The notes below the pieces were generated by a model. That model saw nothing but the letters and a program-made list of their open reading frames with translations, was not told the origin of the DNA and did no database searches. Position numbers and translations under genes: made by a program. Positions 1 to 64,000 of a stretch of 64,000 nucleotides of DNA are shown one piece after another; within the stretch, counting starts at the first letter, position 1, and each line of letters opens with the position of its first letter. This DNA is from Aphelidium insulamus. Lineage: Eukaryota; Aphelidiomycota; Aphelidea; Aphelidiaceae. Location: assembly GCA_036784855.1 (NCBI GenBank), contig JAZDSV010000027.1, positions 17,501-81,500 of the forward strand, written 5' to 3'.

Positions 1-1834
1 CATGTGAGGAACTACAAACTCCATTTGTTGCCGTTCAGACTATCCCTGCCACTGTCTCTGTTCTTGACCAATAATTTCGTGCGAATCTTGCGGCTCCACC
101 GAGAAGATCGAATCTATTTCCAGTGCGCCGAATGGGCGGCTATCACTCATGAGAAGCAACTTGAATTTATTGACCGAGATACTCTATTAAGCATGTGTGC
201 AGCAAATGGGATACTCGCCGATAGCGACGGGTTCCAGGACGATTTTGAATATGAGGATGATGGCGTCTCCTTATTCAGCCCTGCAGTGCTGCAAGCACTG
301 CACATGATTAAAAATGCGGGAAAGTATTGCATGGTCTGTCACAAACGGCTGGAACATCCTGGCGCCGTACCCACGTTCTGTGATCAATCATTCAATAATG
401 GACGCTGTGCCTTTACGGCCGTCACGGGAGGAATTACCGGTCTCAAAAGGGCTATCGTCGAGCAGCCGGCTGTGGTTGACCTCTTGCTGACATTAGTGTA
501 CGCTGCTGCGAAGCAAGATATAAAAAAGGGGATTACCGATATCGACGAAGTTAAACTCCGAGCTGTCCGCGAACAACCGCCCCATATATCTTGCGACGAG
601 TGGGAAGTTGTCAAGTTTTCGTTTGGTGATAGGGTAATTAAGGAAGTGCTGGTGCGACAGGTAATTGATGGCCTTGCGACGGTCGAAGCTCCAGAATCAC
701 AAATGAAGTTGAATGATGTGTTGGTCATTTCGGAATGGGACAGGCGACAGGTTATTAACATCGAAACTTTGGATGGTATTACTCTACTTGGTCTGGTCGG
801 CGTCAATAGTGAAGATATTTACGGTAAGTGCAAGTTCCCTTTTATGGCGATTCATCATGCCAGATCCTACAATCGCCCACGTGGAAAGATCGAATAAGAT
901 TAGCCTCACAATGACCGTACCGAGGGAAGACAAGAGTAAAATCGAAATGCTCGATTTGGCCCTCTTTGTAAAAGTTATGGATACCAAGATGCCATCCGTG
1001 GATGAGATGCGAGAGTGGCTAAATGTCCATGAACAGAAAGCTCTTGAAAATGGCGAAAAGTCCCCATTCCGCAGTTGGCTCAACGCTCATACATGCCTTG
1101 CATACCCGATACTAACTTGGGTGTACTTTAGCAATCGTGCGCATATTGTCCAGCTCACAAATCCCGCCGATATGCTAGCTGGTTACGGCACTGATGTCAT
1201 CCAGTTCAAGGTGGCCCACGCCTCACCAGAGCAAGAACACAAATTTGCTGCATCGAAAGCTGCATTGGCGGCCAGAGGAGGACCTGCCAACAGCATATAC
1301 GCGCACCACGGATCACCGCTTTATAATTGGCACAGAATAGTGCGTGAAAACTTTCACGCTGGCGGCACGGAGCTTGTAGACAAGGCCAATGGGGCTCAGT
1401 ACGGCCGTGGAGTATACATGTCTACTCAAGAAGCATTCTCTGCGGCTTACACCAAGGAAAAAGGCAAAATTCAAGTGTGGAAGCAGTCACGGTTCCAGAG
1501 ACTAGAATCATGTATGACACTGAACGAGGTGCTCAACACACCGTCCAAGTACACCATCGTCGAAGATGGAAAAATTATCGTGGTCAACACGGCCAACAGC
1601 ATCATTCCGCGCTATCTGCTGTTGAGAGTACCCGGTGCATACCAGCCAGACGTTCAACGCAACAAAAACAACGAGAGTCGATACCAAGTACTGAACAAGT
1701 ACTTGCGTCCAATATCCAAGGACAACATCGAGATCTCTGTGCCTAAAGATCAGCCGTATCTGGCTCCTGCGTCAATTGGAACATATCGCGCGCCAAAACC
1801 GCTAATTAACGCCGGCGATGCCATTGAGAGATAA
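1..1834 (+). CDS. PARP6/8-like ADP-ribosyltransferase, copy 1 (5' partial)
   Basis: Exons 1-823 and 864-1834; the reading frame is open at the window edge, so the start is missing. The 40-bp intron (GTAAGT...CAG) keeps phase. About 597 residues are visible. In order: a Cys knuckle (YCMVCHKRL ... C ... C, near residues 109-136 of the visible part), the helical block PAVVDLLLTLVYAAA seen in the PARP6/PARP8/fungal UBC-PARP family, then the catalytic fold with YAHHGSPLYNWH (NAD-binding His), YGRGVYMST (second-motif Tyr) and IIPRYLLLRV at the third position, where poly-ADP-ribosylating enzymes carry Glu. Missing Glu suggests mono-ADP-ribosylation (family knowledge). The C-terminal UBC domain of fungal relatives is not seen. 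Copy 2 follows 34 bp later with the same intron position and long identical stretches around the active site. A signal peptide like that of copy 2 would lie outside the window. Confidence 0.85.
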
Positions 1835-1854
1835 ACCTGATCTTATTGACTTTT

Positions 1855-1860
1855 AATAAA
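1855..1860 (+). terminator. AATAAA polyadenylation signal of copy 1
   Basis: AATAAA lies 21 bp after the stop codon of the first ADP-ribosyltransferase gene and only 8 bp before the ATG of the second. The spacing between the two genes (1835-1868) leaves no room for an ordinary promoter, so the second gene must be driven from inside the first or share its transcript. Confidence 0.5.
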
Positions 1861-1868
1861 CGCGTCAC

Positions 1869-4825
1869 ATGAAGTATATTGACGCGCTCTTTGTGGTGGC
1901 CACAGGCTCCGTGTTGATAGCGTGAGTTTGCCTACTTTGGCTGCATATAGCGCTTTCGAGTTGATGTTATTTTAGAAGTGCCGCACCATTCAGTGCCGAT
2001 GTAATGGCCGACGTGAAGAATATCAGGGCCGCTTTGGGCGCGTCCGCTGCTGCACAACTGAAAGGTATCCCAGCGATATTTTGATTTCTATCATAGCACA
2101 TCATCACTTGGCACATCTATTAGAGGCAACGATGGCACGAGGCACGCAGACTGTCAACATCGTTTGGGGCGATGATGATGTCGGTGCTAGCATTTCATTC
2201 CCATCTCTTTACCCAGCGCCCGATATCAACTGCGTGGTGACTAAATCGGATGATATTGTGGATCTGAGCAGCTTTTCACACTGGTTTACCACTCATTCGC
2301 CTAAATTTGAAGTGCCGATACGCGTGCACACTGTGCTGAAGGCTTTGATGGATTACGTGCAAAGCGATGAGTGTTGGAGTAGTAGCGATGCTGGCGACTC
2401 TGAAGGCGAAGCCTGCAAAGCAATGCCAGAGATATCTGGGAGGAAGAAACGGGCTCGCTCCGAATCTCCCGTACTATATCAAGCTGCAACCAGCGACTTG
2501 GAATATCAATGGATATCAAAGTAAGAGGCTTGTGTACCATGTTTATTGATAACGCTGTGCAGCGACTTAAATAATCTGCACGCAGTGAATTTTCAATCGG
2601 GAGCCAAATTGCAAGTGTTTAACGGAGTCTCAGAGTGGCTATACTGGACGGCTGTCCGCGTGCACCAGCTTGGTCTCACTGAATTGAGATGCGAAACCTT
2701 GCACCTGGATTGCAGTGCACAGATCTTAATAATAATGGTGCTGCCAAAAACCTCTCACGGCACTTCCAAATGGACCCATCCACGTATGGATTCCATTAAA
2801 CCGTCATTCGCGGTGCTGGAATACAGCGGCGATGATGCCTCACATGTCGTGGAGGAAGTTCGGTTCCAGTACGGTAATACGCTCCTTAAACCGCAGCCCG
2901 TACCGTATTATGGTTCCAGTCGGCAATATGGAGTGCAACAGTTCAAACTATCATATTCCATTTCGTCATTTTTGGCCAAGCATTTCGTGCGTATTCTCCA
3001 CTTGCATCGCACACTCGAAATCAACTACGGATGCGCAGAGTGGGCAGTGGTCAATCTGGGGCAGAGGCTGGATTCCATGACGTCGGACCAGCTGTTGACC
3101 GAGTGCGCAAACAATGAAGTTCACGGTAATGATGTTGCGAATGCCGCTGTGGAATACAGTGATGATGGGGTGTCGCTGTTCAGCCCTGCAGTGTTTCACG
3201 CTCTGCATATGGTCCAAAACCCTGGCAAGTATTGCACGATATGCCACCGACGACTGAAAAGTCCCGGTGCCGTGCCCACCTACTGCGACCAGAGTGCCAA
3301 TAACGGTTTCTGCGCCTACATGGCCGTCACTGCCGGCACCATGGGTCTGGAGGAGGCGATTGTCGATCAGCCAGCCGTGGTTGATTTGCTGTTGACTTTT
3401 GCGTACGCTGCGGCACGCCATGATTTTGTCACTGATCCCGGCAACCTTCTGCCCATCAATGATCGGGCGATCCGCGAACAACCACCTCCAGTATCGTGCA
3501 TCGAGTGGGATGTGGTGGAGTTTAATGCGCAAAATGTTACAAGAACTGAGCTGACAATCATTTCGGTGCTGGCAGCAAAGGCTACAGTCGATGTCCCAGT
3601 TGCTCAGCTGCAGGTGAATGATCTGTTGATCATCTCTGACCGAGACAGGCGACGCATTGTTGAAATAGTTTCTGGCGAGTCCGAATATATTATTTTGGCA
3701 CCAAGCACCAATGGCCTCATTCTCGGTAAGTTTATGGTGTTGATGTAGATTTCCCAATTATAATCTGCAGAACCAACCACCAACGTGCAAGTAAAAAGAC
3801 CCAGGCATATCAAGCTCACGCAACCCACCACTCGGCGGGCGGATGGCAGCATAATTGAGACGCTGGATTCTGCAATCATGGTGGAAGTGATGGACGAAAG
3901 ATTTCCGTCCGTGGACGAGATGAGGAACTGGCTAATGGAACATCACAAGCAACAATCAACACCTTCGACTTCAGCGTTTGTACTGGGCAAGGACAAGTCT
4001 CCATTCCGCAGCTGGCTCAACACACACACATGCCTTGCGTACCCGATATTAACCTGGGTGTACTTTAGCAATCGAGCGCATATTGTCCAGCTCACTGATC
4101 CCGCCGAGATGCTTGCTGGCTACGGCCCCGATGTCATCCAGTTCAAGGTGGCCCACGCCTCACCAGAGCAAGAACACAAATTTGCCGCATCGAAAGCTGC
4201 ATTGGCGGCCAGAGGAGGACCTCCTAACAGCATATACGCACACCACGGCTCGCCCATAAACAACTGGCACAGAATAGTTCGCGAAAACCTGCAAGCTGGC
4301 GGCACCGAGCTGGTCCGAGTGGCCAACGGTGCTTATTACGGACCAGGTGTCTATATGTCGACTCAAGAAGCGGTTTCTGCCAGCTACTGCGGAAATCTCA
4401 ACATTGTCCAGCCGTGGAAACGGTCACGATTTCAGGGGCTGGTATCCTGCATGACACTGAACGAGGTGCTCAACACCCCAGCTGACTACAGGATATTCGG
4501 AGACGGGCAGGTAATAGTGGTAAACGCTGCCAACAGTATCATCCCGCGCTACCTGCTGCTCAAGGTCCCCGGCGCCAACCAGCCCGTGGTCAGGGCGGAT
4601 GGCCGGACTAATAATCATGAACTGTATCAGCCGCTGAGCGCTTATCTGCAGCCATGCTCGGCGGACAATACCAGGATATCCGTGCCGCACGATCGCTCGT
4701 ATACCGCTTCATCATCATCGTCATCATCAGTGGGCGGCTACAAGGCACCTCCACCGCGGATATGCGCCATTTTAGTCAATAATAATGACAGCGGCAATGT
4801 GCGCAAAAGGACACGGCGAGACTGA
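1869..4825 (+). CDS. Secreted PARP6/8-like ADP-ribosyltransferase, copy 2
   Basis: Five exons: 1869-1921, 1976-2064, 2097-2520, 2563-3725, 3771-4825 (927 aa; introns 54, 32, 42 and 45 bp; every junction is GT-AG and phase-consistent). The first exon encodes MKYIDALFVVATGSVLIA and joins to SAAPFSA, a classical signal peptide with probable cleavage after ASA. Then follow an acidic N-terminal region typical of PARP6/8 and fungal UBC-PARPs, a basic KKRAR patch, the block YCTICHRRLKSPG with four Cys, PAVVDLLLTFAYAAA, and the catalytic motifs YAHHGSPINNWH, YGPGVYMST and IIPRYLLLKV (H-Y-nonGlu, so probably mono-ADP-ribosylation). The tail is Ser-rich. Relatives are cytosolic or nuclear, so the signal peptide is unexpected and suggests export. 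Family assignment is firm; secretion rests on the exon model. The acceptor of intron 1 is a NAG-NAG pair (AG at 1975 or 1978), both in frame. Confidence 0.82.
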
Positions 4826-4886
4826 TTATAGACATCATCATCATTCATATCATAAAAGCCCCCGACAACTAATTTACAAAAGTACA

Positions 4887-4912
4887 CGGAAAAAAAGTAC
4901 ACTTTTTTTCCG
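4887..4912. repeat. Perfect 12-bp inverted repeat (hairpin)
   Basis: CGGAAAAAAAGT and its exact reverse complement ACTTTTTTTCCG are separated by two bases. It lies 61 bp after the stop of ADP-ribosyltransferase copy 2 and 77 bp before the Crypton start. It could be the 5' edge of the mobile element or a 3'-end signal of the upstream gene; the sequence alone does not decide. Confidence 0.6.
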
Positions 4913-4988
4913 CATGTTACAGAAATTTGTTACGTAATTTGTGAGCACTACATACTTCCGCACAGCGCTACGGCACCACGCAGCACTC

Positions 4989-6939
4989 ATGGACCCATCC
5001 TCATCACCAGACCGTGATCATGCAGCTGCTGCAGCACCACCACGTGACAATGACGTGAATGACATGAATCTTGGCATCATTGGTGCTCCAAATGCTGATG
5101 CAGGCAAGCAGTATCATGCATGTACATGTTATATCTCACCAACACACAGGCGTTCTGTTTGATATGGATGCAACACTCAATGCTGCCAATGCAATAGCAG
5201 CAAATCGGCTCAATGCAGCAACACGTGCAAACTATCAGCGTGCAGCTCAGAAATATGTTGCTTGGTGCAACAGTAATGACTTGGATGCCGGCATACACAT
5301 TGACACGCCACGAAACATCATATTGTACCTGCAGCAAGAGTATATGATGAAAGATATGGCACTTACTACTATCCAAGGACAATTTGCAGCAATCAAGTAC
5401 TACTACCATGATGTCCAAAACACCCGTGGGGACTGGGCAATTCTAAATGACCAGATTGTGGGCAATCCGTGCAACTCGGAAGAGCTAAAGTTGTACTCTG
5501 CTGGTTTAGCACGTTCACTAAATCGCAGCCAAGTACAGAAGTCAAGTCTACCTCTACACTACCGGCATATGGCAAAGATTGCTGTTTGGCTTCGTGCTCA
5601 GCGTGAAATGAATCAAGATGATGAGAATCGGAAGCTTAGTCATTTGGAGGTGGTGACAGTTTGGGCTGTTTTTACACTTGCTTGGGTTTGCTGGCTTCGC
5701 ATTGATGAAGTATCGGAACTCAAGATGAGCGACATAAAGTTGAATCAGTCAACACCATTACGGAACCTACCGTACCATGAACTCCAAATTGTATTCCGCA
5801 AGACCAACCAGGCGGATCGAAACAGGGTATTCAAGTATCAAATCCACGCTGTCCCTGGCAAAGAGGATGCTGATGCATTTGCAGCACTTACAGATTATTT
5901 TCAATACTGTGAGCTGAATCCAACTGCAACCCCAGATGAACCGCTTTTTCGGAAAGTGACAGGAAGTACTGGGACTTCTGTTGGTGGGAACATTGATGCA
6001 AAATGGATTGCATCAATGCTAGACCTCATAACTGGAGAGTTGCAGCTTCTAGACAACCCAGATGTTGGACGGTTTACAACACACTGCTTCAGGCGTGGTG
6101 GTGCCCAGCATCGGTTTATGTATGCTAGGGAGAAGTGGAGTCTGACAGCTATTGCAAAATGGGGTGGCTGGAGCAAGAGTGAACACCATCGTACAATTAT
6201 TCGATACTTGATGGATGAGTACAGTGTCATGGAGAATGATTTCTCTGACATGCTTTCACCAGATCGAGCAGATAGAAGCCTAGCATTACGATACATTGAT
6301 GAGCAGAATGTTCAAGAAAACGAGAGGACCATGGCAGCAGTTGTGATTCAACATCTTCAACAACTTGAACAGCGCCTTCTCCAACATATAATGATGAACC
6401 AAATGCAGCAGCCACGGCTTCAGCAGCAAGATCTAGAGAATAATGGCCAAGAGAATGCAGAAGATGGTAATGAGAACAACCAAGCTGTTCAAGAACGTGT
6501 GGCTGTACAAGGACCAGTACGACGCCGAAGAGGCCGACCTCAACGTGTGTTTAATGAGAGGGCAAGAATGGTAGCCATACCTGAAGCACCAACATGGAGA
6601 ATTGCAGTACGGCAGTGGACACATGGTGATGAGGACCATGGACTTACTGCATTGAACACCTGGACAAAAGATATGATCAATACAAATGGAGATGGTAGCA
6701 GAAGAATGACGTACTCACGTAGAAAGGTCATTGGCAAAGAATATGAAAAATTAGGTGAAGCAAGATTTATTGCAAAACATGATCCAGACCAACTGTCACT
6801 GACAGCTTTGCTTAACAAGATCAAAAGACAACCAGCAAATGTGGAGCAAGGCAATGAAGCTCAAGCCAATGTAGAGCAAGGGAATGAAGCAGCAGTACCA
6901 GAAGTTCAACAGCTACGCAGATCTGGTAGGCTTCAGTAG
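4989..6939 (+). CDS. Crypton tyrosine recombinase
   Basis: Model: exons 4989-5121 and 5150-6939 (640 aa) with a 28-bp intron; without it the protein starts at ATG 5164. An N-terminal SAM-like core-binding domain (TRANYQRAAQKYVAWC) precedes the catalytic domain: first Arg in CWLRIDEVSELK, H-x-x-R in THCFRRGGAQH, a later His in SEHHRTIIRY, and the probable nucleophile Tyr in IIRYLM. A Gln-rich linker, a basic patch (RRRRGRPQR) and a C-terminal GCR1_C-like DNA-binding domain (around TWRIAVRQW) complete the CryptonF-type layout. The frame is intact, so the element may be recently active. It sits alone between the ADP-ribosyltransferase pair and Crinkler debris. The motifs make the recombinase call strong; the 5' intron is inference. 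Confidence 0.85.
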
Positions 6940-7036
6940 TGCCACGTTGCAGCACACCTCACACACACCAAACACACGCTCAATAAATATGTTATTAAAT
7001 ATATAAGTAATTTTGGCATTATAGTTATAGCTTGAA

Positions 7037-7099
7037 TTTTTGTAACACACTATTTGATTTGTTGTAACACACTATTTGATTTTTTGTAACATAATTGAG
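7037..7099. repeat. 22-bp direct repeats at the Crypton 3' end
   Basis: Two adjacent near-identical 22-mers (7037-7058, 7059-7080), both containing GTAACACACTATTTGAT, and a third partial copy (TTTTTGTAAC, from 7081). An inverted GTGTTACAAAAA lies at 7153-7164. They probably belong to the terminal region of the Crypton and could be recombinase binding sites (inference). Confidence 0.6.
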
Positions 7100-7165
7100 T
7101 GCAAAATGCAAACAGCCATTTTGTTAATTAAACACTATAAGAAAATAATGCCGTGTTACAAAAAA

Positions 7166-7705
7166 TCGAAACGTTCAATTTTACTACATTGAAGTGGATG
7201 TTTCAATACAATACGATGCTACAATGTATACGACGATGCTAAATATGTACGTTTAAGTCAACTGGATGCATATTATTCTCGGCTTGGAGTTCACATTAAG
7301 TTGGTGCATTGGATACCTTGAGGCTATGCATGATACAGTATGTCTCTCTGCTGCACATCAGCTAAATCGTGATGGATTCTATAGCTTGAGGTAGTGCACT
7401 CTAGGCTGTATTGTTGTGCTGGTCTATTGTGATGTAGCCTTGGGTGTACATTGTGAATAACAGTTGTCATAGTGGGCGCCGTTCCAGTCGAGCCCACGTT
7501 CCCGGGCTTTGCGGCATGCGCCTGCACTCTACAATATACCGATAGATGGCTCATCGCCTGCTCTATCCAATAAAAAATAGTTCATGCACAGAGCGGTCTT
7601 GGCGGCGGACTTATGGCGATTTTAGTGCCAATCGCCACCGAATATTTGTAACTTGGTGATAGGTATATGTACTTTTCGGTTACTATGCCACTCTGAGATA
7701 CTTGT
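7166..7705. other. Intergenic, nothing recognised
   Basis: About 540 bp between the Crypton and the Crinkler pseudogene. Short reading frames exist on both strands but none has family motifs, splice-consistent extensions or a start context I would defend. Confidence 0.5.
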
Positions 7706-8864
7706 TTTCCATTTCGTTGAGCAGCACCTGTGCCTCATCAAAAGCAAGCATGTATCCAGATAATTTGGAATTGCACGCTTAAGCTTGCAACTGCGACCCA
7801 GTACATTGTTTGTACAGCTTCGCTGCTAGACCAGCCAAAACATTTTGAAAAATATCCGACTTCTGATAGGCAACGAGCTTTTCGTACTTGGAAGAGTGTA
7901 GACCGCACTTCAATTTATCCAGGATTGAAATTCCGGCAACAATCAACGCAAACATCAAGGTTTCGGTTGTTGTTTCTAAATCCTTGCCAGTAACCTCCAG
8001 CTTCCTCAATTGTTTCAAGAACCAGGCAAAATTCAAGTGCAACCCGATTTCAAGGTAAAGCCTTGGATGCGTAGAACAAATGTCCGCTCTTTCTACAACC
8101 GGTCACCCCACAGAACCATGACCGCACCACTGTGAAATGCAGACTGCGGTAACGCTTGTACGGTAATTTAATTCCAAGCTCGAGCAAAGTGGACTCGAGC
8201 TTTCTGTCATGTAGAGGAGATTTTTCAATTGTATCCACGATTTGACGCGCGTTGGCGGAATTCTCGTCTTAGTCCGTCCGATCTAACTTGGTGTCTGACG
8301 ACATCTTCGATGTCTTGAACTGCTCAGATGTACTCAAAAAAACGGCAATGAAATCGGCAGGAGTCTGTTGCCTAGTCGGAGTATTGACTTCCATATGATC
8401 TGCGCAGACATTAATCATCACAGCACGACTTAAGAATCAACACAAACCGGCAGTTTTCATTACAGAGCCCGTCGCCTTCCGGACCCACTGGCCGCAGCGT
8501 CAAGACCACCTACATAGTTAGTCGTAGTCATCACACGGTGTTATCTCTGATGCTTACCTTGGTTGGGATACATTTGCGGGTGGGCGACATTAGTCAAATC
8601 TACGCAGTTAGTCGTTATAATCGAAGAATCACGGTGCTTACCCGGGCTTGTATGGAGTGCGTTGTAAATGTCTGCGCCGTCATTACGAGGCTCATTCTTG
8701 CACTCATTCTTCCAGTCCTCCTCAGTGCGGCGCAACCATGTCGTAGTCTTTCGGTGAATGGAATCAGGATCCGTTGCTATCGTCAATTCGTTGATCAGGT
8801 CGACTGGAGGTGGGTCAATAGTGTTTAGCGCGGCGATAATTCCAGCCTTCTTGTCGGTCGCCAT
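7706..8864 (-). pseudogene. Crinkler (CRN) pseudogene with a different body
   Basis: Read on the minus strand. The first exon (start 8864) is nearly identical to exon 1 of the intact Crinkler at 15748 (MATDKKAGIIAALN...), as are the next exons and introns down to about 8380 (MEVNTPTRQ for MEVDTPSRK). Beyond this the sequences part: an open stretch at 8050-8238 (SPLHDRKLESTLLELGIKLP) and then frame-broken coding ending in CFDEAQVLLNEMENKYL at about 7706-7750, a Walker-B-like DEAQ motif like VFLDEAQSLL of the intact gene. At least one in-frame stop (near 8268) and a second after the 8050 segment break the frame. So this is a CRN with the same N-terminus and a different, decayed NTPase body. Bases 8466-8864 closely match 15350-15748, indicating recent duplication or conversion. 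Confidence 0.7.
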
Positions 8865-9165
8865 TTTGCGCAGTTAGTTGAGAAGAGAAGAAGCGCGACG
8901 GAAATATGGCACAATCAATGCTCCAGATCGCGGCTATATTGCTTTACAATGGACCAATCCGCGCGCCATGCGTTGGTATAAAACGGCACAACGCGTGTCG
9001 ACAACTGCTCTGATAATACAAGTTACACGGCACAAGCTCACTGTAAGTTCTGATTTGACCACCGGTGCGGCGCAATGATTTCCAATTGCTTTGTCCTTAC
9101 AAAGGCAACTGAATAAAGCGATGGAAAACGACAAAGCGGTTCGAGCAATCTTACGTTGTTTTTTG
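8865..9165. repeat. Duplicated Crinkler upstream region, copy A
   Basis: Nearly identical to 15749-16050, the region upstream of the intact Crinkler start, including GGACCAATCCGCGCGCCATG and a short purine-rich leader. Together with the shared 5' exons this forms a duplicated block of roughly 0.7 kb. Similarity fades after about 9165. Confidence 0.8.
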
Positions 9166-9307
9166 ACGCGGTGATTTTCACGCTAGTTGGCACTTAATCT
9201 TTGTGTACACGCCTACATATGATTTGATAATGTATTATATTAAATATTTTTTGTGTATATGTGGCGGCATGGCCAATGCGCCATTGCATGTTAAATACGT
9301 TCTTGTC

Positions 9308-9350
9308 CTCAATTAGTTGATCAGGTCAGATGGAGGTGGATCGACGGCGT
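9308..9350 (-). pseudogene. Short Crinkler exon-1 remnant
   Basis: The stretch around TTGATCAGGTCAGATGGAGG matches the part of Crinkler exon 1 encoding DPPPVDLIN (15670-15710) on the minus strand. It is about 40 bp of recognisable match, one of several scattered exon-1 pieces in this region. Confidence 0.5.
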
Positions 9351-9432
9351 GCACGATCCGTTACTGCCTGCATCCGGTCTGGATGACACGGTAGACGAGC
9401 TTGAAGATTATGGCGACATACATGATTAAGAG

Positions 9433-9905
9433 ATGATTGTGGGTGTAGCTGTCCCAGTATTGCAGGATGACGAGAGTGACATTGGCGTGGACGTGGAGAT
9501 GAGTGACCACGACAAAGACAGCGACACTGACAGTGACCGAGGCGCCATGGATACAAAATTCCCCACCGTGTCTAAGACCTCGGTGGTAATGCTTGAGGCG
9601 GCAATGTCCGCAAACCTTCTCCGTCAGGCAGGTAAATTCAGTGCATTTATTCAGTTCAATAGCGTGAAGTGCAGTGCGCAGTACTGCCCATGAACATGCA
9701 TACAGTAATTACACTTATTGTAACATATTTCATATACTAACGTGTAGTAGGAGAAGCAGCAAGCGGCAGAGGCGGCAGAGGGCTGCTGGAAGAAGGTTCT
9801 GGGAAGCCCGAAGTTATCAAAACTATTTGCCATGTCAGCGCTGTAAGACCTCAACAATATATTTATCTCCGGCCGCCGCGCACCAGCAGTCACACCTATG
9901 TGCCG
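9433..9905 (+). other. Coding-like segment, possible gene fragment
   Basis: A frame from 9433 reads an acidic peptide (DDESDIGVDVEMSDHDKD) up to about 9631. With an intron 9632-9751 (GTAAAT...GTAGTAG) it continues in frame as EAASGRGGRGLLEEGSGK, then KPEVIKTICHVSAV, to a stop near 9930. Composition looks coding but I recognise no family, and upstream codons run into a stop at 9428. It could be an exon of an unknown gene or a decayed fragment. Confidence 0.25.
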
Positions 9906-10269
9906 CCCCGCCCACCAGGTTGTGCATGATGGTGGTAAGATCTACATTGTGTGTTCTAACTTTCATATGCCAGCCATGGTAGCACTCAAGGCTGTCAGGT
10001 CAGTGTGCCGTAGCCAAGTGTACAGCTGCTGCAAAGTACCCGATCCTCTGGCGCTCATGGCCGCCAGCTGCTCATTGCAGCAAGTCCAGCAGTTGCGCGC
10101 CTGTGTCATAAATATTGTTTTGTACGTGTTTTGTTCATGTGTTAAGGGCGCTTGCCGTGTAGAGATGTGTCGAGAGGTCTCCATTAGTAACAGTGCGCAC
10201 ATGGCTTTGACGGCATCAATGACCCGCACACTATTAGACATTCCCAGACAACGGGGTAAAATCCTGGGG

Positions 10270-10425
10270 TAAATTCCCAGGTACTCCCGCATCCATGACG
10301 CAATCCACGCATCTATCTCCGTTTGGACATGTTTGTTCTCCAATGTGGAAATGAGATCTTGTGGAAGAGGGTGGACAGAATTGAGTGCGGCGATAATTTC
10401 AGCCTTCTTGTCGATCGCTGTGTTG
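10270..10425 (-). pseudogene. Degenerate Crinkler exon-1 copy, start codon lost
   Basis: The minus strand reads AIDKKAEIIAALNSVHPLP then DLISTLENKH, clearly homologous to ATDKKAGIIAALNTIDPPP of the intact Crinkler exon 1, but the ATG is replaced by ACA. The frame stays open for about 110 further codons (to 9963), so the copy is diverged rather than shredded. A second piece matching the exon-1/intron-1 border (GTAAGCATGGTGATGC on the minus strand) lies at 10491-10545, out of normal order. Confidence 0.6.
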
Positions 10426-10602
10426 TGCAGTTCGTCACTATACTTGTGTTCCTGATCTTTGCCCTACTTGAAGGCATATAGCCGCCATGCAGTTAGTCGT
10501 TATAATCAAAGCATCACCATGCTTACCCGTGCTTGGATGGAGTGCATGTAAATTGACATATTCGTGCTATACAGAGTTAGTTGAATTACGGCAAAAGTCT
10601 CG

Positions 10603-10869
10603 CTACTTGCACTGCTGCGGTGAAGTAAACCTGATAATGAGCAGTTTCTTTGATGTAGTTTGACCCAATGTCAATAAGTTATCCTCCAAATTGTACTGGC
10701 GCGAGTTGTTGGGAGAGTGGACGGTGACATTACTCGCATCTACGCCAGCTAGCTTTGGCCTGGTGTACAACAGGTGAATGAGATCAATGATGCTGCGTTT
10801 CGAATTCTGTGGGAATTCGGCAAAATCAATTTCCGTCCATGCCGCCGCCGTTGAACCAAATCCACAGAG
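10603..10869 (-). pseudogene. Crinkler ubiquitin-like header fragment
   Basis: An open minus-strand frame of 88 codons begins just after a CAG acceptor at 10870-10872 and ends at TAG. It reads LCGFGSTAAAWTEIDF, then SIIDLIHLLYTRPKLAGVDA, SNVTVHSP and LLTLGQTTSKKLLIIRF. The pattern (short hydrophobic strand, polar strand ending in DF, helix, LAGVDA before a strand, final hydrophobic strand) is that of the ubiquitin-like header at the N-terminus of Crinkler effectors. No convincing first exon was found upstream and no body follows, so I call it a relic. It differs from the N-terminus of the intact Crinkler nearby. Confidence 0.45.
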
Positions 10870-11473
10870 CTGTCATTTTGTAAGATGCAAGGACGAAAAA
10901 CACCATTTTTGTTGGCGGCTATTTGGAGCACGACCAATTGGCTCATCAATTATACATTGCATGATTTTCTAATCAATGAAAACATACAGTACTTGTCAGA
11001 CCACGTTCTGTTGCCAGCTGCGTGTAATTTGTGCAGCCAGGGCATACTGCAGTCGCAATTATGCTGTCCGCAGAAACGAAGCTGCATGAATATAGCAAAT
11101 ATACACTTTGTTCACGTGTTCTTCTACAATTCACAAGTGCATATTATCAGATGATCTATGCATGGCCTGTTAGGCGCATGTTGGACCACTTTCCCGCATC
11201 AGCCACAACTGATACTGGCATATCTGGATCATATCCCGACTGATTACAATCTAATCAGCTGCTAGTATAAATCTGAAGACTTGGAGCAGCGAGTACTAGA
11301 GTATCCAATAAGCTTCCAACATCAACGCTACGTCTTGTAGTCAGCTAGATATGCAGCAGTGTCATCATCACATCATCACGTTCATAGTGGTGACAATACG
11401 TGTATTGACACTTGCAAGTGTCGATTCATAAAAAGTAACTATGAAGTAACCAGGCCATGTATCTATCTATTAT
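10870..11473. other. Intergenic, nothing recognised
   Basis: About 600 bp between the Crinkler debris and the MTAP 3' end. Overlapping short frames are present on both strands but show no motifs. Confidence 0.45.
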
Positions 11474-12617
11474 TTAGTAATACTTGGGAAGCAGAGAGTT
11501 AAGCCGAGCCACCTGCACTGGGTTACGACACTCTGGTGCAGTGATAACCGCAGTCTTGTTCATTCCCAGTCTGATTGCACCACGTCCAGTACCCTTCAGT
11601 GCTGCTGCAGCGGGACACAGCCTGGGCAACAGTCGACTCAACAGCTGCTTGGCTGTGCTGGTATTGGCTGCCAATGTGGCCACTACTTGTGCTACACTGA
11701 CATGCTCCTCCAACTCACGCCACGAGTCATAGTCAGTTGCCATGCATACCACAGCATAGGAAATTTCGGCCTCACGTGCCAGCTTGGCTTCTAAACGAGG
11801 AAACAGACATATGTTAATATAATGCAGCACCAGCAATGAATGAATGCCAACCTGGAAGTGTCGACATGTTGATAATGTCGCAGTTCCACTGGCGGTACAA
11901 GTTGGACTCGGCACGCGTGGAGAATTGCGGACCCTCCATGACCACTAGAGTTTTGTTAAAATGCAGGCGGGGCAGATCAGCAGTGTCGCCACCAGCGGGA
12001 GCGTCAATAGTTTCAGCATCCACGAGCAGCGGCACCTGTCCACGGCACGCCACGTCCTTCACAATATCCATCAATTCGTGGCAGAAAGGGTCGGCAAACT
12101 CCACATGGCCGGCACAGCCATCCGTGAAGAATGTACACGGCCGAATGCCTTTGGTGCGGTCCACGCACTGCGAGGGAAGCACAAAATCCATCGGCCGTAT
12201 CTCCTCCCGCAGCGACCCGACCTGCAGCCATTGATATTATATTACATGTCGTGGAATCAACCATGATACACTCGCCGCAGAGAAGGCCAGAATGACGCCG
12301 ACACCTAGCGCCTTCATTGCGGCAATATTTGCGCAATATGGCACTTCACTCGGGTTCAGCGTGTGCCCCTCGCCGTGCCGAGACAGAAATGCCACCGTGT
12401 ACTGCTCCTCGCCGCCGTCGCCGTCCCATCGGCACACGCGTATCGGCGCGGATGGAAATCCCCAAGGCTGCATAAGATGGTTACTGGTGCCAGCGACGCG
12501 AGAACACCGTGTCACGAATACCGTCTCCTCGTACACCTCGCGCACCAACGTCATGTGGTCCAGGTGGTAGAGCCCGCTGCCGCCGATGACGCCAAAGTGC
12601 AGCGCCCTATCCGCCAT
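11474..12617 (-). CDS. MTAP: S-methyl-5'-thioadenosine phosphorylase
   Basis: Minus strand, exons 12617-12270, 12221-11852, 11790-11474 (344 aa; introns 48 and 61 bp, phases consistent). MTAP cleaves methylthioadenosine with phosphate to adenine and 5-methylthioribose-1-phosphate, the first step of methionine salvage. Family motifs are clear: GVIGGSGLY at the N-terminus, FLSRHGEGH (His in the phosphate pocket), SVGSLREEIRPMDFVLP, VMEGPQFSTRAES and LPEAKLAREAEISYA, then MATDYDSW with the substrate-binding Asp. Length exceeds the roughly 280 residues of the human enzyme through loops and a longer C-terminus. The start at 12617 (MADRALHFGVIGG) fits the family; the frame stays open upstream but without conservation. 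An earlier donor for intron 1 would break SVGSLREE, which fixes the junction. Confidence 0.92.
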
Positions 12618-12804
12618 TTCGTGATGGCCACGTTTCTGTGTATAATTCCACAGCAGCTGCAGCACACATCTCAATGGTTTAACTCTGTACATATCACACA
12701 AGCCATCTTTTATATCCATACGCAAATGATCTTACATGCTGCGTTCATTTGAGCACATTTTACCTGTCAGCAGAACGCGTATATAAATAATCAATACAGC
12801 ACTA

Positions 12805-12985
12805 TGTGTATTGGGCCACATTCTCGGGCGAGGCTTCCGGTCGCAGGTTCTTGAGAATGTTGTCGGTGTAGTGGGAGGCCCACGAGGAGCACTTGATCCG
12901 TACACTGCTGCAAGTGTATGAACAGTATGTGCAGCCAGGGAGCGCCTTGATGGTCACAGCAACTTTTACGGAGCGGCCACGCACT
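12805..12985 (-). pseudogene. Fragment of the O-fucosyltransferase-like gene
   Basis: 12811-12898 matches the 3' end of the gene at 16236-18030 (encoding CTSWASHYTDNILKNLRP); 12899-12945 matches a part of the same gene that normally lies about 800 bp further upstream (17130-17180, encoding WLHILFIHLQRC). The two pieces are joined directly, so this is an internally deleted, frame-shifted copy. It lies immediately 3' of the intact Crinkler, whose other side is occupied by the complete gene. Confidence 0.75.
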
Positions 12986-13122
12986 GTATGCCAAGCTGCG
13001 GCAGCAACGTTTCAATGTCCAAGTTTGTGATCACCGACACCATCGTCATCTGCATGTTACACTATAACTTAAGTATAGCATTCACATACTTATCAGTGAA
13101 CACTGCGATGATTGAGGGAAAA

Positions 13123-15748
13123 CTACTCCCAGGTTTGTCCTTCCGTGAAACAGGTTCCTTTGAGGCGATCCAAAAAGTCGAGATGACATTGGCCAAATAG
13201 TTCCACGGCATTATTTGTGTCAAAAACCTTCAGCATACGCTTATCGTCATGATTTCGAATATTCAATCCTTTGCAACTGTGTGGGTACAAAACAAGAAGC
13301 CCAATGTAGCCGTCCTGGCACATCGATGAGATTTTCCTCTTCTTGTCTTCAAATCCGCTCGCCGTTTTGCCGTTCTTGTCGACATACAAAAATTGCTCAT
13401 CAATCGTTCTCAGCGCGGCTGCGACGCTCCCCACAGATTTTTTCAGCTTAAGTTGCGCAAAGCAGGGGTAAAGCTTGGTTTCGCCGCTGGGATATTTCAC
13501 ACAAACACGGCATACGACGTCGGGTCCAGCGAGCTCGTCAGACAACATGAATTCCGCGTTTTGCGTATGTAGAAATTCACAAAGTCCATACTCGGCGGTT
13601 GATCTTGTGCATAAAATGTTGGGCTGAAACGAGGCGTCGGAGTGGATCGAAAATTCGCAGTCGTCAGGAAATCCCTCAAATGTTTTCAGGCCGGCGAAAT
13701 ACTTTTTCAGTTCACGTGGAAAATACTCTTCCCATACTTTCCCTAAACTTCCAGGATCGCGCAACGCTTGCTCCATCCTACTTATTACGTTGTTGTCGAA
13801 ACTGTCGCGAAAAAATTCACAGCCAGCCAGTACTGCCAGCGGTTCATCGATAACAACGCCAAGCTTATTTGCCGTATAGGTAAGCCGAGCGAAGCCGTGC
13901 TCGAATATGGAAATGTCATTCTCATCGTGGACGACGATTGGAAGTCCGGTACTAAGATAATGCTGAAGCATATTCCTTGCCCTTTCCAGGATTTTGTCGG
14001 CATGATTGTCATTTTCTGTGCGCATTCGAACTGATGCATATGTCATGTATAAGCCTCCATTATTGTTGCGGGAGCACATCGAAGCCTTGTACAAGTCGAA
14101 AACTGCTGCCACATCCGTTCCACAATCATACGCACGCAAGTAGTTCTCAATAAACAAGAACAGTAATCGCGGCCGCCCAACCAACCACTTGCTGATATGA
14201 TTTCGTGTAATATCAACGTCGCCAAAATACTTTGAAAAGTGCTGCTCAACCATAATTTTGTCCAGGTAGTTTTCAATCGTCACAATAGCTAGCGAATCGT
14301 CAAATTTTGCCACCGCGTAGGAGACACGCTCCAGCGCCAATTTCATACGAAGACCAGTGCCACAAACCATCAGCCTTAGTGGCTTCCACTTACGAAAGCT
14401 TTTGACAACAGCCGAAAATAGAGGTCGATCGCTTTTTCCTTCTGCACTATCAAAATAGATGTCGAACATAGTCAGCAGCGACTGAGCTTCATCCAAAAAA
14501 ACTGGAATCTTTCTTTCGATGCAAAGTGTCTGTCGGACCATTGCTATGCTGCGTGTAAGATAGGTTTCCAAGTAAAATTCCGACCCTTTGCGGAAAATTT
14601 GCGTCAACTGTAGAAACCAATCGTTATCCTGCAAATCCAGCTGCAAAATCAACCAACGCTTTGGTGTCATCTGTTCCATGTCCATGACCATTTGCATGAT
14701 ATACATGCGAGCGGCAAGAATAGACATCATATGCCGTGCGACAAATGTCTGATTATCACGGCCACGGCCCAGGCACAGCTTATTAGTCCCGCTTAACCTA
14801 TCTATCAGCATGGAAAGGTCACTTGAGCCGTAATTTCCCACGCGTGATAGATCAGCGACGAAGTACAGGCCATAGTTTTGGCACAGAAATTCGAACACGG
14901 TGCGCGTCTTGCCAGATCCAGATACCCCCATGATCAGCACAGTTTCTTCATTGTTTATCTGATTCAATTTAGCCTGGGGCACGTAACCTTGCTGCCCCAT
15001 TTCCGGCAATTGGTGCAGCAGGAGTGAACAACGGTTATTGCAGAAAGTAACGCCATTCTTTTCGTCAAACACAAAGTTGGCCGCAGCCAAAATGGCATTG
15101 CGGTAGTGATCGGAGAATTCGTCAAGGGAGTTTGCCAAGTCACGCGAAGTGAAGTCTTCAATACTCCAGAGCTTCTCCAAGGCACCTAACAATCAGACAA
15201 ATTAATATGTATGTTAGAACTTACTCGGTTTCCGGGAAGGAGTATCGACTTCCATAGGATCTGCACAGACATTATTTTAAAATCGCGCCGTGATATTTAA
15301 GTAAACACTTACCGCCAGCTCTGTTCGATGCTGTGGTCCTATTATTGGAGCCCGTCGCCTTCCGGACCCCACCGGCCGCAGCGTCAAGACCACCTACATA
15401 GTTAGTCGTTGTCATCACACGGTGTTATCTCTGATGCTTACCTTGGTTGGGATACATTGGCGGGTGGGCGACATTAGTCAAATCTACGCAGTTAATCGTT
15501 ATAATCAGGGAATCACGGTGCTTACCCGGGCTTGGATGGAGTGCGTTGTAAATGTCTGCGCCGTCATTACGAGGCTCATTCTTGCACTCATTCTTCCAGT
15601 CCTCCTCAGTGCGGCGCAAGCATGTCGTAGTCTTTCGGTGAATGGAATCAGGATCCGTTGCTATCGTCAATTCGTTGATCAGGTCGACTGGAGGTGGGTC
15701 AATAGTGTTTAGCGCGGCGATAATTCCAGCCTTCTTGTCGGTCGCCAT
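13123..15748 (-). CDS. Crinkler-type protein with P-loop NTPase and nuclease-like C-terminus
   Basis: Minus strand, five exons: 15748-15526, 15483-15442, 15393-15313, 15260-15225, 15185-13123 (814 aa; introns 42, 48, 52 and 39 bp). All four introns are phase 1, and the three middle exons (42, 81, 36 bp) are multiples of three. The N-terminal 130 residues (MATDKKAGIIAALN...) are low-complexity and shared with decayed copies at 7.7-10.4 kb. The body has Walker A GVSGSGKT, Walker B VFLDEAQSLL and a following VCGTGLRM, typical of the Crinkler NTPase, then near the C-terminus GPDVVC ... FAQLKLKK, a PD-(D/E)xK pattern in its QxK form as in NTPase-nuclease Crinklers. Crinklers are host-targeted or conflict proteins in oomycetes, chytrids and other eukaryotes (family knowledge). 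No signal peptide or typical LxLFLAK header is seen. Function is inferred. Confidence 0.75.
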
Positions 15749-16065
15749 TTTGCGCAGTTAGTTGAGAAGAGAAGAAGCGCGACGGAAATGTGGCGCAATC
15801 AACGCTCCAGATCGCGGCTATATTGCTTTACAATGGACCAATCCGCGCGCCATGCGTTGGGATAAAACGGCACAACGCGTGTCGACAACTGCTCTGATAA
15901 TACAAGTTACACGGCACAAGCTCACTGTAAGTTCTGATTTGACCACCGCTACGGCGCAATGATTTCCAATTGCTTTGTCCTTACAAAGGCAACTGAATAA
16001 AGCGATGGAAAACGACAAAGCGGTTCCAGCGATCATTCGTCGTGAATTGACGCGGTGATTTGCAC
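15749..16065. repeat. Duplicated Crinkler upstream region, copy B
   Basis: Matches 8865-9165. It contains, about 90 bp before the Crinkler start, a CCAAT element (GGACCAATCCGCG) and probably the promoter of the intact gene. Similarity ends near 16050. Confidence 0.8.
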
Positions 16066-16235
16066 ATTCATTTGATAGTTGGCACTTCATCTAGTGTAGC
16101 ACTACATCTACAATATATATGATTTGATAATGTATTACATTTTATTTTAATTATATTTTTTTTTGCGCATATACAACGCATATACGCACCTAAATATTTA
16201 TTTTCAACAGTTTACATAAGTAATCAAATACAGCA

Positions 16236-18030
16236 CTATATATATTGGGCCACATTCTCGGACGAGGCCTGCGGTCGCAGATTCTTGAGAATGTTGTCGG
16301 TGTAGTGGGAGGCCCACGAGGTGCACTTGTATGTGGGGTCAGAGTCGCCGGCAGAGTAGATGAAGAGATCGGCCTGCGACGGGATTTCCTCATCCAGAAA
16401 TGTGCGGTCCATGTCCAGGCGGTCGACAGAGTTTATCATTGAGTACTCGGCGGTCAGTTGTTGGGCAACGTTCCAGTAGGGTGCTACCAGTGAATTCCGC
16501 GAATCGCTCTCCACCAAATCGGTGGCCAGGTACATGAAGCTGATATCGCGCACAGCCATGATATCGCGCACGGCCTGCAGCAAACGCTGCGCACACACAT
16601 TGGCCATCTCCGGAGTGTCACGACGATACAGCTTGTATACGCGAAAGTGGAAGGCGGCGTACGGCGTGTCTGGCAAATCGATCTCCGCCACCGAGGCATT
16701 GAGCATGGACTGTTCCACGAACCAGCGCGCCTTGTCACGCAGCCGGGCAGACAGCCGCCAGAAGTCCGGGTCCAGTCGAGTATCATTCAGCGACACGTAG
16801 GTAGTGGCACCGCGGTAGTCTACGCATATGCCGCTGGTGTCAGTTATATGTACGCCAAAGCAATGTGTAATTACACGTACGGCTGGCAATGACAGTCACT
16901 TGATCGCCGTCCAGGCCAATTAGGTGCGCGGCTTCCGCGGGCAGAGGCTTCGGCCCGACCCTGCGCTGGAAACACTTTCCCTGCACCCGTTCAAAAAGCC
17001 ACTCCCGTGAACCATAGTCATCCATGTCCCCGACCGCGCGCCGTGCCGCCCTGATCACGGCACTGTTGCGCGCTGCTTGGGTGTAGTTGGCGTTCTCGGG
17101 TGTCATGTCGCGCACTAGCTGCTCCTCATCCATACACCGCTGCAAGTGTATGAACAGTATGTGCAGCCAGGCAGCGGCGCGCGGTTGTTCCGTCATCCCG
17201 GCCAGTCTGGCAGTGAACTCGGCGTACGATATGAAGCGCACGGGAATCTGTGCCGTGATCGACTCGAGATCGTAGTACTTGCCGAGCGGTTCCTGGCCAT
17301 TGCCCTGGAAGCCAATGTTCAGTTCGCGGTCGCCGTTGCGCACAATGTCCGGCTCCACCACTGTCCGGTTGGTGGCGAGTGCCATTGCAAGCAGTTCCTC
17401 CAGGCCGGTTTTCGCGATGCTCATACCCTCCACACTGTACTCCAGCACGAGGAACCGCTCGTATTGCGCGGCTGGCTGACTATATTGCGGTGGTTCTTGC
17501 ATTTGTTCGGGTGGCGTCTGCGCGTCCTGTGTCTGTTCTGGTGGCTGATCCCGTGGCTGATCTTGTAGCTGTGACGGTGCCTCCTGTTCTTGTGGCTGCT
17601 GGTCTTGTGGATGCTGTTCTTGTGACGGATGTGGATGTCGCTGAACTTCAGTCGGCTGATCCTGTTGCTCTTCCTGTTGCACTTGTTCACGTGGTGGTTT
17701 GTGTGGCTGTGGCGAATCCCTCAGCACTCCCTGCTGCTGTTCATGTGGCGCTTGTTGATGCTGTTCCCCAAAGTAGAGTCTGCATGTGGAATGTAGACGA
17801 CAAGTAAGTATGGGTGGACTACATTACATATAACTTTAGCACTACTGCACATACACGGACGCGTCGGTGCCAGCGAGATGAGCGTGGTGCGCGGCAGTGG
17901 CCCACGAAACCGCGTGGTAGCACACTTGAAACAGCACGATGGTGATCAGGAGTGCCATTAGGAGCTGCACTGTTCGCTGGCTGTGGCTGAGCCATCGCGC
18001 GTCCACCGCGGCGACTCGGCGCGCAACCAT
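16236..18030 (-). CDS. O-fucosyltransferase-like type II membrane glycosyltransferase
   Basis: Minus strand, exons 18030-17855, 17779-16877, 16833-16236 (558 aa; introns 75 and 43 bp, phases consistent). Start chosen at MVARRVAAVD; it gives a short cytosolic tail, one membrane segment (TVQLLMALLITIVLFQVCYH) and then a stem of about 90 residues made almost only of Gln, Pro, Glu and His. The luminal part resembles GDP-fucose O-fucosyltransferases: GLEELLAMALATNRTVVEPD near the start (nucleotide-sugar fold), a YYDLESI segment, PYAAFHFRVYKL (H-x-R motif) and ISFMYLATDLVES. Expected to act in the Golgi or ER on protein. The family call is by pattern only; another GT-B enzyme is possible. A fragment copy lies at 12.8 kb, and the next gene also encodes a probable secretory carbohydrate enzyme on the same strand. 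Confidence 0.55.
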
Positions 18031-18196
18031 TAAGATATGCACTATTTGTCTGGCACCGTCCGCCCGATGACAAATGATACTTACACGCCACCTTGGCGAC
18101 ACAGATGCTGTGTTCAGTGCTAACACACACGACAAGTACACCATGTCAAGGCAGTGTCTCTACTTCTGCATTTCTATTGACGCTTAAATCATTATA

Positions 18197-19346
18197 TCAA
18201 GATGTCAAGATGTCCAGAAAGTTCACCAGCATCGTAGCTTTCAAGTAGTTGGGCTCCAGTCCGTAATGTGTTCCGTCAAAGCTATAATATAATTCCGTTA
18301 TAATAACATACTTTTAACTGGGGGAGAATGAGTGAGTACATGCCTGGAGGCGTTGGCGGTGAGGTTCCACGTGGACAGCTCGTACCAGCCCATGTCGGCC
18401 AGGATGGGCCGCGTGTAGTTGATGAATCGAAGTCCGTCGGCGTTGCCTTGCCCGTGTGCCGCGCGATCCGCCGGCTTGTTGAAGGGGATAAAGTGCGGCT
18501 GGTGGAAGATCGGGTAGATGCGTTTGGAGCCGCGGTACTGCTGGAAGAGCCGGTGCAGCGGCTGGAACCAGCGCTGCTCCACCAGCCGCTCGTTGTAGCC
18601 GTCGTGGATGGAGGTGTGCGCGAGGAACATCAGCGGCCGCGGATCTCCCGTCTGATTGTGGTAGTCGAACAGTTGCTGCATGTTGGCCGCGTGCTGCATC
18701 AGGTACACGCTGTTGTAGTACCACAGCAGCGTGATGTTGACCTTGTGACCGGGGCAGAACTTTGTGGCCAGGAACTCGGCGCTCAGGTTCTCCAGGGAGT
18801 AGGGCGCGATGTGGCGGCACGTGTCGGCCTCCTGGAACTGGCGCTGATAGGCGCATACGCCCTCTGCCAGCTGCGTGTCATTCAGCATCCAGTGACACAC
18901 GCCGCCCTGCCGCTCGTCGCCCGTGATCAGAATGAACAGTGCCTGGATCAGGTGGCGCACAAACGAGTCGCCCAGGAAGATCAGGTGCTCGAAGCGCGAG
19001 ATGACGCGACACACGTCCGCCGGCGAGTAGAGGCGGTACGTGGTGGCGGGCGGGTCCGTGACGAACGGTCCGTCGTAGTAGAGGCGGTGGCCGTCACGCA
19101 CCGCGGCAAGAAAGTCCCGCGCCGACTGTTCGCGGCTGTTTGTGATGGGCGTGTAACGCTCCACCAACCGGTGCAGACCCTCGTACGCGGTGGTTGAGTA
19201 GTAGAGCAGTACGGTGCTGCCACAGCTGACCGCCACCAGTGCCGCGATGCACAGCTGTAGCGCGCCGGGCCGACGTGTCTGTCCGCCATGTTAACGACGT
19301 TGACTGTATATCGTACATACATACTTGCCTTTGTGCCAGCCTTCAT
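18197..19346 (-). CDS. PC-esterase / TBL-like SGNH O-acyltransferase
   Basis: Minus strand. Exons 19346-19329, 19254-18344, 18281-18197 (337 aa). The central exon reads a membrane anchor (LCIAALVAVSCGSTVLLYY), the catalytic block FLGDSFVRHLIQAL (GDS with the nucleophile Ser) and DMGWYELSTWNLTANAS; the last exon supplies SFDGTHYGLEPNYLK, the D-x-x-H motif that completes the SGNH/PC-esterase catalytic set. Such enzymes move or remove acetyl groups on glycans in the secretory pathway. No GT-AG pair joins the exons in frame. GC-AG introns do: AAG/GCAAGT (19328 to 19255) at the 5' end and CAG/GCATGT (18343 to 18282) before the DGTH exon. The same GCATGT donor occurs in two other genes here. The catalytic motifs are firm; the small first exon is tentative. 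Confidence 0.65.
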
Positions 19347-19855
19347 TGTTGCCTGTGTGAGGCGAGCGACAAATCAACAACAACCAGGCCGGTTTATCAC
19401 CGTTTATTGGCGCCATGTACACACATATGTTATATATAAACTGATGTATATAAACTGATGTTTTGCAGGTTGAATATTGCCTCTATTCGTCCCGTGGTGT
19501 TGGACAAGATATTGATAAGAAGGTAAGTCTTGCGTCGTAGTATGGGCTGGCTAAAACTAAATTTACCGCCTTAAATGGACATACGCTGATCCAATTACAT
19601 TCACCTTTTGTCTGCATATAGTCACACTCTGTGAAGTAGATACACTGTGAGGTCAATGAAGATTTAAAGGTGGCCCCCAGAAAAACTCTAGCAAAAATTC
19701 GCTTTACAGTTGTATGAAGGTTTTTGCAACATGAGAGAGTTATATCATTCATATGTTTAAGCGAAGTTCATTCAGAATACAAGACACATAATCCGTGCCC
19801 ATCATTGCAGCAACATCTATAACCTTCAAACAACATTAGAACAAAGCACAATATA
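19347..19855. other. Intergenic, nothing recognised
   Basis: About 500 bp between two minus-strand genes. It holds the promoter of the esterase gene and the 3' flank of neither gene in recognisable form. One 89-codon minus frame (19483-19752) lacks motifs and was not called. Confidence 0.45.
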
Positions 19856-21601
19856 TTAACCATCATCAGCATGCTCTTCACCACTGCGACACTTGTACGT
19901 GACTATTGGCCGCAGTCGGGCCACCACATGCACTAGGCCAAACTCGACCAGATCCTGCACCACACCGTCAATCTCCTTGTACGCCGCCTGATGCTCCTCA
20001 AACAGCAGCTCGACATCGTCACACACAATGGCACTGCCAAATGGTGTCTCCTGCAGCGCCTGGTGCAGCGGTGCGGCCGCCATACTGCTCAATTTGGCCT
20101 GGAACTTTGACTTGAGTTTGCGTTTGGCCACGCCGCGTGCCAGTGCTCGACCGGCCCCGTGCGCCAGACTCCACCCGTTCTCAAAGTGGGTTGTGGGATC
20201 TGTGGGCGCCACCACGTACGAGTACGAGCCGCGCGACCCCGGAATCACCACCAGCGGGCACTCGTCGGACGGCGCGGCGCCCTTTCTGTGGATCCACACG
20301 TGATCACTAGTGGTATCTTGACGGGAGTCATCTGCTGCGTGCCAAGAATCGCCGTCGCCACGGTGCACTAGTTTTGGCGAGACGCGGTTGTGCCAAATGT
20401 CCAGCACGGGCAGACACTCGTCCGGCTGCACGTCCAGACAGGCCATTATGCGCCTGGCAATGCATTGTCGATTCAGCCGGGCCCACTCGCACGCATAGTC
20501 ATGTGCCGCCAAGTAGGCGCGTCCGGCCTCCGAGTCGACACACAGCGCCGCATCTGTGCTGTTCGGTTTGTCTGTGTTTGAGTCAGCTGCCATGTAAACA
20601 CCATCATTAACTTTTGAAAGTATTTTCTGTCCGAGTGAGCGCGAGCCACTGTGCACCAGTAGGAAGAGGCGGCTGGGATCGAAACCAACGGGCAGCAAGT
20701 CGGCGCGCACAACCTCATCCACCGCCATCAGCTCGGCAAAATGATTACCGCCGCCGATTGTTCCGAGCTGTCGGTGCACGTCATCACTAGGAGGAGTGGC
20801 AGAAGATGTTGGCGGCGGTAGTGAATTCAGTGTCAGCATTGGCGGAAGTGTCTCTGCTAATTTAGCTTCACTCAGCGCCCGGCGCCACTCGTGCTCGTCA
20901 CTCTGGCGCTCCAGTCCATACAAGCGGCGTTTGAGACGCTCTGGCTGCACGCCGGCCGCGGCAAACGGCGTCAACTGCGTCAGAGCCATACCGCAGCCGA
21001 TATCACTGCCAACCAGCGCCGGGTAGATGTGACCGCGGTGCGAGAGGAACGCCACGCCCACGGGGAACCTGCCGCCACCCGGGTGCAGGTCGGGCATGCC
21101 GCTGGCGGAGAAAAAATTGCCGCCCATCGAGCGCACAGTGTCGTGCACCTGTCGACGCGCCGCCTCATCCACCGCCGCGTGCCGGTCAATGAAGAAGACC
21201 CGAGGTGGTCCAGACGGTGCGGCGGTGTCATCCATAGCATCAACCGCCTCTGCACCGCCACCACCGCCACCACTATTGATCATCACCGTGCCCACAAAGT
21301 CCTCCCCGGCCGATACATAGACGGTCACCTCGCCCGCGGTGCCGGCCGCGCGAACAAGTTGCTCCTCGGCATTATCGGCATCACCGCCATCCAGGAGTTC
21401 CACCACGCCACCACCCGCACTGTGCGCCACAAAGAAGCGACGCGGCGAGCGAATGCGCAGTTTGTTGCGTGCAGCTGCACAGAGGCTGTCACGCAGCACA
21501 GCGCCATCAGCACCGCCAGCACCAGCACCACCGCACTCAATAAGCACAATGCAGCGCCGCGTGTGCTTGGCATTGGCCACCAGGCAGACGCGCAATTTCA
21601 T
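19856..21601 (-). CDS. RtcB-family RNA ligase, release-factor-H-coupled type
   Basis: Single exon, about 581 aa from the Met at 21601 (an upstream in-frame Met at 21619 also exists). RtcB ligases join RNA 3'-phosphate or 2',3'-cyclic phosphate to 5'-OH with GTP and Mn. Metal and guanylate motifs are present: VGSDIGCGM (Asp and Cys ligands), GTIGGGNHFAE, VHSGSRSLG, IPGSRGSYSYVV and SLAHGAGR with the guanylated His. IPGSRGxxSY and the C-terminal VVARLRPIVTYK resemble the bacterial RtcB2/PrfH-coupled branch rather than the canonical eukaryotic tRNA ligase HSPC117. A beta-rich N-terminal extension of about 110 residues (LRIRSPRRFFVA ... VTVYVSAGEDF) looks like a ubiquitin/KHA-like fold. An acidic insertion-rich linker breaks the core. 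No PrfH gene is in the window. It likely repairs damaged tRNA or rRNA (inference). Confidence 0.85.
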   Translation of the reverse strand: MKLRVCLVANAKHTRRCIVLIECGGAGAGGADGAVLRDSLCAAARNKLRIRSPRRFFVAHSAGGGVVELLDGGDADNAEEQLVRAAGTAGEVTVYVSAGEDFVGTVMINSGGGGGGAEAVDAMDDTAAPSGPPRVFFIDRHAAVDEAARRQVHDTVRSMGGNFFSASGMPDLHPGGGRFPVGVAFLSHRGHIYPALVGSDIGCGMALTQLTPFAAAGVQPERLKRRLYGLERQSDEHEWRRALSEAKLAETLPPMLTLNSLPPPTSSATPPSDDVHRQLGTIGGGNHFAELMAVDEVVRADLLPVGFDPSRLFLLVHSGSRSLGQKILSKVNDGVYMAADSNTDKPNSTDAALCVDSEAGRAYLAAHDYACEWARLNRQCIARRIMACLDVQPDECLPVLDIWHNRVSPKLVHRGDGDSWHAADDSRQDTTSDHVWIHRKGAAPSDECPLVVIPGSRGSYSYVVAPTDPTTHFENGWSLAHGAGRALARGVAKRKLKSKFQAKLSSMAAAPLHQALQETPFGSAIVCDDVELLFEEHQAAYKEIDGVVQDLVEFGLVHVVARLRPIVTYKCRSGEEHADDG

Positions 21602-21628
21602 TCTTATCAGGTGATTCAAGTATCAACA

Positions 21629-21700
21629 CACTGACTGTCACACTGACTGTCACACTGACTGCCACACTGACTGTCACACTGACTGTCACACTGACTGTCA
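21629..21700. repeat. 12-bp minisatellite, six units
   Basis: Six head-to-tail copies of CACTGACTGTCA with one substitution (third unit, GTCA to GCCA), just upstream of the RtcB start and followed by a short GGCT repeat (21717-21732). It lies where the RtcB promoter should be. Confidence 0.95.
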
Positions 21701-21732
21701 CACTCTTGATGGACCTGGCTGGCTGGCTGGCT

Positions 21733-22438
21733 GGACAACTGCTGGTCGGTCGGGGAATTACTCTTTCATACTTGGTAAACAGGTTATCAGCCGCATCCAT
21801 TTACCGTAGATATGGATGCTACTCTCGCAAATATTACTATCATGGGGCAGCATAAGTTGTCTGGTCTCGACTTTAAACGCCTCATCGGCCATCAACTGTC
21901 CCGGAACTGTCACCTGAATAATGGGCCCAAATGCATCCATCCAGAAATTTATAGGGCATCGTGCTATCACCACCACCATCAGGCATACGCAGGTCGGTTT
22001 GACGCTATAATAACCTTCAGAAAACTATAGTTTTTTTTCACTGGCAGATTTGATAACGCTGATGAACCGCCAGATAGGCTTTCTCTGATGACCAAGTGCA
22101 ATAACGTTTTTGCCACAATGCCACCGTTTTTAGCATCTGTGATTTTTTAGCATGGTCTCATTGAAATGTGAAATGTTGAATTTGACCGCTACACCTTTTT
22201 GTGTAAAGAGTGCATTGTACCAATTAATTTAATTATTTGCAACTCTTTCGCCTACTTCATTGTTAAGTATTAATACCACATCCATATAGTATTTCGCCAT
22301 ACATTTATCCCACTAGCCAGGATAATGCATACATAAAGCGGCGTGTGTACGCACTATCAAGCCACTGAACAGCAGCAAGACCGCTGAACGTGCTTTGAAT
22401 GTTTTTCACAGTGTTAACCACACAAAGTATTGCAAAGC
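21733..22438. other. Intergenic region with a weak coding-like frame
   Basis: About 700 bp between the divergent RtcB and CLC genes. A minus-strand frame at 21758-21979 reads peptide-like sequence (PINFWMDAFGPIIQVTVPGQ) but has no family match I know, no clear start and no splice continuation. The rest is A/T-rich with no recognised feature. Confidence 0.35.
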
Positions 22439-25400
22439 ATGAGCACGGCGGCGCTGGACGCAGACACCATTGACTGGCTGCGGGATGGCATGGCTGGGCC
22501 GGAGCATACATTTCAGCGCGCGGAACCCACAACCGGCAGGCTGGGTCGCGTACTGCTCTGGCTGGGGCCGCTGTGGGACGCGTGTCACGGCTGGGTGCTG
22601 ATGATTTGTATCGGGTGCGTCCTGATGATTAAACTGATATATGCCTGCACTGACAAAGTATGCGCATTGGTCAGACTGCTGCTCGGCGTGAGTGAGGGTG
22701 CACTGGAAATTGCCTCGGCCTGGCTGTCGGACCTCAAGGAGGGCGTGTGTCGTCTGGATGGTCAGCGCAATGGCTGGTATGATATCAGTGTATACCCAAA
22801 CCTACTACACATTTATATATCTATGTTATTATATAGGTATCTGAACAGAAAGTTCTGCTGCTGGGAAGAGAGCGCTGTTGGGTGCGCGTCGTGGCACCAC
22901 TGGTCCGTGACGCTGTTTGGCACACGCTCATACACATTCGACTTTTTGGCGTACTCTGCGCTGGCCACGCTGATGGCTACGTGCTCATTCACGCTGGTGC
23001 GTGTATTTGGTCCGTATGCCGCCGGCTCTGGTCTGCCCGAGATCAAGACCATTCTCGGTGGATTTGTGATTAAAAAGTTTCTGGGTGGCACAACGGGCGT
23101 CATAAAGTTGCTTGCGGTGGTCCTGGCCGTTGGTTCTGGTCTCAGTACGTATATATAGATATACATATATATAGTTGTATATACATATATATATAGTTGC
23201 ATATAGTTATATATAGTTATGTATAACTATATTATACATCATATTGCATTTGTAATATAAACTATCAGGTATTGGCAAGGAGGCCACGTTGGTGCATGTT
23301 GCTTGCTGCATTGGTAGCGTTGTCATCAGCTTCAGCAGGCGGTACAGCGGCAACCAGGTTCGCAAACGTGAGATCATGTCGGCCGCTGCGGCCGCTGGAA
23401 TTGCCGTTGCTGTACGTGCATACTACATTTGTATATTTTTTAACCGTTCTTATTGATTTTGTTCATATTATGTATAGTTTGGAGCGCCTATTGGCGGGGT
23501 GCTGTTCTCGCTGGAGGAAATGTCGAGCTACTTCCCGCTGAAAACTCTGTGGCGCAGTCTTTTTTGCTGCATTGTGGCCACCGTGACGCTGCAGCTGGTC
23601 AACCCGTTCCGCACCGGCAAGATTGTCATGTTCCAAACCAGCTATGACCGGGACTGGCACGTGTGGGAGCTGCTGTTCTTTGTGTTGCTGGGGGCGATTG
23701 GTGGCGTCCTTGGGCACTTTGTTGTGCAGAGCAACACCTGGCTGGCGCAGCTACGGAACTCGCACTGGTTTTGGGCCGGTGACAGTGTTCGGTGGCGGGA
23801 CTGGCCCCGGGTGTTATTTACAGGCGTTTTGCGTGCCTACTCGCGCGCTATTAAAACCACATTGGCATTATTTGGTACAAGCCCAGATGATGATGGAGAA
23901 GACGGCGCAGTCTCCCCACGGTCATCCGTGTCCGAGTCCATGACCAGTGGTCCACTTGACGCCCGCTCCGACACTGATCATCCATCCACCCGGCCTTATC
24001 CTCGCCGACTCGGTGGTTGCAGTGGCAGGCTCCGGCGACACCGCAGCGCTGTCAATCGCTGGATCAATGCGGTCAAACTGTCGCGGCCAGCAACATTTAC
24101 TGGCACAGATTCGGCGCCCAACATTCTGCGTCGCCAGTGGTGGACACCGTCGTCGCTGATTGCCAAGCGCTTCTTCCAGGAAGTGGTCGTCATCACGCTG
24201 CTGACGAGTGCGCTCAGCTACGGCTCGGTGTTTATGCGCCGCGACATGACGGAGCTGCTGGGCGGCTTGTTGCGCGAGTGCAACGTCGACGTGCTGCAGG
24301 TTGGTCGGCGCACCACTGTCCCGGCCAAAGTGCCACTGGATGTCGGCACCGGCACACCGGGTGGTCTTTTGTCTGGCGATGCCTCCGTGGCCGACCTCGT
24401 CTTCCCCAGAGCCGACTCTGCCTCGCCACCGTACGATGGCGTCAACATGACCAGACACCCGCTGCAAGACAATGGACTGCTGAGTGTGCTCAGCGCGTCG
24501 TCCGCCTCGCTGCAACAGTATCACCACGCATTGGCGTTGCAGAATGCAGACAAGGTGGCAGTCAGTGATAACAATCCCGACAACGACGGCTCCGGCGATG
24601 AATATTACGGTGACGATGGCGACGACCAGGACTTGCCGGGGTGGGACGGCATCCGTCTGCACGGCGTTATCGGGGAGGAAGAGGACACGTTCGGCCTCTG
24701 TTACAATGACGAGCGGGAGCATGCCCACACGTTCAGCTCTCTGTTCTTCACGCTCATCCTGACGGCGCTCCTGCGCCTCTTCCTGACCACCCTAACATTC
24801 GGTGTCCGGGTGCCGGCAGGGATTTTCATCCCCGTGATGGTTGTTGGTAAGTGTTTCTGTTTGTTGTCGTGTGCCTCCATCCATGAAAGGTTACTGATCT
24901 CTACATTTACTGCATGTTATATTGATCGATTCTAGGAGCACAACTCGGCCGGGCCATGGGAATGCTTGTGCGCTCGCTGGTGACACCGACGCAAGTTGCT
25001 GATGCGGTCGGACACTGTGTCCTCTCTCCTTGGCAGCGCCAACAGCACCGTCATCCACGACCCGGATCGAAACTTGTCCGCGGCAAGCATCATCATCACT
25101 CCGGGAACGTATGCACTCGTCGGAGCTGCATCGATGCTGGGCGGTGTCACGCGGCTCACGGTGTCCGTGTGTATCATCATGTTTGAGATTACGGGTGGAG
25201 CCGCGCTCACCTACGTGGTGCCCCTCATGATGGCCATAATGACGTCCAAGATTGTTGCCGACGGTCTGGACAGCTGGCGTAGCAAGTCCACCAAACTGGT
25301 GGTGCAGCGACGGCAACGGCCACCAAGACACCCAGCGGCGGAATTGCCGATTCATACATTGCGCTGTGGAACTATCCACTCCTGGACCAGAAGCAGGAGT

Positions 25401-26741
25401 GGACTTTTTTCGACACTGTTGTCCTGCACACCAAGATCCCCAAACAACCAGCCACTCTAGAGGAGAACATCGGACTGTTCAAGGACAAGACCGTGTACCG
25501 CACAATCACCGTGCAAAAGTGGATGACCCCCGCGGCAAAGCTGACCTGCTTGCCTGTATTCAGCAGCATCTCCGTGGCACACCGATCCACATCCGGCGGC
25601 CGCAAGTCGTCGGCCAGTGCAGACACCGGCGCCGTATTTGCATTCGCCGATGCTGCGCCCGCCTACGTTCGCAATTATGTGCCGTACCCTCACACGCTGG
25701 AATCAATGGAACAGCTGGTGTCGCCCACCGGCAGCCAGACGGTCTACCAGGCCTATCCGGTGGTGGAGACTATTGAGAGCAATATCGTGGTGGGCTGTGT
25801 GCGTCGAAGTGATATCCTCGCCATGCTGCGCAATGCCAAGCGCCGATTCATGGACCCGAAATCGCCAGTCTACCTATTTAGTCGACACGCTCCGGCGGAC
25901 TTTTCCCAACCCGAGAACGCTCTAGGTATGATTTGTATGTACACGGATCGCGTGAGATTAATCTTATATTATGTAGTGGTGGAGGCGAGTGAGGACAGTG
26001 CCCCATGGGACGACAACGATGATCATCAGTACCGACTCCATGTGAATATGGCGGCCAGCATTGACTGGGCGCCGCTGTCGGTGGCCCCACACTACCCGAT
26101 GGACATGGTGATGGCGTTGTTTAAGCGACTCGGAATTCGCATGCTTCTCATTGTCAATGAGGGATCCAGCTGTACGGATGCTGGTGCTGGCCGCCCAGGG
26201 GAAACTCGTTGGCCTGCTGACAAAGAAGGATCTGCTGGGCGCCATCGAGGCCGAGACTAATCGTGAGAATGCCGAGATGCTTGCGGACCAGAAAATGTCT
26301 GCAAAGGGAAGTGGATGTAGCTGTGCGGGACTGTCAGGATTGGTGGCTTCTTGTTGTTGCTGCTGTCGTAATGATAATTCTTTTGGTGATGACGAGGGTG
26401 ATGATCGATACTTTTCGCGGCCACGATCCATTACGGAGGATACTGATGCCGGGTCCACGCGCGGCTTACTGGCGCGGCGAACTTCTGCTGTGACCCCAAT
26501 GGATGGCAGCTCTAGTGCTCTTGATCAAGATACTTTTGCAGCCACATTTACATCACGACGAGCGGCTGCGGAGACGAGTGCACTTTACTCGCCACAGTCG
26601 CCGCAGTCCCGTGCAAAGAGCGTCTGGGAACGGTCAGCGAGTCCTGTGAAGCTTGACGACGGCAGCAGCACCGACGAAGATTTCATCGATCAGACTGGCA
26701 AGCGCCGTGACTACGGCATCAATTTGCCTCGCAGCGGGTAG
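22439..26741 (+). CDS. CLC-family chloride channel or Cl-/H+ exchanger
   Basis: Nine exons: 22439-22776, 22837-23144, 23269-23411, 23478-24846, 24936-24967, 24996-25278, 25308-25925, 25977-26152, 26199-26741 (about 1269 aa). Motifs in order: [29 protein letters not shown] (the gating Glu is kept, but GKEGP is GKEAT), [14 protein letters not shown] and [24 protein letters not shown], then [19 protein letters not shown]. Two C-terminal CBS domains follow, the last with [17 protein letters not shown]. The layout resembles yeast Gef1 and animal CLC-3/5/7, which acidify endosomes and vacuoles. A loop of about 140 residues after [11 protein letters not shown] is unusually long. The tail has CSCAG ... 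SCCCCCR, a likely palmitoylation site. Introns at 24968 (28 bp) and 25279 (29 bp) are required to keep frame and are very short; the intron at 26153 has a weak GTCAAT donor. Confidence 0.88.
23150..23233. repeat. TA-rich simple repeat in CLC intron 2
   Basis: ATATATAG and TATACATA units repeat across most of the 124-bp intron, the longest low-complexity run inside a gene here. Confidence 0.8.
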
Positions 26742-27041
26742 CATATTGTTCCACTTTTTAGCATAGATATTTCGCATTATGTTTTTTATTTAACTGGTGA
26801 CATAACCGCAGCGGTTCAACTTCGAAGGATTATTTATCAAATTCAGAATATCGCCTGTGGCCCTTGACACCGTTATCTGCACGTGTTTTACATGCGTGCA
26901 GGTTCCAAGTACAAGAAATAGCTGTGCATTATAACTTTAAACCATCAGATGGCCTAAATGGGAAACTTGCACCGCTGGACGCGATGCTGGACGAACCGTT
27001 AGAAACTAGTTTATGGACCACAAAATGCAATATAGTGCCGC

Positions 27042-27048
27042 CCAATCA
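27042..27048 (+). promoter_or_regulatory. CCAATCA element upstream of the protease gene
   Basis: CCAATCA 68 bp before the protease ATG. The same word stands 38-80 bp before the starts of several other genes here (34784, 37000, 48826, and CCAATCG at 59232), consistent with a CCAAT-box bound by an NF-Y/HAP complex (inference). Confidence 0.4.
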
Positions 27049-27115
27049 CATGGCAGTACTGGTAACACTTCAGTGCTCTGCTTGCACTTATGTAGTTTCA
27101 CATCAATCAAATTCG

Positions 27116-27947
27116 ATGTTAATAACATTCTTATTGCTTGCAGCAACGGCTAGCTGTACCATCAGGCTGGTGAATGCCGCTCAAAATGTCACGGTCACGG
27201 ATGGTGGGGTCACGTCAAACATTATAGGTGGTATTGACGCAAAAGTACGTCCGGAGTGGATGGCTGCAATATTTGCCGGCAACAAGCTCCTTTGCGCTGG
27301 GACTATTATCAAAGATGGTTATTTGCTAACTGCTGGTCGTAAGTTGTAGCATTTCATCTTGACCGTGCTGAAAATCATCCACAGATTGCTTCAATCCTTC
27401 ATTGTCGAAAAAACAATACCACGTGACAATTGGCCCAAGCATAAAATTGAGCGCCAAAAATGCAAAACGATACATGGTTAAAAAAATAACTGTTCACCAG
27501 AGATTCGATCACAATACGCTTGCTAATGATGTGGCCGTGTGGAAACTAAGCAAAGGCAAGAATACTGGAAAGATGGCGGTTATTCAACGTGCAAAAAACA
27601 CGATATACTTGGGCACCAAAGCAATAGTTATTGGTTGGGGTTGTGAAAAGTATAAAGATTGTACAGAACCGGCAACGACACTGCAAATTACTACTGTTCC
27701 TATTTATCCCGACTCTGTATGCAGCAAACTCTATTCCTCACCCGGCGCCTTTATTCCCAAGGCGCAGATTTGTGCTGGCGGGCGAGTCCACAATGCGTTT
27801 CACGGTGACTCTGGAGGGCCGTTATATAAGCTCGTGAATAATAAGTGGGTTCAATACGGTATTATCAGTGGTGGAACGGAGCATAATCCCTGCACATACA
27901 CCGACGTGTCATTTTATCGCCACTGGATAGAGAAGCACATCAAATAG
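27116..27947 (+). CDS. Secreted trypsin-like serine protease (S1A)
   Basis: Exons 27116-27338 and 27385-27947 (261 aa; 46-bp GT-AG intron falling within the codon of the catalytic His). The Met at 27116 gives a signal peptide (MLITFLLLAATASC) followed by a short pro-segment and IIGGIDAK, the usual activation site and new N-terminus. The catalytic triad is complete: LLTAGHC (His), TLANDVAVWKL (Asp), HGDSGGPLYK (Ser). Cys pairs around the active site are kept. At about 235 mature residues it has the standard chymotrypsin-fold length. The frame is open further upstream but without plausible coding. The gene is visibly more A/T-rich than NAR1 and HSP70 next to it. A secreted digestive or host-directed role is inferred. 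Confidence 0.9.
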
Positions 27948-28085
27948 CCGTGGATGTAATATTTAACGGAACTCTCTCCATATCTCGTTAAGGCCGGAAA
28001 TATTATATTCATATGCGGTTATATAGAGAGAGATTAGACTGAGGATTTAGACTCGCAACGTTTTCTATCACAGAGCATTTTTTCC

Positions 28086-29590
28086 ATGTCACTGCGACTG
28101 GCGGACTTGAACGACTACATTGCGCCGTCCCAGGCGTGCACCAAGCCTACTACCAGCGCGGCCAAGGTATTTCCCGTTATACACATGGCTGCCTGATGGT
28201 CACTCATCTCCATAGAGTGGTGGCAGCGGCACTTCCCCGGCATATGTCGTGGGCAAGGAGGGGGACGCGTCGTACGCACCACCACAGCCGGCCACCATCA
28301 ACCTTGCCGATTGTCTGGCATGCAGGTCTGCATATTGCATATCAGCACCCTCTTTAGATGGTACTGACATCCACGTGTCGGTGTAGTGGCTGCATCACGT
28401 CTGCCGAGAGCGTTCTGGTGGCGCAGCAGAGTGACCACGAGGTGTATCGCGCATTCCGCGACTCGTCACTATCTCACAAGGTATACACGTGTAGTGTTAT
28501 GCATTGTCTGATGGCATGCTGGCAGTGCATCGTGGTGTCCATATCGCCACAGACCCGGACGGCGTTTGCGGCAAAGTATCATCTGTCGCCGGTGCAAGTC
28601 GCGCGCCGTCTCACCTGGTTCTTTGCCACGCACATGCCGTCCATCTCAACAAGTACAACACTTAAATACAGCGTCCGAGTGCTGGACACGACATTCTCGC
28701 GGGATTTCTCGCTGATCGAGTCGGCGCGGGAATTCAAGCGGCGCCGCGACACAGACACCCTGCCCATGATCGCGTCTGCGTGTCCCGGCTGGATATGCTA
28801 CGCAGAGAAGACACACGGTGACATGTTGCCTCTGGTCAGCACCACACGGTCGCCACAGCAAATTATGGGATCCCTGGTCAAGGACTATTTGGCAGGCACG
28901 TCAAAGAGCAGCTGGACATTTCCTCGATGCCAGAGGCGTCGCTGGACACAGAGTTCTACAATCTCACGCGAGATGGCCAGCTGCTCGGGACGGCCGGATC
29001 TGGCTCCGGTGGCTACTTGGAGTACATTCTGGACTGGTCGCGGAGAAATCTATTTGACAATGCTGAAATGGAGGCACAGATTATTACAAAGCCCGGCCGC
29101 AATCCCGACATGACCGAGTACTGGCTGGTGGTGGGCGGCGAGACAAAGTTGCGGTTTGCCGCGGCGTACGGATTCCGCAACATTCAAAATATTGTTCGTA
29201 AAATCAAGCAGGCGCGGCAAGCTGGTCGCCGGCCCGACTGGGACTTTGTGGAGGTGATGGCGTGTCCGTCCGGGTGTCTGAACGGCGGCGGCCAACTCAA
29301 GCCGCCGTCACGATCCGACACTGGCCTCGTTAAATCGTCGGCCATGAAGGAATTCATCTCCAGCATGGATTCCATCTATCGCACCTCTGTACCCCATCGG
29401 ATGCCTGAGCACAATGAGGCCGTCATGCGCTTGTACAGGTACATTTATATGTATAGCTTTTAAATACATGTTAAATACTCGCAGGGACTGGCTGGGCGGC
29501 GATGAAGGGGAAACGGTGGAGCGCATGTTGCATACACAGTACAGAGCAGTGACACCGGATAATGTGGCGGCTGTGGCGCCAGCATGGTAA
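28086..29590 (+). CDS. NAR1: NAR1/IOP1 cytosolic Fe-S assembly factor, internally deleted
   Basis: Exons 28086-28166, 28216-28325, 28387-28480, 28526-29438, 29485-29590 (introns 49, 61, 45, 46 bp). NAR1 is the [FeFe]-hydrogenase-like member of the CIA machinery. Family motifs: LADLNDYIAPSQAC, NLADCLACSGCITSAESVL (N-terminal cluster), VVSISPQTR, CPGWICYAEKTHGDMLPLVS, GGYLEYILDWSRRNLF, AYGFRNIQNIV and VMACPSGCLNGGGQLK, ending in Trp as CIA proteins do. Near 28892 the frame shifts and about 40 conserved residues are absent, from just after MGSLVKDYLA to the TTGEV region, including the VMPC motif whose Cys binds the second cluster. No GT-AG intron explains it. Either the gene is broken or the assembly has lost about 120 bases here. 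As written the protein would stop prematurely or be frame-shifted. Confidence 0.82.
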
Positions 29591-29935
29591 TATAGTTGTT
29601 GTTGTTGTTGATATTGTAATTATTTGAAATGTCTTATTCGTCTTCTTCGTGTGTGTGAGAACACTTTAGTCTACAGTTACTTCAATACGCCATGCTGTAA
29701 TTGATTACCGTACAATGACCTAGCTGTCATGTGTGTGGATACCTGTTCCTGACCTGACTACATCGATTGTCCAATGATAACTTTCCACTTGTTATGCATT
29801 GCCTTGTAGGCATTAACAGTCAGTGAAGGTGACGTCACCACACGCAACCTTGACTTAACCTTGACCCAAGCCCGCGGAATCAGATGGAAGCGCGCGCAAA
29901 TATTTTCTCGCAAGCAAGCACAAAAAAAAACATAA

Positions 29936-32237
<2,302 letters not shown>

Positions 32238-32286
32238 TAGTAGCCATGCCATGCCTCACTCTCCTCCGTTTATAATTAGATACAAC

Positions 32287-32292
32287 AAATAA
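32287..32292 (+). terminator. AATAAA polyadenylation signal of the HSP70 gene
   Basis: AATAAA (ACAAATAAAAAC) lies 50 bp after the HSP70 stop codon. Confidence 0.6.
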
Positions 32293-32816
32293 AAACATGA
32301 TATTGCCGTGTTGGATTTTCAGGGTCTTGTCTTTACATCAATGCCGCTTAAAATCACCTAATTGCAATCAAACACGGCGCATGCCTACGTTTTGGCAACG
32401 CCGATGCTGTATGACCCTTGGCTTTACTTCTACACCATTCCTTCCTCTTTAGTAAACTGCATTGGTTGGTTTTGATAAAAAAATGCTTCGTCTGATACTA
32501 CGCAACATCCACGATCAGCAGTATTTTCAAACTCTTCCCGCAGTGCGACGGTTCACCCTGTATGAACTTTATCACTGAGCTGAACTAAACTCGGCATTGT
32601 ATACGTCAACATGAACTCGGGTAATCAACGGTGCAACGCCTGAATGAATACGAAGTAATTAGATCAGCAATCAAGTAATCGGCAATCTATCAGCGAGCTC
32701 GGATTCGCCAATCCGCAGTGACGAATCAGTGTGTAGCGCGAATGAAATAACATTTCACACAAGAAATTACTGTAACAACAAGCGCAGTATCATTACAAAA
32801 GCACTCTGTTCACACG
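32293..32816. other. Intergenic, no gene recognised
   Basis: About 520 bp between HSP70 and the cysteine-rich gene. It contains a CCAATCC element at 32708 about 105 bp before the next start; otherwise nothing recognisable. Confidence 0.45.
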
Positions 32817-33149
32817 ATGCCAAGAATCTCGCTAATGTTTTTCGGTTTGATTGTGCTGCTTGTGCCATTGCTGGCGGCAGCAAAGAGCAGTGGAAGTGCA
32901 TTCAAGTGTCGCTATAATGTTAATTGTTGGAAGAATCGTGACTATGGGAAGACGTATCGATGCGACACCATACATGGTGAATGCGTTCTTTCTTCTGCGA
33001 ATGGTGGTCATTGCAGCATCGATGCAGAGTGCCAATTTCATAATTGCTTTCATAAAATTTGCGCGCCGGTTGGGGCAGTTTGCGTAAAAAAAGAAGATTG
33101 TGAACCATACGGAGGATCATTAGTATGCAGAAATTTCGCATGCGCTTAA
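32817..33149 (+). CDS. Small secreted cysteine-rich protein
   Basis: Single exon, 110 aa. A strong signal peptide (MPRISLMFFGLIVLLVPLLAAA) is followed by an 88-residue mature chain with twelve cysteines, an even number fitting six disulfides: CRYNVNC, YRC, GEC, GGHC, AEC, HNC, KIC, AVC, EDC, LVC, FAC. The spacing recalls disulfide-rich EB/dickkopf-like modules but I cannot assign a family. No transmembrane segment or GPI tail. It stands alone between HSP70 and an opposite-strand gene; its sequence is A/T-richer than HSP70. Size, signal peptide and cysteines match the usual definition of a small secreted effector-like protein; function unknown. Confidence 0.75.
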   Translation: MPRISLMFFGLIVLLVPLLAAAKSSGSAFKCRYNVNCWKNRDYGKTYRCDTIHGECVLSSANGGHCSIDAECQFHNCFHKICAPVGAVCVKKEDCEPYGGSLVCRNFACA

Positions 33150-33528
33150 CTGTGATTTGAGACGGCCAGGAATGTATGTACAATGTCCAGAATAAACAGC
33201 GGTTTTAACGATCCATTTTCTCCATCTCGCAGCTAATATCAATTCGAAATTGTAAAACACATTACATGATTATATGACAAAAAAAATCTGACGCAAAAAT
33301 AGCCAGAAAATGCGAAAGCTCGCATTTAACGATTGGGCAGCCCGCCAGGATCAATGTAAGGGTATGCTACATGATATTTACCAATATATTTAATATATTT
33401 GTCTGTGGCCGTCATGAAGGCAACCGCTTGCAGCTTGCTTGAGCGTTGTGGGCAATAATTTCATCATCCATAATAAACCCACACATTTCAATTCATATAT
33501 TTAATACCAATACTAGATACACTATAGA
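33150..33528. other. Intergenic, no gene recognised
   Basis: About 380 bp between convergent genes; A/T-rich, with AATAAA on the plus strand at 33193 (probably for the cysteine-rich gene). Nothing else seen. Confidence 0.45.
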
Positions 33529-34443
33529 TCACTGGAGTGGCAGAGAGGGCGCATAGGCATAGCCAGTTTGGCGCAACAACTCGGCCACACTCTGCTGCTG
33601 CTGCTGCTGCTGATTGTCACCACCGCTGTCACCACCACCACGCGGGCCAAACAGTTGACGGGCCGATCTCCGCACGGGCGTCACGGCAAACTTGGCGCCC
33701 AGTCTGTCCTGGTCGCGTTTACGTGCCAGTCGCACCGGTGTCAGCGCCGTCACGGTGCCCGCATCCACTGATCGGATGGCGTAGGCGGACTTTGACCGGC
33801 GCAGCGCTGGGGGCTGCGTCTGTGTCGCAGTTTTCGGTCTGGATGGGTGTGCAAGTGGTGACTGTTGGTGAGGTGGCTGTGCATGTGTCGACTGTTGAGT
33901 ATTGTAGAGTATTGTGGAGGTATCACCGGCCGGGGTAGACTTGAGGTGGCGATGTGCATTGCGAGACAAGTCCAGCCGCCTCTTCAGCGCCGCCGGTGTG
34001 AGATCGAGCTGTGCGAGTGTGGAGCGCAGCTCGGTGACAGTGTCGTCGGCATTGTCCAGCGGTAATTTCTGAGATCTCTGTGGCGTTGTTGGCGGTGCTG
34101 GTATTGTTGTTTTAGCGGTGATGGCGGGAAGATTGCCACAGACAACGTTGCCGGCACTGTTACTGGCACCGGTGATGCTGGCGAGGGCGGGTCGTTGTGG
34201 CTTCCCGTGAGACTTGGCGCTGGTCAGTGTCGACGGATGTGAATGATGCGCATTTGACTGCCGGGAGGGCACATGCTGTTTCTGGCGATTGTGGTTGTGT
34301 GAGTGTTGCTGGGGTCGAACCATGCGCGGAGGCACGATATGCGAGGGGACTCTAGGGGCGACGTAGACCAGGTACGGTCGCTGCTCGTCCGCCACCGAGT
34401 ACCGGCTGTGGTCAATGTTTTGCCATCGGCGCTGCTCGGCCAT
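33529..34443 (-). CDS. Disordered basic protein with TPVR motifs
   Basis: Single minus-strand exon, 304 aa, start MAEQRR at 34443. Not recognised. Almost wholly low-complexity: Pro, His, Ser, Gln and Arg rich, with a predicted helix around DTVTELRSTLAQLDLTPAAL, two related basic motifs (TALTPVRLARKRDQDRLG and FAVTPVRRSARQLFG) and a seven-Gln run before a short C-terminal helix (SVAELLRQTGYAYAP). TPVR and RRSAR motifs are frequent in mitotic spindle and chromatin proteins as CDK-type sites, but this is a weak hint only. The opposite strand is also open for long stretches, as expected from G/C-rich repetitive codons. The start codon, the conserved-looking termini and lack of stops support it as a real gene. 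Confidence 0.55.
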   Translation of the reverse strand: MAEQRRWQNIDHSRYSVADEQRPYLVYVAPRVPSHIVPPRMVRPQQHSHNHNRQKQHVPSRQSNAHHSHPSTLTSAKSHGKPQRPALASITGASNSAGNVVCGNLPAITAKTTIPAPPTTPQRSQKLPLDNADDTVTELRSTLAQLDLTPAALKRRLDLSRNAHRHLKSTPAGDTSTILYNTQQSTHAQPPHQQSPLAHPSRPKTATQTQPPALRRSKSAYAIRSVDAGTVTALTPVRLARKRDQDRLGAKFAVTPVRRSARQLFGPRGGGDSGGDNQQQQQQQSVAELLRQTGYAYAPSLPLQ

Positions 34444-34783
34444 TTGTATTATTTCTGTGATTTGTATTTGTATTTAATGTGTGTGTGTACGCGGTATGTA
34501 CATATGTTCACAGGGTTTCCAGAATTGTATCAACCATTGGGACTAGTGGGGGCTGAGAGTGTCAATGTATACACATACATTACATATCTCAATACTAATT
34601 AATGTAATTAAATCCACTGACTGCAGATAGACCTCGGCGACTCGGCGAGACCCCGACCGGCTGATTGCATGTGTACACGCATAATACATAATACACACAT
34701 ACATAATGTGTGTGTACATACATACATGCATGCGCTGTAAATTGCAGCGGACGCTCAAGTTCCAGGGGTTAAATGTGCGCTGA

Positions 34784-34790
34784 CCAATCA
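34784..34790 (+). promoter_or_regulatory. CCAATCA element upstream of the ankyrin gene
   Basis: CCAATCA 52 bp before the preferred start codon at 34842; part of the shared upstream motif set listed under 27042. Confidence 0.4.
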
Positions 34791-34841
34791 TATCGCGCAA
34801 AATGCACAGCGTGCAATATTGCATCTCTGGCCGGCTTTCTG

Positions 34842-36830
34842 ATGAATGTTGCAATGTTGGCTACCGTGCTATGCTCGCTGCTCTGTTCCGTTGCCGCGAT
34901 GCCATCTCTGGAGGGCGTAGGTGGTACTGACAATTCTCTCGTCAAGTTTATATGCACAAATGGCATCTCGATCGCGAGTGATCGCGGCACGGTGATGCAG
35001 CTGCCAGATGCCGCGTGGAGCAAACTCGTGTCTGCTGCCGATAACAGCAGGGAACCGCTATTAGATGAGTATGAGGTGCGCTATGAGAATTGTGAGATGC
35101 TTGAATATGCACTGGACGTGTACCGGCGTGGCGTGTTTCCGCGGCTCTACGATGAAGTTGTTGCCGACATCAACATCGATCAAGGTGCTGGCGATGACTT
35201 CGATTTGTTCGGTACAGATTCCGACGGCGCTGCTGATATCCACCGCGTTCAAGGTGCTGTCGACGACGCATTAGAGGCCAAAGTCACCCTGGTTATCAAT
35301 GATTCACATGCAGCGAGCGACGATCCGAACGCGATTTTTTGGCGCGAGTGGGACCAACTCGGTCTTCCACTGCCGTTTTCCTCGCTCACTTATGCCGCCA
35401 GGCGCGGTTGGGTCAAGGCAGCTGAGATGCTGCTCAAGCGCGGTGCAGATATGCGCCAGCGTAAAGCTGCTCTCCGCACTGCAAAGCTACAGCAGCGAGG
35501 GGATTTGCTTGCATTGCTAAAGAGTTTCGGCGCCGAACCAACTACTGATCTCTGGCGGTCAAATAACTACTGCAGACGTTCTTTAGCAAGTACACCTGGA
35601 TTCCCTACGCCCATAAACAACGGGCTTGAAATGGTTCCGTACACTGAAGACGAGCTACACCCACAGTCTGATTTGCCTCCACCGTATGTCCACGATGACG
35701 AGTATCGATATTTTGGTCGACATTACATCTTATTGTTCCGGGCCGCAGCCGACGGGCGTGCAATGGCAATCCTGCAACTCATTCAAAAGTATTCTGTCGA
35801 GCTGACGCTGAGTACACAGTCTGGCAGAACCGCATTGCATGTTGCCGCCAGTAACGGTCACGTCGATGCTATCAATGTGCTTTTGGCAAATGGGGCCGAC
35901 CCGTATGCCAAAGTCGAAATGCCTTACAATCCACGTGCTGCGCCAAATGATCACCTCGATGAAGTTGCTCTGCATACCGCCATTGAAGCTGGTCACACAG
36001 CGGCAGCCGGAGCACTCATTGACGGCATGGATGAATTTAATATCTGTCGACGTGACGGTGCAAACGCTACGCCGCTGTACGTGGCTGCCTTGAACGGTAA
36101 CATGCCAGTGGTTAGCCTGTTGATTGATCGTGGCGCCGAGGTCAACTTTCCGTATATGTATGGCGAGCCAGCAATTTTTGCAGCTGTCATCAGTGGCAAC
36201 ATCAAAATAGTTGAGCTGATTCTGAAGAGTGCATTTCACAGATTTTCTTGGCACAAGCTGGTAGCTATTGCACTTGAAAGCAACAATTCCGAGGAAATGG
36301 CACTGTTCTTGCTGGATAATATTTACAGTAGCGATTATCAAAGAGATTTATTTGAGAAGTTGGTATGTGAAGATCAGATTGGCTTGTTGCACCAAGCGGT
36401 GTACAACGGTTGGATTAGAGTTGCGGAGAGGTTGCTGGCATCTGGCGCCAATATTAATGCAAAGACGGAAGGGGGATGGCTTCATCGGAAGTATATCTGG
36501 CCTGGAGAAACCCCGCTATTCATTGCTGCTCGACGTGAAAATATAGGCATGATCAAGTTCCTGCTCAGTAATGGTGCAAGAACTATGAACGTGAACAGTG
36601 CCGAACAGTCGGCATTGCAATATTCGGTTGCCATGGGCATGCTGGATGTGGCCAAATGTTTCCTAAGTTTGGATGGGATCACTGACGGTGAGGTGAAAGA
36701 TGCATTCAACGTTGCCAAAAAGTACCAGCAAGATAAGATAGCCGCAATGATTCAACAACACTATCCGCATCTGCTACCATTAAAGTGGCCGTGGCAGAAT
36801 TTGCTACGCAGATTCCGTGTCTGGGGCTAA
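34842..36830 (+). CDS. Secreted ankyrin-repeat protein 1
   Basis: Single exon, 662 aa from Met 34842 (an in-frame Met at 34773 would put 23 residues before the signal peptide). The N-terminus MNVAMLATVLCSLLCSVAA is a signal peptide. After an acidic region the chain holds at least eight ankyrin units: LTYAARRGWVKAAEMLLKRG, GRTALHVAASNGHVDAINV, ALHTAIEAGHTAAAGALID, TPLYVAALNGNMPVVSLLI, AIFAAVISGNIKIVELIL, LLHQAVYNGWIRVAERLL, TPLFIAARRENIGMIKFLL, ALQYSVAMGMLDVAKCFL. Ankyrin repeats bind proteins and are normally intracellular; a signal peptide on them suggests export, as in effector-like families of parasites (inference). Two more genes here (48901 and 54581 minus) have the same design, with diverged sequence. 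A perfect hairpin follows 10 bp after the stop. Confidence 0.8.
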   Translation: MNVAMLATVLCSLLCSVAAMPSLEGVGGTDNSLVKFICTNGISIASDRGTVMQLPDAAWSKLVSAADNSREPLLDEYEVRYENCEMLEYALDVYRRGVFPRLYDEVVADINIDQGAGDDFDLFGTDSDGAADIHRVQGAVDDALEAKVTLVINDSHAASDDPNAIFWREWDQLGLPLPFSSLTYAARRGWVKAAEMLLKRGADMRQRKAALRTAKLQQRGDLLALLKSFGAEPTTDLWRSNNYCRRSLASTPGFPTPINNGLEMVPYTEDELHPQSDLPPPYVHDDEYRYFGRHYILLFRAAADGRAMAILQLIQKYSVELTLSTQSGRTALHVAASNGHVDAINVLLANGADPYAKVEMPYNPRAAPNDHLDEVALHTAIEAGHTAAAGALIDGMDEFNICRRDGANATPLYVAALNGNMPVVSLLIDRGAEVNFPYMYGEPAIFAAVISGNIKIVELILKSAFHRFSWHKLVAIALESNNSEEMALFLLDNIYSSDYQRDLFEKLVCEDQIGLLHQAVYNGWIRVAERLLASGANINAKTEGGWLHRKYIWPGETPLFIAARRENIGMIKFLLSNGARTMNVNSAEQSALQYSVAMGMLDVAKCFLSLDGITDGEVKDAFNVAKKYQQDKIAAMIQQHYPHLLPLKWPWQNLLRRFRVWG

Positions 36831-36840
36831 TGCCTCGCTA

Positions 36841-36865
36841 AACTTTTAATGCTTCATTAAAAGTT
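36841..36865 (+). terminator. Stem-loop after the ankyrin gene
   Basis: AACTTTTAATG and CATTAAAAGTT form a perfect 11-bp stem with a three-base loop, 10 bp after the stop. Could be a 3'-end signal or chance in A/T-rich sequence. Confidence 0.35.
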
Positions 36866-36999
36866 AAATTAATTTTTAAATTTAAATTAGTAAATTTTAG
36901 ATTTAAATTAGTAAATCATCACCATATGAAAGCGCCAGACAACTATTTACAAAAATGTGCACTTTCTGCCCTCTCGATTGACCCTCTCCACCTTGACGT

Positions 37000-37006
37000 C
37001 CAATCA
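37000..37006 (+). promoter_or_regulatory. CCAATCA element upstream of RAP1
   Basis: CCAATCACAG 32 bp before the RAP1 start codon, the same core and flank (GTCCAATCACAG) as before the second ankyrin gene at 48824. Confidence 0.35.
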
Positions 37007-37037
37007 CAGAAGCCACAGCTAAAACACCTGAAACCGA

Positions 37038-38463
37038 ATGCGATTCAGTGCCGTCGAGGACGACAAGTTGCGCCGCGCCGTCAGCAAGCACCTGTCCGTA
37101 GGCGGCGAGCTGTCTGCGGCCTTCTTTGACGAGCTGGCCAATGATGTATGTTGTTGTGGCGTGCCCCTGTTCTGGTGCTGGTCCTCTTTCTTGCCTCTGG
37201 CTCACTCACACTGCCCTGTGTGCAGTTCACTCGCCGCACGGCCGCCTCTCTGCAGCGCCGCTGGGACATCATTGGCCGCGATGTGCCCTCACCTTCCGTC
37301 AACACTGCCATAGTGAACAGACATGCACCCACGGCTCCATCCATGCAGTCTGCCACACCGTCGGCCCCCAGTGGTACTCAGTCAAGGTATGATAACGGCA
37401 TATGTATGTACAATTGTTATTTGAAGTGGCACTCACAGCCCGACCATACAGCGGCGTGCACCCCACACCCAAGGTTACAGTGACGGCGGAACGCACAATT
37501 AAGGCATTCACCAGTCACGCATACACTACGCCGTACACGACGGCAAGGACACTTTCGGCAGCTGCCACAGAGCCCCCACCACCGCGAGCTGTGCCAAATA
37601 TGCCCGCCCAGTCACAACCACCACAGTCGCTGGGCAAAGAGTTTTACCGTCCCAGCCGTGAAGGAACAACTTCCACTGGCACCAAACGACCTCCACCACC
37701 GCCAGCCACATCACCGCTGCAGCCACGCGGCATAGCTGTTACTGCCCCCAGTCCACACATCAAAAAGTCCAAACGACCGGTATACCGCGACGCCATTGAA
37801 CTGGCGCTGCTGGAGAAGGAGAAGCAGTTGAAACAGTCGAATGAGGTAATCAGTCAACCTGTGCAGCAAGAGCAATACAGCGATGTCGCCGACGGTGCCG
37901 ACAACGACGACGAGGAAGAGGAAGAGGAAATGATGATGTCTGATGGAGACAGACAAATGAACCAGTACTTGATGTCGGCCAGCAGCGCTGTCAAGCGAGC
38001 AAAGAGACACACTGCTTCATCGGAAGATGAGGATGCATTCATGGAGACTGTGAGCAGAATTGCCCGAGATACCAATTGCACCGTGGACAAGGTGCTGCAC
38101 ATGTCCTTCATGTGCACCGGGGACTGGAGTCTGACACGGTGCTGTCTGGAGGATGACCCGATAGGTGAGTGCACAGATGCTTAAACTCAACTAACTTACT
38201 ATCATACCCTGGTAGCGTATCGAGACCTGATGTTCAGTGTGTATGACGACACCATTTTGCAGCGACACATCTACAAGACGGTGTTTGGCGTGCCCGACGA
38301 TCAGCTGCGGCCGGCAATACGCCCCGGCGATCAGTGGGAATCAGAGTACGGTGATGTGGAGGAGATGACACGTGTGCGCGGCAAGTACATTGTGCAAAAG
38401 AGGTTGAAGTTTCTGCGGCGCATAGACCAGGCGCAGATGGACAGGTTGCGTCAAAGCAGTTAA
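37038..38463 (+). CDS. RAP1: Telomeric RAP1 / TRF2-interacting protein
   Basis: Exons 37038-37145, 37226-37386, 37452-38164, 38216-38463 (409 aa; introns 80, 65, 51 bp, phases consistent). The N-terminus is a Myb-like domain: RFSAVEDDKLRRAVSKHL ... FFDELAN/DFTRRTAASLQRRW, the junction falling inside it, which supports the intron. A long acidic, Pro-rich linker carries a KKSKRP-type basic signal and an EEEEEE run. The C-terminal about 110 residues match the RAP1 C-terminal (RCT) domain: VDKVLHMSFMCTGDWSLTR, LMFSVYDDTILQ, KTVFGV and VRGKYIVQKRLKFLRR, lining up with human TERF2IP (W..DD..L ... KFG ... R..F). RAP1 caps telomeres. The BRCT domain of human and yeast RAP1 is absent. Call rests on domain order and motif match; fairly sure. 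Confidence 0.8.
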
Positions 38464-38684
38464 TAATATCTAAGTTGATCCCTGGTAATAGAAGTCCATT
38501 AAATCCTTATGGATTAATCAACGTAAATACCAATGTGCTTTGACAAGGCAACATGCAGTTAAAGGAGCGGCTAAACAACGGGTTAACTGCGGCTAAACAG
38601 CGGGTAAAAAATCTTTCCAGGGTTAAATAAGAGCCACGCTAATGCAATGAAGGCACATAATAAAAAAAATGTTAAACAGCCACT

Positions 38685-39024
38685 GTCACTTAATCTAAAG
38701 GTCCCGTGTTCGGTCCACGGTTACCGCAGCTTGTATTTTCTGTACCTGGAGCGATGTTTAGCGCGCCGAGTTGATTTTCTCCCTTTCATTATCGAATCTC
38801 TAGGAGCATTTGGTACTCGAACTATTTCTATTGTCCGACGTATTGGCCGAGCCCTGGCAGACGTGGACAACCTTGCGGCTTCTGTCAGCATTCAGCGAGT
38901 GTGGCAACGACTCTCTTTTATTGTGGCGCATGAGACGGCTATGGCACTGGCCGCGCGGCAGTAATTGACTCACTTTAATAAACTCCTTTCACAAAAAAAA
39001 AAAAAAAAAAAAGGTCACTTAATC
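38685..39024 (+). mobile_element. 5'-truncated LINE insertion with target-site duplication
   Basis: The 11-mer GTCACTTAATC occurs at 38685-38695 and 39014-39024 and brackets a 318-bp insert. The insert carries the last 85-90 codons of a reverse-transcriptase-like ORF (ARRVDFLPFIIESLGAFG ... SIVRRIGRALAD ... AMALAARQ, stop at 38962), a 20-bp 3' UTR with AATAAA at 38977, and an A-tract of about 20. This is the structure of a target-primed, 5'-truncated non-LTR retrotransposon. The frame is intact in the surviving part, so the insertion looks recent. Confidence 0.75.
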
Positions 39025-39253
39025 AAACTCAACACACTGTCACAAAGCAGGTTCGCCTGGCTGTCTGTCTGTCCCCTCCTCGTCATCCTTCACTCACTCA
39101 CTCACCGCACATTCACAGAGTGCACAGACATTGCACACTGATATATACGCTGCTGCGCATCCACGTGGAGGTTCCAGCAGTGATTGTACAGTTTTAGGTT
39201 GGCGTATCAACTGCCTCTGTCATGCCCGCTCACTACTCCACTCAGGCCTCGGC

Positions 39254-42200
39254 ATGGCTTCGTCAACAGTAGTGTGGACGGCCACGCTGCTGTGCGGCCT
39301 GTGCGCTGTGGTCGTCTACCTTGGCTTCTCTATGCTGCAGCGCCGTTTGGGTGTCAAGGTGGGCAGAGTGGCGCTGGGCGCGGCGTATGATATCAGATCT
39401 ACGTCGACGTCATCCACATCCCGGCTCTCATTCAGCCTGGGCGCCGCGCGGATATCTCTACGTCTATTCGGTGGTGTTGCCTATGATAATGGCGGTGGTG
39501 GTGGTGGTGGCACTGCTGCAGGGACGGTTGAGGCTGCCGGGTCACACTATCGGCCGCTACTGCATGGATTGGTGCACATTCACTTGCACGACTTGGCCAT
39601 CTCCGTTAAGCGCGATTTCGTATCCAGCACTAGCTCTGCCACACCGCCACAACAAGCTTCTGGATTAGTATTATTAGTGCTGCAGCAAGTGGGTTTGGTG
39701 CCTTCTGAGGTTGCCGTCGATGTGGCTCCGTGGTGGCTGTCTGCTCTGGCCATGTTACTCAGGTGGTTGGCGGTTCAGGTTGTACTACGACTCGTCACCA
39801 TCACGGCGCACAATGTTTGCGTGGACCTTTTGCGCGAGGAGCTGACTGTGCGCTGCGAGGACATTGGCACCTCCACAAGCTTCTTTCACACTGTGTCACA
39901 CGTGGAGGATTCCGTTCAACCAGTACATACTGACATTCAGCTCACATGGCTGGCCAAGTTTCTGATATCGCCGTCAGCTGCTGCAGCCGAGTACCTGGAC
40001 AGCATTGGTGTGGCTGGGCGGAGGCAGGCGCGTCGAGTCTCACTCACTCTCGGGCTGGCTGGGCTCTCCGTACTGGCAGCCGGTGTCGATAAACACGATA
40101 TCGGCACCTGCCAGTCACTCACGGTCACAGTGTCCACGGCAGTCTCGCGCTACTTGAATCGGTTTGCCCGGCCACACGTGGACATTGCTGCCACGCTGCT
40201 TTCCCTCAATGTCGACGCTGCAATGCGGCTTGCGGAGAGCACACGCAAACACTCTTCAACACCTGTCCGACCTTCAAGCACGCCGAATGATCGTCAGGTA
40301 TTTCGCTCGATGCTTTGCAGCTCTGGCGGATGGCGGTTTAGCGCCGCACTTAACCGAGTGCAAGTCAAGTCATCCAAGCTGCTTGCCAACTCAAAGCATA
40401 CAATTTGCTTGCGGTGGCAGTCGCTGTGCTTTGCAGTGGAACGGACAGCCACAGCGACGGCACCACGATTTGTCTACAACACCGACACTCTGACTGCCGT
40501 GAATGCAGCCGCTTCGATCACAGCTGGGATGTTACTTCAAGGTGTTTTGCGCACCTCTGTCAATGGCACCAAGTTTGAAGTCGCAGTTGGCTGTGACAAT
40601 GAAGACCTCACAGAGAGCCAATTGCTGTCTCTCCAGGCACTCGGCGTGGACATCTCTCTGCCGGTCGCTCTGTTGGAGAATGTCCTTGCCACACGGCCAG
40701 CAGCTGTCATTGCAAACCCCTCCTCCCCTCTCCTCTCTCCAACCATATCTGCGCCTTCACTACGGATTGCTGTTCGGCTCACCTCGCCCTCGATCTCTGT
40801 TGATTTCGACTACATGGCCGCGGTGATGGATTTTTTGCGTTCTATGAATTCCGCATCATCATCGGCAACAACAGCAACAAAGTCTTTGGCATCTCGACGA
40901 CATCAGCCAACGGGACTCCATCGCACCGCCATTGACCTGGCAGTCACCGTTACAGACGTTTCGGTGGCGCTGGCGGTTCGTCACAACAAGAGCCCACTTG
41001 GATCACCGAGCACATGGTCCATGCTTGGATGCGGCTGCAGATCGCTGGACTTTAGTGTCGCGTGGGACGAACGGCAAGGGCATCGCGCCGGCACACCACA
41101 ATCTCCATCGATCTCGCAATTCTTTGCCGCGGGCAACTTGCATCTCCGCGAACTGTATGTAAAGCTTTATGCCGGTGCCGAGTTGCCACGCAATGAACTG
41201 CCGCTGTCAATGGCAGCATGTCTTAATTTAAATGTGGATCCCGCCTTGGAGCTGACACGATTCGCCATCACGCTTTCCGCGACTGTTGGAGGCGGTGTAT
41301 TTGAACCAGATGCGGACTCGGTAGAAGGCAACAATTCAATCGACACGGAGACCAGCGTAGAATGCTCTGGACTTGCCGCGGTGCTCCACCGAAGCCGCAA
41401 TGTCACCCCTGCTGTTATCGACCCGTTCTTGCCTCATATGACTGCCAGCCGGTCAGCCGATACAACGAAGACAAACACTCCGCGCACTGCCGTCAACATG
41501 GCGGTAAAAATTCGGTGTCAAGATCTGTTATTGGCTATTGACGGCGGCGCTGCTGAAAGGCAAAACAACACTTTGATGGTGGGAGTGCGGATACCCACCA
41601 TTAGCGCAGACGTCAAGTTAGAACACGGACGCCACAACACGCTGAATGTCATGTGCGACAGTGGAGCGTTGGCCACATGGAGCGATATTGCGCGCCTTGA
41701 TAACTGCGTCGACAGCGTACAATTGTCCACTGCAAGCATCGAGTGCACACTGCCACATGCACGAGACGCTCCGCAGCGCATCAATGTAACGGCCAGTTCC
41801 TTCCACGGCGACTATTCACTCTCATTGCATATTGCGGCGTGGCGTGCCGCGCGCTACCTGCAATCATTGCTGGCTTCAACTGAAAGAGTTGATGCATCCC
41901 GACAAAGAACAGCCAAGAGTCTCCAACTCAATGTTCACCTCCAAGAATTCAACGCAAATGTTCACTTGGAATCTGGCTCCAAATTTGTTGTGCGACTTGC
42001 GGATATTGCAGTCTCAGCGGACAAGTCATCTACGGCAACATTTGACGGCACATGCGCCGCATTGACTGTCACGATGCGTGGTTACGATGCTGCCATGATC
42101 ACCGTGGACAGCGTGGCCGTGCAACAAGCTGTTGATGGATCTTCATCACGACCCCGGATCGCCGTCACCGCGGAGACGCTGTTTTGGCACTTGGCGCACG

Positions 42201-45200
42201 ACTGCGACTTTGCCCAGTTTGTCGACAGCGTGGCCATGCATGTCAAGTGTGTCAAGCAGCTGCACGCTCGTGGCATCCTGGTGGCCGACAAGGCCGTGCT
42301 GTCTGGCGTGGATTCTCTGCGCGCCTCCCAGTTCCAGACCATGCCGCGCATGGCCATCGCAGTCAAACACGTTTCAATCCTGTTTGAAGACGATCCATTT
42401 TTGGCGTCGCTTGCCCGAAACTTTTACGCCGGCCAGAAGGAGCAGTCGGCCCGTGCTCGCCGCGAGCATCTCTTTCACCGCAAGGTACACTTTTTTGTTA
42501 ATATAGGAAGACAGCTCTAACATTTACTGTAGGCTGCAGAGTATCGCGAAAGCGTGTCGTCGTACATGTCTGTGGAGCAGTTTGAGCAGGCGAAAGAACT
42601 ATTACACCAGGCTAATACACGGCTGTGGCGCGAACGATTGCAGAACCACTCCCGATCTATTGAGCATCTGTGCCGGTACCCGGGCGGACGATCCGTTCAT
42701 GCACCTTTGTTTTCCGTGACACTGCACGGCGTGGAGTTTGAAATAAGTCCGCCACAGCTATCGCTCGCCAGCACCGTGGAGGAGACGATTGTCGCATTGG
42801 ACCCTGAGTCTGGTGGCGCACTGCCTGCCGACTACGACCTCTTGGTTGCCATGGATATTCGGTTTGGCACCAGCGAGGCCACCGTGCGCCTGCGTGACTT
42901 TCCCACACCGCTGCTCACCATCCCCGGCGGTGGTGGCAAGTTCACAATCCGCGGCCTGCTGATTGTCAGTGAAGCGACGTCGGATATCCAAGTTTCGTCG
43001 CGGCGCATAACTATTCCCTTCAATGACAACAGCGAGGAAATGGTGATCTATCGCACGGTGCTGCCAACCAAGCTGCATGTCCTCATGGAGACCAAGCTGC
43101 CCGGCGACGATGGCGGCCAGGACAGCAGCCAGGTGCCGCTGCACATCTCACAGTTCTGCTACGGCATGTCGATCGAGCCGCACCTGGCCGACCTGAATCG
43201 GCGAATGTCCAGTCTGACACCGCCAAGCGCCGATCCCAGCCCGGCACTGGCGTTCTGGGACAAGATGCGGCTCCTTGTGCACGGCCACGTCCGGGTGCGC
43301 ATCCCGCGGCAGAGTGCATTCCGGGTGCGCTTAACTGGCGGCCGAGATCCGCACGTTGCCGTGGACAGCACCAGCATTGACCTGCTGTTCAGTGGCGGTG
43401 TCGACGTGCTGGTTGGTGCCAATCCCGGCGCGGACAGCGATTCGACGGCTCCCGTGGCCACTACCCCGGTCATTGCACGGTCTCCGATTCAGTTGTACTG
43501 TGCCGAAATCTCGATGGCTGTCCCAATGGCCAGTGCTGTGTCGGGAGATGCACGGCCGTACGGCGACGAGTCTGATGTGTTTGCCAGGTTGAGCGGTGGA
43601 GTCCATCTGGGAATCGGATTCGACTTTCAGGGCAGCGGCTCTGGCCGTCACGTAGACGTTGTCATGCGCCCAGCTCTCACCAGCAGCCGCGAGGTAAAAA
43701 TTATTTTGTGATTTTATATCGTGCTTATGCATACGTATTGTAGACTCTGACGGACTCGTTTGCCCCGATCCGCTCACACTCGATCGTGGTGAATGTGGCC
43801 GTGTCGGCTGCAACGATCGAAGAGCAACATTCGGCGCCGGTGGATGCCGGCATGGAGCGGCCGAGAAACTTTCTGGCACTGCACCACTCGATACTGCTGC
43901 ATTTTTCGCGCTTCTCCGCAGTGTACACCTCGGCGCTGACGGTGCTGCCAATCCGACGCGGCACTATATTCTACCCGCCGCCGGAGACGGCGCCTCCGAC
44001 GCAAAAGTTTTCACGCTACGTGCGCGGCGTGAACCTGCAGCTGAATCTGGCCGGCCTGCTGCTGGGCTACTCGAACGACAGCGCCGACTCCGAGATTGGT
44101 GTGCGCGCCCGTGTCAGCCAGATCCAGCTCTGTTTGTACATGCAGCAGCAGAATTTCTTGCCAAGGCAGCGCGGGACTGGCTGGGACGTGCTGGCCGCCG
44201 ACTATGACATGAGCAATCTGCAAATGCGCTGCGTGTCCGCCACCGCCTCCGACAACAACACCATTGACGACAGTGGCAGAGAGATTGTTGTAGTGCCGGC
44301 CACCGAGGAGTTGTCCGCACTGCCAACTTCAACGTCGATGCCATCTTCGTCCACCGCCACTTCCTCGCTGGCAGACACCTGTATTGCCCAAGAAGACCCG
44401 GCAATGTGGCGCATGGATTGCGGCGGAGATCGCGCTCCGGTGTGGGACGCCGAACAGTTTGAACCGCTGCTGTGGGCGCCGCGAGTCGTCTACTTTCGCC
44501 ACGGCTCCGACAAGGTGTTTGAGAGCCAGGAGTCGACGCAAATTGGCGCTCCGGCACGAGGTACCATTATACACTGTGTTGTACTGCATATGCTTGAAGA
44601 TTGTATTACATAATGTACGATTTGGACAAGACAGCCGTTTTTTGTTAAAGTTATAGTACCATGCTTATCGCGTATACTTTTTACAACACATGTAGATGTG
44701 AATATGATACAACTGCAATTGCTGCACAAGCGCCAGGAAGAGATCGAGGCGCAGATACAGCAGCACCAGGAGACGCTGAAACAGTGGGAGGACAGGATCC
44801 GAGTGTTTGGCGACGATGCACTGGCCAAACAGTCTCAGGCGCTTGTGGAGAAGCTGGGACAGACATACGAGAAGCGCACTGTGATACGCGAGCGCGTGGA
44901 CACCCTGATGGCCGCCATCACCAACAGCGGCCGTGCCAAACGGCAACGCAAGTCCCGCCACGAAATCATGAGCGCCCTGCGCAGCCGTCGCAGCAGTATC
45001 GCCACGCACCTGCGCAAACCCTCGGTGATTGCATTCGATCCGCGCGAGCTGGAGAAGAAGAAGGAGTTCCGGCACCGGTTCGTGGTGCACGGCCTGAAGG
45101 TGTTGTGGAATGTGCAGTTGCGCAGTCGCATATTCCAGCTGCTCGATCTGGCCCGGCATGGCAAGGCGTACCGTTTCTACATGCGCACGGCCGCCATCAA

Positions 45201-48200
45201 GATGCTGCGGGAGTTGGTGGCCAGCAGTGCGGCCACAGTAGCTACACGAAACGAAGCTTCTTCCACGGCATCGTCCTCGCAGGCACGATCACCAACGGGG
45301 AGTGACACAGGGCCGGCCAGTCGAGACAGCAGTGCGGCTGCGCGTGCAGGAGACGCCGACATGGACGATGCCACGCTGTCACTGAGCCAGCAGATTGCCA
45401 GCGAACTGTTGCAGAAACTCATCGAGGAAAAGGGCGAGAGCTTTGTGGTGGCGGACGATGACGCCGACGACCAAGACAGTGTTCCCGGCTACCGCAAGCG
45501 CCGCCGCACCGCCACCAACGACCCCAACAACCCGCTGTACATCTCGCCCGACTACCGGCTGCACAACGACTTCCAGGTGGACCTCTTCTACCCGCAGTTC
45601 AGTCTGCAGACATCTTCGACGGGCGGCACAGAAAGCAGCAGCAAGAGCGCCGACCAGCCCGGCAGCGGCTACGTCATTATTGCGGCACAGACGGCCACGC
45701 TGCACTCGTCCTCCATCTACGACGACGATGTCGGGCACTCGCGACACACGCAAAAGGTGAAGCAGCGCCACCTGGCCAAGATTGACAACGCCCAGTTCTA
45801 CACGGTGTTTCGCGCCGATGTCGCCCGGCAGCTGTGGCAGTGTGGTCTGGTGGAACTGAGCAGTGGTGGCGGCGGCTTTACCAGTACTACTTCTCTGGGG
45901 CAGCAGCTGCAGTGGCCCGTCTGGGTGCCCATGGAGTGTCTCCTGAATCAGTCCATATCCACCGAAGAGTTCTCGCGCATTGTGGAGCGCGCCACGGTGG
46001 AGGTGCAGTACGACGCCTGCAACGCCATGTACGTGGCGCCACCGCGTCGCATCCGCCAGGAGGCATTCCACGCCAAGGTGCCGGGGATGTTTGCCGAACA
46101 CTCGGACCCGCTGGAGCACGTCAACTCGCTGTTTGTGCGGTTCCCGCAGCTGGCACTCACGGCGCTGTCTGCGCAGTACTGCGCCATCCACGACGTCATT
46201 GCCAACCTGTTGGTGTTTAGCAAGGACGCGGACCGCAAACGATCCACGGAACAGGCGAGCACCATGATGTTTGCCCTGCTGAAGGAGGACTTGGCGGACC
46301 TGGTCGGTGTGGCGCAGAAACTGCAGGCGAATCTGCGCCGACTCAACCGCCTCATCCAGGCCAGTGATCGGCGTCTGGCGCGGCAACCCGTCGGCATCGT
46401 AGCCGCTGCGCCGACAGATGTGGACAGGCAGCAACAACAGATTAATGCCGCAGATGCACACCGCTCTCTGGTGGCGCAAAAGAGCTCCGCGGCCCTGGAG
46501 CTGATACTGGTGATGGACGCCGTGCGACGACTTGCCAGTCAGCGCCAGCAAAAGGATAATGCCAGTCGCAGCATGCGCACCGTGGTCTCGTCGGACCAGC
46601 TCACGTGGCACTTTCGCCTGGACTCCGGTGAGCCGCTGTGCCAGCTCTCACTGGTCAACAGCACATTCAAGTCCGTCCAATACGAGGACCAGTCCAATGT
46701 GAACACGGTGGAGATTCAGCGCATCTTGCTGGACAACAAGCTGCCCGCGCAGTCCTACCTGCAGCTGATTGCGCCCTACACCGCCGACAAGTCGAGTGCG
46801 CGCGAACTGGACTCCAGCCGTGCCCAGATGCTTCGTGTCTACTGGCGCGAGCTGGCACCGGTATGTCTATCTGTGTTATGATACTCCCTTGACTTCTCTC
46901 TGTTATATTATCTTCTACCAATAATTACGTTGTAACAATGATGACAGGTTGCGGGAATACCAATTATCGACCACTTTGAAGTGAATATTCACCCGCTGCT
47001 GTTTCAGCTGACGTACGAAGTGGCCAAGGGATTGATCGAGTATTTGTTTCCCAAGAGGCGCAAGTCGCAGCGTCGGTCCACAAAGGACACGGACGGCAAC
47101 AGTGGCAAATCCGTGGCAGTTGTTGCTGGCGGGAGACGATCCCAGCCACCGCGAGCCAGCTCCGAGCAAACACTGGCCACTGTGGACGGCGTGTCGTTGC
47201 TGCAAGAGAGCTCTGCTGCCACTCAAGGGTCACTGAGGGAGACGCGGTCTGGGAGCTTTGCACTAAAGCGGTCCGTGTCCAGCTCCGGGTCATCATTCCG
47301 TGCCCGCTTGCCGTCATTTCTTCGACACACGCACGGCGAAGCTTCGACGTCAGCCGGCAGCGGCAAACTGGTAGAGTCGGCATCGGAAGAGTCCTTGCAG
47401 TCCCTGGGCAGCAGTGGATCCGCCGAGTCTGCTGCCGCGGAACTGACGGTCCCAGCTGCCGACATGACCAGTGTCAATTCATCCACGGACACGGCGAGCC
47501 TGCGCCACGCTCGATACAGCCGTACCTTGAGTCGAAACACTGCGCCGCCCGCCGCCGACAGTGATGCCGTGCTGCGCAACCTGGAGCTGGGTGAAGACAG
47601 CGATGTCCAGTTAATGAAGGACCGTGCCTCCGCCAACAAGACGTTTGTTTACATTAAAATTCCCGGCTCCACGCACTGCATCAGCTATCACGTACGCAAT
47701 ATTGTATGCAATTTGCAAAATATTAATAGCCGCTGTGTGCAGGGCGAAAAAGATTCAAATATTGAAGACTTGCACGAGTTTGTGCTGCGGCTGCCCACGC
47801 TAGAGTACCACAACAGCACGTGGACGTCGCTGGAGTTTCTCATGCAAATACGGCGAGGTCCGTGTGTGCGATTTGTTATATGTATTTGTGTTGATGAATC
47901 GGTAATAGATATTGCAATGGCCGTGTTCTCCCAGACCGGCTCCTTCATCCGAGAAAAGCTTGCGTGGCGAAAACGTCCACCAACGGTCAAGCAATCTGAT
48001 AAGCAATCAATTCCATCCATCCAGACTGTGTTTACCCCGCTGCCCACAATCACAGTGGAAACGGGCTCTCCCCGCAGCCAGCAACGGTCACGCGGCCCCA
48101 AGTCCGTGAAAACAGTCGACTTTGCACCACCGCTGGACTCAGCAAATAGTGCGACGGTCACAGTGCCAAGCACCACCACAATCACCACCACTCCCCCGTC

Positions 48201-48303
48201 ACCTGTTGCGGCACGCAGTAGCGATCCGGTGGATACCATCAGTGCTGTCACAACGCGCGCTACAGTGTCCACTCTGGACAAACCCGTTCGGCAAAGCCAT
48301 TAG
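39254..48303 (+). CDS. BLTP2: Bridge-like lipid transfer protein (BLTP2/Hobbit/FMP27 family)
   Basis: Seven exons: 39254-42484, 42533-43693, 43744-44560, 44696-46860, 46948-47691, 47743-47857, 47909-48303 (2875 aa; introns 48, 50, 135, 87, 51, 51 bp; all phases consistent). Start chosen at MASSTVVWTATLLCGLCAVVVYLGF, an N-terminal ER anchor as in Hobbit and KIAA0100. A very long beta-rich body follows (RBG repeats, the lipid-conducting groove). Late conserved blocks are clear: VHGLKVLWNVQLRSRIFQL, a coiled coil near 44700-44900, EEFSRIVERATVEVQYDA, FHAKVPGMFAEH, GIPIIDHFEVNIHPLLFQLT with EYLFPKR, FVYIKIPGSTHCISYHGEK followed by NIEDLHEFVLRLPTLEYHN, and TGSFIREKLAWRK. It bridges ER and plasma membrane for phospholipid transfer. 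Length suits the family (about 2,200-2,700). Largest gene of the window and strongly supported. Confidence 0.9.
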
Positions 48304-48900
48304 TTTTTAGTTTGTTTCTTTGAATATATACATTTAGCACACTTGATGTAAATACTGTCAGCCGGGCATTTGTCCTCATCAAAGATTACCATAACTGCTG
48401 AGGTGTTGCTGAGTGCGCTGCCTCCCGTCGAACAACCATTACCTTTATTTTTTAAAGATCAAATGAGCGGCTTGTCGTGATTTGAGCATATCTACATTAT
48501 GCTGCCGGCGGATTCGAGCTCAAAGACTTGGACAACTATTGCTCATATTGCTGTGGCTAAGGGTCCAAGGCTGACGAATCACAGCACACTTAAAGAATCA
48601 CAACGGTCCAACGGATGACCTTGAGTGCTTTGTTGTTCACTGTGATATTACCAGGAATGAGCTGTAAAAGTCTAATCAAGATGAGGAAGCAGCTCCTGTC
48701 ATTTTCTCAACTCTGGCTAAACATTGAACAATGCAAGGATCAACTAATATCAACTAATGCCTCTTTAGACGCTTCACAAGATCGCAACTGACCAGTCATA
48801 AAACGCCGTCAAATTTTACGATCGTCCAATCACAGCATCGATCAATGTGCATCTTGAAGGGGCTGATTGATGTTGTGCATTCTTGCATTCTGCCTTTGCA
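48304..48900. other. Intergenic with promoter-like end
   Basis: About 600 bp without a recognisable gene. Near its end, GTCCAATCACAG at 48824-48835 stands about 70 bp before the next start. Confidence 0.45.
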
Positions 48901-50878
48901 ATGAATTTCCGCTTGCTTTCGCTGCTTGTCGCGCTTTTCGGCGATGCTTTCATGCCGCCTGATGCATCGTGCAGTAGAGCTGCTGCGGCGCCGGCGGGTG
49001 GGAGCCTTCCCTACGGTACGTTGTGTCTACAATTTCCGCACTTGTTGGTGACCAATTTATGTTGACAATACAGGTGTCGACAGCATGGATGTTGATACGG
49101 ATGCTGCAGAAGCCGATGCACGCGAATTTAACGGCGACTCACATGCATTCCTCTTGCTGGCGCTACAAAAACACGACTGGGATCGAGCCATGCTTGCCCT
49201 AAATGACGGAGCGACAATAACTGAGGAAGAATTTGCCACGTTGCGAAAGAATGGGCACCTAGTCAATGTGGAAAACCATCCAGTATATGACGCCTTGGTG
49301 GCCAATGGTTGGCACATTGGCCGAAAAGGACCACTGCACCGCTGGACACTGGGGAACTCGGTGACGGGCCAGCGGGCGGCTAACTTTAATCCATATGACC
49401 TAGCCAAGGACGGAAATTTGTCGGCACTGAAGTATTTGCAAGCGCAGGGCTACTTTGACGCAAAGGCGTTCGATCCATTCAATGTGGCCATAGCACGCAA
49501 TGAGAAGGAAATACTGGAGTGGGGCATGGCAACGTTAACAATTACCCCATCACATCTCGCATCGATGGCAATACGCGGATTATTGCCTTACATGCAGCGC
49601 TCAGTCCGTGAAAAAAAAGTGAAGATGGATGACAGGGTTTGCATGTATGCAGTCGACAGAGGCAACGTTGATGTTGTAGTTTGGGCATTGGAGAACGGGG
49701 CTGCGATAGACACATTTTCAAAGCTGCATATACTGCACAACGGCTGGTTTAATCCGGTATGGCTTCACAAGTATGTCCCGTTTGCTCCCGACGAACTGCA
49801 CAAGATTATTGTGGAATATACCACTGGCGAAGTGGCCATCATTATTTCCCTCGGCTACAAAATTGACGTTAAATCTCTCTGCCTGATGGCCGCAAATGAT
49901 AAGGTTCATTTGACTCTTGAAGCATTGCGTACGCAGAAAATTGAAGGTGAATGGCCATCAAACGCCGAGAAAGTCAGCCTTCTGTGGGCCATTAACCATT
50001 CCGCCGATTTGCTTCCATCAGTTAAAGACGAAATCATTGCGGCTGGCAACTCTAACTTTCTGTACTTTGACATGTCAATTGTGGATGAAAATGTGATTGC
50101 CACTGCGGCGGCCAACAATCAATGGGACCTTGTTGAGTACTTGATTGTCAACGGAAATACTGCTGTAGACGAGGAAACCCTTCAACTCATGGCTGCTGCT
50201 GGACATGCCGACCTGATTAATTTGGCCTTGAATAAGGGAGCAAAACCAACCCAGAAAGCGGGTTTAGAGGCCGCCAAGAACCGAAATTGGCCAGCACTAA
50301 AAGTGCTACTCCGCGGCGGATTGGACCCAGATGCCGGAACCCGTCGGCTTATGGTCTATAATCAGCTTCAACTGTTTCTAGAATTCCCAGATGTCAAACT
50401 GTCGAAAGATGATGTTGCTAGTCTTGCTCGTCTGCACCAGTGGGATCTGGTGGCTCGTGGTATCAAAGAGGGAGTCGAGCTATCCCGAGCTACCAAGGAC
50501 GAGATCATTAAGGCGGATCAGTACATGCTTCTGATTTCACCCAAAGTTCTGGTAGAAGATGGCGACATTATTGCCGCAATGAGGTTTAAAAAATGGGAGC
50601 TGGTCGACTGGGCTGTGCTGTCAAACTTTCAAATGACCACAGATACGTTTGAGGATGTTGCTGTTAATGCCAAGCATGTGCATCGGGTAATCATGGCCTC
50701 CAGGGAGAACTTCCCCAATGACCTTGATCCCGATTACGTTGAAATACTTGAATGCTGGAAACCGGGGTCAGCCAACCTGGAGCGTCACAACAATGTCAAG
50801 CAAAGAGTCCAGGAGATGATGGAGGAGTATCAGAAGAACTTTGGCGGAACAGAAGAAGAAGAATCCACAAGGGTTTAA
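48901..50878 (+). CDS. Secreted ankyrin-like protein 2
   Basis: Exons 48901-49015 and 49074-50878 (639 aa; 58-bp intron GTACGT...CAG, phase consistent). Exon 1 encodes the signal peptide MNFRLLSLLVALFGDA and a Cys/Ala-rich linker; exon 2 encodes the whole mature chain. Degenerate ankyrin-like helix pairs run throughout: AFLLLALQKHDWDRAMLAL, DLAKDGNLSALKYLQAQG, MYAVDRGNVDVVVWALENG, TAAANNQWDLVEYLIVNG, LMAAAGHADLINLALNKG, AAKNRNWPALKVLLRGG, LARLHQWDLVARGIKEG. A C-terminal acidic coiled coil (KQRVQEMMEEYQKNFG) ends the protein. Same layout as the protein at 34842, but this one has a separate signal exon and more diverged repeats. Export is inferred from the signal peptide; targets unknown. Confidence 0.75.
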
Positions 50879-50882
50879 AATT

Positions 50883-50903
50883 TTGCTGCTTAGCGGCAAA
50901 AAA
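50883..50903 (+). terminator. Stem-loop after ankyrin gene 2
   Basis: TTTTGCTGC and GCGGCAAAA pair (one G-T wobble) around TTA, directly after the stop codon, as a hairpin does after ankyrin gene 1. Confidence 0.3.
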
Positions 50904-51096
50904 TCACTTTAATACTTTTAACCACCTAAGCTAATACATCATATATACGCAAGTTGTGTGCCTACAGGCTACGTTGTTAGCATTTACTTATGTTCCTACA
51001 TGCACAAGCATTGAAGTGAAATAGTTTTATGCATGCAAGTAAATATTTACACACAATGCTGTACAATAAATATTAACAACTGCCGAACACTCATTT

Positions 51097-53489
51097 ATGG
51101 TGACGGCACAATTATCGGCACCACAATCGGCGCCGCTGTCACCGGCCTCGTCGGCATCACAGCATCGGCACCACAACGCCGCCTGGCACTCCATCGACAC
51201 TACTCTTGCCGCTGGAATGGGTGCGTCCGACAAGCTGCAGCAGCGGTCGGCGGCACACTCATCAACCGGCGCCACCACCACCCCTGCCAGCGCCGCCGAT
51301 CTCCAGATCGTGGGCCTGTGCCTGCTGTGGTACGCCAGCTCTGCCGTCACCAACAACATCGGCAAGCAGATCCTGCAGCTGGCGCACATTCCCGTCACAC
51401 TGACCTATGTCCAATTCGCATTCGTCAGCGGGGCCTGCTTCTCCGTGGGCCATGCGGTGCAGCTGCGGTGCGCCTCTCTGTCTCTGTGTGCCACACATGG
51501 AGTTCTTATTACATCATTGTTTGAAGGGACTCGATGATGGTGGCCAGTCGGCACGCGCACGGCGTTGGCGAGGTGGGCGGTGGTGATTCCGGCGGCAAAT
51601 CTCGTCGTGCGCACAGTCCATTTGCGGGTGTATCACGGTCGCCGCTCCGTCGTCTCTGGGACTGGATACACTTGCCGCCCAGGCGCATGACAGCGCGACT
51701 AGTTGCCCTTGTAGAGTCGTGGTCGAGTGGCGGTGCGATAAGAGGTGGTAGTGGCATTTTGGACAGTGGTATCAGCAGTGGACTTGACATGGGGATAAAA
51801 AGTCGGCGCCGGTCTGGTGCTGAGGAAACTGTGTGGCAGCGGATAGTGTCTGGTGCTGGTCAGCTGGCGATATTTGTTCTGGCCACGGTACTGTGCTGGA
51901 TTATTGTCGCTGTTCGTATCCTGCTCGACTTGCTGTTTCGCTGGCTGACATTGGGACTGGTACGTGACATATCTGTATGTATGCGTGTGTATGTATACCT
52001 ATGGCAATTCTTATATGTATTTGTTATGCGGTAGATCAGATGCTATAAACTTTCCATTTTCTTGCCTGACATTGCAAACGGTAACTATTGGCAGGACATG
52101 GACAGGGAACCCAAGAATGTGGTGCCGCACAGCTTGCTGGGGCGAGTACAGCCGCCTAGATTGCGAGTCGTTCTCGCCATCGCCCCACTTAGCTGCTTCC
52201 TGCTCAGCGGTCACATGTTTTCTTCAGTCGCACTGGATCGCGTTCCAGTTGCCTTTCTGCACACCATCAAAGTGGGTTAACGATAAATACGTCAAAATGT
52301 ATAACATTTCAGGCACTGTCGCCGCTGTTCACAGTGGCCATTTATCGGTTCGTGTTTTCCACCGTGTACTCCACCGCCATTTACGTGTCGCTGGTGCCGC
52401 TCACTGTGGGCGTGATGCTCGCATGTGCCGGCGAACTTGCATTCACTGCATTCGGCCTATTTTGCGCCATCTGTTCCACACTCATTTTTGTGGTGCAAAA
52501 TATTTTTTCCAAGAGTAAGCGTGATTATTGTAGCCTATTGTTTTATCATTCACCGCGCAACAGATTTATTCAAGCAAAAGTCGCTGGACAAATTGTCCAT
52601 GCTGTTTTACTCGAGCACAATTGCATTCGTTCTCATGACACCCATATGGTTCTACCTGGAGGGCGGCAAGGTGTTTGGGGGCGGGGCTGTCGCGGACTCA
52701 AGCGCGACCCAGTCAACACCGCCGTCGGCATGGCTGATGGCACGCTTGATTGCGCTGAATGGCGCCGCGCACTTTTTGCAGAACGTGTTTGCATTCGCCG
52801 TGCTGCACTCGGTGTCGCCCGTCACATACAGCATCGCATCGCTGCTCAAACGCATCGTGGTCATTGTGGCCAGTATCGTTTGGTTCGGTCAGCTGGTCTC
52901 GGCCACGCAAATTGTCGGCGTGATGCTGGCGCTGTCTGGTCTGGCCATGTATCAGCGGGCGCGCATCACGGGCGGCAGTGAGCGGGAGCTCTTGCACAAG
53001 CGGCCGTCTGGTTCGTTGCTGTTTGCTGTTTGTTGTTTGTTTGTCTGCGTCATTCATAGTTATAGTATATACATACATCTACATATCGCCACTACCTATG
53101 ATCTGATTATTGTAGTGAGCGCACAGGCGGACAGGCAGAGCAGTGACGCTGTGTTTGATCTGTATCCGCAGCGGCATGGCATGGATGTGCGCAGTGATAC
53201 CGCTGCAAAGGGTCAGCCCCGCCACTCAGCCGCCGCCACCACACTGCCACCACGATCATTGAGTGGCGGGCACTCCATGGCCGCCGTCACCGAGACCATA
53301 CCGCAGCTGCAACAGTCTTACTCCATGGGTGGCCTGGCTGTGCATCGGGGCGGTGCAGACAATCACAATAGCGAGCACTGGACCGGGCATGGCAGTCGGG
53401 ACAAGCAGCTGGGCGACGACAGTGCACCCACGCATCCACCATTCCCACTGTTTGCACACCCCTCTCCCGCCAAGACGGCCATCGATTGA
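51097..53489 (+). CDS. TPT/SLC35-family transporter, SLY41-like
   Basis: Six exons: 51097-51485, 51527-51959, 52095-52271, 52313-52514, 52564-53010, 53116-53489 (673 aa; introns 41, 135, 41, 49, 105 bp; phases consistent). Hydrophobic segments alternate as in the triose-phosphate/nucleotide-sugar translocator fold: LQIVGLCLLWYASSAVTNN, VTLTYVQFAFVSGACF, SSVALDRVPVAFLHTIK joined to ALSPLFTVAIYRFVF, VPLTVGVMLACAGELAFT, ICSTLIFVVQNIFSK, NGAAHFLQNVFAFAVLHSVSP, YSIASLLKRIVVIVASIVWFG. HTIKALSPLFTV across a splice junction is the family signature. A hydrophilic loop of about 110 residues after the second helix and a long disordered C-terminus recall yeast SLY41, which acts in ER/Golgi. Substrate cannot be read from sequence. 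The first intron (51486-51526) is the least certain. Confidence 0.82.
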
Positions 53490-53580
53490 TTAGACTGTTG
53501 TTTGGAACATTATATTATAGTCATAGTAAGCTTGCATATATAGATATATATATATATATTATAGTGGTATGCAAGCACGT

Positions 53581-53890
53581 CTATGAGCGCTCTATATTGA
53601 CGTGCAACACCAGTGGGACAGCCATTGGCCACGGCCCACTCAACTGTTCCTGGTGCTCACACAATTCCATCTCTTCATACGTCTCCTTGGGCACACCATG
53701 GCCGCACTCCACGGGAACTCGCGTTCCTACTGTAACACGTTCAAGTGCCCGCTGTCCGCCGCGTATCCTCACTTGTGTCCTCGCCCTTTGCACCCATTAC
53801 CCAGCAGCTATTGCAGTGTGCGCAGATCGCCGCGCTGAACGGGTCCGCATCCTCAATGATGTGCCAGTTGAGCCGGTGTTATTGTGAATA
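53581..53890 (-). other. Possible small minus-strand gene, unrecognised
   Basis: The minus strand reads WHIIEDADPFSAAICAHCNS (about 53860-53800) in one frame and RALERVTVGTRVPVECGHG to NIERS, stop at 53581, in another. The two would join only through a very short intron (22 bp by my reading) or a frameshift. CxxC in CAHCNSC hints at a zinc knuckle. The opposite strand is open too. Evidence is thin. Confidence 0.25.
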
Positions 53891-54024
53891 TAAAATGCGG
53901 TGACAGGTGGTGAGTTTACGGCTCTATAAATCACACATATGCTAGGACTACATATTTGAGACCAAAATTTGGTATATTGACTTCATTGCTGAATAGGGCA
54001 GGTTAAAATAACTAAATTGTACCG

Positions 54025-54581
54025 TTAAGAGACATCCATCATTGAGGAGCCGCCTGTTTTTGCTTTTGCCGCGCAGTACTGACGTGCTAAGGTTGCGGTT
54101 TGGAGATGTCCCTTGTTGGTTGCAATTTCAAATGCGCTGGGATCACAAGGAGCACCATTGTCGTGCAGCCATTGCAGCACAGCAGTTTGACCAGACATTG
54201 CCGCCGCATAACTCCAAGCGTTTGAGTCTGCCGGCTGGAACCGTCCATCTCGAACCAGAGCTGCCAACATTTTGATATTTCCGGCGACAATAAAGGCAAT
54301 AGTCATCTTTTGCGGATGGTATGAGTTCATTAGCTGTGTGGGTATAGCTGTTGTGGGTTTGCAAAACGCGCGGCAACCTCGACCAGCTCGCCATTAAGCT
54401 CACGACAAACATCATTGAGGGTGTCAACCCACGGAGTTTTGAAATTTCGCTGTCTGTGGCCAGTTTCTCCGATATTGTATCCATCAAGGTCATCAAACTT
54501 GCGCTTGCGCGTTGTCGAAACACAAATTGCAATTGCCATGCAGTATACTAATAGCGCCGTTAGTATATTTGCGAAATACAT
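54025..54581 (-). CDS. Short secreted ankyrin-like protein 3
   Basis: Minus strand, exons 54581-54378 and 54333-54025 (170 aa; 44-bp intron GTTGCC...CAG, phase consistent). Exon 1 encodes a signal peptide (MYFANILTALLVYCMAIAIC), a basic KRKFDD stretch and a helix (VDTLNDVCRELNGELVE). Exon 2 has an ankyrin-like pair: TIAFIVAGNIKMLAALVRDG and NAWSYAAAMSGQTAVLQWLHDNG, PCDPSAFEIATNKGHLQTA. It is a shortened relative of the other two secreted ankyrin proteins, or an independent small member. Without the intron the first frame stops just before the second begins, so the intron call is needed. No CCAAT element is seen upstream, unlike the others. Confidence 0.65.
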
Positions 54582-55099
54582 TTGCTAGTGTGGACTGGGA
54601 GGAGGCATTGCGCTAGCTAGTTTATGTATCTGCGTGATGGCAACAATCCAGCATCCCGATCAATGCTGGTCCCGCATACCGATCGGACAAATCAGCCAGC
54701 ATCAGATTGCCTTCGCGGCGTAATGGCAGCTATATGGTTACGCCGCCGCCAGCAGCGACGTTAGTACATAACAGCAATGTAGATGAGATATGTTGGTAGG
54801 CAATTTACAGCACAGATAGACACGGCATAAGTTTCCAGAGATGAATTCACCTAGTCATTTACACATTAGGTGCATGCACAAGTGCTTGTGACGCCGTTAT
54901 AGTAAGCTAGCTGTTCATATACTACATTATCATTCTTGCAGTCAATGAGAATATGTACAAGTCTACTGAGAACTAAATATGTACCTACGGGATGCCTCCC
55001 GAATGCCACTGCCCGAACATAGTCTAACCCAATTGGCACATTAGATACATGGATAATTTAATGCATATGCATGTATATTGCACCGAATAACCACGCGCG
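54582..55099. other. Intergenic, nothing recognised
   Basis: About 520 bp between two minus-strand genes with no frame or motif I can support. Confidence 0.5.
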
Positions 55100-55477
55100 T
55101 CACACGGCCAGCGACCAGCGACCCTTGGCCCGTCGACGCGCCAACAGCTCACGGCCGGCCTTGGTGCGCAGTCGCCGCAGAAAGCCGTGCTTGTTCTTGC
55201 GCTTCACCACCGACGGCTGGTACTCGCTGCCGTACTGGCCGCGAATAAACCGCAGCTGTGTCCACTGCAGAGCCCCACTACAGATATTACGCATGAATAG
55301 TGTGCAGTAATGGGTGCAAGATAACGCGTACGCAAATGCCGGCCGTAGACTGGCCAGGAGGTTGCCATTAGTGGTATAAGGAGCGGGAGGTGTGATAATC
55401 GTGGCACCGACCGCAATGGGACTACCGCGGCACGCCACGGAGCGTCCAAGTTGCTGCCGTAGCGACGACAACAGCAT
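55100..55477 (-). CDS. MRPL34: Mitochondrial ribosomal protein bL34m
   Basis: Minus strand, exons 55477-55332 and 55277-55100 (107 aa; 54-bp intron). The last 40 residues are the bL34 core: [18 protein letters not shown] and [20 protein letters not shown], close to bacterial L34 with one extra lysine-rich turn. The N-terminal about 65 residues ([19 protein letters not shown]) are Arg/Ser-rich without acids, a mitochondrial presequence. It is a large-subunit protein of the mitochondrial ribosome. The gene diverges from the SHANK-like gene with 153 bp between the two start codons, so the two promoters overlap. Confidence 0.93.
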
Positions 55478-55630
55478 CGCGTGACGTGATTAATTGGCGG
55501 AGCGAAAATCTATTTTGGGATTGTTACGTGTGGTTGCGCTGTGTCTTGGCTGTTACCGCTCTGTTCTACATAGTCGATCTATTTGTGCAGATACTCAGAC
55601 AGCAAGAGAGAGATTTCATTTCAGTATAAT

Positions 55631-58600
55631 ATGCGCACGGGAGACAGTTTCGGGAGTCTGAGCGATTTGGGCAACAGCGGCACGGCAGGCAAGACAGCGG
55701 ATGGCACCACCACCGACACCGGCACGTTTGCCATACGCGTCGTGCTCCCGGCGCTCAAGTTGAAAAAGTTTATCCGCGTCTCGCACACGGACCAAGTGGG
55801 CCATGTCAAGCTGCGGGTGCGTCGGATGGCGGAATGGATATCAGATGAGTGGCGTCTGACCATTCACTCGCGCAGATCATTAAGCACATGGCCAGCGGGG
55901 TGTTGGACATACTGAACTATGGACTGTTCCAGGAGGGAGCGGACGGTCGGCGCGGCAAGTTTCTCGATGACACTCGACGCGTGTCCGACTACTCACTGGC
56001 CGACAATGTAGTGACATTATTATTCTTTGAGCTATTCATTAACATGGCAGATGCAATTGGAACTGCGAATGAAGCACCGCACGGGTCTGCAGCCAGGTTC
56101 GCGTGCCTACGAGAAGGACAATGGGAAGAAGGCGCAGAAAAAGTTCATGGATCTCATCAGGTAAATATGATTGTTTGTTGATAGATGTACATACACTATA
56201 TCTCATCCTTGCAGAGAGGGCACAACGGCCGTGGAAGAGGTGCGAGAAAAGTGCAAGGCCAACAGCAACTTTGACTGCAATTTCGTGCATGATGATGGCA
56301 GTAAGTTCCGTGTAATTATATATAATATACATATATATATATATATACACTTATCTTTCCAGTGACACCGCTCACGGTGGCCGTGCTGAGTGACAGCCGT
56401 GACATGCTGCTGGCACTCATTGAGGCGGGTGCGTGCATCGACTACCGCACACGGCACGGACACTTTGGTGGCAACTATCTGGCATCGGGCGGCAGTGGGG
56501 CGCTGAATGCTCTCGGCACCGGCTACTTTACCCCGATTCATGTGGCCGCCGCCGAGAACAAGATGACTTCCCTGCAGGCATGTTGTACAAGTAGTATGGT
56601 ACAGTGTAGAGTGTTTATACCGTGTATGTATAGGTACTGTTGCAGTATGGACACGCGCCGAACTTGCGGGACTCTGGCGGACTGTCGCCGATTATCCATG
56701 CGTACGTGTCCTGCTACTACTTTGACTACCACACCACAGAGACTATGTACACCTGACTGTATATATACCATGCAGGGCCGCGGCGGGACACGACGACATT
56801 GTCCGCGTGCTGTTGATCTCGCTGGTCAGCAGCCCGGTGGCACAGATCACCCAAATGTCCCAGCTGCAGCAGGAGGTGGACGAGGTGGACTCGCTGGCAC
56901 GCACACCGCTGCACCACGCCTGCGCCAACGGCCACGCCACCACCGTCCGTGTGCTGCTCGAGTACGGCGCCAACCCGAACGCGCTCAACAGTACCGGCAA
57001 CACCCCGCTCCACCTGGCGTGCACCAGTCCGCAGAGTGGCCAGGCCCATCGGGAGGTGGTGCGCCTGCTGCTCTGCTACGGCGCAGACCGGGACAAACGG
57101 ACCCGTGCGGGACAGACCGCGGGGCAGGTGGCGCTCCTGAGCGGCAACATGCAGCTCACCGAGTTCATCAAGCGGTTCCAGCTGGACGCCGACGACGCGG
57201 GCAGTGTGCCGCTCCATCCGCTCACGCTGGACACGCTACAGATGCGGGATCAGGCGGCGTGGCTGCAGTTACGCAAGTCGGTCTCGGCGGGGCAGATCCT
57301 GTCCGCCACGGGGCTGTATGCCGCCAGTGCCATCTCGGCGTCCAGCACTGTCACTGGTGCTACTGCTGCATCCAACTCGATCTCGCTGCCGGGACAGCCG
57401 CTTTCGGCAAGCGGCCACGGCGGCTCAATGTCACTGGCAAGCGGGTACAGCTCGCTGTCCCGGCCCACACGCAGCCCGTCCGGCATCTCGCCGTCCTACT
57501 CGCAGACCGCCTTTTCTCAACAGCTGTCACAGTCGACACTACCGCCGGCTGTCTCCGCCTCGTCCACCGCCACCAGTCAGTCGGAACTTTCAAACGCGGC
57601 ACCATCTGCGACTGTTGGGGCGGACATGCATGCTGGTAGTAACCACTCACCGCAACAGCAACAACAGCCGCAGTACATTCCCGCCGTGCAGCAGCAGAGT
57701 GGCGGATCTATCCGGGCGAGACGTGCGCCGCCTCCCTCTGTGCCCATGGAGTTTAGGCAGCAGGCTAGTATGACCGCAAATGCTATGGCCGATGTCCCAC
57801 CCGCCCCTGCTGCAACAGCCCTGCCGTCATTTCCCTCTTTTTCGGCCGGTGCCGGTACGTGTACGAGTAGTTTAATCGACGTACAGTGATGACTGCCCAT
57901 ACACTCACACACGCAGGCTCCAGCAGTCCAGTGGTGACACAGAACCGTGGCCAGCGACTGCCACCCCCGCCACCGCCATCACAGTCTGGAGTTGGTAATA
58001 CTGATCGGCACATGTCAATGCCGCCGCCGCCACCACCACAGCAGTCTCAACATGGTTTTGACAAGCACATGTCGATGCCGCCGCCGCCGCCCACAGCCGC
58101 GCCACAGACCGCCACATGGCAACAGCGACCCATGTCTTTGGCACAACAATCGGAACAGTTGCCACCTCCATCCGTGCCAACATTCCACCCGGCATCAATG
58201 ATGGCTGCACCAGCTTCTCCGGCAATGCACGCTCCACCCGCCATGCCCGCTGCAATGCCGGCAATGACACTGGAACAGCAGCAGCAAATGATGCAAATGA
58301 TGCAGATGATGATGCAGATGCAGCCGTCCATGATGCGTACGTAACAGTATATGTATCTATACACTACATAATTATATAGTGGGGGCCACGGCTGGTGGAA
58401 TGCAGATGCCGATGCAAATGCCCATGATGCCAATGATGCAGGGGCCAGTAACGGCAACAGCAGCACCAGGCGCGGCCCCATCGGATCTAATGGCACACCT
58501 GCAGCGCATGGAGGAGGAGAAACGACGTCTGCAGGCCGAAGTTGAACAGTTGAGACAGCAGCAGCACCATCAACAGCAACAGCAACAGCAGCGGCCATAG
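55631..58600 (+). CDS. SHANK-like protein: SPN domain plus ankyrin repeats
   Basis: Nine exons: 55631-55816, 55876-56007, 56051-56160, 56215-56300, 56363-56577, 56634-56701, 56776-57854, 57917-58336, 58380-58600 (732 aa). The N-terminal 100 residues match the SHANK/ProSAP N-terminal ubiquitin-like SPN domain: TFAIRVVLPALKLKKFIRV, GVLDILNYGLFQEGADGRRG, KFLDDTRRVSDY, NMQLELRMKHR. Ankyrin repeats follow: MTPLTVAVLSDSRDMLLALI, FTPIHVAAAENKMTSLQVLL, RTPLHHACANGHATTVRVLL, NTPLHLACTSPQ and GQTAGQVALLSGNMQLTEFI. The rest is disordered, with poly-Pro runs (PPPPPPSQS), Met/Gln-rich stretches and a final coiled coil (LQRMEEEKRRLQAEVEQLRQ). No PDZ, SH3 or SAM domain. The fifth intron starts with GC (CAG/GCATGT, 56578-56633), which is needed for frame. 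Animal SHANKs scaffold synapses; here perhaps a small-GTPase- or actin-linked scaffold (inference). Confidence 0.85.
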
Positions 58601-58653
58601 CTATATTTTAAATCATTCTCGAGCTTAATATACATGACGTCCATTCTCATTTC

Positions 58654-58674
58654 TGTGTGTGTGTGTGTGTGTGT
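58654..58674. repeat. (TG)n microsatellite
   Basis: About ten TG units followed by ATATAT, in the spacer after the SHANK-like gene. Confidence 0.95.
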
Positions 58675-59221
58675 ATATATATGAGTATATGTGAGTATAG
58701 AGTCGACATGCTATGTATAACGCACACATTGCCACTTGACAGTTGCCACTTATTTGACTTCAGAATATTCTTTTCATTGGTCCACGACACCATAAACAGG
58801 TCCAGAGTTAATGCACTGGCATATAGAAAGACAGGTAGAGGAGACGGTATACCGTCTCTTCTCATGTAATTGAATGTGTACATTGATTTACATGAAACCG
58901 AAACGTACTGTCAGTGTATGAAGCGTGAAGCGGCGCATCAATGCACAGGTACCGATAGTTGACCACCACGGGTCCGCTGAAGAATGCTAGCATAGTCGAG
59001 AGTTGAGAGTTGAATTCGGAGGTTATTTGAAGTTGTGAAACCCGAGAAGTAACGATCTCAGTGTCGGCCACCCAACGCGCTTCTAGATTTTGCGCCTCAT
59101 GGCAGGCCGTGGCGCAGTCGGTCAAGGTCGGTACGTGATTGGCGCAGCAAATACGGCGGCGTAATTTTTAGAGTGAAGAAGATGTAGAGCAACCATTGCG
59201 ATTGGCCGCCGCACAGAAATT
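58675..59221. other. Intergenic, no gene recognised
   Basis: About 550 bp. Two inverted CCAAT boxes (GATTGG at 59138 and 59201) mark the approach to the chitinase promoter; otherwise nothing. Confidence 0.45.
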
Positions 59222-59231
59222 TACAACGCGA

Positions 59232-59266
59232 CCAATCGGATGAGGCCGCCATGACACACTATAAAT
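59232..59266 (+). promoter_or_regulatory. CCAAT and TATA elements of the chitinase gene
   Basis: CCAATCG at 59232-59238 and TATAAAT at 59260-59266, respectively about 90 and 60 bp before the ATG; the TATA position fits initiation about 30 bp downstream. This is the clearest core promoter in the window. Confidence 0.5.
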
Positions 59267-59321
59267 TAACTGTTCGCTTCATACATTTTCTTCTTTTAGG
59301 CTTGAGACTTTCAAAATTACT

Positions 59322-60459
59322 ATGGTTCTGACACATCGCATTGTCGGATACTTTGCTGGCTGGACAATCTATGACCAAAACTTTCAGCCTGCAGACATTC
59401 CCGCCGCCAAGTTGACGCATATAAACTATGCGTTTGCCAATGTGGGTGACCATGGCGGAGTGATACTGGGCGATCGGTATGGCGACGTTGAGAAGGTGTA
59501 TCCCGGGGATAAGCCAGACAAGCAGCCATTCTGCTTTGAATCAGCTGTTGAACAAAGTACGCCCTGCCAACCCCGGCTTGAAAGTGTCACTGTCCATTGG
59601 CGGCTGGACGTGGAGCGACAAATTCTCCATAGTGGCACGCAATGAAACCGGACGCGCCAAGTTTGCCGAGTCCGTCAAAGCCATAGTGCACAAGTACGGA
59701 TTCGACGGTGTTGACATAGACTGGGAGTTTCCAGTGGAAGGCGGAATGAAGAAAAATAGCTATTCCCCCAACGATGGCAAGAACTACGTGCTACTGTTGA
59801 AGAAGATTCGTGAGCTGCTCGGTCCGAAAAAATTGCTCTCGATCGCCGTGCCCGCCATGCCTAGCGTTGCAAAGCACGTCGACATGGCCGCAGTTGCCCC
59901 CTTAGTGGACTTTGTAAACGTTATGACATATGATTTCCGCGGTCCGTGGTCTACTTATACGGGGCACTTGGCTCAGCTATACAATTCTCCGAAAGACCCT
60001 GATGTTGACGGCCGGACTGTCAGTGTAAATTCCACCATGCATTGGTATATGAAGCATGGCATGCCGGCAAAGAAGATAAACATGGGCATGCCGATGTACG
60101 GCACTGGCTGGCAGGGAATTATCAAGTCTAAAAAGACATCAGGAAGACCGGTACAGTTGTTTCAAAAGTACGAGAAAATTCCACAAGGCACGTGGGGAAA
60201 GGCAAATTTTGATAATTATGATGTGATAAAACGTATCGAACGTAAACAACTGGTAACAGTGTGGGACTCCAAGGCGCATGCTTCCTGGGCGCACAGCCCA
60301 TCAGGTAATCTGATTATTAGCTACGAGAGCGTGCGATCAGCGCGAGAAAAGGCGCAGTATGCCATTGACCATGGGCTGGGCGGCGTGATGTTTTGGGAGT
60401 TGTCCAACGATGCCAAAGGCGCCAACTCCCTGTTGAAAGCAGTGCACGAAAAGTTTTAA
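59322..60459 (+). CDS. GH18 chitinase with a frame break
   Basis: Family 18 glycoside hydrolase. The first 70 codons read RIVGYFAGWTIYDQNFQPAD and LTHINYAFANVGDHGG; after a change of frame near 59480-59545 the rest reads LKVSLSIGGWTWSDKF, FDGVDIDWEFP (the DxxDxDxE catalytic motif, acid Glu present), VMTYDFRGPW, MGMPMYGTGW and GGVMFWELSND to the stop at 60459. Resembles fungal class V chitinases such as Trichoderma chit42. No signal peptide precedes GYFAGW. The frame change could be a micro-intron (31 bp, GTTGAG...CCAG at 59484-59514; or 22 bp, GTGTAT...CCAG at 59493-59514) or a one-base indel. Both introns would remove part of the EKVYPGD stretch, whose position matches the family, so I lean to an indel. 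Confidence 0.8.
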
Positions 60460-60634
60460 TTTCCCTTACAAAGTATATGAGATATCAATATGAATGTAAT
60501 CAATGTAATCAATAGAGTCATTGAAGACTGTAACTAATGGTATTAGTACAGTACAGTAACAGGGTTTGGAGTGTTCATTTGAGTGATAGTTGCTAGGAGT
60601 GCAGCGGCGAGAGTAAAAGAAGTAACGGTTGAAA

Positions 60635-60805
60635 ATGGCCGACAACAGCCGACAGCATATGCAACTTGCGGAAGGTTACTCATCGCGCGACTCATTGTCG
60701 CAATCTCTCACGAGCTCTGAAGCCAATTCGAGTACAAATTGGATGGAAATGCCCCGGTTTCACGCTGAAGGCCATAAACTGCCTTCTTCCGGCCGCAAAT
60801 CTTGA
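60635..60805 (+). CDS. Small open reading frame, 56 aa
   Basis: ATG 60635 to TGA 60803-60805 in a favourable context (GAAAATGGCC). Reads MADNSRQHMQLAEGYSSRD, then a Ser-rich segment and a Lys/Arg end (SGRKS). No signal peptide, membrane segment or known family. It fills the gap between the chitinase and TMEM208; no splice extension was found. Could be a small gene or chance. Confidence 0.3.
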   Translation: MADNSRQHMQLAEGYSSRDSLSQSLTSSEANSSTNWMEMPRFHAEGHKLPSSGRKS

Positions 60806-60870
60806 TTTAACGATCATGGAAAATATTTAACTGAATATCACAGATTATGTGATATCAATGTAGTCATTTG

Positions 60871-61677
60871 TTATCGCGCACTGTTGCGATACTTTGGCTG
60901 CTGTTGCTGGTGCCGCCGTTTCTCTGACCGCCGTGACGGCGCCGTCGCCCCATCTCCCTCAGCACCCATCATGGAGCCGCGCAGCAGTGGGATCACCCAC
61001 CCGGCTGCCTTGTAGCCGCCAAATGCTGGTATCTTCAGAGTGTCATTACTGATATATGAAGATATGGGAATAGCCACTTGCCACCGCGTACAACAGCCAA
61101 AAGTAGCCCGACAGCAGTGAGAGCAAGTGCACCACCCACGTGACGTAGATGACATCAAACATGTATCTATAAGGTGACTTGGCAAATGAACTGTCTGGAG
61201 TACGGTGGCCATACTGTGTGAGACCAGCGCCATTCAAGTCGGCACCTGCACAGTTATGTGTATGGAATAGACGGCAAGCAAGCACACCGCATACCGCCAG
61301 ATATCAACGCACGAGTGGCCGGGTCGTAGGTGGGACGTGCCATGCTGTGCAGCTGGTAGTGGAGAAAGAGCGCCACGGCATTAGTGACCGCGTAAACCAC
61401 CCACGACGCCGAAGACCACGGCACACCGCGCCACAGCCAGTTCACACACAGATAGAGTGCCTATGGATAGAAACATACATTAGTACGTTGTATGTGGGCG
61501 AATACAGCAACGAGACTTGCGTTGACGGCCAGGAAGCCGCGCTGCAGCAAGGCAAGCATCTGTGCATTGCTCTGTGCCACCTTTTTCTCCGACTGGTTGG
61601 CCTATGGCGTGTGAGTGTGGTGGGGGCATGTAGCAGACAGAGGGAGCATGCATGCAGGCAATATTTAAGCTCACCAT
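60871..61677 (-). CDS. TMEM208: TMEM208 / SND2 ER targeting protein
   Basis: Minus strand, five exons: 61677-61675, 61601-61506, 61460-61295, 61245-61085, 61032-60871 (195 aa; introns 73, 45, 49, 52 bp). The first coding exon is only the ATG, followed at once by GTGAGC. The protein matches TMEM208/SND2: a short Lys/Gln-rich N-terminus (ANQSEKKVAQSNAQML), two paired membrane segments (RGFLAVNASLVAALYLCVN; SASWVVYAVTNAVALFLHYQ), HSMARPTYD, ISGGADLNGAGLTQYGH, two more segments (MFDVIYVTWVVHLLSLLSGY, FWLLYAIPAFGGYKAAGW) and a basic tail (RRSEKRRHQQQQ). It belongs to the SRP-independent route that inserts proteins into the ER. The second intron could be read as 18 bp, but a 45-bp version has a TACTAAT branch point and a better protein join. 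Shares an 87-bp divergent promoter with CFAP100. Confidence 0.85.
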
Positions 61678-61764
61678 CTCCGTGCTTGACTACGCCTCCG
61701 CGTTGTCTGACGCGCTTATATATAGAACCGACACACAATAATACACACAGCACTGTCACACTGA

Positions 61765-63727
61765 ATGGCCACCACGACTTCATCGCGCAGACGGTCTTCG
61801 GTGCCGGTGCCGGCCACCGCACGCTCCGGTATGGATGTATTAAGCTCTATATGTAGATATATGTATGCAGATTGCTGACTAGGTGTGCACAGCCGGTACT
61901 GCCGCGACGCCCAACAGCAATCCATTCCAAGTACCCGCCGACCAAGAGATATTTGCGATGCGCGACCGCGAGAAGCAGCGCCACTCTGATGTATGACCGT
62001 TATATATGTTTATATATATATGTATGTATATACATATACTTGTATTTAACATGTGATGGCAGCACCGCGTCCTGCTGCAGCGCCAAAAGATCTATGAAAA
62101 GGGCGTGAAACAGTGCGGCACGCGCACCCGCGATCTGCTGGCCGACACCCAGCTCGACGTCCCCTTCCTGGAGCAGCTGGAGAAGAGCCGTGCCGCGCGT
62201 GCCGACGAGCAGGCCGCACTGCTGCCCAAGGGATACACGGAGAAGATGTTTGTGCGCGAGGGGCTGCACGAGTTCATTGCCAATAAGCGCGAGATGTTTT
62301 TCCTGCAGTACGCGCTGGCCGTCAAGACGGACGAGATTGACAAGCTCGAGAAGGCCACACAGGTAAATATCTTCTTATTTATAGTTGAAGTATTAAGATT
62401 TAAATGGGCAGGACGAGGAAGTGGCACTGTTGGATGAGGAACGTGCACTGGAGGATGATACGGCCAAGTTTGATGCCTATCTCAAAGAGAATGACAAGAA
62501 CTGTGTCGAGGCTATCCGCAAGTATGATTTAGATGTAGTTAAAGTTTTTCTTCTGTCCAATTAATGATTAGGGCTGATAATGAGACCAAGTTGAAGTTGG
62601 AAAAGATCCAAGAGGCCAAGCGCGTCACACAGCAAGTGGCAGTGAGCAAGGCCGAGATCATGAAGCATCAGGACCATCTTGCGGATTTGTGCGTACATGC
62701 ATTTATAAAAGTTATATGATATTATAGCATGTAGAATCCGGTATCGAGACTTTTTGCGCGAGATCGCCCCGCGCGATGTGGGCGCCACCGGCCCGCCCGA
62801 CCCAGAGGACATTGACGCACTGATGCGCCACTATCAGCGTCCCGAGCAATTGTTGCGCATATTCAGCGACCTCGAGGAGAACAACCTGTCACTGATTCAG
62901 AGCTGTCAAGAGACCGAGGAGACACTGGAAGATCTGAAGCGCAAGATTGCCAGCACCGAGGACAACATGTGCGTGCACCTGAGATGTTTGGTTTAAACGT
63001 AGGTACTGATCGTATCACAGGGCCACCGAGTCGGACAGTCTGCAGCGTCAAATCAATGCAATGAAGTTGACAATAGCAAAGGAAGAGGAAAAGGCCAACC
63101 AGCTGGAGATCAAGACGCAGTACGCTTATCAGCATCATGTAACCAGTAGAGACTAACGGCCGCCAGGCTGGCTACCAAGGCCATGGCAGCTGGTGCCGGC
63201 AAAGACTCGCAGGAGACCACGCTGGCACGGCTGCACTCACGGGTGACGGACGCGTACAAAAAGTGTATTGGTGGAACAGTGGCCGAGTCGTCGCAGCTGT
63301 CCACGCTGCAGATGCTGGCGGCCATAGAGGGCAAGTTGGAGTCTCTGCTAGAGTCGCTAGAGTCCATGCCAGCCAGTATTGTGGAGCAGGCCGAGAAGGT
63401 GGGTGGCATGGTGTGATTAAGTGTATATTCACTCTGTGTTCAGGCAAAAGAAAAGGAGCGCCGTCAGAGGCAGCGCGAACAAAAGATTGAACTGCAACGT
63501 CAACTGCAGGAGGAACGCATTCGCAAAGCAATGGAGCGCGCACAGGCACCTGTCAAGAAGAAGGCATGTAAATTATTCAAATGTTTTATATCTACTAATG
63601 AGGGTGTGGATAGAGCGGGAAAGCAATCATGTTTCGGTCAGTGTTGCCAAAGATTGAACGGCACGAGGCAGCGCAGCTTGCAGCCGGACCAGGTGATGAC
63701 CTGGAAGCGTACTTTCTGGACTTGTGA
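61765..63727 (+). CDS. CFAP100: CFAP100/MIA1 axonemal coiled-coil protein
   Basis: Ten exons: 61765-61828, 61893-61990, 62063-62362, 62412-62521, 62572-62688, 62735-62968, 63021-63119, 63167-63398, 63444-63563, 63614-63727 (495 aa; introns 45-72 bp). Matches CFAP100 (CCDC37) along its length: NPFQVPADQEIFAMRDREKQ at the N-terminus, FIANKREMFFLQYALAVK, KFDAYLKENDKNCVEAIRK, YRDFLREIAPRD, PEQLLRIFSDLEENNLSLIQ, coiled coils of KEKERRQRQREQKIE type, and KAIMFRSVLPKIE near the C-terminus. With CFAP73 it forms the MIA complex that tethers inner dynein arms in motile cilia. The gene therefore implies a flagellated stage. The last intron (63564-63613) begins with GC (AAG/GCATGT) and has TACTAAT before its AG; a GT donor two bases later would give a stop. 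Confidence 0.9.
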
Positions 63728-63899
63728 GATGATATGCAGCCACAATAAAGTTGATCTGCACCTGGAAGCGTACTTTCTGGACTTGTGAGATGATTTGCAG
63801 CCACAATAAAGTTGATCTGCAACTGGAAGCGGTGCTTTCTGGACTTGTGAGATGATATGTATGCATTCACAATAAAGTTGATCTGCACCTGGAAGCGTG
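63700..63899. repeat. Tandem repeat of the CFAP100 3' end
   Basis: Units of 61, 61 and 66 bp at 63700-63760, 63761-63821 and 63822-63887, with a partial unit to 63899. Each carries the end of the reading frame (CTGGAAGCGTACTTTCTGGA, encoding LEAYFLDL or a variant), the TGA stop and an AATAAAG signal. Confidence 0.95.
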
Positions 63900-64000
63900 T
63901 TCCGTCGCACCAGCTACCGCCAACGCATTTAATCAGACGTACACGGACTTTATGACAAAGTACAACACGTCAGCACAGAGCCACAGTGGATCGCACCCAA
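63888..64000 (+). other. Open frame continuing from the last repeat unit to the window end
   Basis: In the phase that reads LEAYFLDL-stop in the earlier units, the last partial unit reads LEACSVAPATANAFNQ and stays open to the window end (TYTDFMTKYNTSAQSHSGS). It may be the original downstream end of the CFAP100 frame, displaced by the tandem duplication, or an exon of the next gene. Confidence 0.35.

Follow-up and report, generated by a model that had tools for sequence, protein, structure and literature searches.

Fungi possess a branch of PARP proteins, Clade 6A, in which FPE, PARP and UBCc domains follow one another in that order and which, in the available text of Citarelli et al. (PMC2964712), is found in fungi only. 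PARP6/8 proteins carry a cysteine-rich motif, given in the accessible part of Perina et al. (PMC4245714) as CX2CX9-19CX4C. Within that portion of Citarelli et al., no Clade 6 protein found bears the final Glu of the catalytic triad; structural modelling predicts mono-ADP-ribosylation by human PARP6, 8 and 16, all of them without this Glu, and inactive PARPs such as RCD1 are known (PMC2964712). Secreted proteins of the ADP-ribosyltransferase (ART) fold have been described in the fungus Beauveria bassiana, with 17 in one cluster and two that resemble diphtheria toxin, according to the available sections of PMC12099005. Our search of the literature, which covered open-licence PMC papers, found no description of secreted Clade 6 PARPs.

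Here we analyse a stretch of 64,000 nucleotides (the window; C94:17501-81500) from the 17.95 Mb, 169-contig genome of Aphelidium insulamus. The original prediction for this DNA was that a signal-peptide exon joins a PARP6/8-type gene present in at least two copies, and that the organism exports a new class of effector. The tandem pair of PARP genes is real. When spliced by script, copy 2 comprises five exons with a stop-free frame to 4825; the proposed signal exon does join the PARP in frame through two introns, for a product of 918 aa. Used as a genome query, exon 5 matches at two places, copies 1 and 2, which are 70% identical in the catalytic part, and at no further place. The single intron of copy 1 was placed by frame and a 4/4 donor. 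Its start cannot be read because the sequence to the left of the window is N; the claim of at least two copies thus stands for the PARP but not for the signal. The features are as follows.

1..1834, plus strand: copy 1, PARP6/8-type; exon to 823, intron 824-863, exon 864-1834, TAA at 1832-1834; 5' end beyond the window
328..408, plus strand: cysteine-rich region of copy 1, CX2CX13CX8C
1855..1860, plus strand: AATAAA, possible poly(A) signal of copy 1, 9 bp before ATG 1869
1869..1921, plus strand: candidate signal-peptide exon (exon 1) of copy 2, 53 bp, encoding MKYIDALFVVATGSVLIA; donor GTGAGT, 4/4
1922-1975, plus strand: intron 1 of the copy 2 model
1976..2064, plus strand: candidate exon 2, containing the competing start ATG 2004
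2065..2123, plus strand: proposed intron 2, with weak donor GTATCC (1/4 of simple consensus)
2124..2520, plus strand: exon 3, with competing start ATG 2132 (A at -3, G at +4) and GRKKRAR at 2438-2458
2521-2562, plus strand: intron of copy 2 between exons 3 and 4
2563..3725, plus strand: exon 4, with FPE-like and cysteine-rich regions
3233..3313, plus strand: cysteine-rich region of copy 2, CX2CX13CX8C
3726-3770, plus strand: intron of copy 2 between exons 4 and 5
3771..4825, plus strand: exon 5, PARP catalytic domain and C-terminal tail, without UBCc

The enzyme family of the pair is clear. Of 7988 candidates scored in a protein search with the spliced product, two are relatives at E <= 1e-3: one from Sphaerosporella brunnea that carries PARP and UBC domains (P0001, E 5e-17) and a glass-sponge (Oopsacas minuta) PARP6 (P0002, E 3e-12). 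The S. brunnea protein in turn finds 1226 relatives, and the organisms named among the 120 listed are fungi. From 120 of 121 proteins, the sponge protein being left out, we built a family profile of 1189 positions. Copy 2 matches positions 141 to 895 (E about 2e-47), with 116 bits in the catalytic part, 29 in the cysteine-rich region and 6-10 in the region before it. This last region, at profile positions 141-246, is named FPE-like by its place in the profile and not by published FPE boundaries; shuffling its shorter piece 500 times gave 1.8 at most. A UBCc domain was not found: the match stops at position 895, and the three forward frames of 4826-6927 contain none. Because the order FPE-like, Cys-rich, PARP fits Clade 6A as published in the available text (PMC2964712), copy 2 is assigned there, minus UBCc. 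Judged by sequence, both copies are fungal Clade 6A-like PARPs without UBCc, which upholds the original PARP6/8 assignment and refines it, and they are the only two such PARPs found in the genome. In the last spacer of the cysteine-rich motif both copies have 8 residues, as against X4 in 121 of 121 relatives. A PARP1-like gene lies at C86:767446-768328, where PF00644 matches three stretches (best E 1.1e-25), and there are macro-domain matches on C99.

The PARP catalytic domain (PF00644) is recognized over its cut-off in the last exon of copy 2 (E 1.3e-8) and in copy 1 (E 3.8e-9). It is the only Pfam match within 3785-4822 at E <= 0.1; no UBC family appears there. A structure of copy 2 predicted from the single sequence had a pLDDT of 35, rising to 69 once copy 1 and 34 relatives (from the 121) were added, and its catalytic fold matches PARP16 and PARP14 by Foldseek and VIA-align, PARP16 being the best Foldseek match. 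H and Y of the triad are kept and Glu is absent from the third position, as originally described for copy 2; the same holds for copy 1. That absence is ordinary for Clade 6, as far as the available part of PMC2964712 goes. The residue found instead varies with the alignment chosen: copy 2 has V or Q there, and copy 1 has I or K. In the family, 113 of the 121 relatives were scored at this position (8 were not), and 107 of these have H. From what is known of the family, the pair would be NAD+-binding transferases that attach ADP-ribose to proteins as single units, with the FPE-like and Cys-rich parts probably serving in recognition of substrates or partners.

Does the signal-like exon belong to the PARP mRNA? 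The sequence makes this plausible. Its start has a signal score of 2.19 with cleavage-type residues, and its donor, GTGAGT, follows directly on the hydrophobic stretch. Exon 1 has a composition score of 0.44 bits per codon; among 1021 control segments, all stop-free, opening with ATG and lying outside the training set of genes, 4.1% do as well. For exon 2 the score is 0.20, a value attained by 60% of 218 coding segments and by 6.7% of 433 in a wrong frame. A model that equals this composition and has a signal score of 1.8 or more occurs in none of 3000 shuffles; among 825 real ATGs, a one-in-three sample with true genes in it, 8 have such a model upstream. Hydrophobicity alone is matched more easily: 152-183 of 1000 dinucleotide shuffles produce a signal-bearing extension that is just as hydrophobic. 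When only synonymous choices are scored, exon 1 falls to 0.10 (reached by 19% of controls) and exon 2 to -0.03, and exon 2 begins with nine codons whose composition scores 0.03; the evidence from composition is mostly amino-acid make-up. The test itself is a weak instrument, because exon 3 (2132-2518), though accepted, reaches no more than 0.10 as a whole and 0.04 over its opening 29 codons. Signal scores of 2.09-2.56 occur in 6 of 121 relatives, four of which open with MPR, as most of the family does.

The spacer between the two copies allows many gene structures. With introns of 25-200 bp, 105 stop-free models reach ATG 2132; if donors must match two of four positions, the originally proposed model drops out on its intron 2 donor. 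Both ATG 2004 and ATG 2132 have better start contexts than ATG 1869. Homology cannot fix the start because seven gene models score almost alike, at 156.0-156.4 bits against the full-length fungal family profile and 4.1-5.3 bits against the N-terminal one. A profile of the family's N-terminal motif, MPRxxFxADL, tells against intron 2. Its best spacer match, 3.72 bits at 2099, falls within that intron at near the family's spacing to GDDD, and 12 of 90348 windows score as high. We give it little weight, since the N-terminal profile did not back it and the stretch 2066-2131 has a composition score of -0.05, which is not coding-like. A start at ATG 2132 would leave only 12 residues before GDDD; relatives have more, their F-to-G distance alone being at least 21 in the 86 scored.

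Outside the window, PF00644 has matches on C53 and C2 as well, each lying in one small open frame. Genome searches with these two frames add two others, on C86 and C2:

C53:90228-91178: small ART, 317 aa
C2:317722-318801: small ART, 360 aa
C86:553 kb: small ART, 337 aa
C2:10 kb: small ART, 243 aa, without the C-terminal part of the other three

All four have signal-like starts scoring 2.80-3.19; for comparison, the window has 52 ATG ORFs that are 150 aa or longer, of which 7 score 2.0 or more and 5 score 2.5 or more. Their likeness to PARP is weak (PF00644 E 6.4e-6 to 0.062): C53 lies just over the cut-off in the genome scan, and none is over it in the follow-up Pfam search. C53 also resembles the catalytic domain of exotoxin A (Pfam E 0.041, PDB E 0.018). 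No homologue was found at E <= 1e-3 among 7997 candidates scored, in a search that needs shared five-residue words and so does not prove the family unique. The small ARTs are a family different from the PARP pair and smaller. Export of ADP-ribosyltransferases by this organism is indicated more securely by them than by the PARP pair; that part of the original prediction gains independent support here, from another family (C53, C2 twice, C86). Weaker small-ART matches at C86:552 kb and C111:93 kb have stops or short frames and may be broken or spliced. Beside the C2:317722-318801 gene is an ORF of 173 aa with a signal-like start (L010:372-893, minus strand) and a weak DUF3586 match (E 0.02).

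Which protein, then, does copy 2 encode? We consider it somewhat probable, from the sequence, that the PARP is a presumed mono-ADP-ribosyltransferase translated from ATG 2004 or ATG 2132 and working inside the cell, and that the 1869 exon is unused, a minor upstream exon or within the 3' region of copy 1. ATG 1869 sits 34 bp past the copy 1 stop and 9 bp past an AATAAA; of 18 gene ends inspected, 7, that of copy 1 among them, have AATAAA or ATTAAA 21-55 nt downstream of the stop. The protein also contains four K[KR]x[KR] motifs, one of them inside GRKKRAR. These points weigh against a true start at exon 1, as do the weak intron 2 donor, the low synonymous-only scores and a signal score that lies within the range of the six relatives and under that of the small ARTs. 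Such a start would place the PARP in the secretory pathway as an exported, ER-lumenal, extracellular or host-directed mono-ADP-ribosyltransferase, which we regard as possible although doubtful. In its favour are the in-frame junction, the 4/4 donor, the signal-like stretch with its cleavage-type residues, the composition tests on exons 1 and 2 and the four other ART-like frames with signal-like starts. An intracellular PARP must contend with a coding-like pair of exons that shuffles never equal and few real ATGs do, with the short spacing from ATG 2132 to GDDD, and with an organism that seems to export other ARTs.

Exons 1 and 2 might instead be a gene of their own, for a small secreted peptide, with the PARP beginning at 2132. 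If intron 2 is not removed, the frame closes six codons on at TGA 2082-2084, giving a peptide of 53 aa, and both the weak donor and the non-coding-like composition of 2066-2131 suit such an ending. Yet a genome search with the peptide matched its own exons only, and the spacer is very short to hold a whole gene between two others; we hold this to be very unlikely. A further question, compatible with any of these starts, is whether the pair consists of catalytically dead pseudoenzymes, PARP folds retained as binding proteins. The active-enzyme part of our preferred reading is indeed challenged by a third position that is neither Glu nor the family's usual His, and RCD1 is a precedent for inactivity in the accessible text of PMC2964712. 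However, both copies retain H and Y, and the same text has mono-ADP-ribosylation predicted for the Glu-less human PARP6, 8 and 16. Dead enzymes seem to us improbable, and we retain an intracellular, presumably active PARP as the preferred reading.

The genome gives some indication of the kind of organism. Chitin synthase has 20 matches (PF03142, best 782 bits over positions 2-527), a family that also matches in 4 of 14 control genomes, and IFT57 matches at 96 bits, over its cut-off, with three control genomes matching below it. Together these suggest a fungus or near relative with a flagellum. A host role for the ADP-ribosyltransferases is a guess. Three other ORFs of the window may be recorded. 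Directly downstream of copy 2, at 5071-6939, is a tyrosine-recombinase-like ORF with weak Phage_integrase and SAM-like matches below their cut-offs, which we take to be Crypton-like. A large ORF at 13123-15192 (minus strand) has a P-loop-like stretch and a weak AAA_14 match (E 0.07), and presumably resembles Crinkler-type NTPases. An RtcB-type RNA ligase ORF lies at 19856-21619 (minus strand; E 2.1e-61); to our knowledge such a ligase is unusual among well-studied fungi.

If the signal exon is used, an intracellular branch of eukaryotic PARPs would have been turned into an exported enzyme, something we did not find described for Clade 6 in the available literature. A broader picture, which we put forward tentatively and think rather unlikely, is that Clade 6A-like PARPs were re-routed to secretion, gaining a signal exon and shedding UBCc, beside lineage-specific small exported ARTs; two branches of the ART fold would then be exported from one 18-Mb genome of a flagellated fungal lineage. 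Even if the exon is unused, the genome holds both a Clade 6A-like pair without UBCc and signal-bearing small ARTs, and the exported ART repertoire of an apparent early fungal lineage is therefore directly testable.

The wording 'new effector class' is not supported in that form, given the secreted ART-fold proteins of B. bassiana reported in the available part of PMC12099005. Those proteins and the ones here are alike fungal ARTs, secreted there and bearing signal-like starts here; compared by description rather than by sequence, they are nearer in kind to the small ARTs on C53, C2 and C86 than to the PARPs of the window. With PARP6, PARP8 and PARP16 (Clade 6C/6D) the pair shares the catalytic fold, PARP16 foremost, and the Cys-rich region; copy 2 is 34% identical to the O. 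minuta PARP6 over 19% of the query. The Clade 6A fungal PARPs, exemplified by the S. brunnea protein (25% identity over 54% of the query), have in common with it the FPE-like, Cys-rich, PARP order and H-Y without Glu. The A. insulamus pair differs from them in lacking UBCc, in a last Cys-rich spacer of 8 rather than 4, in its tandem arrangement and in its possible signal exon.
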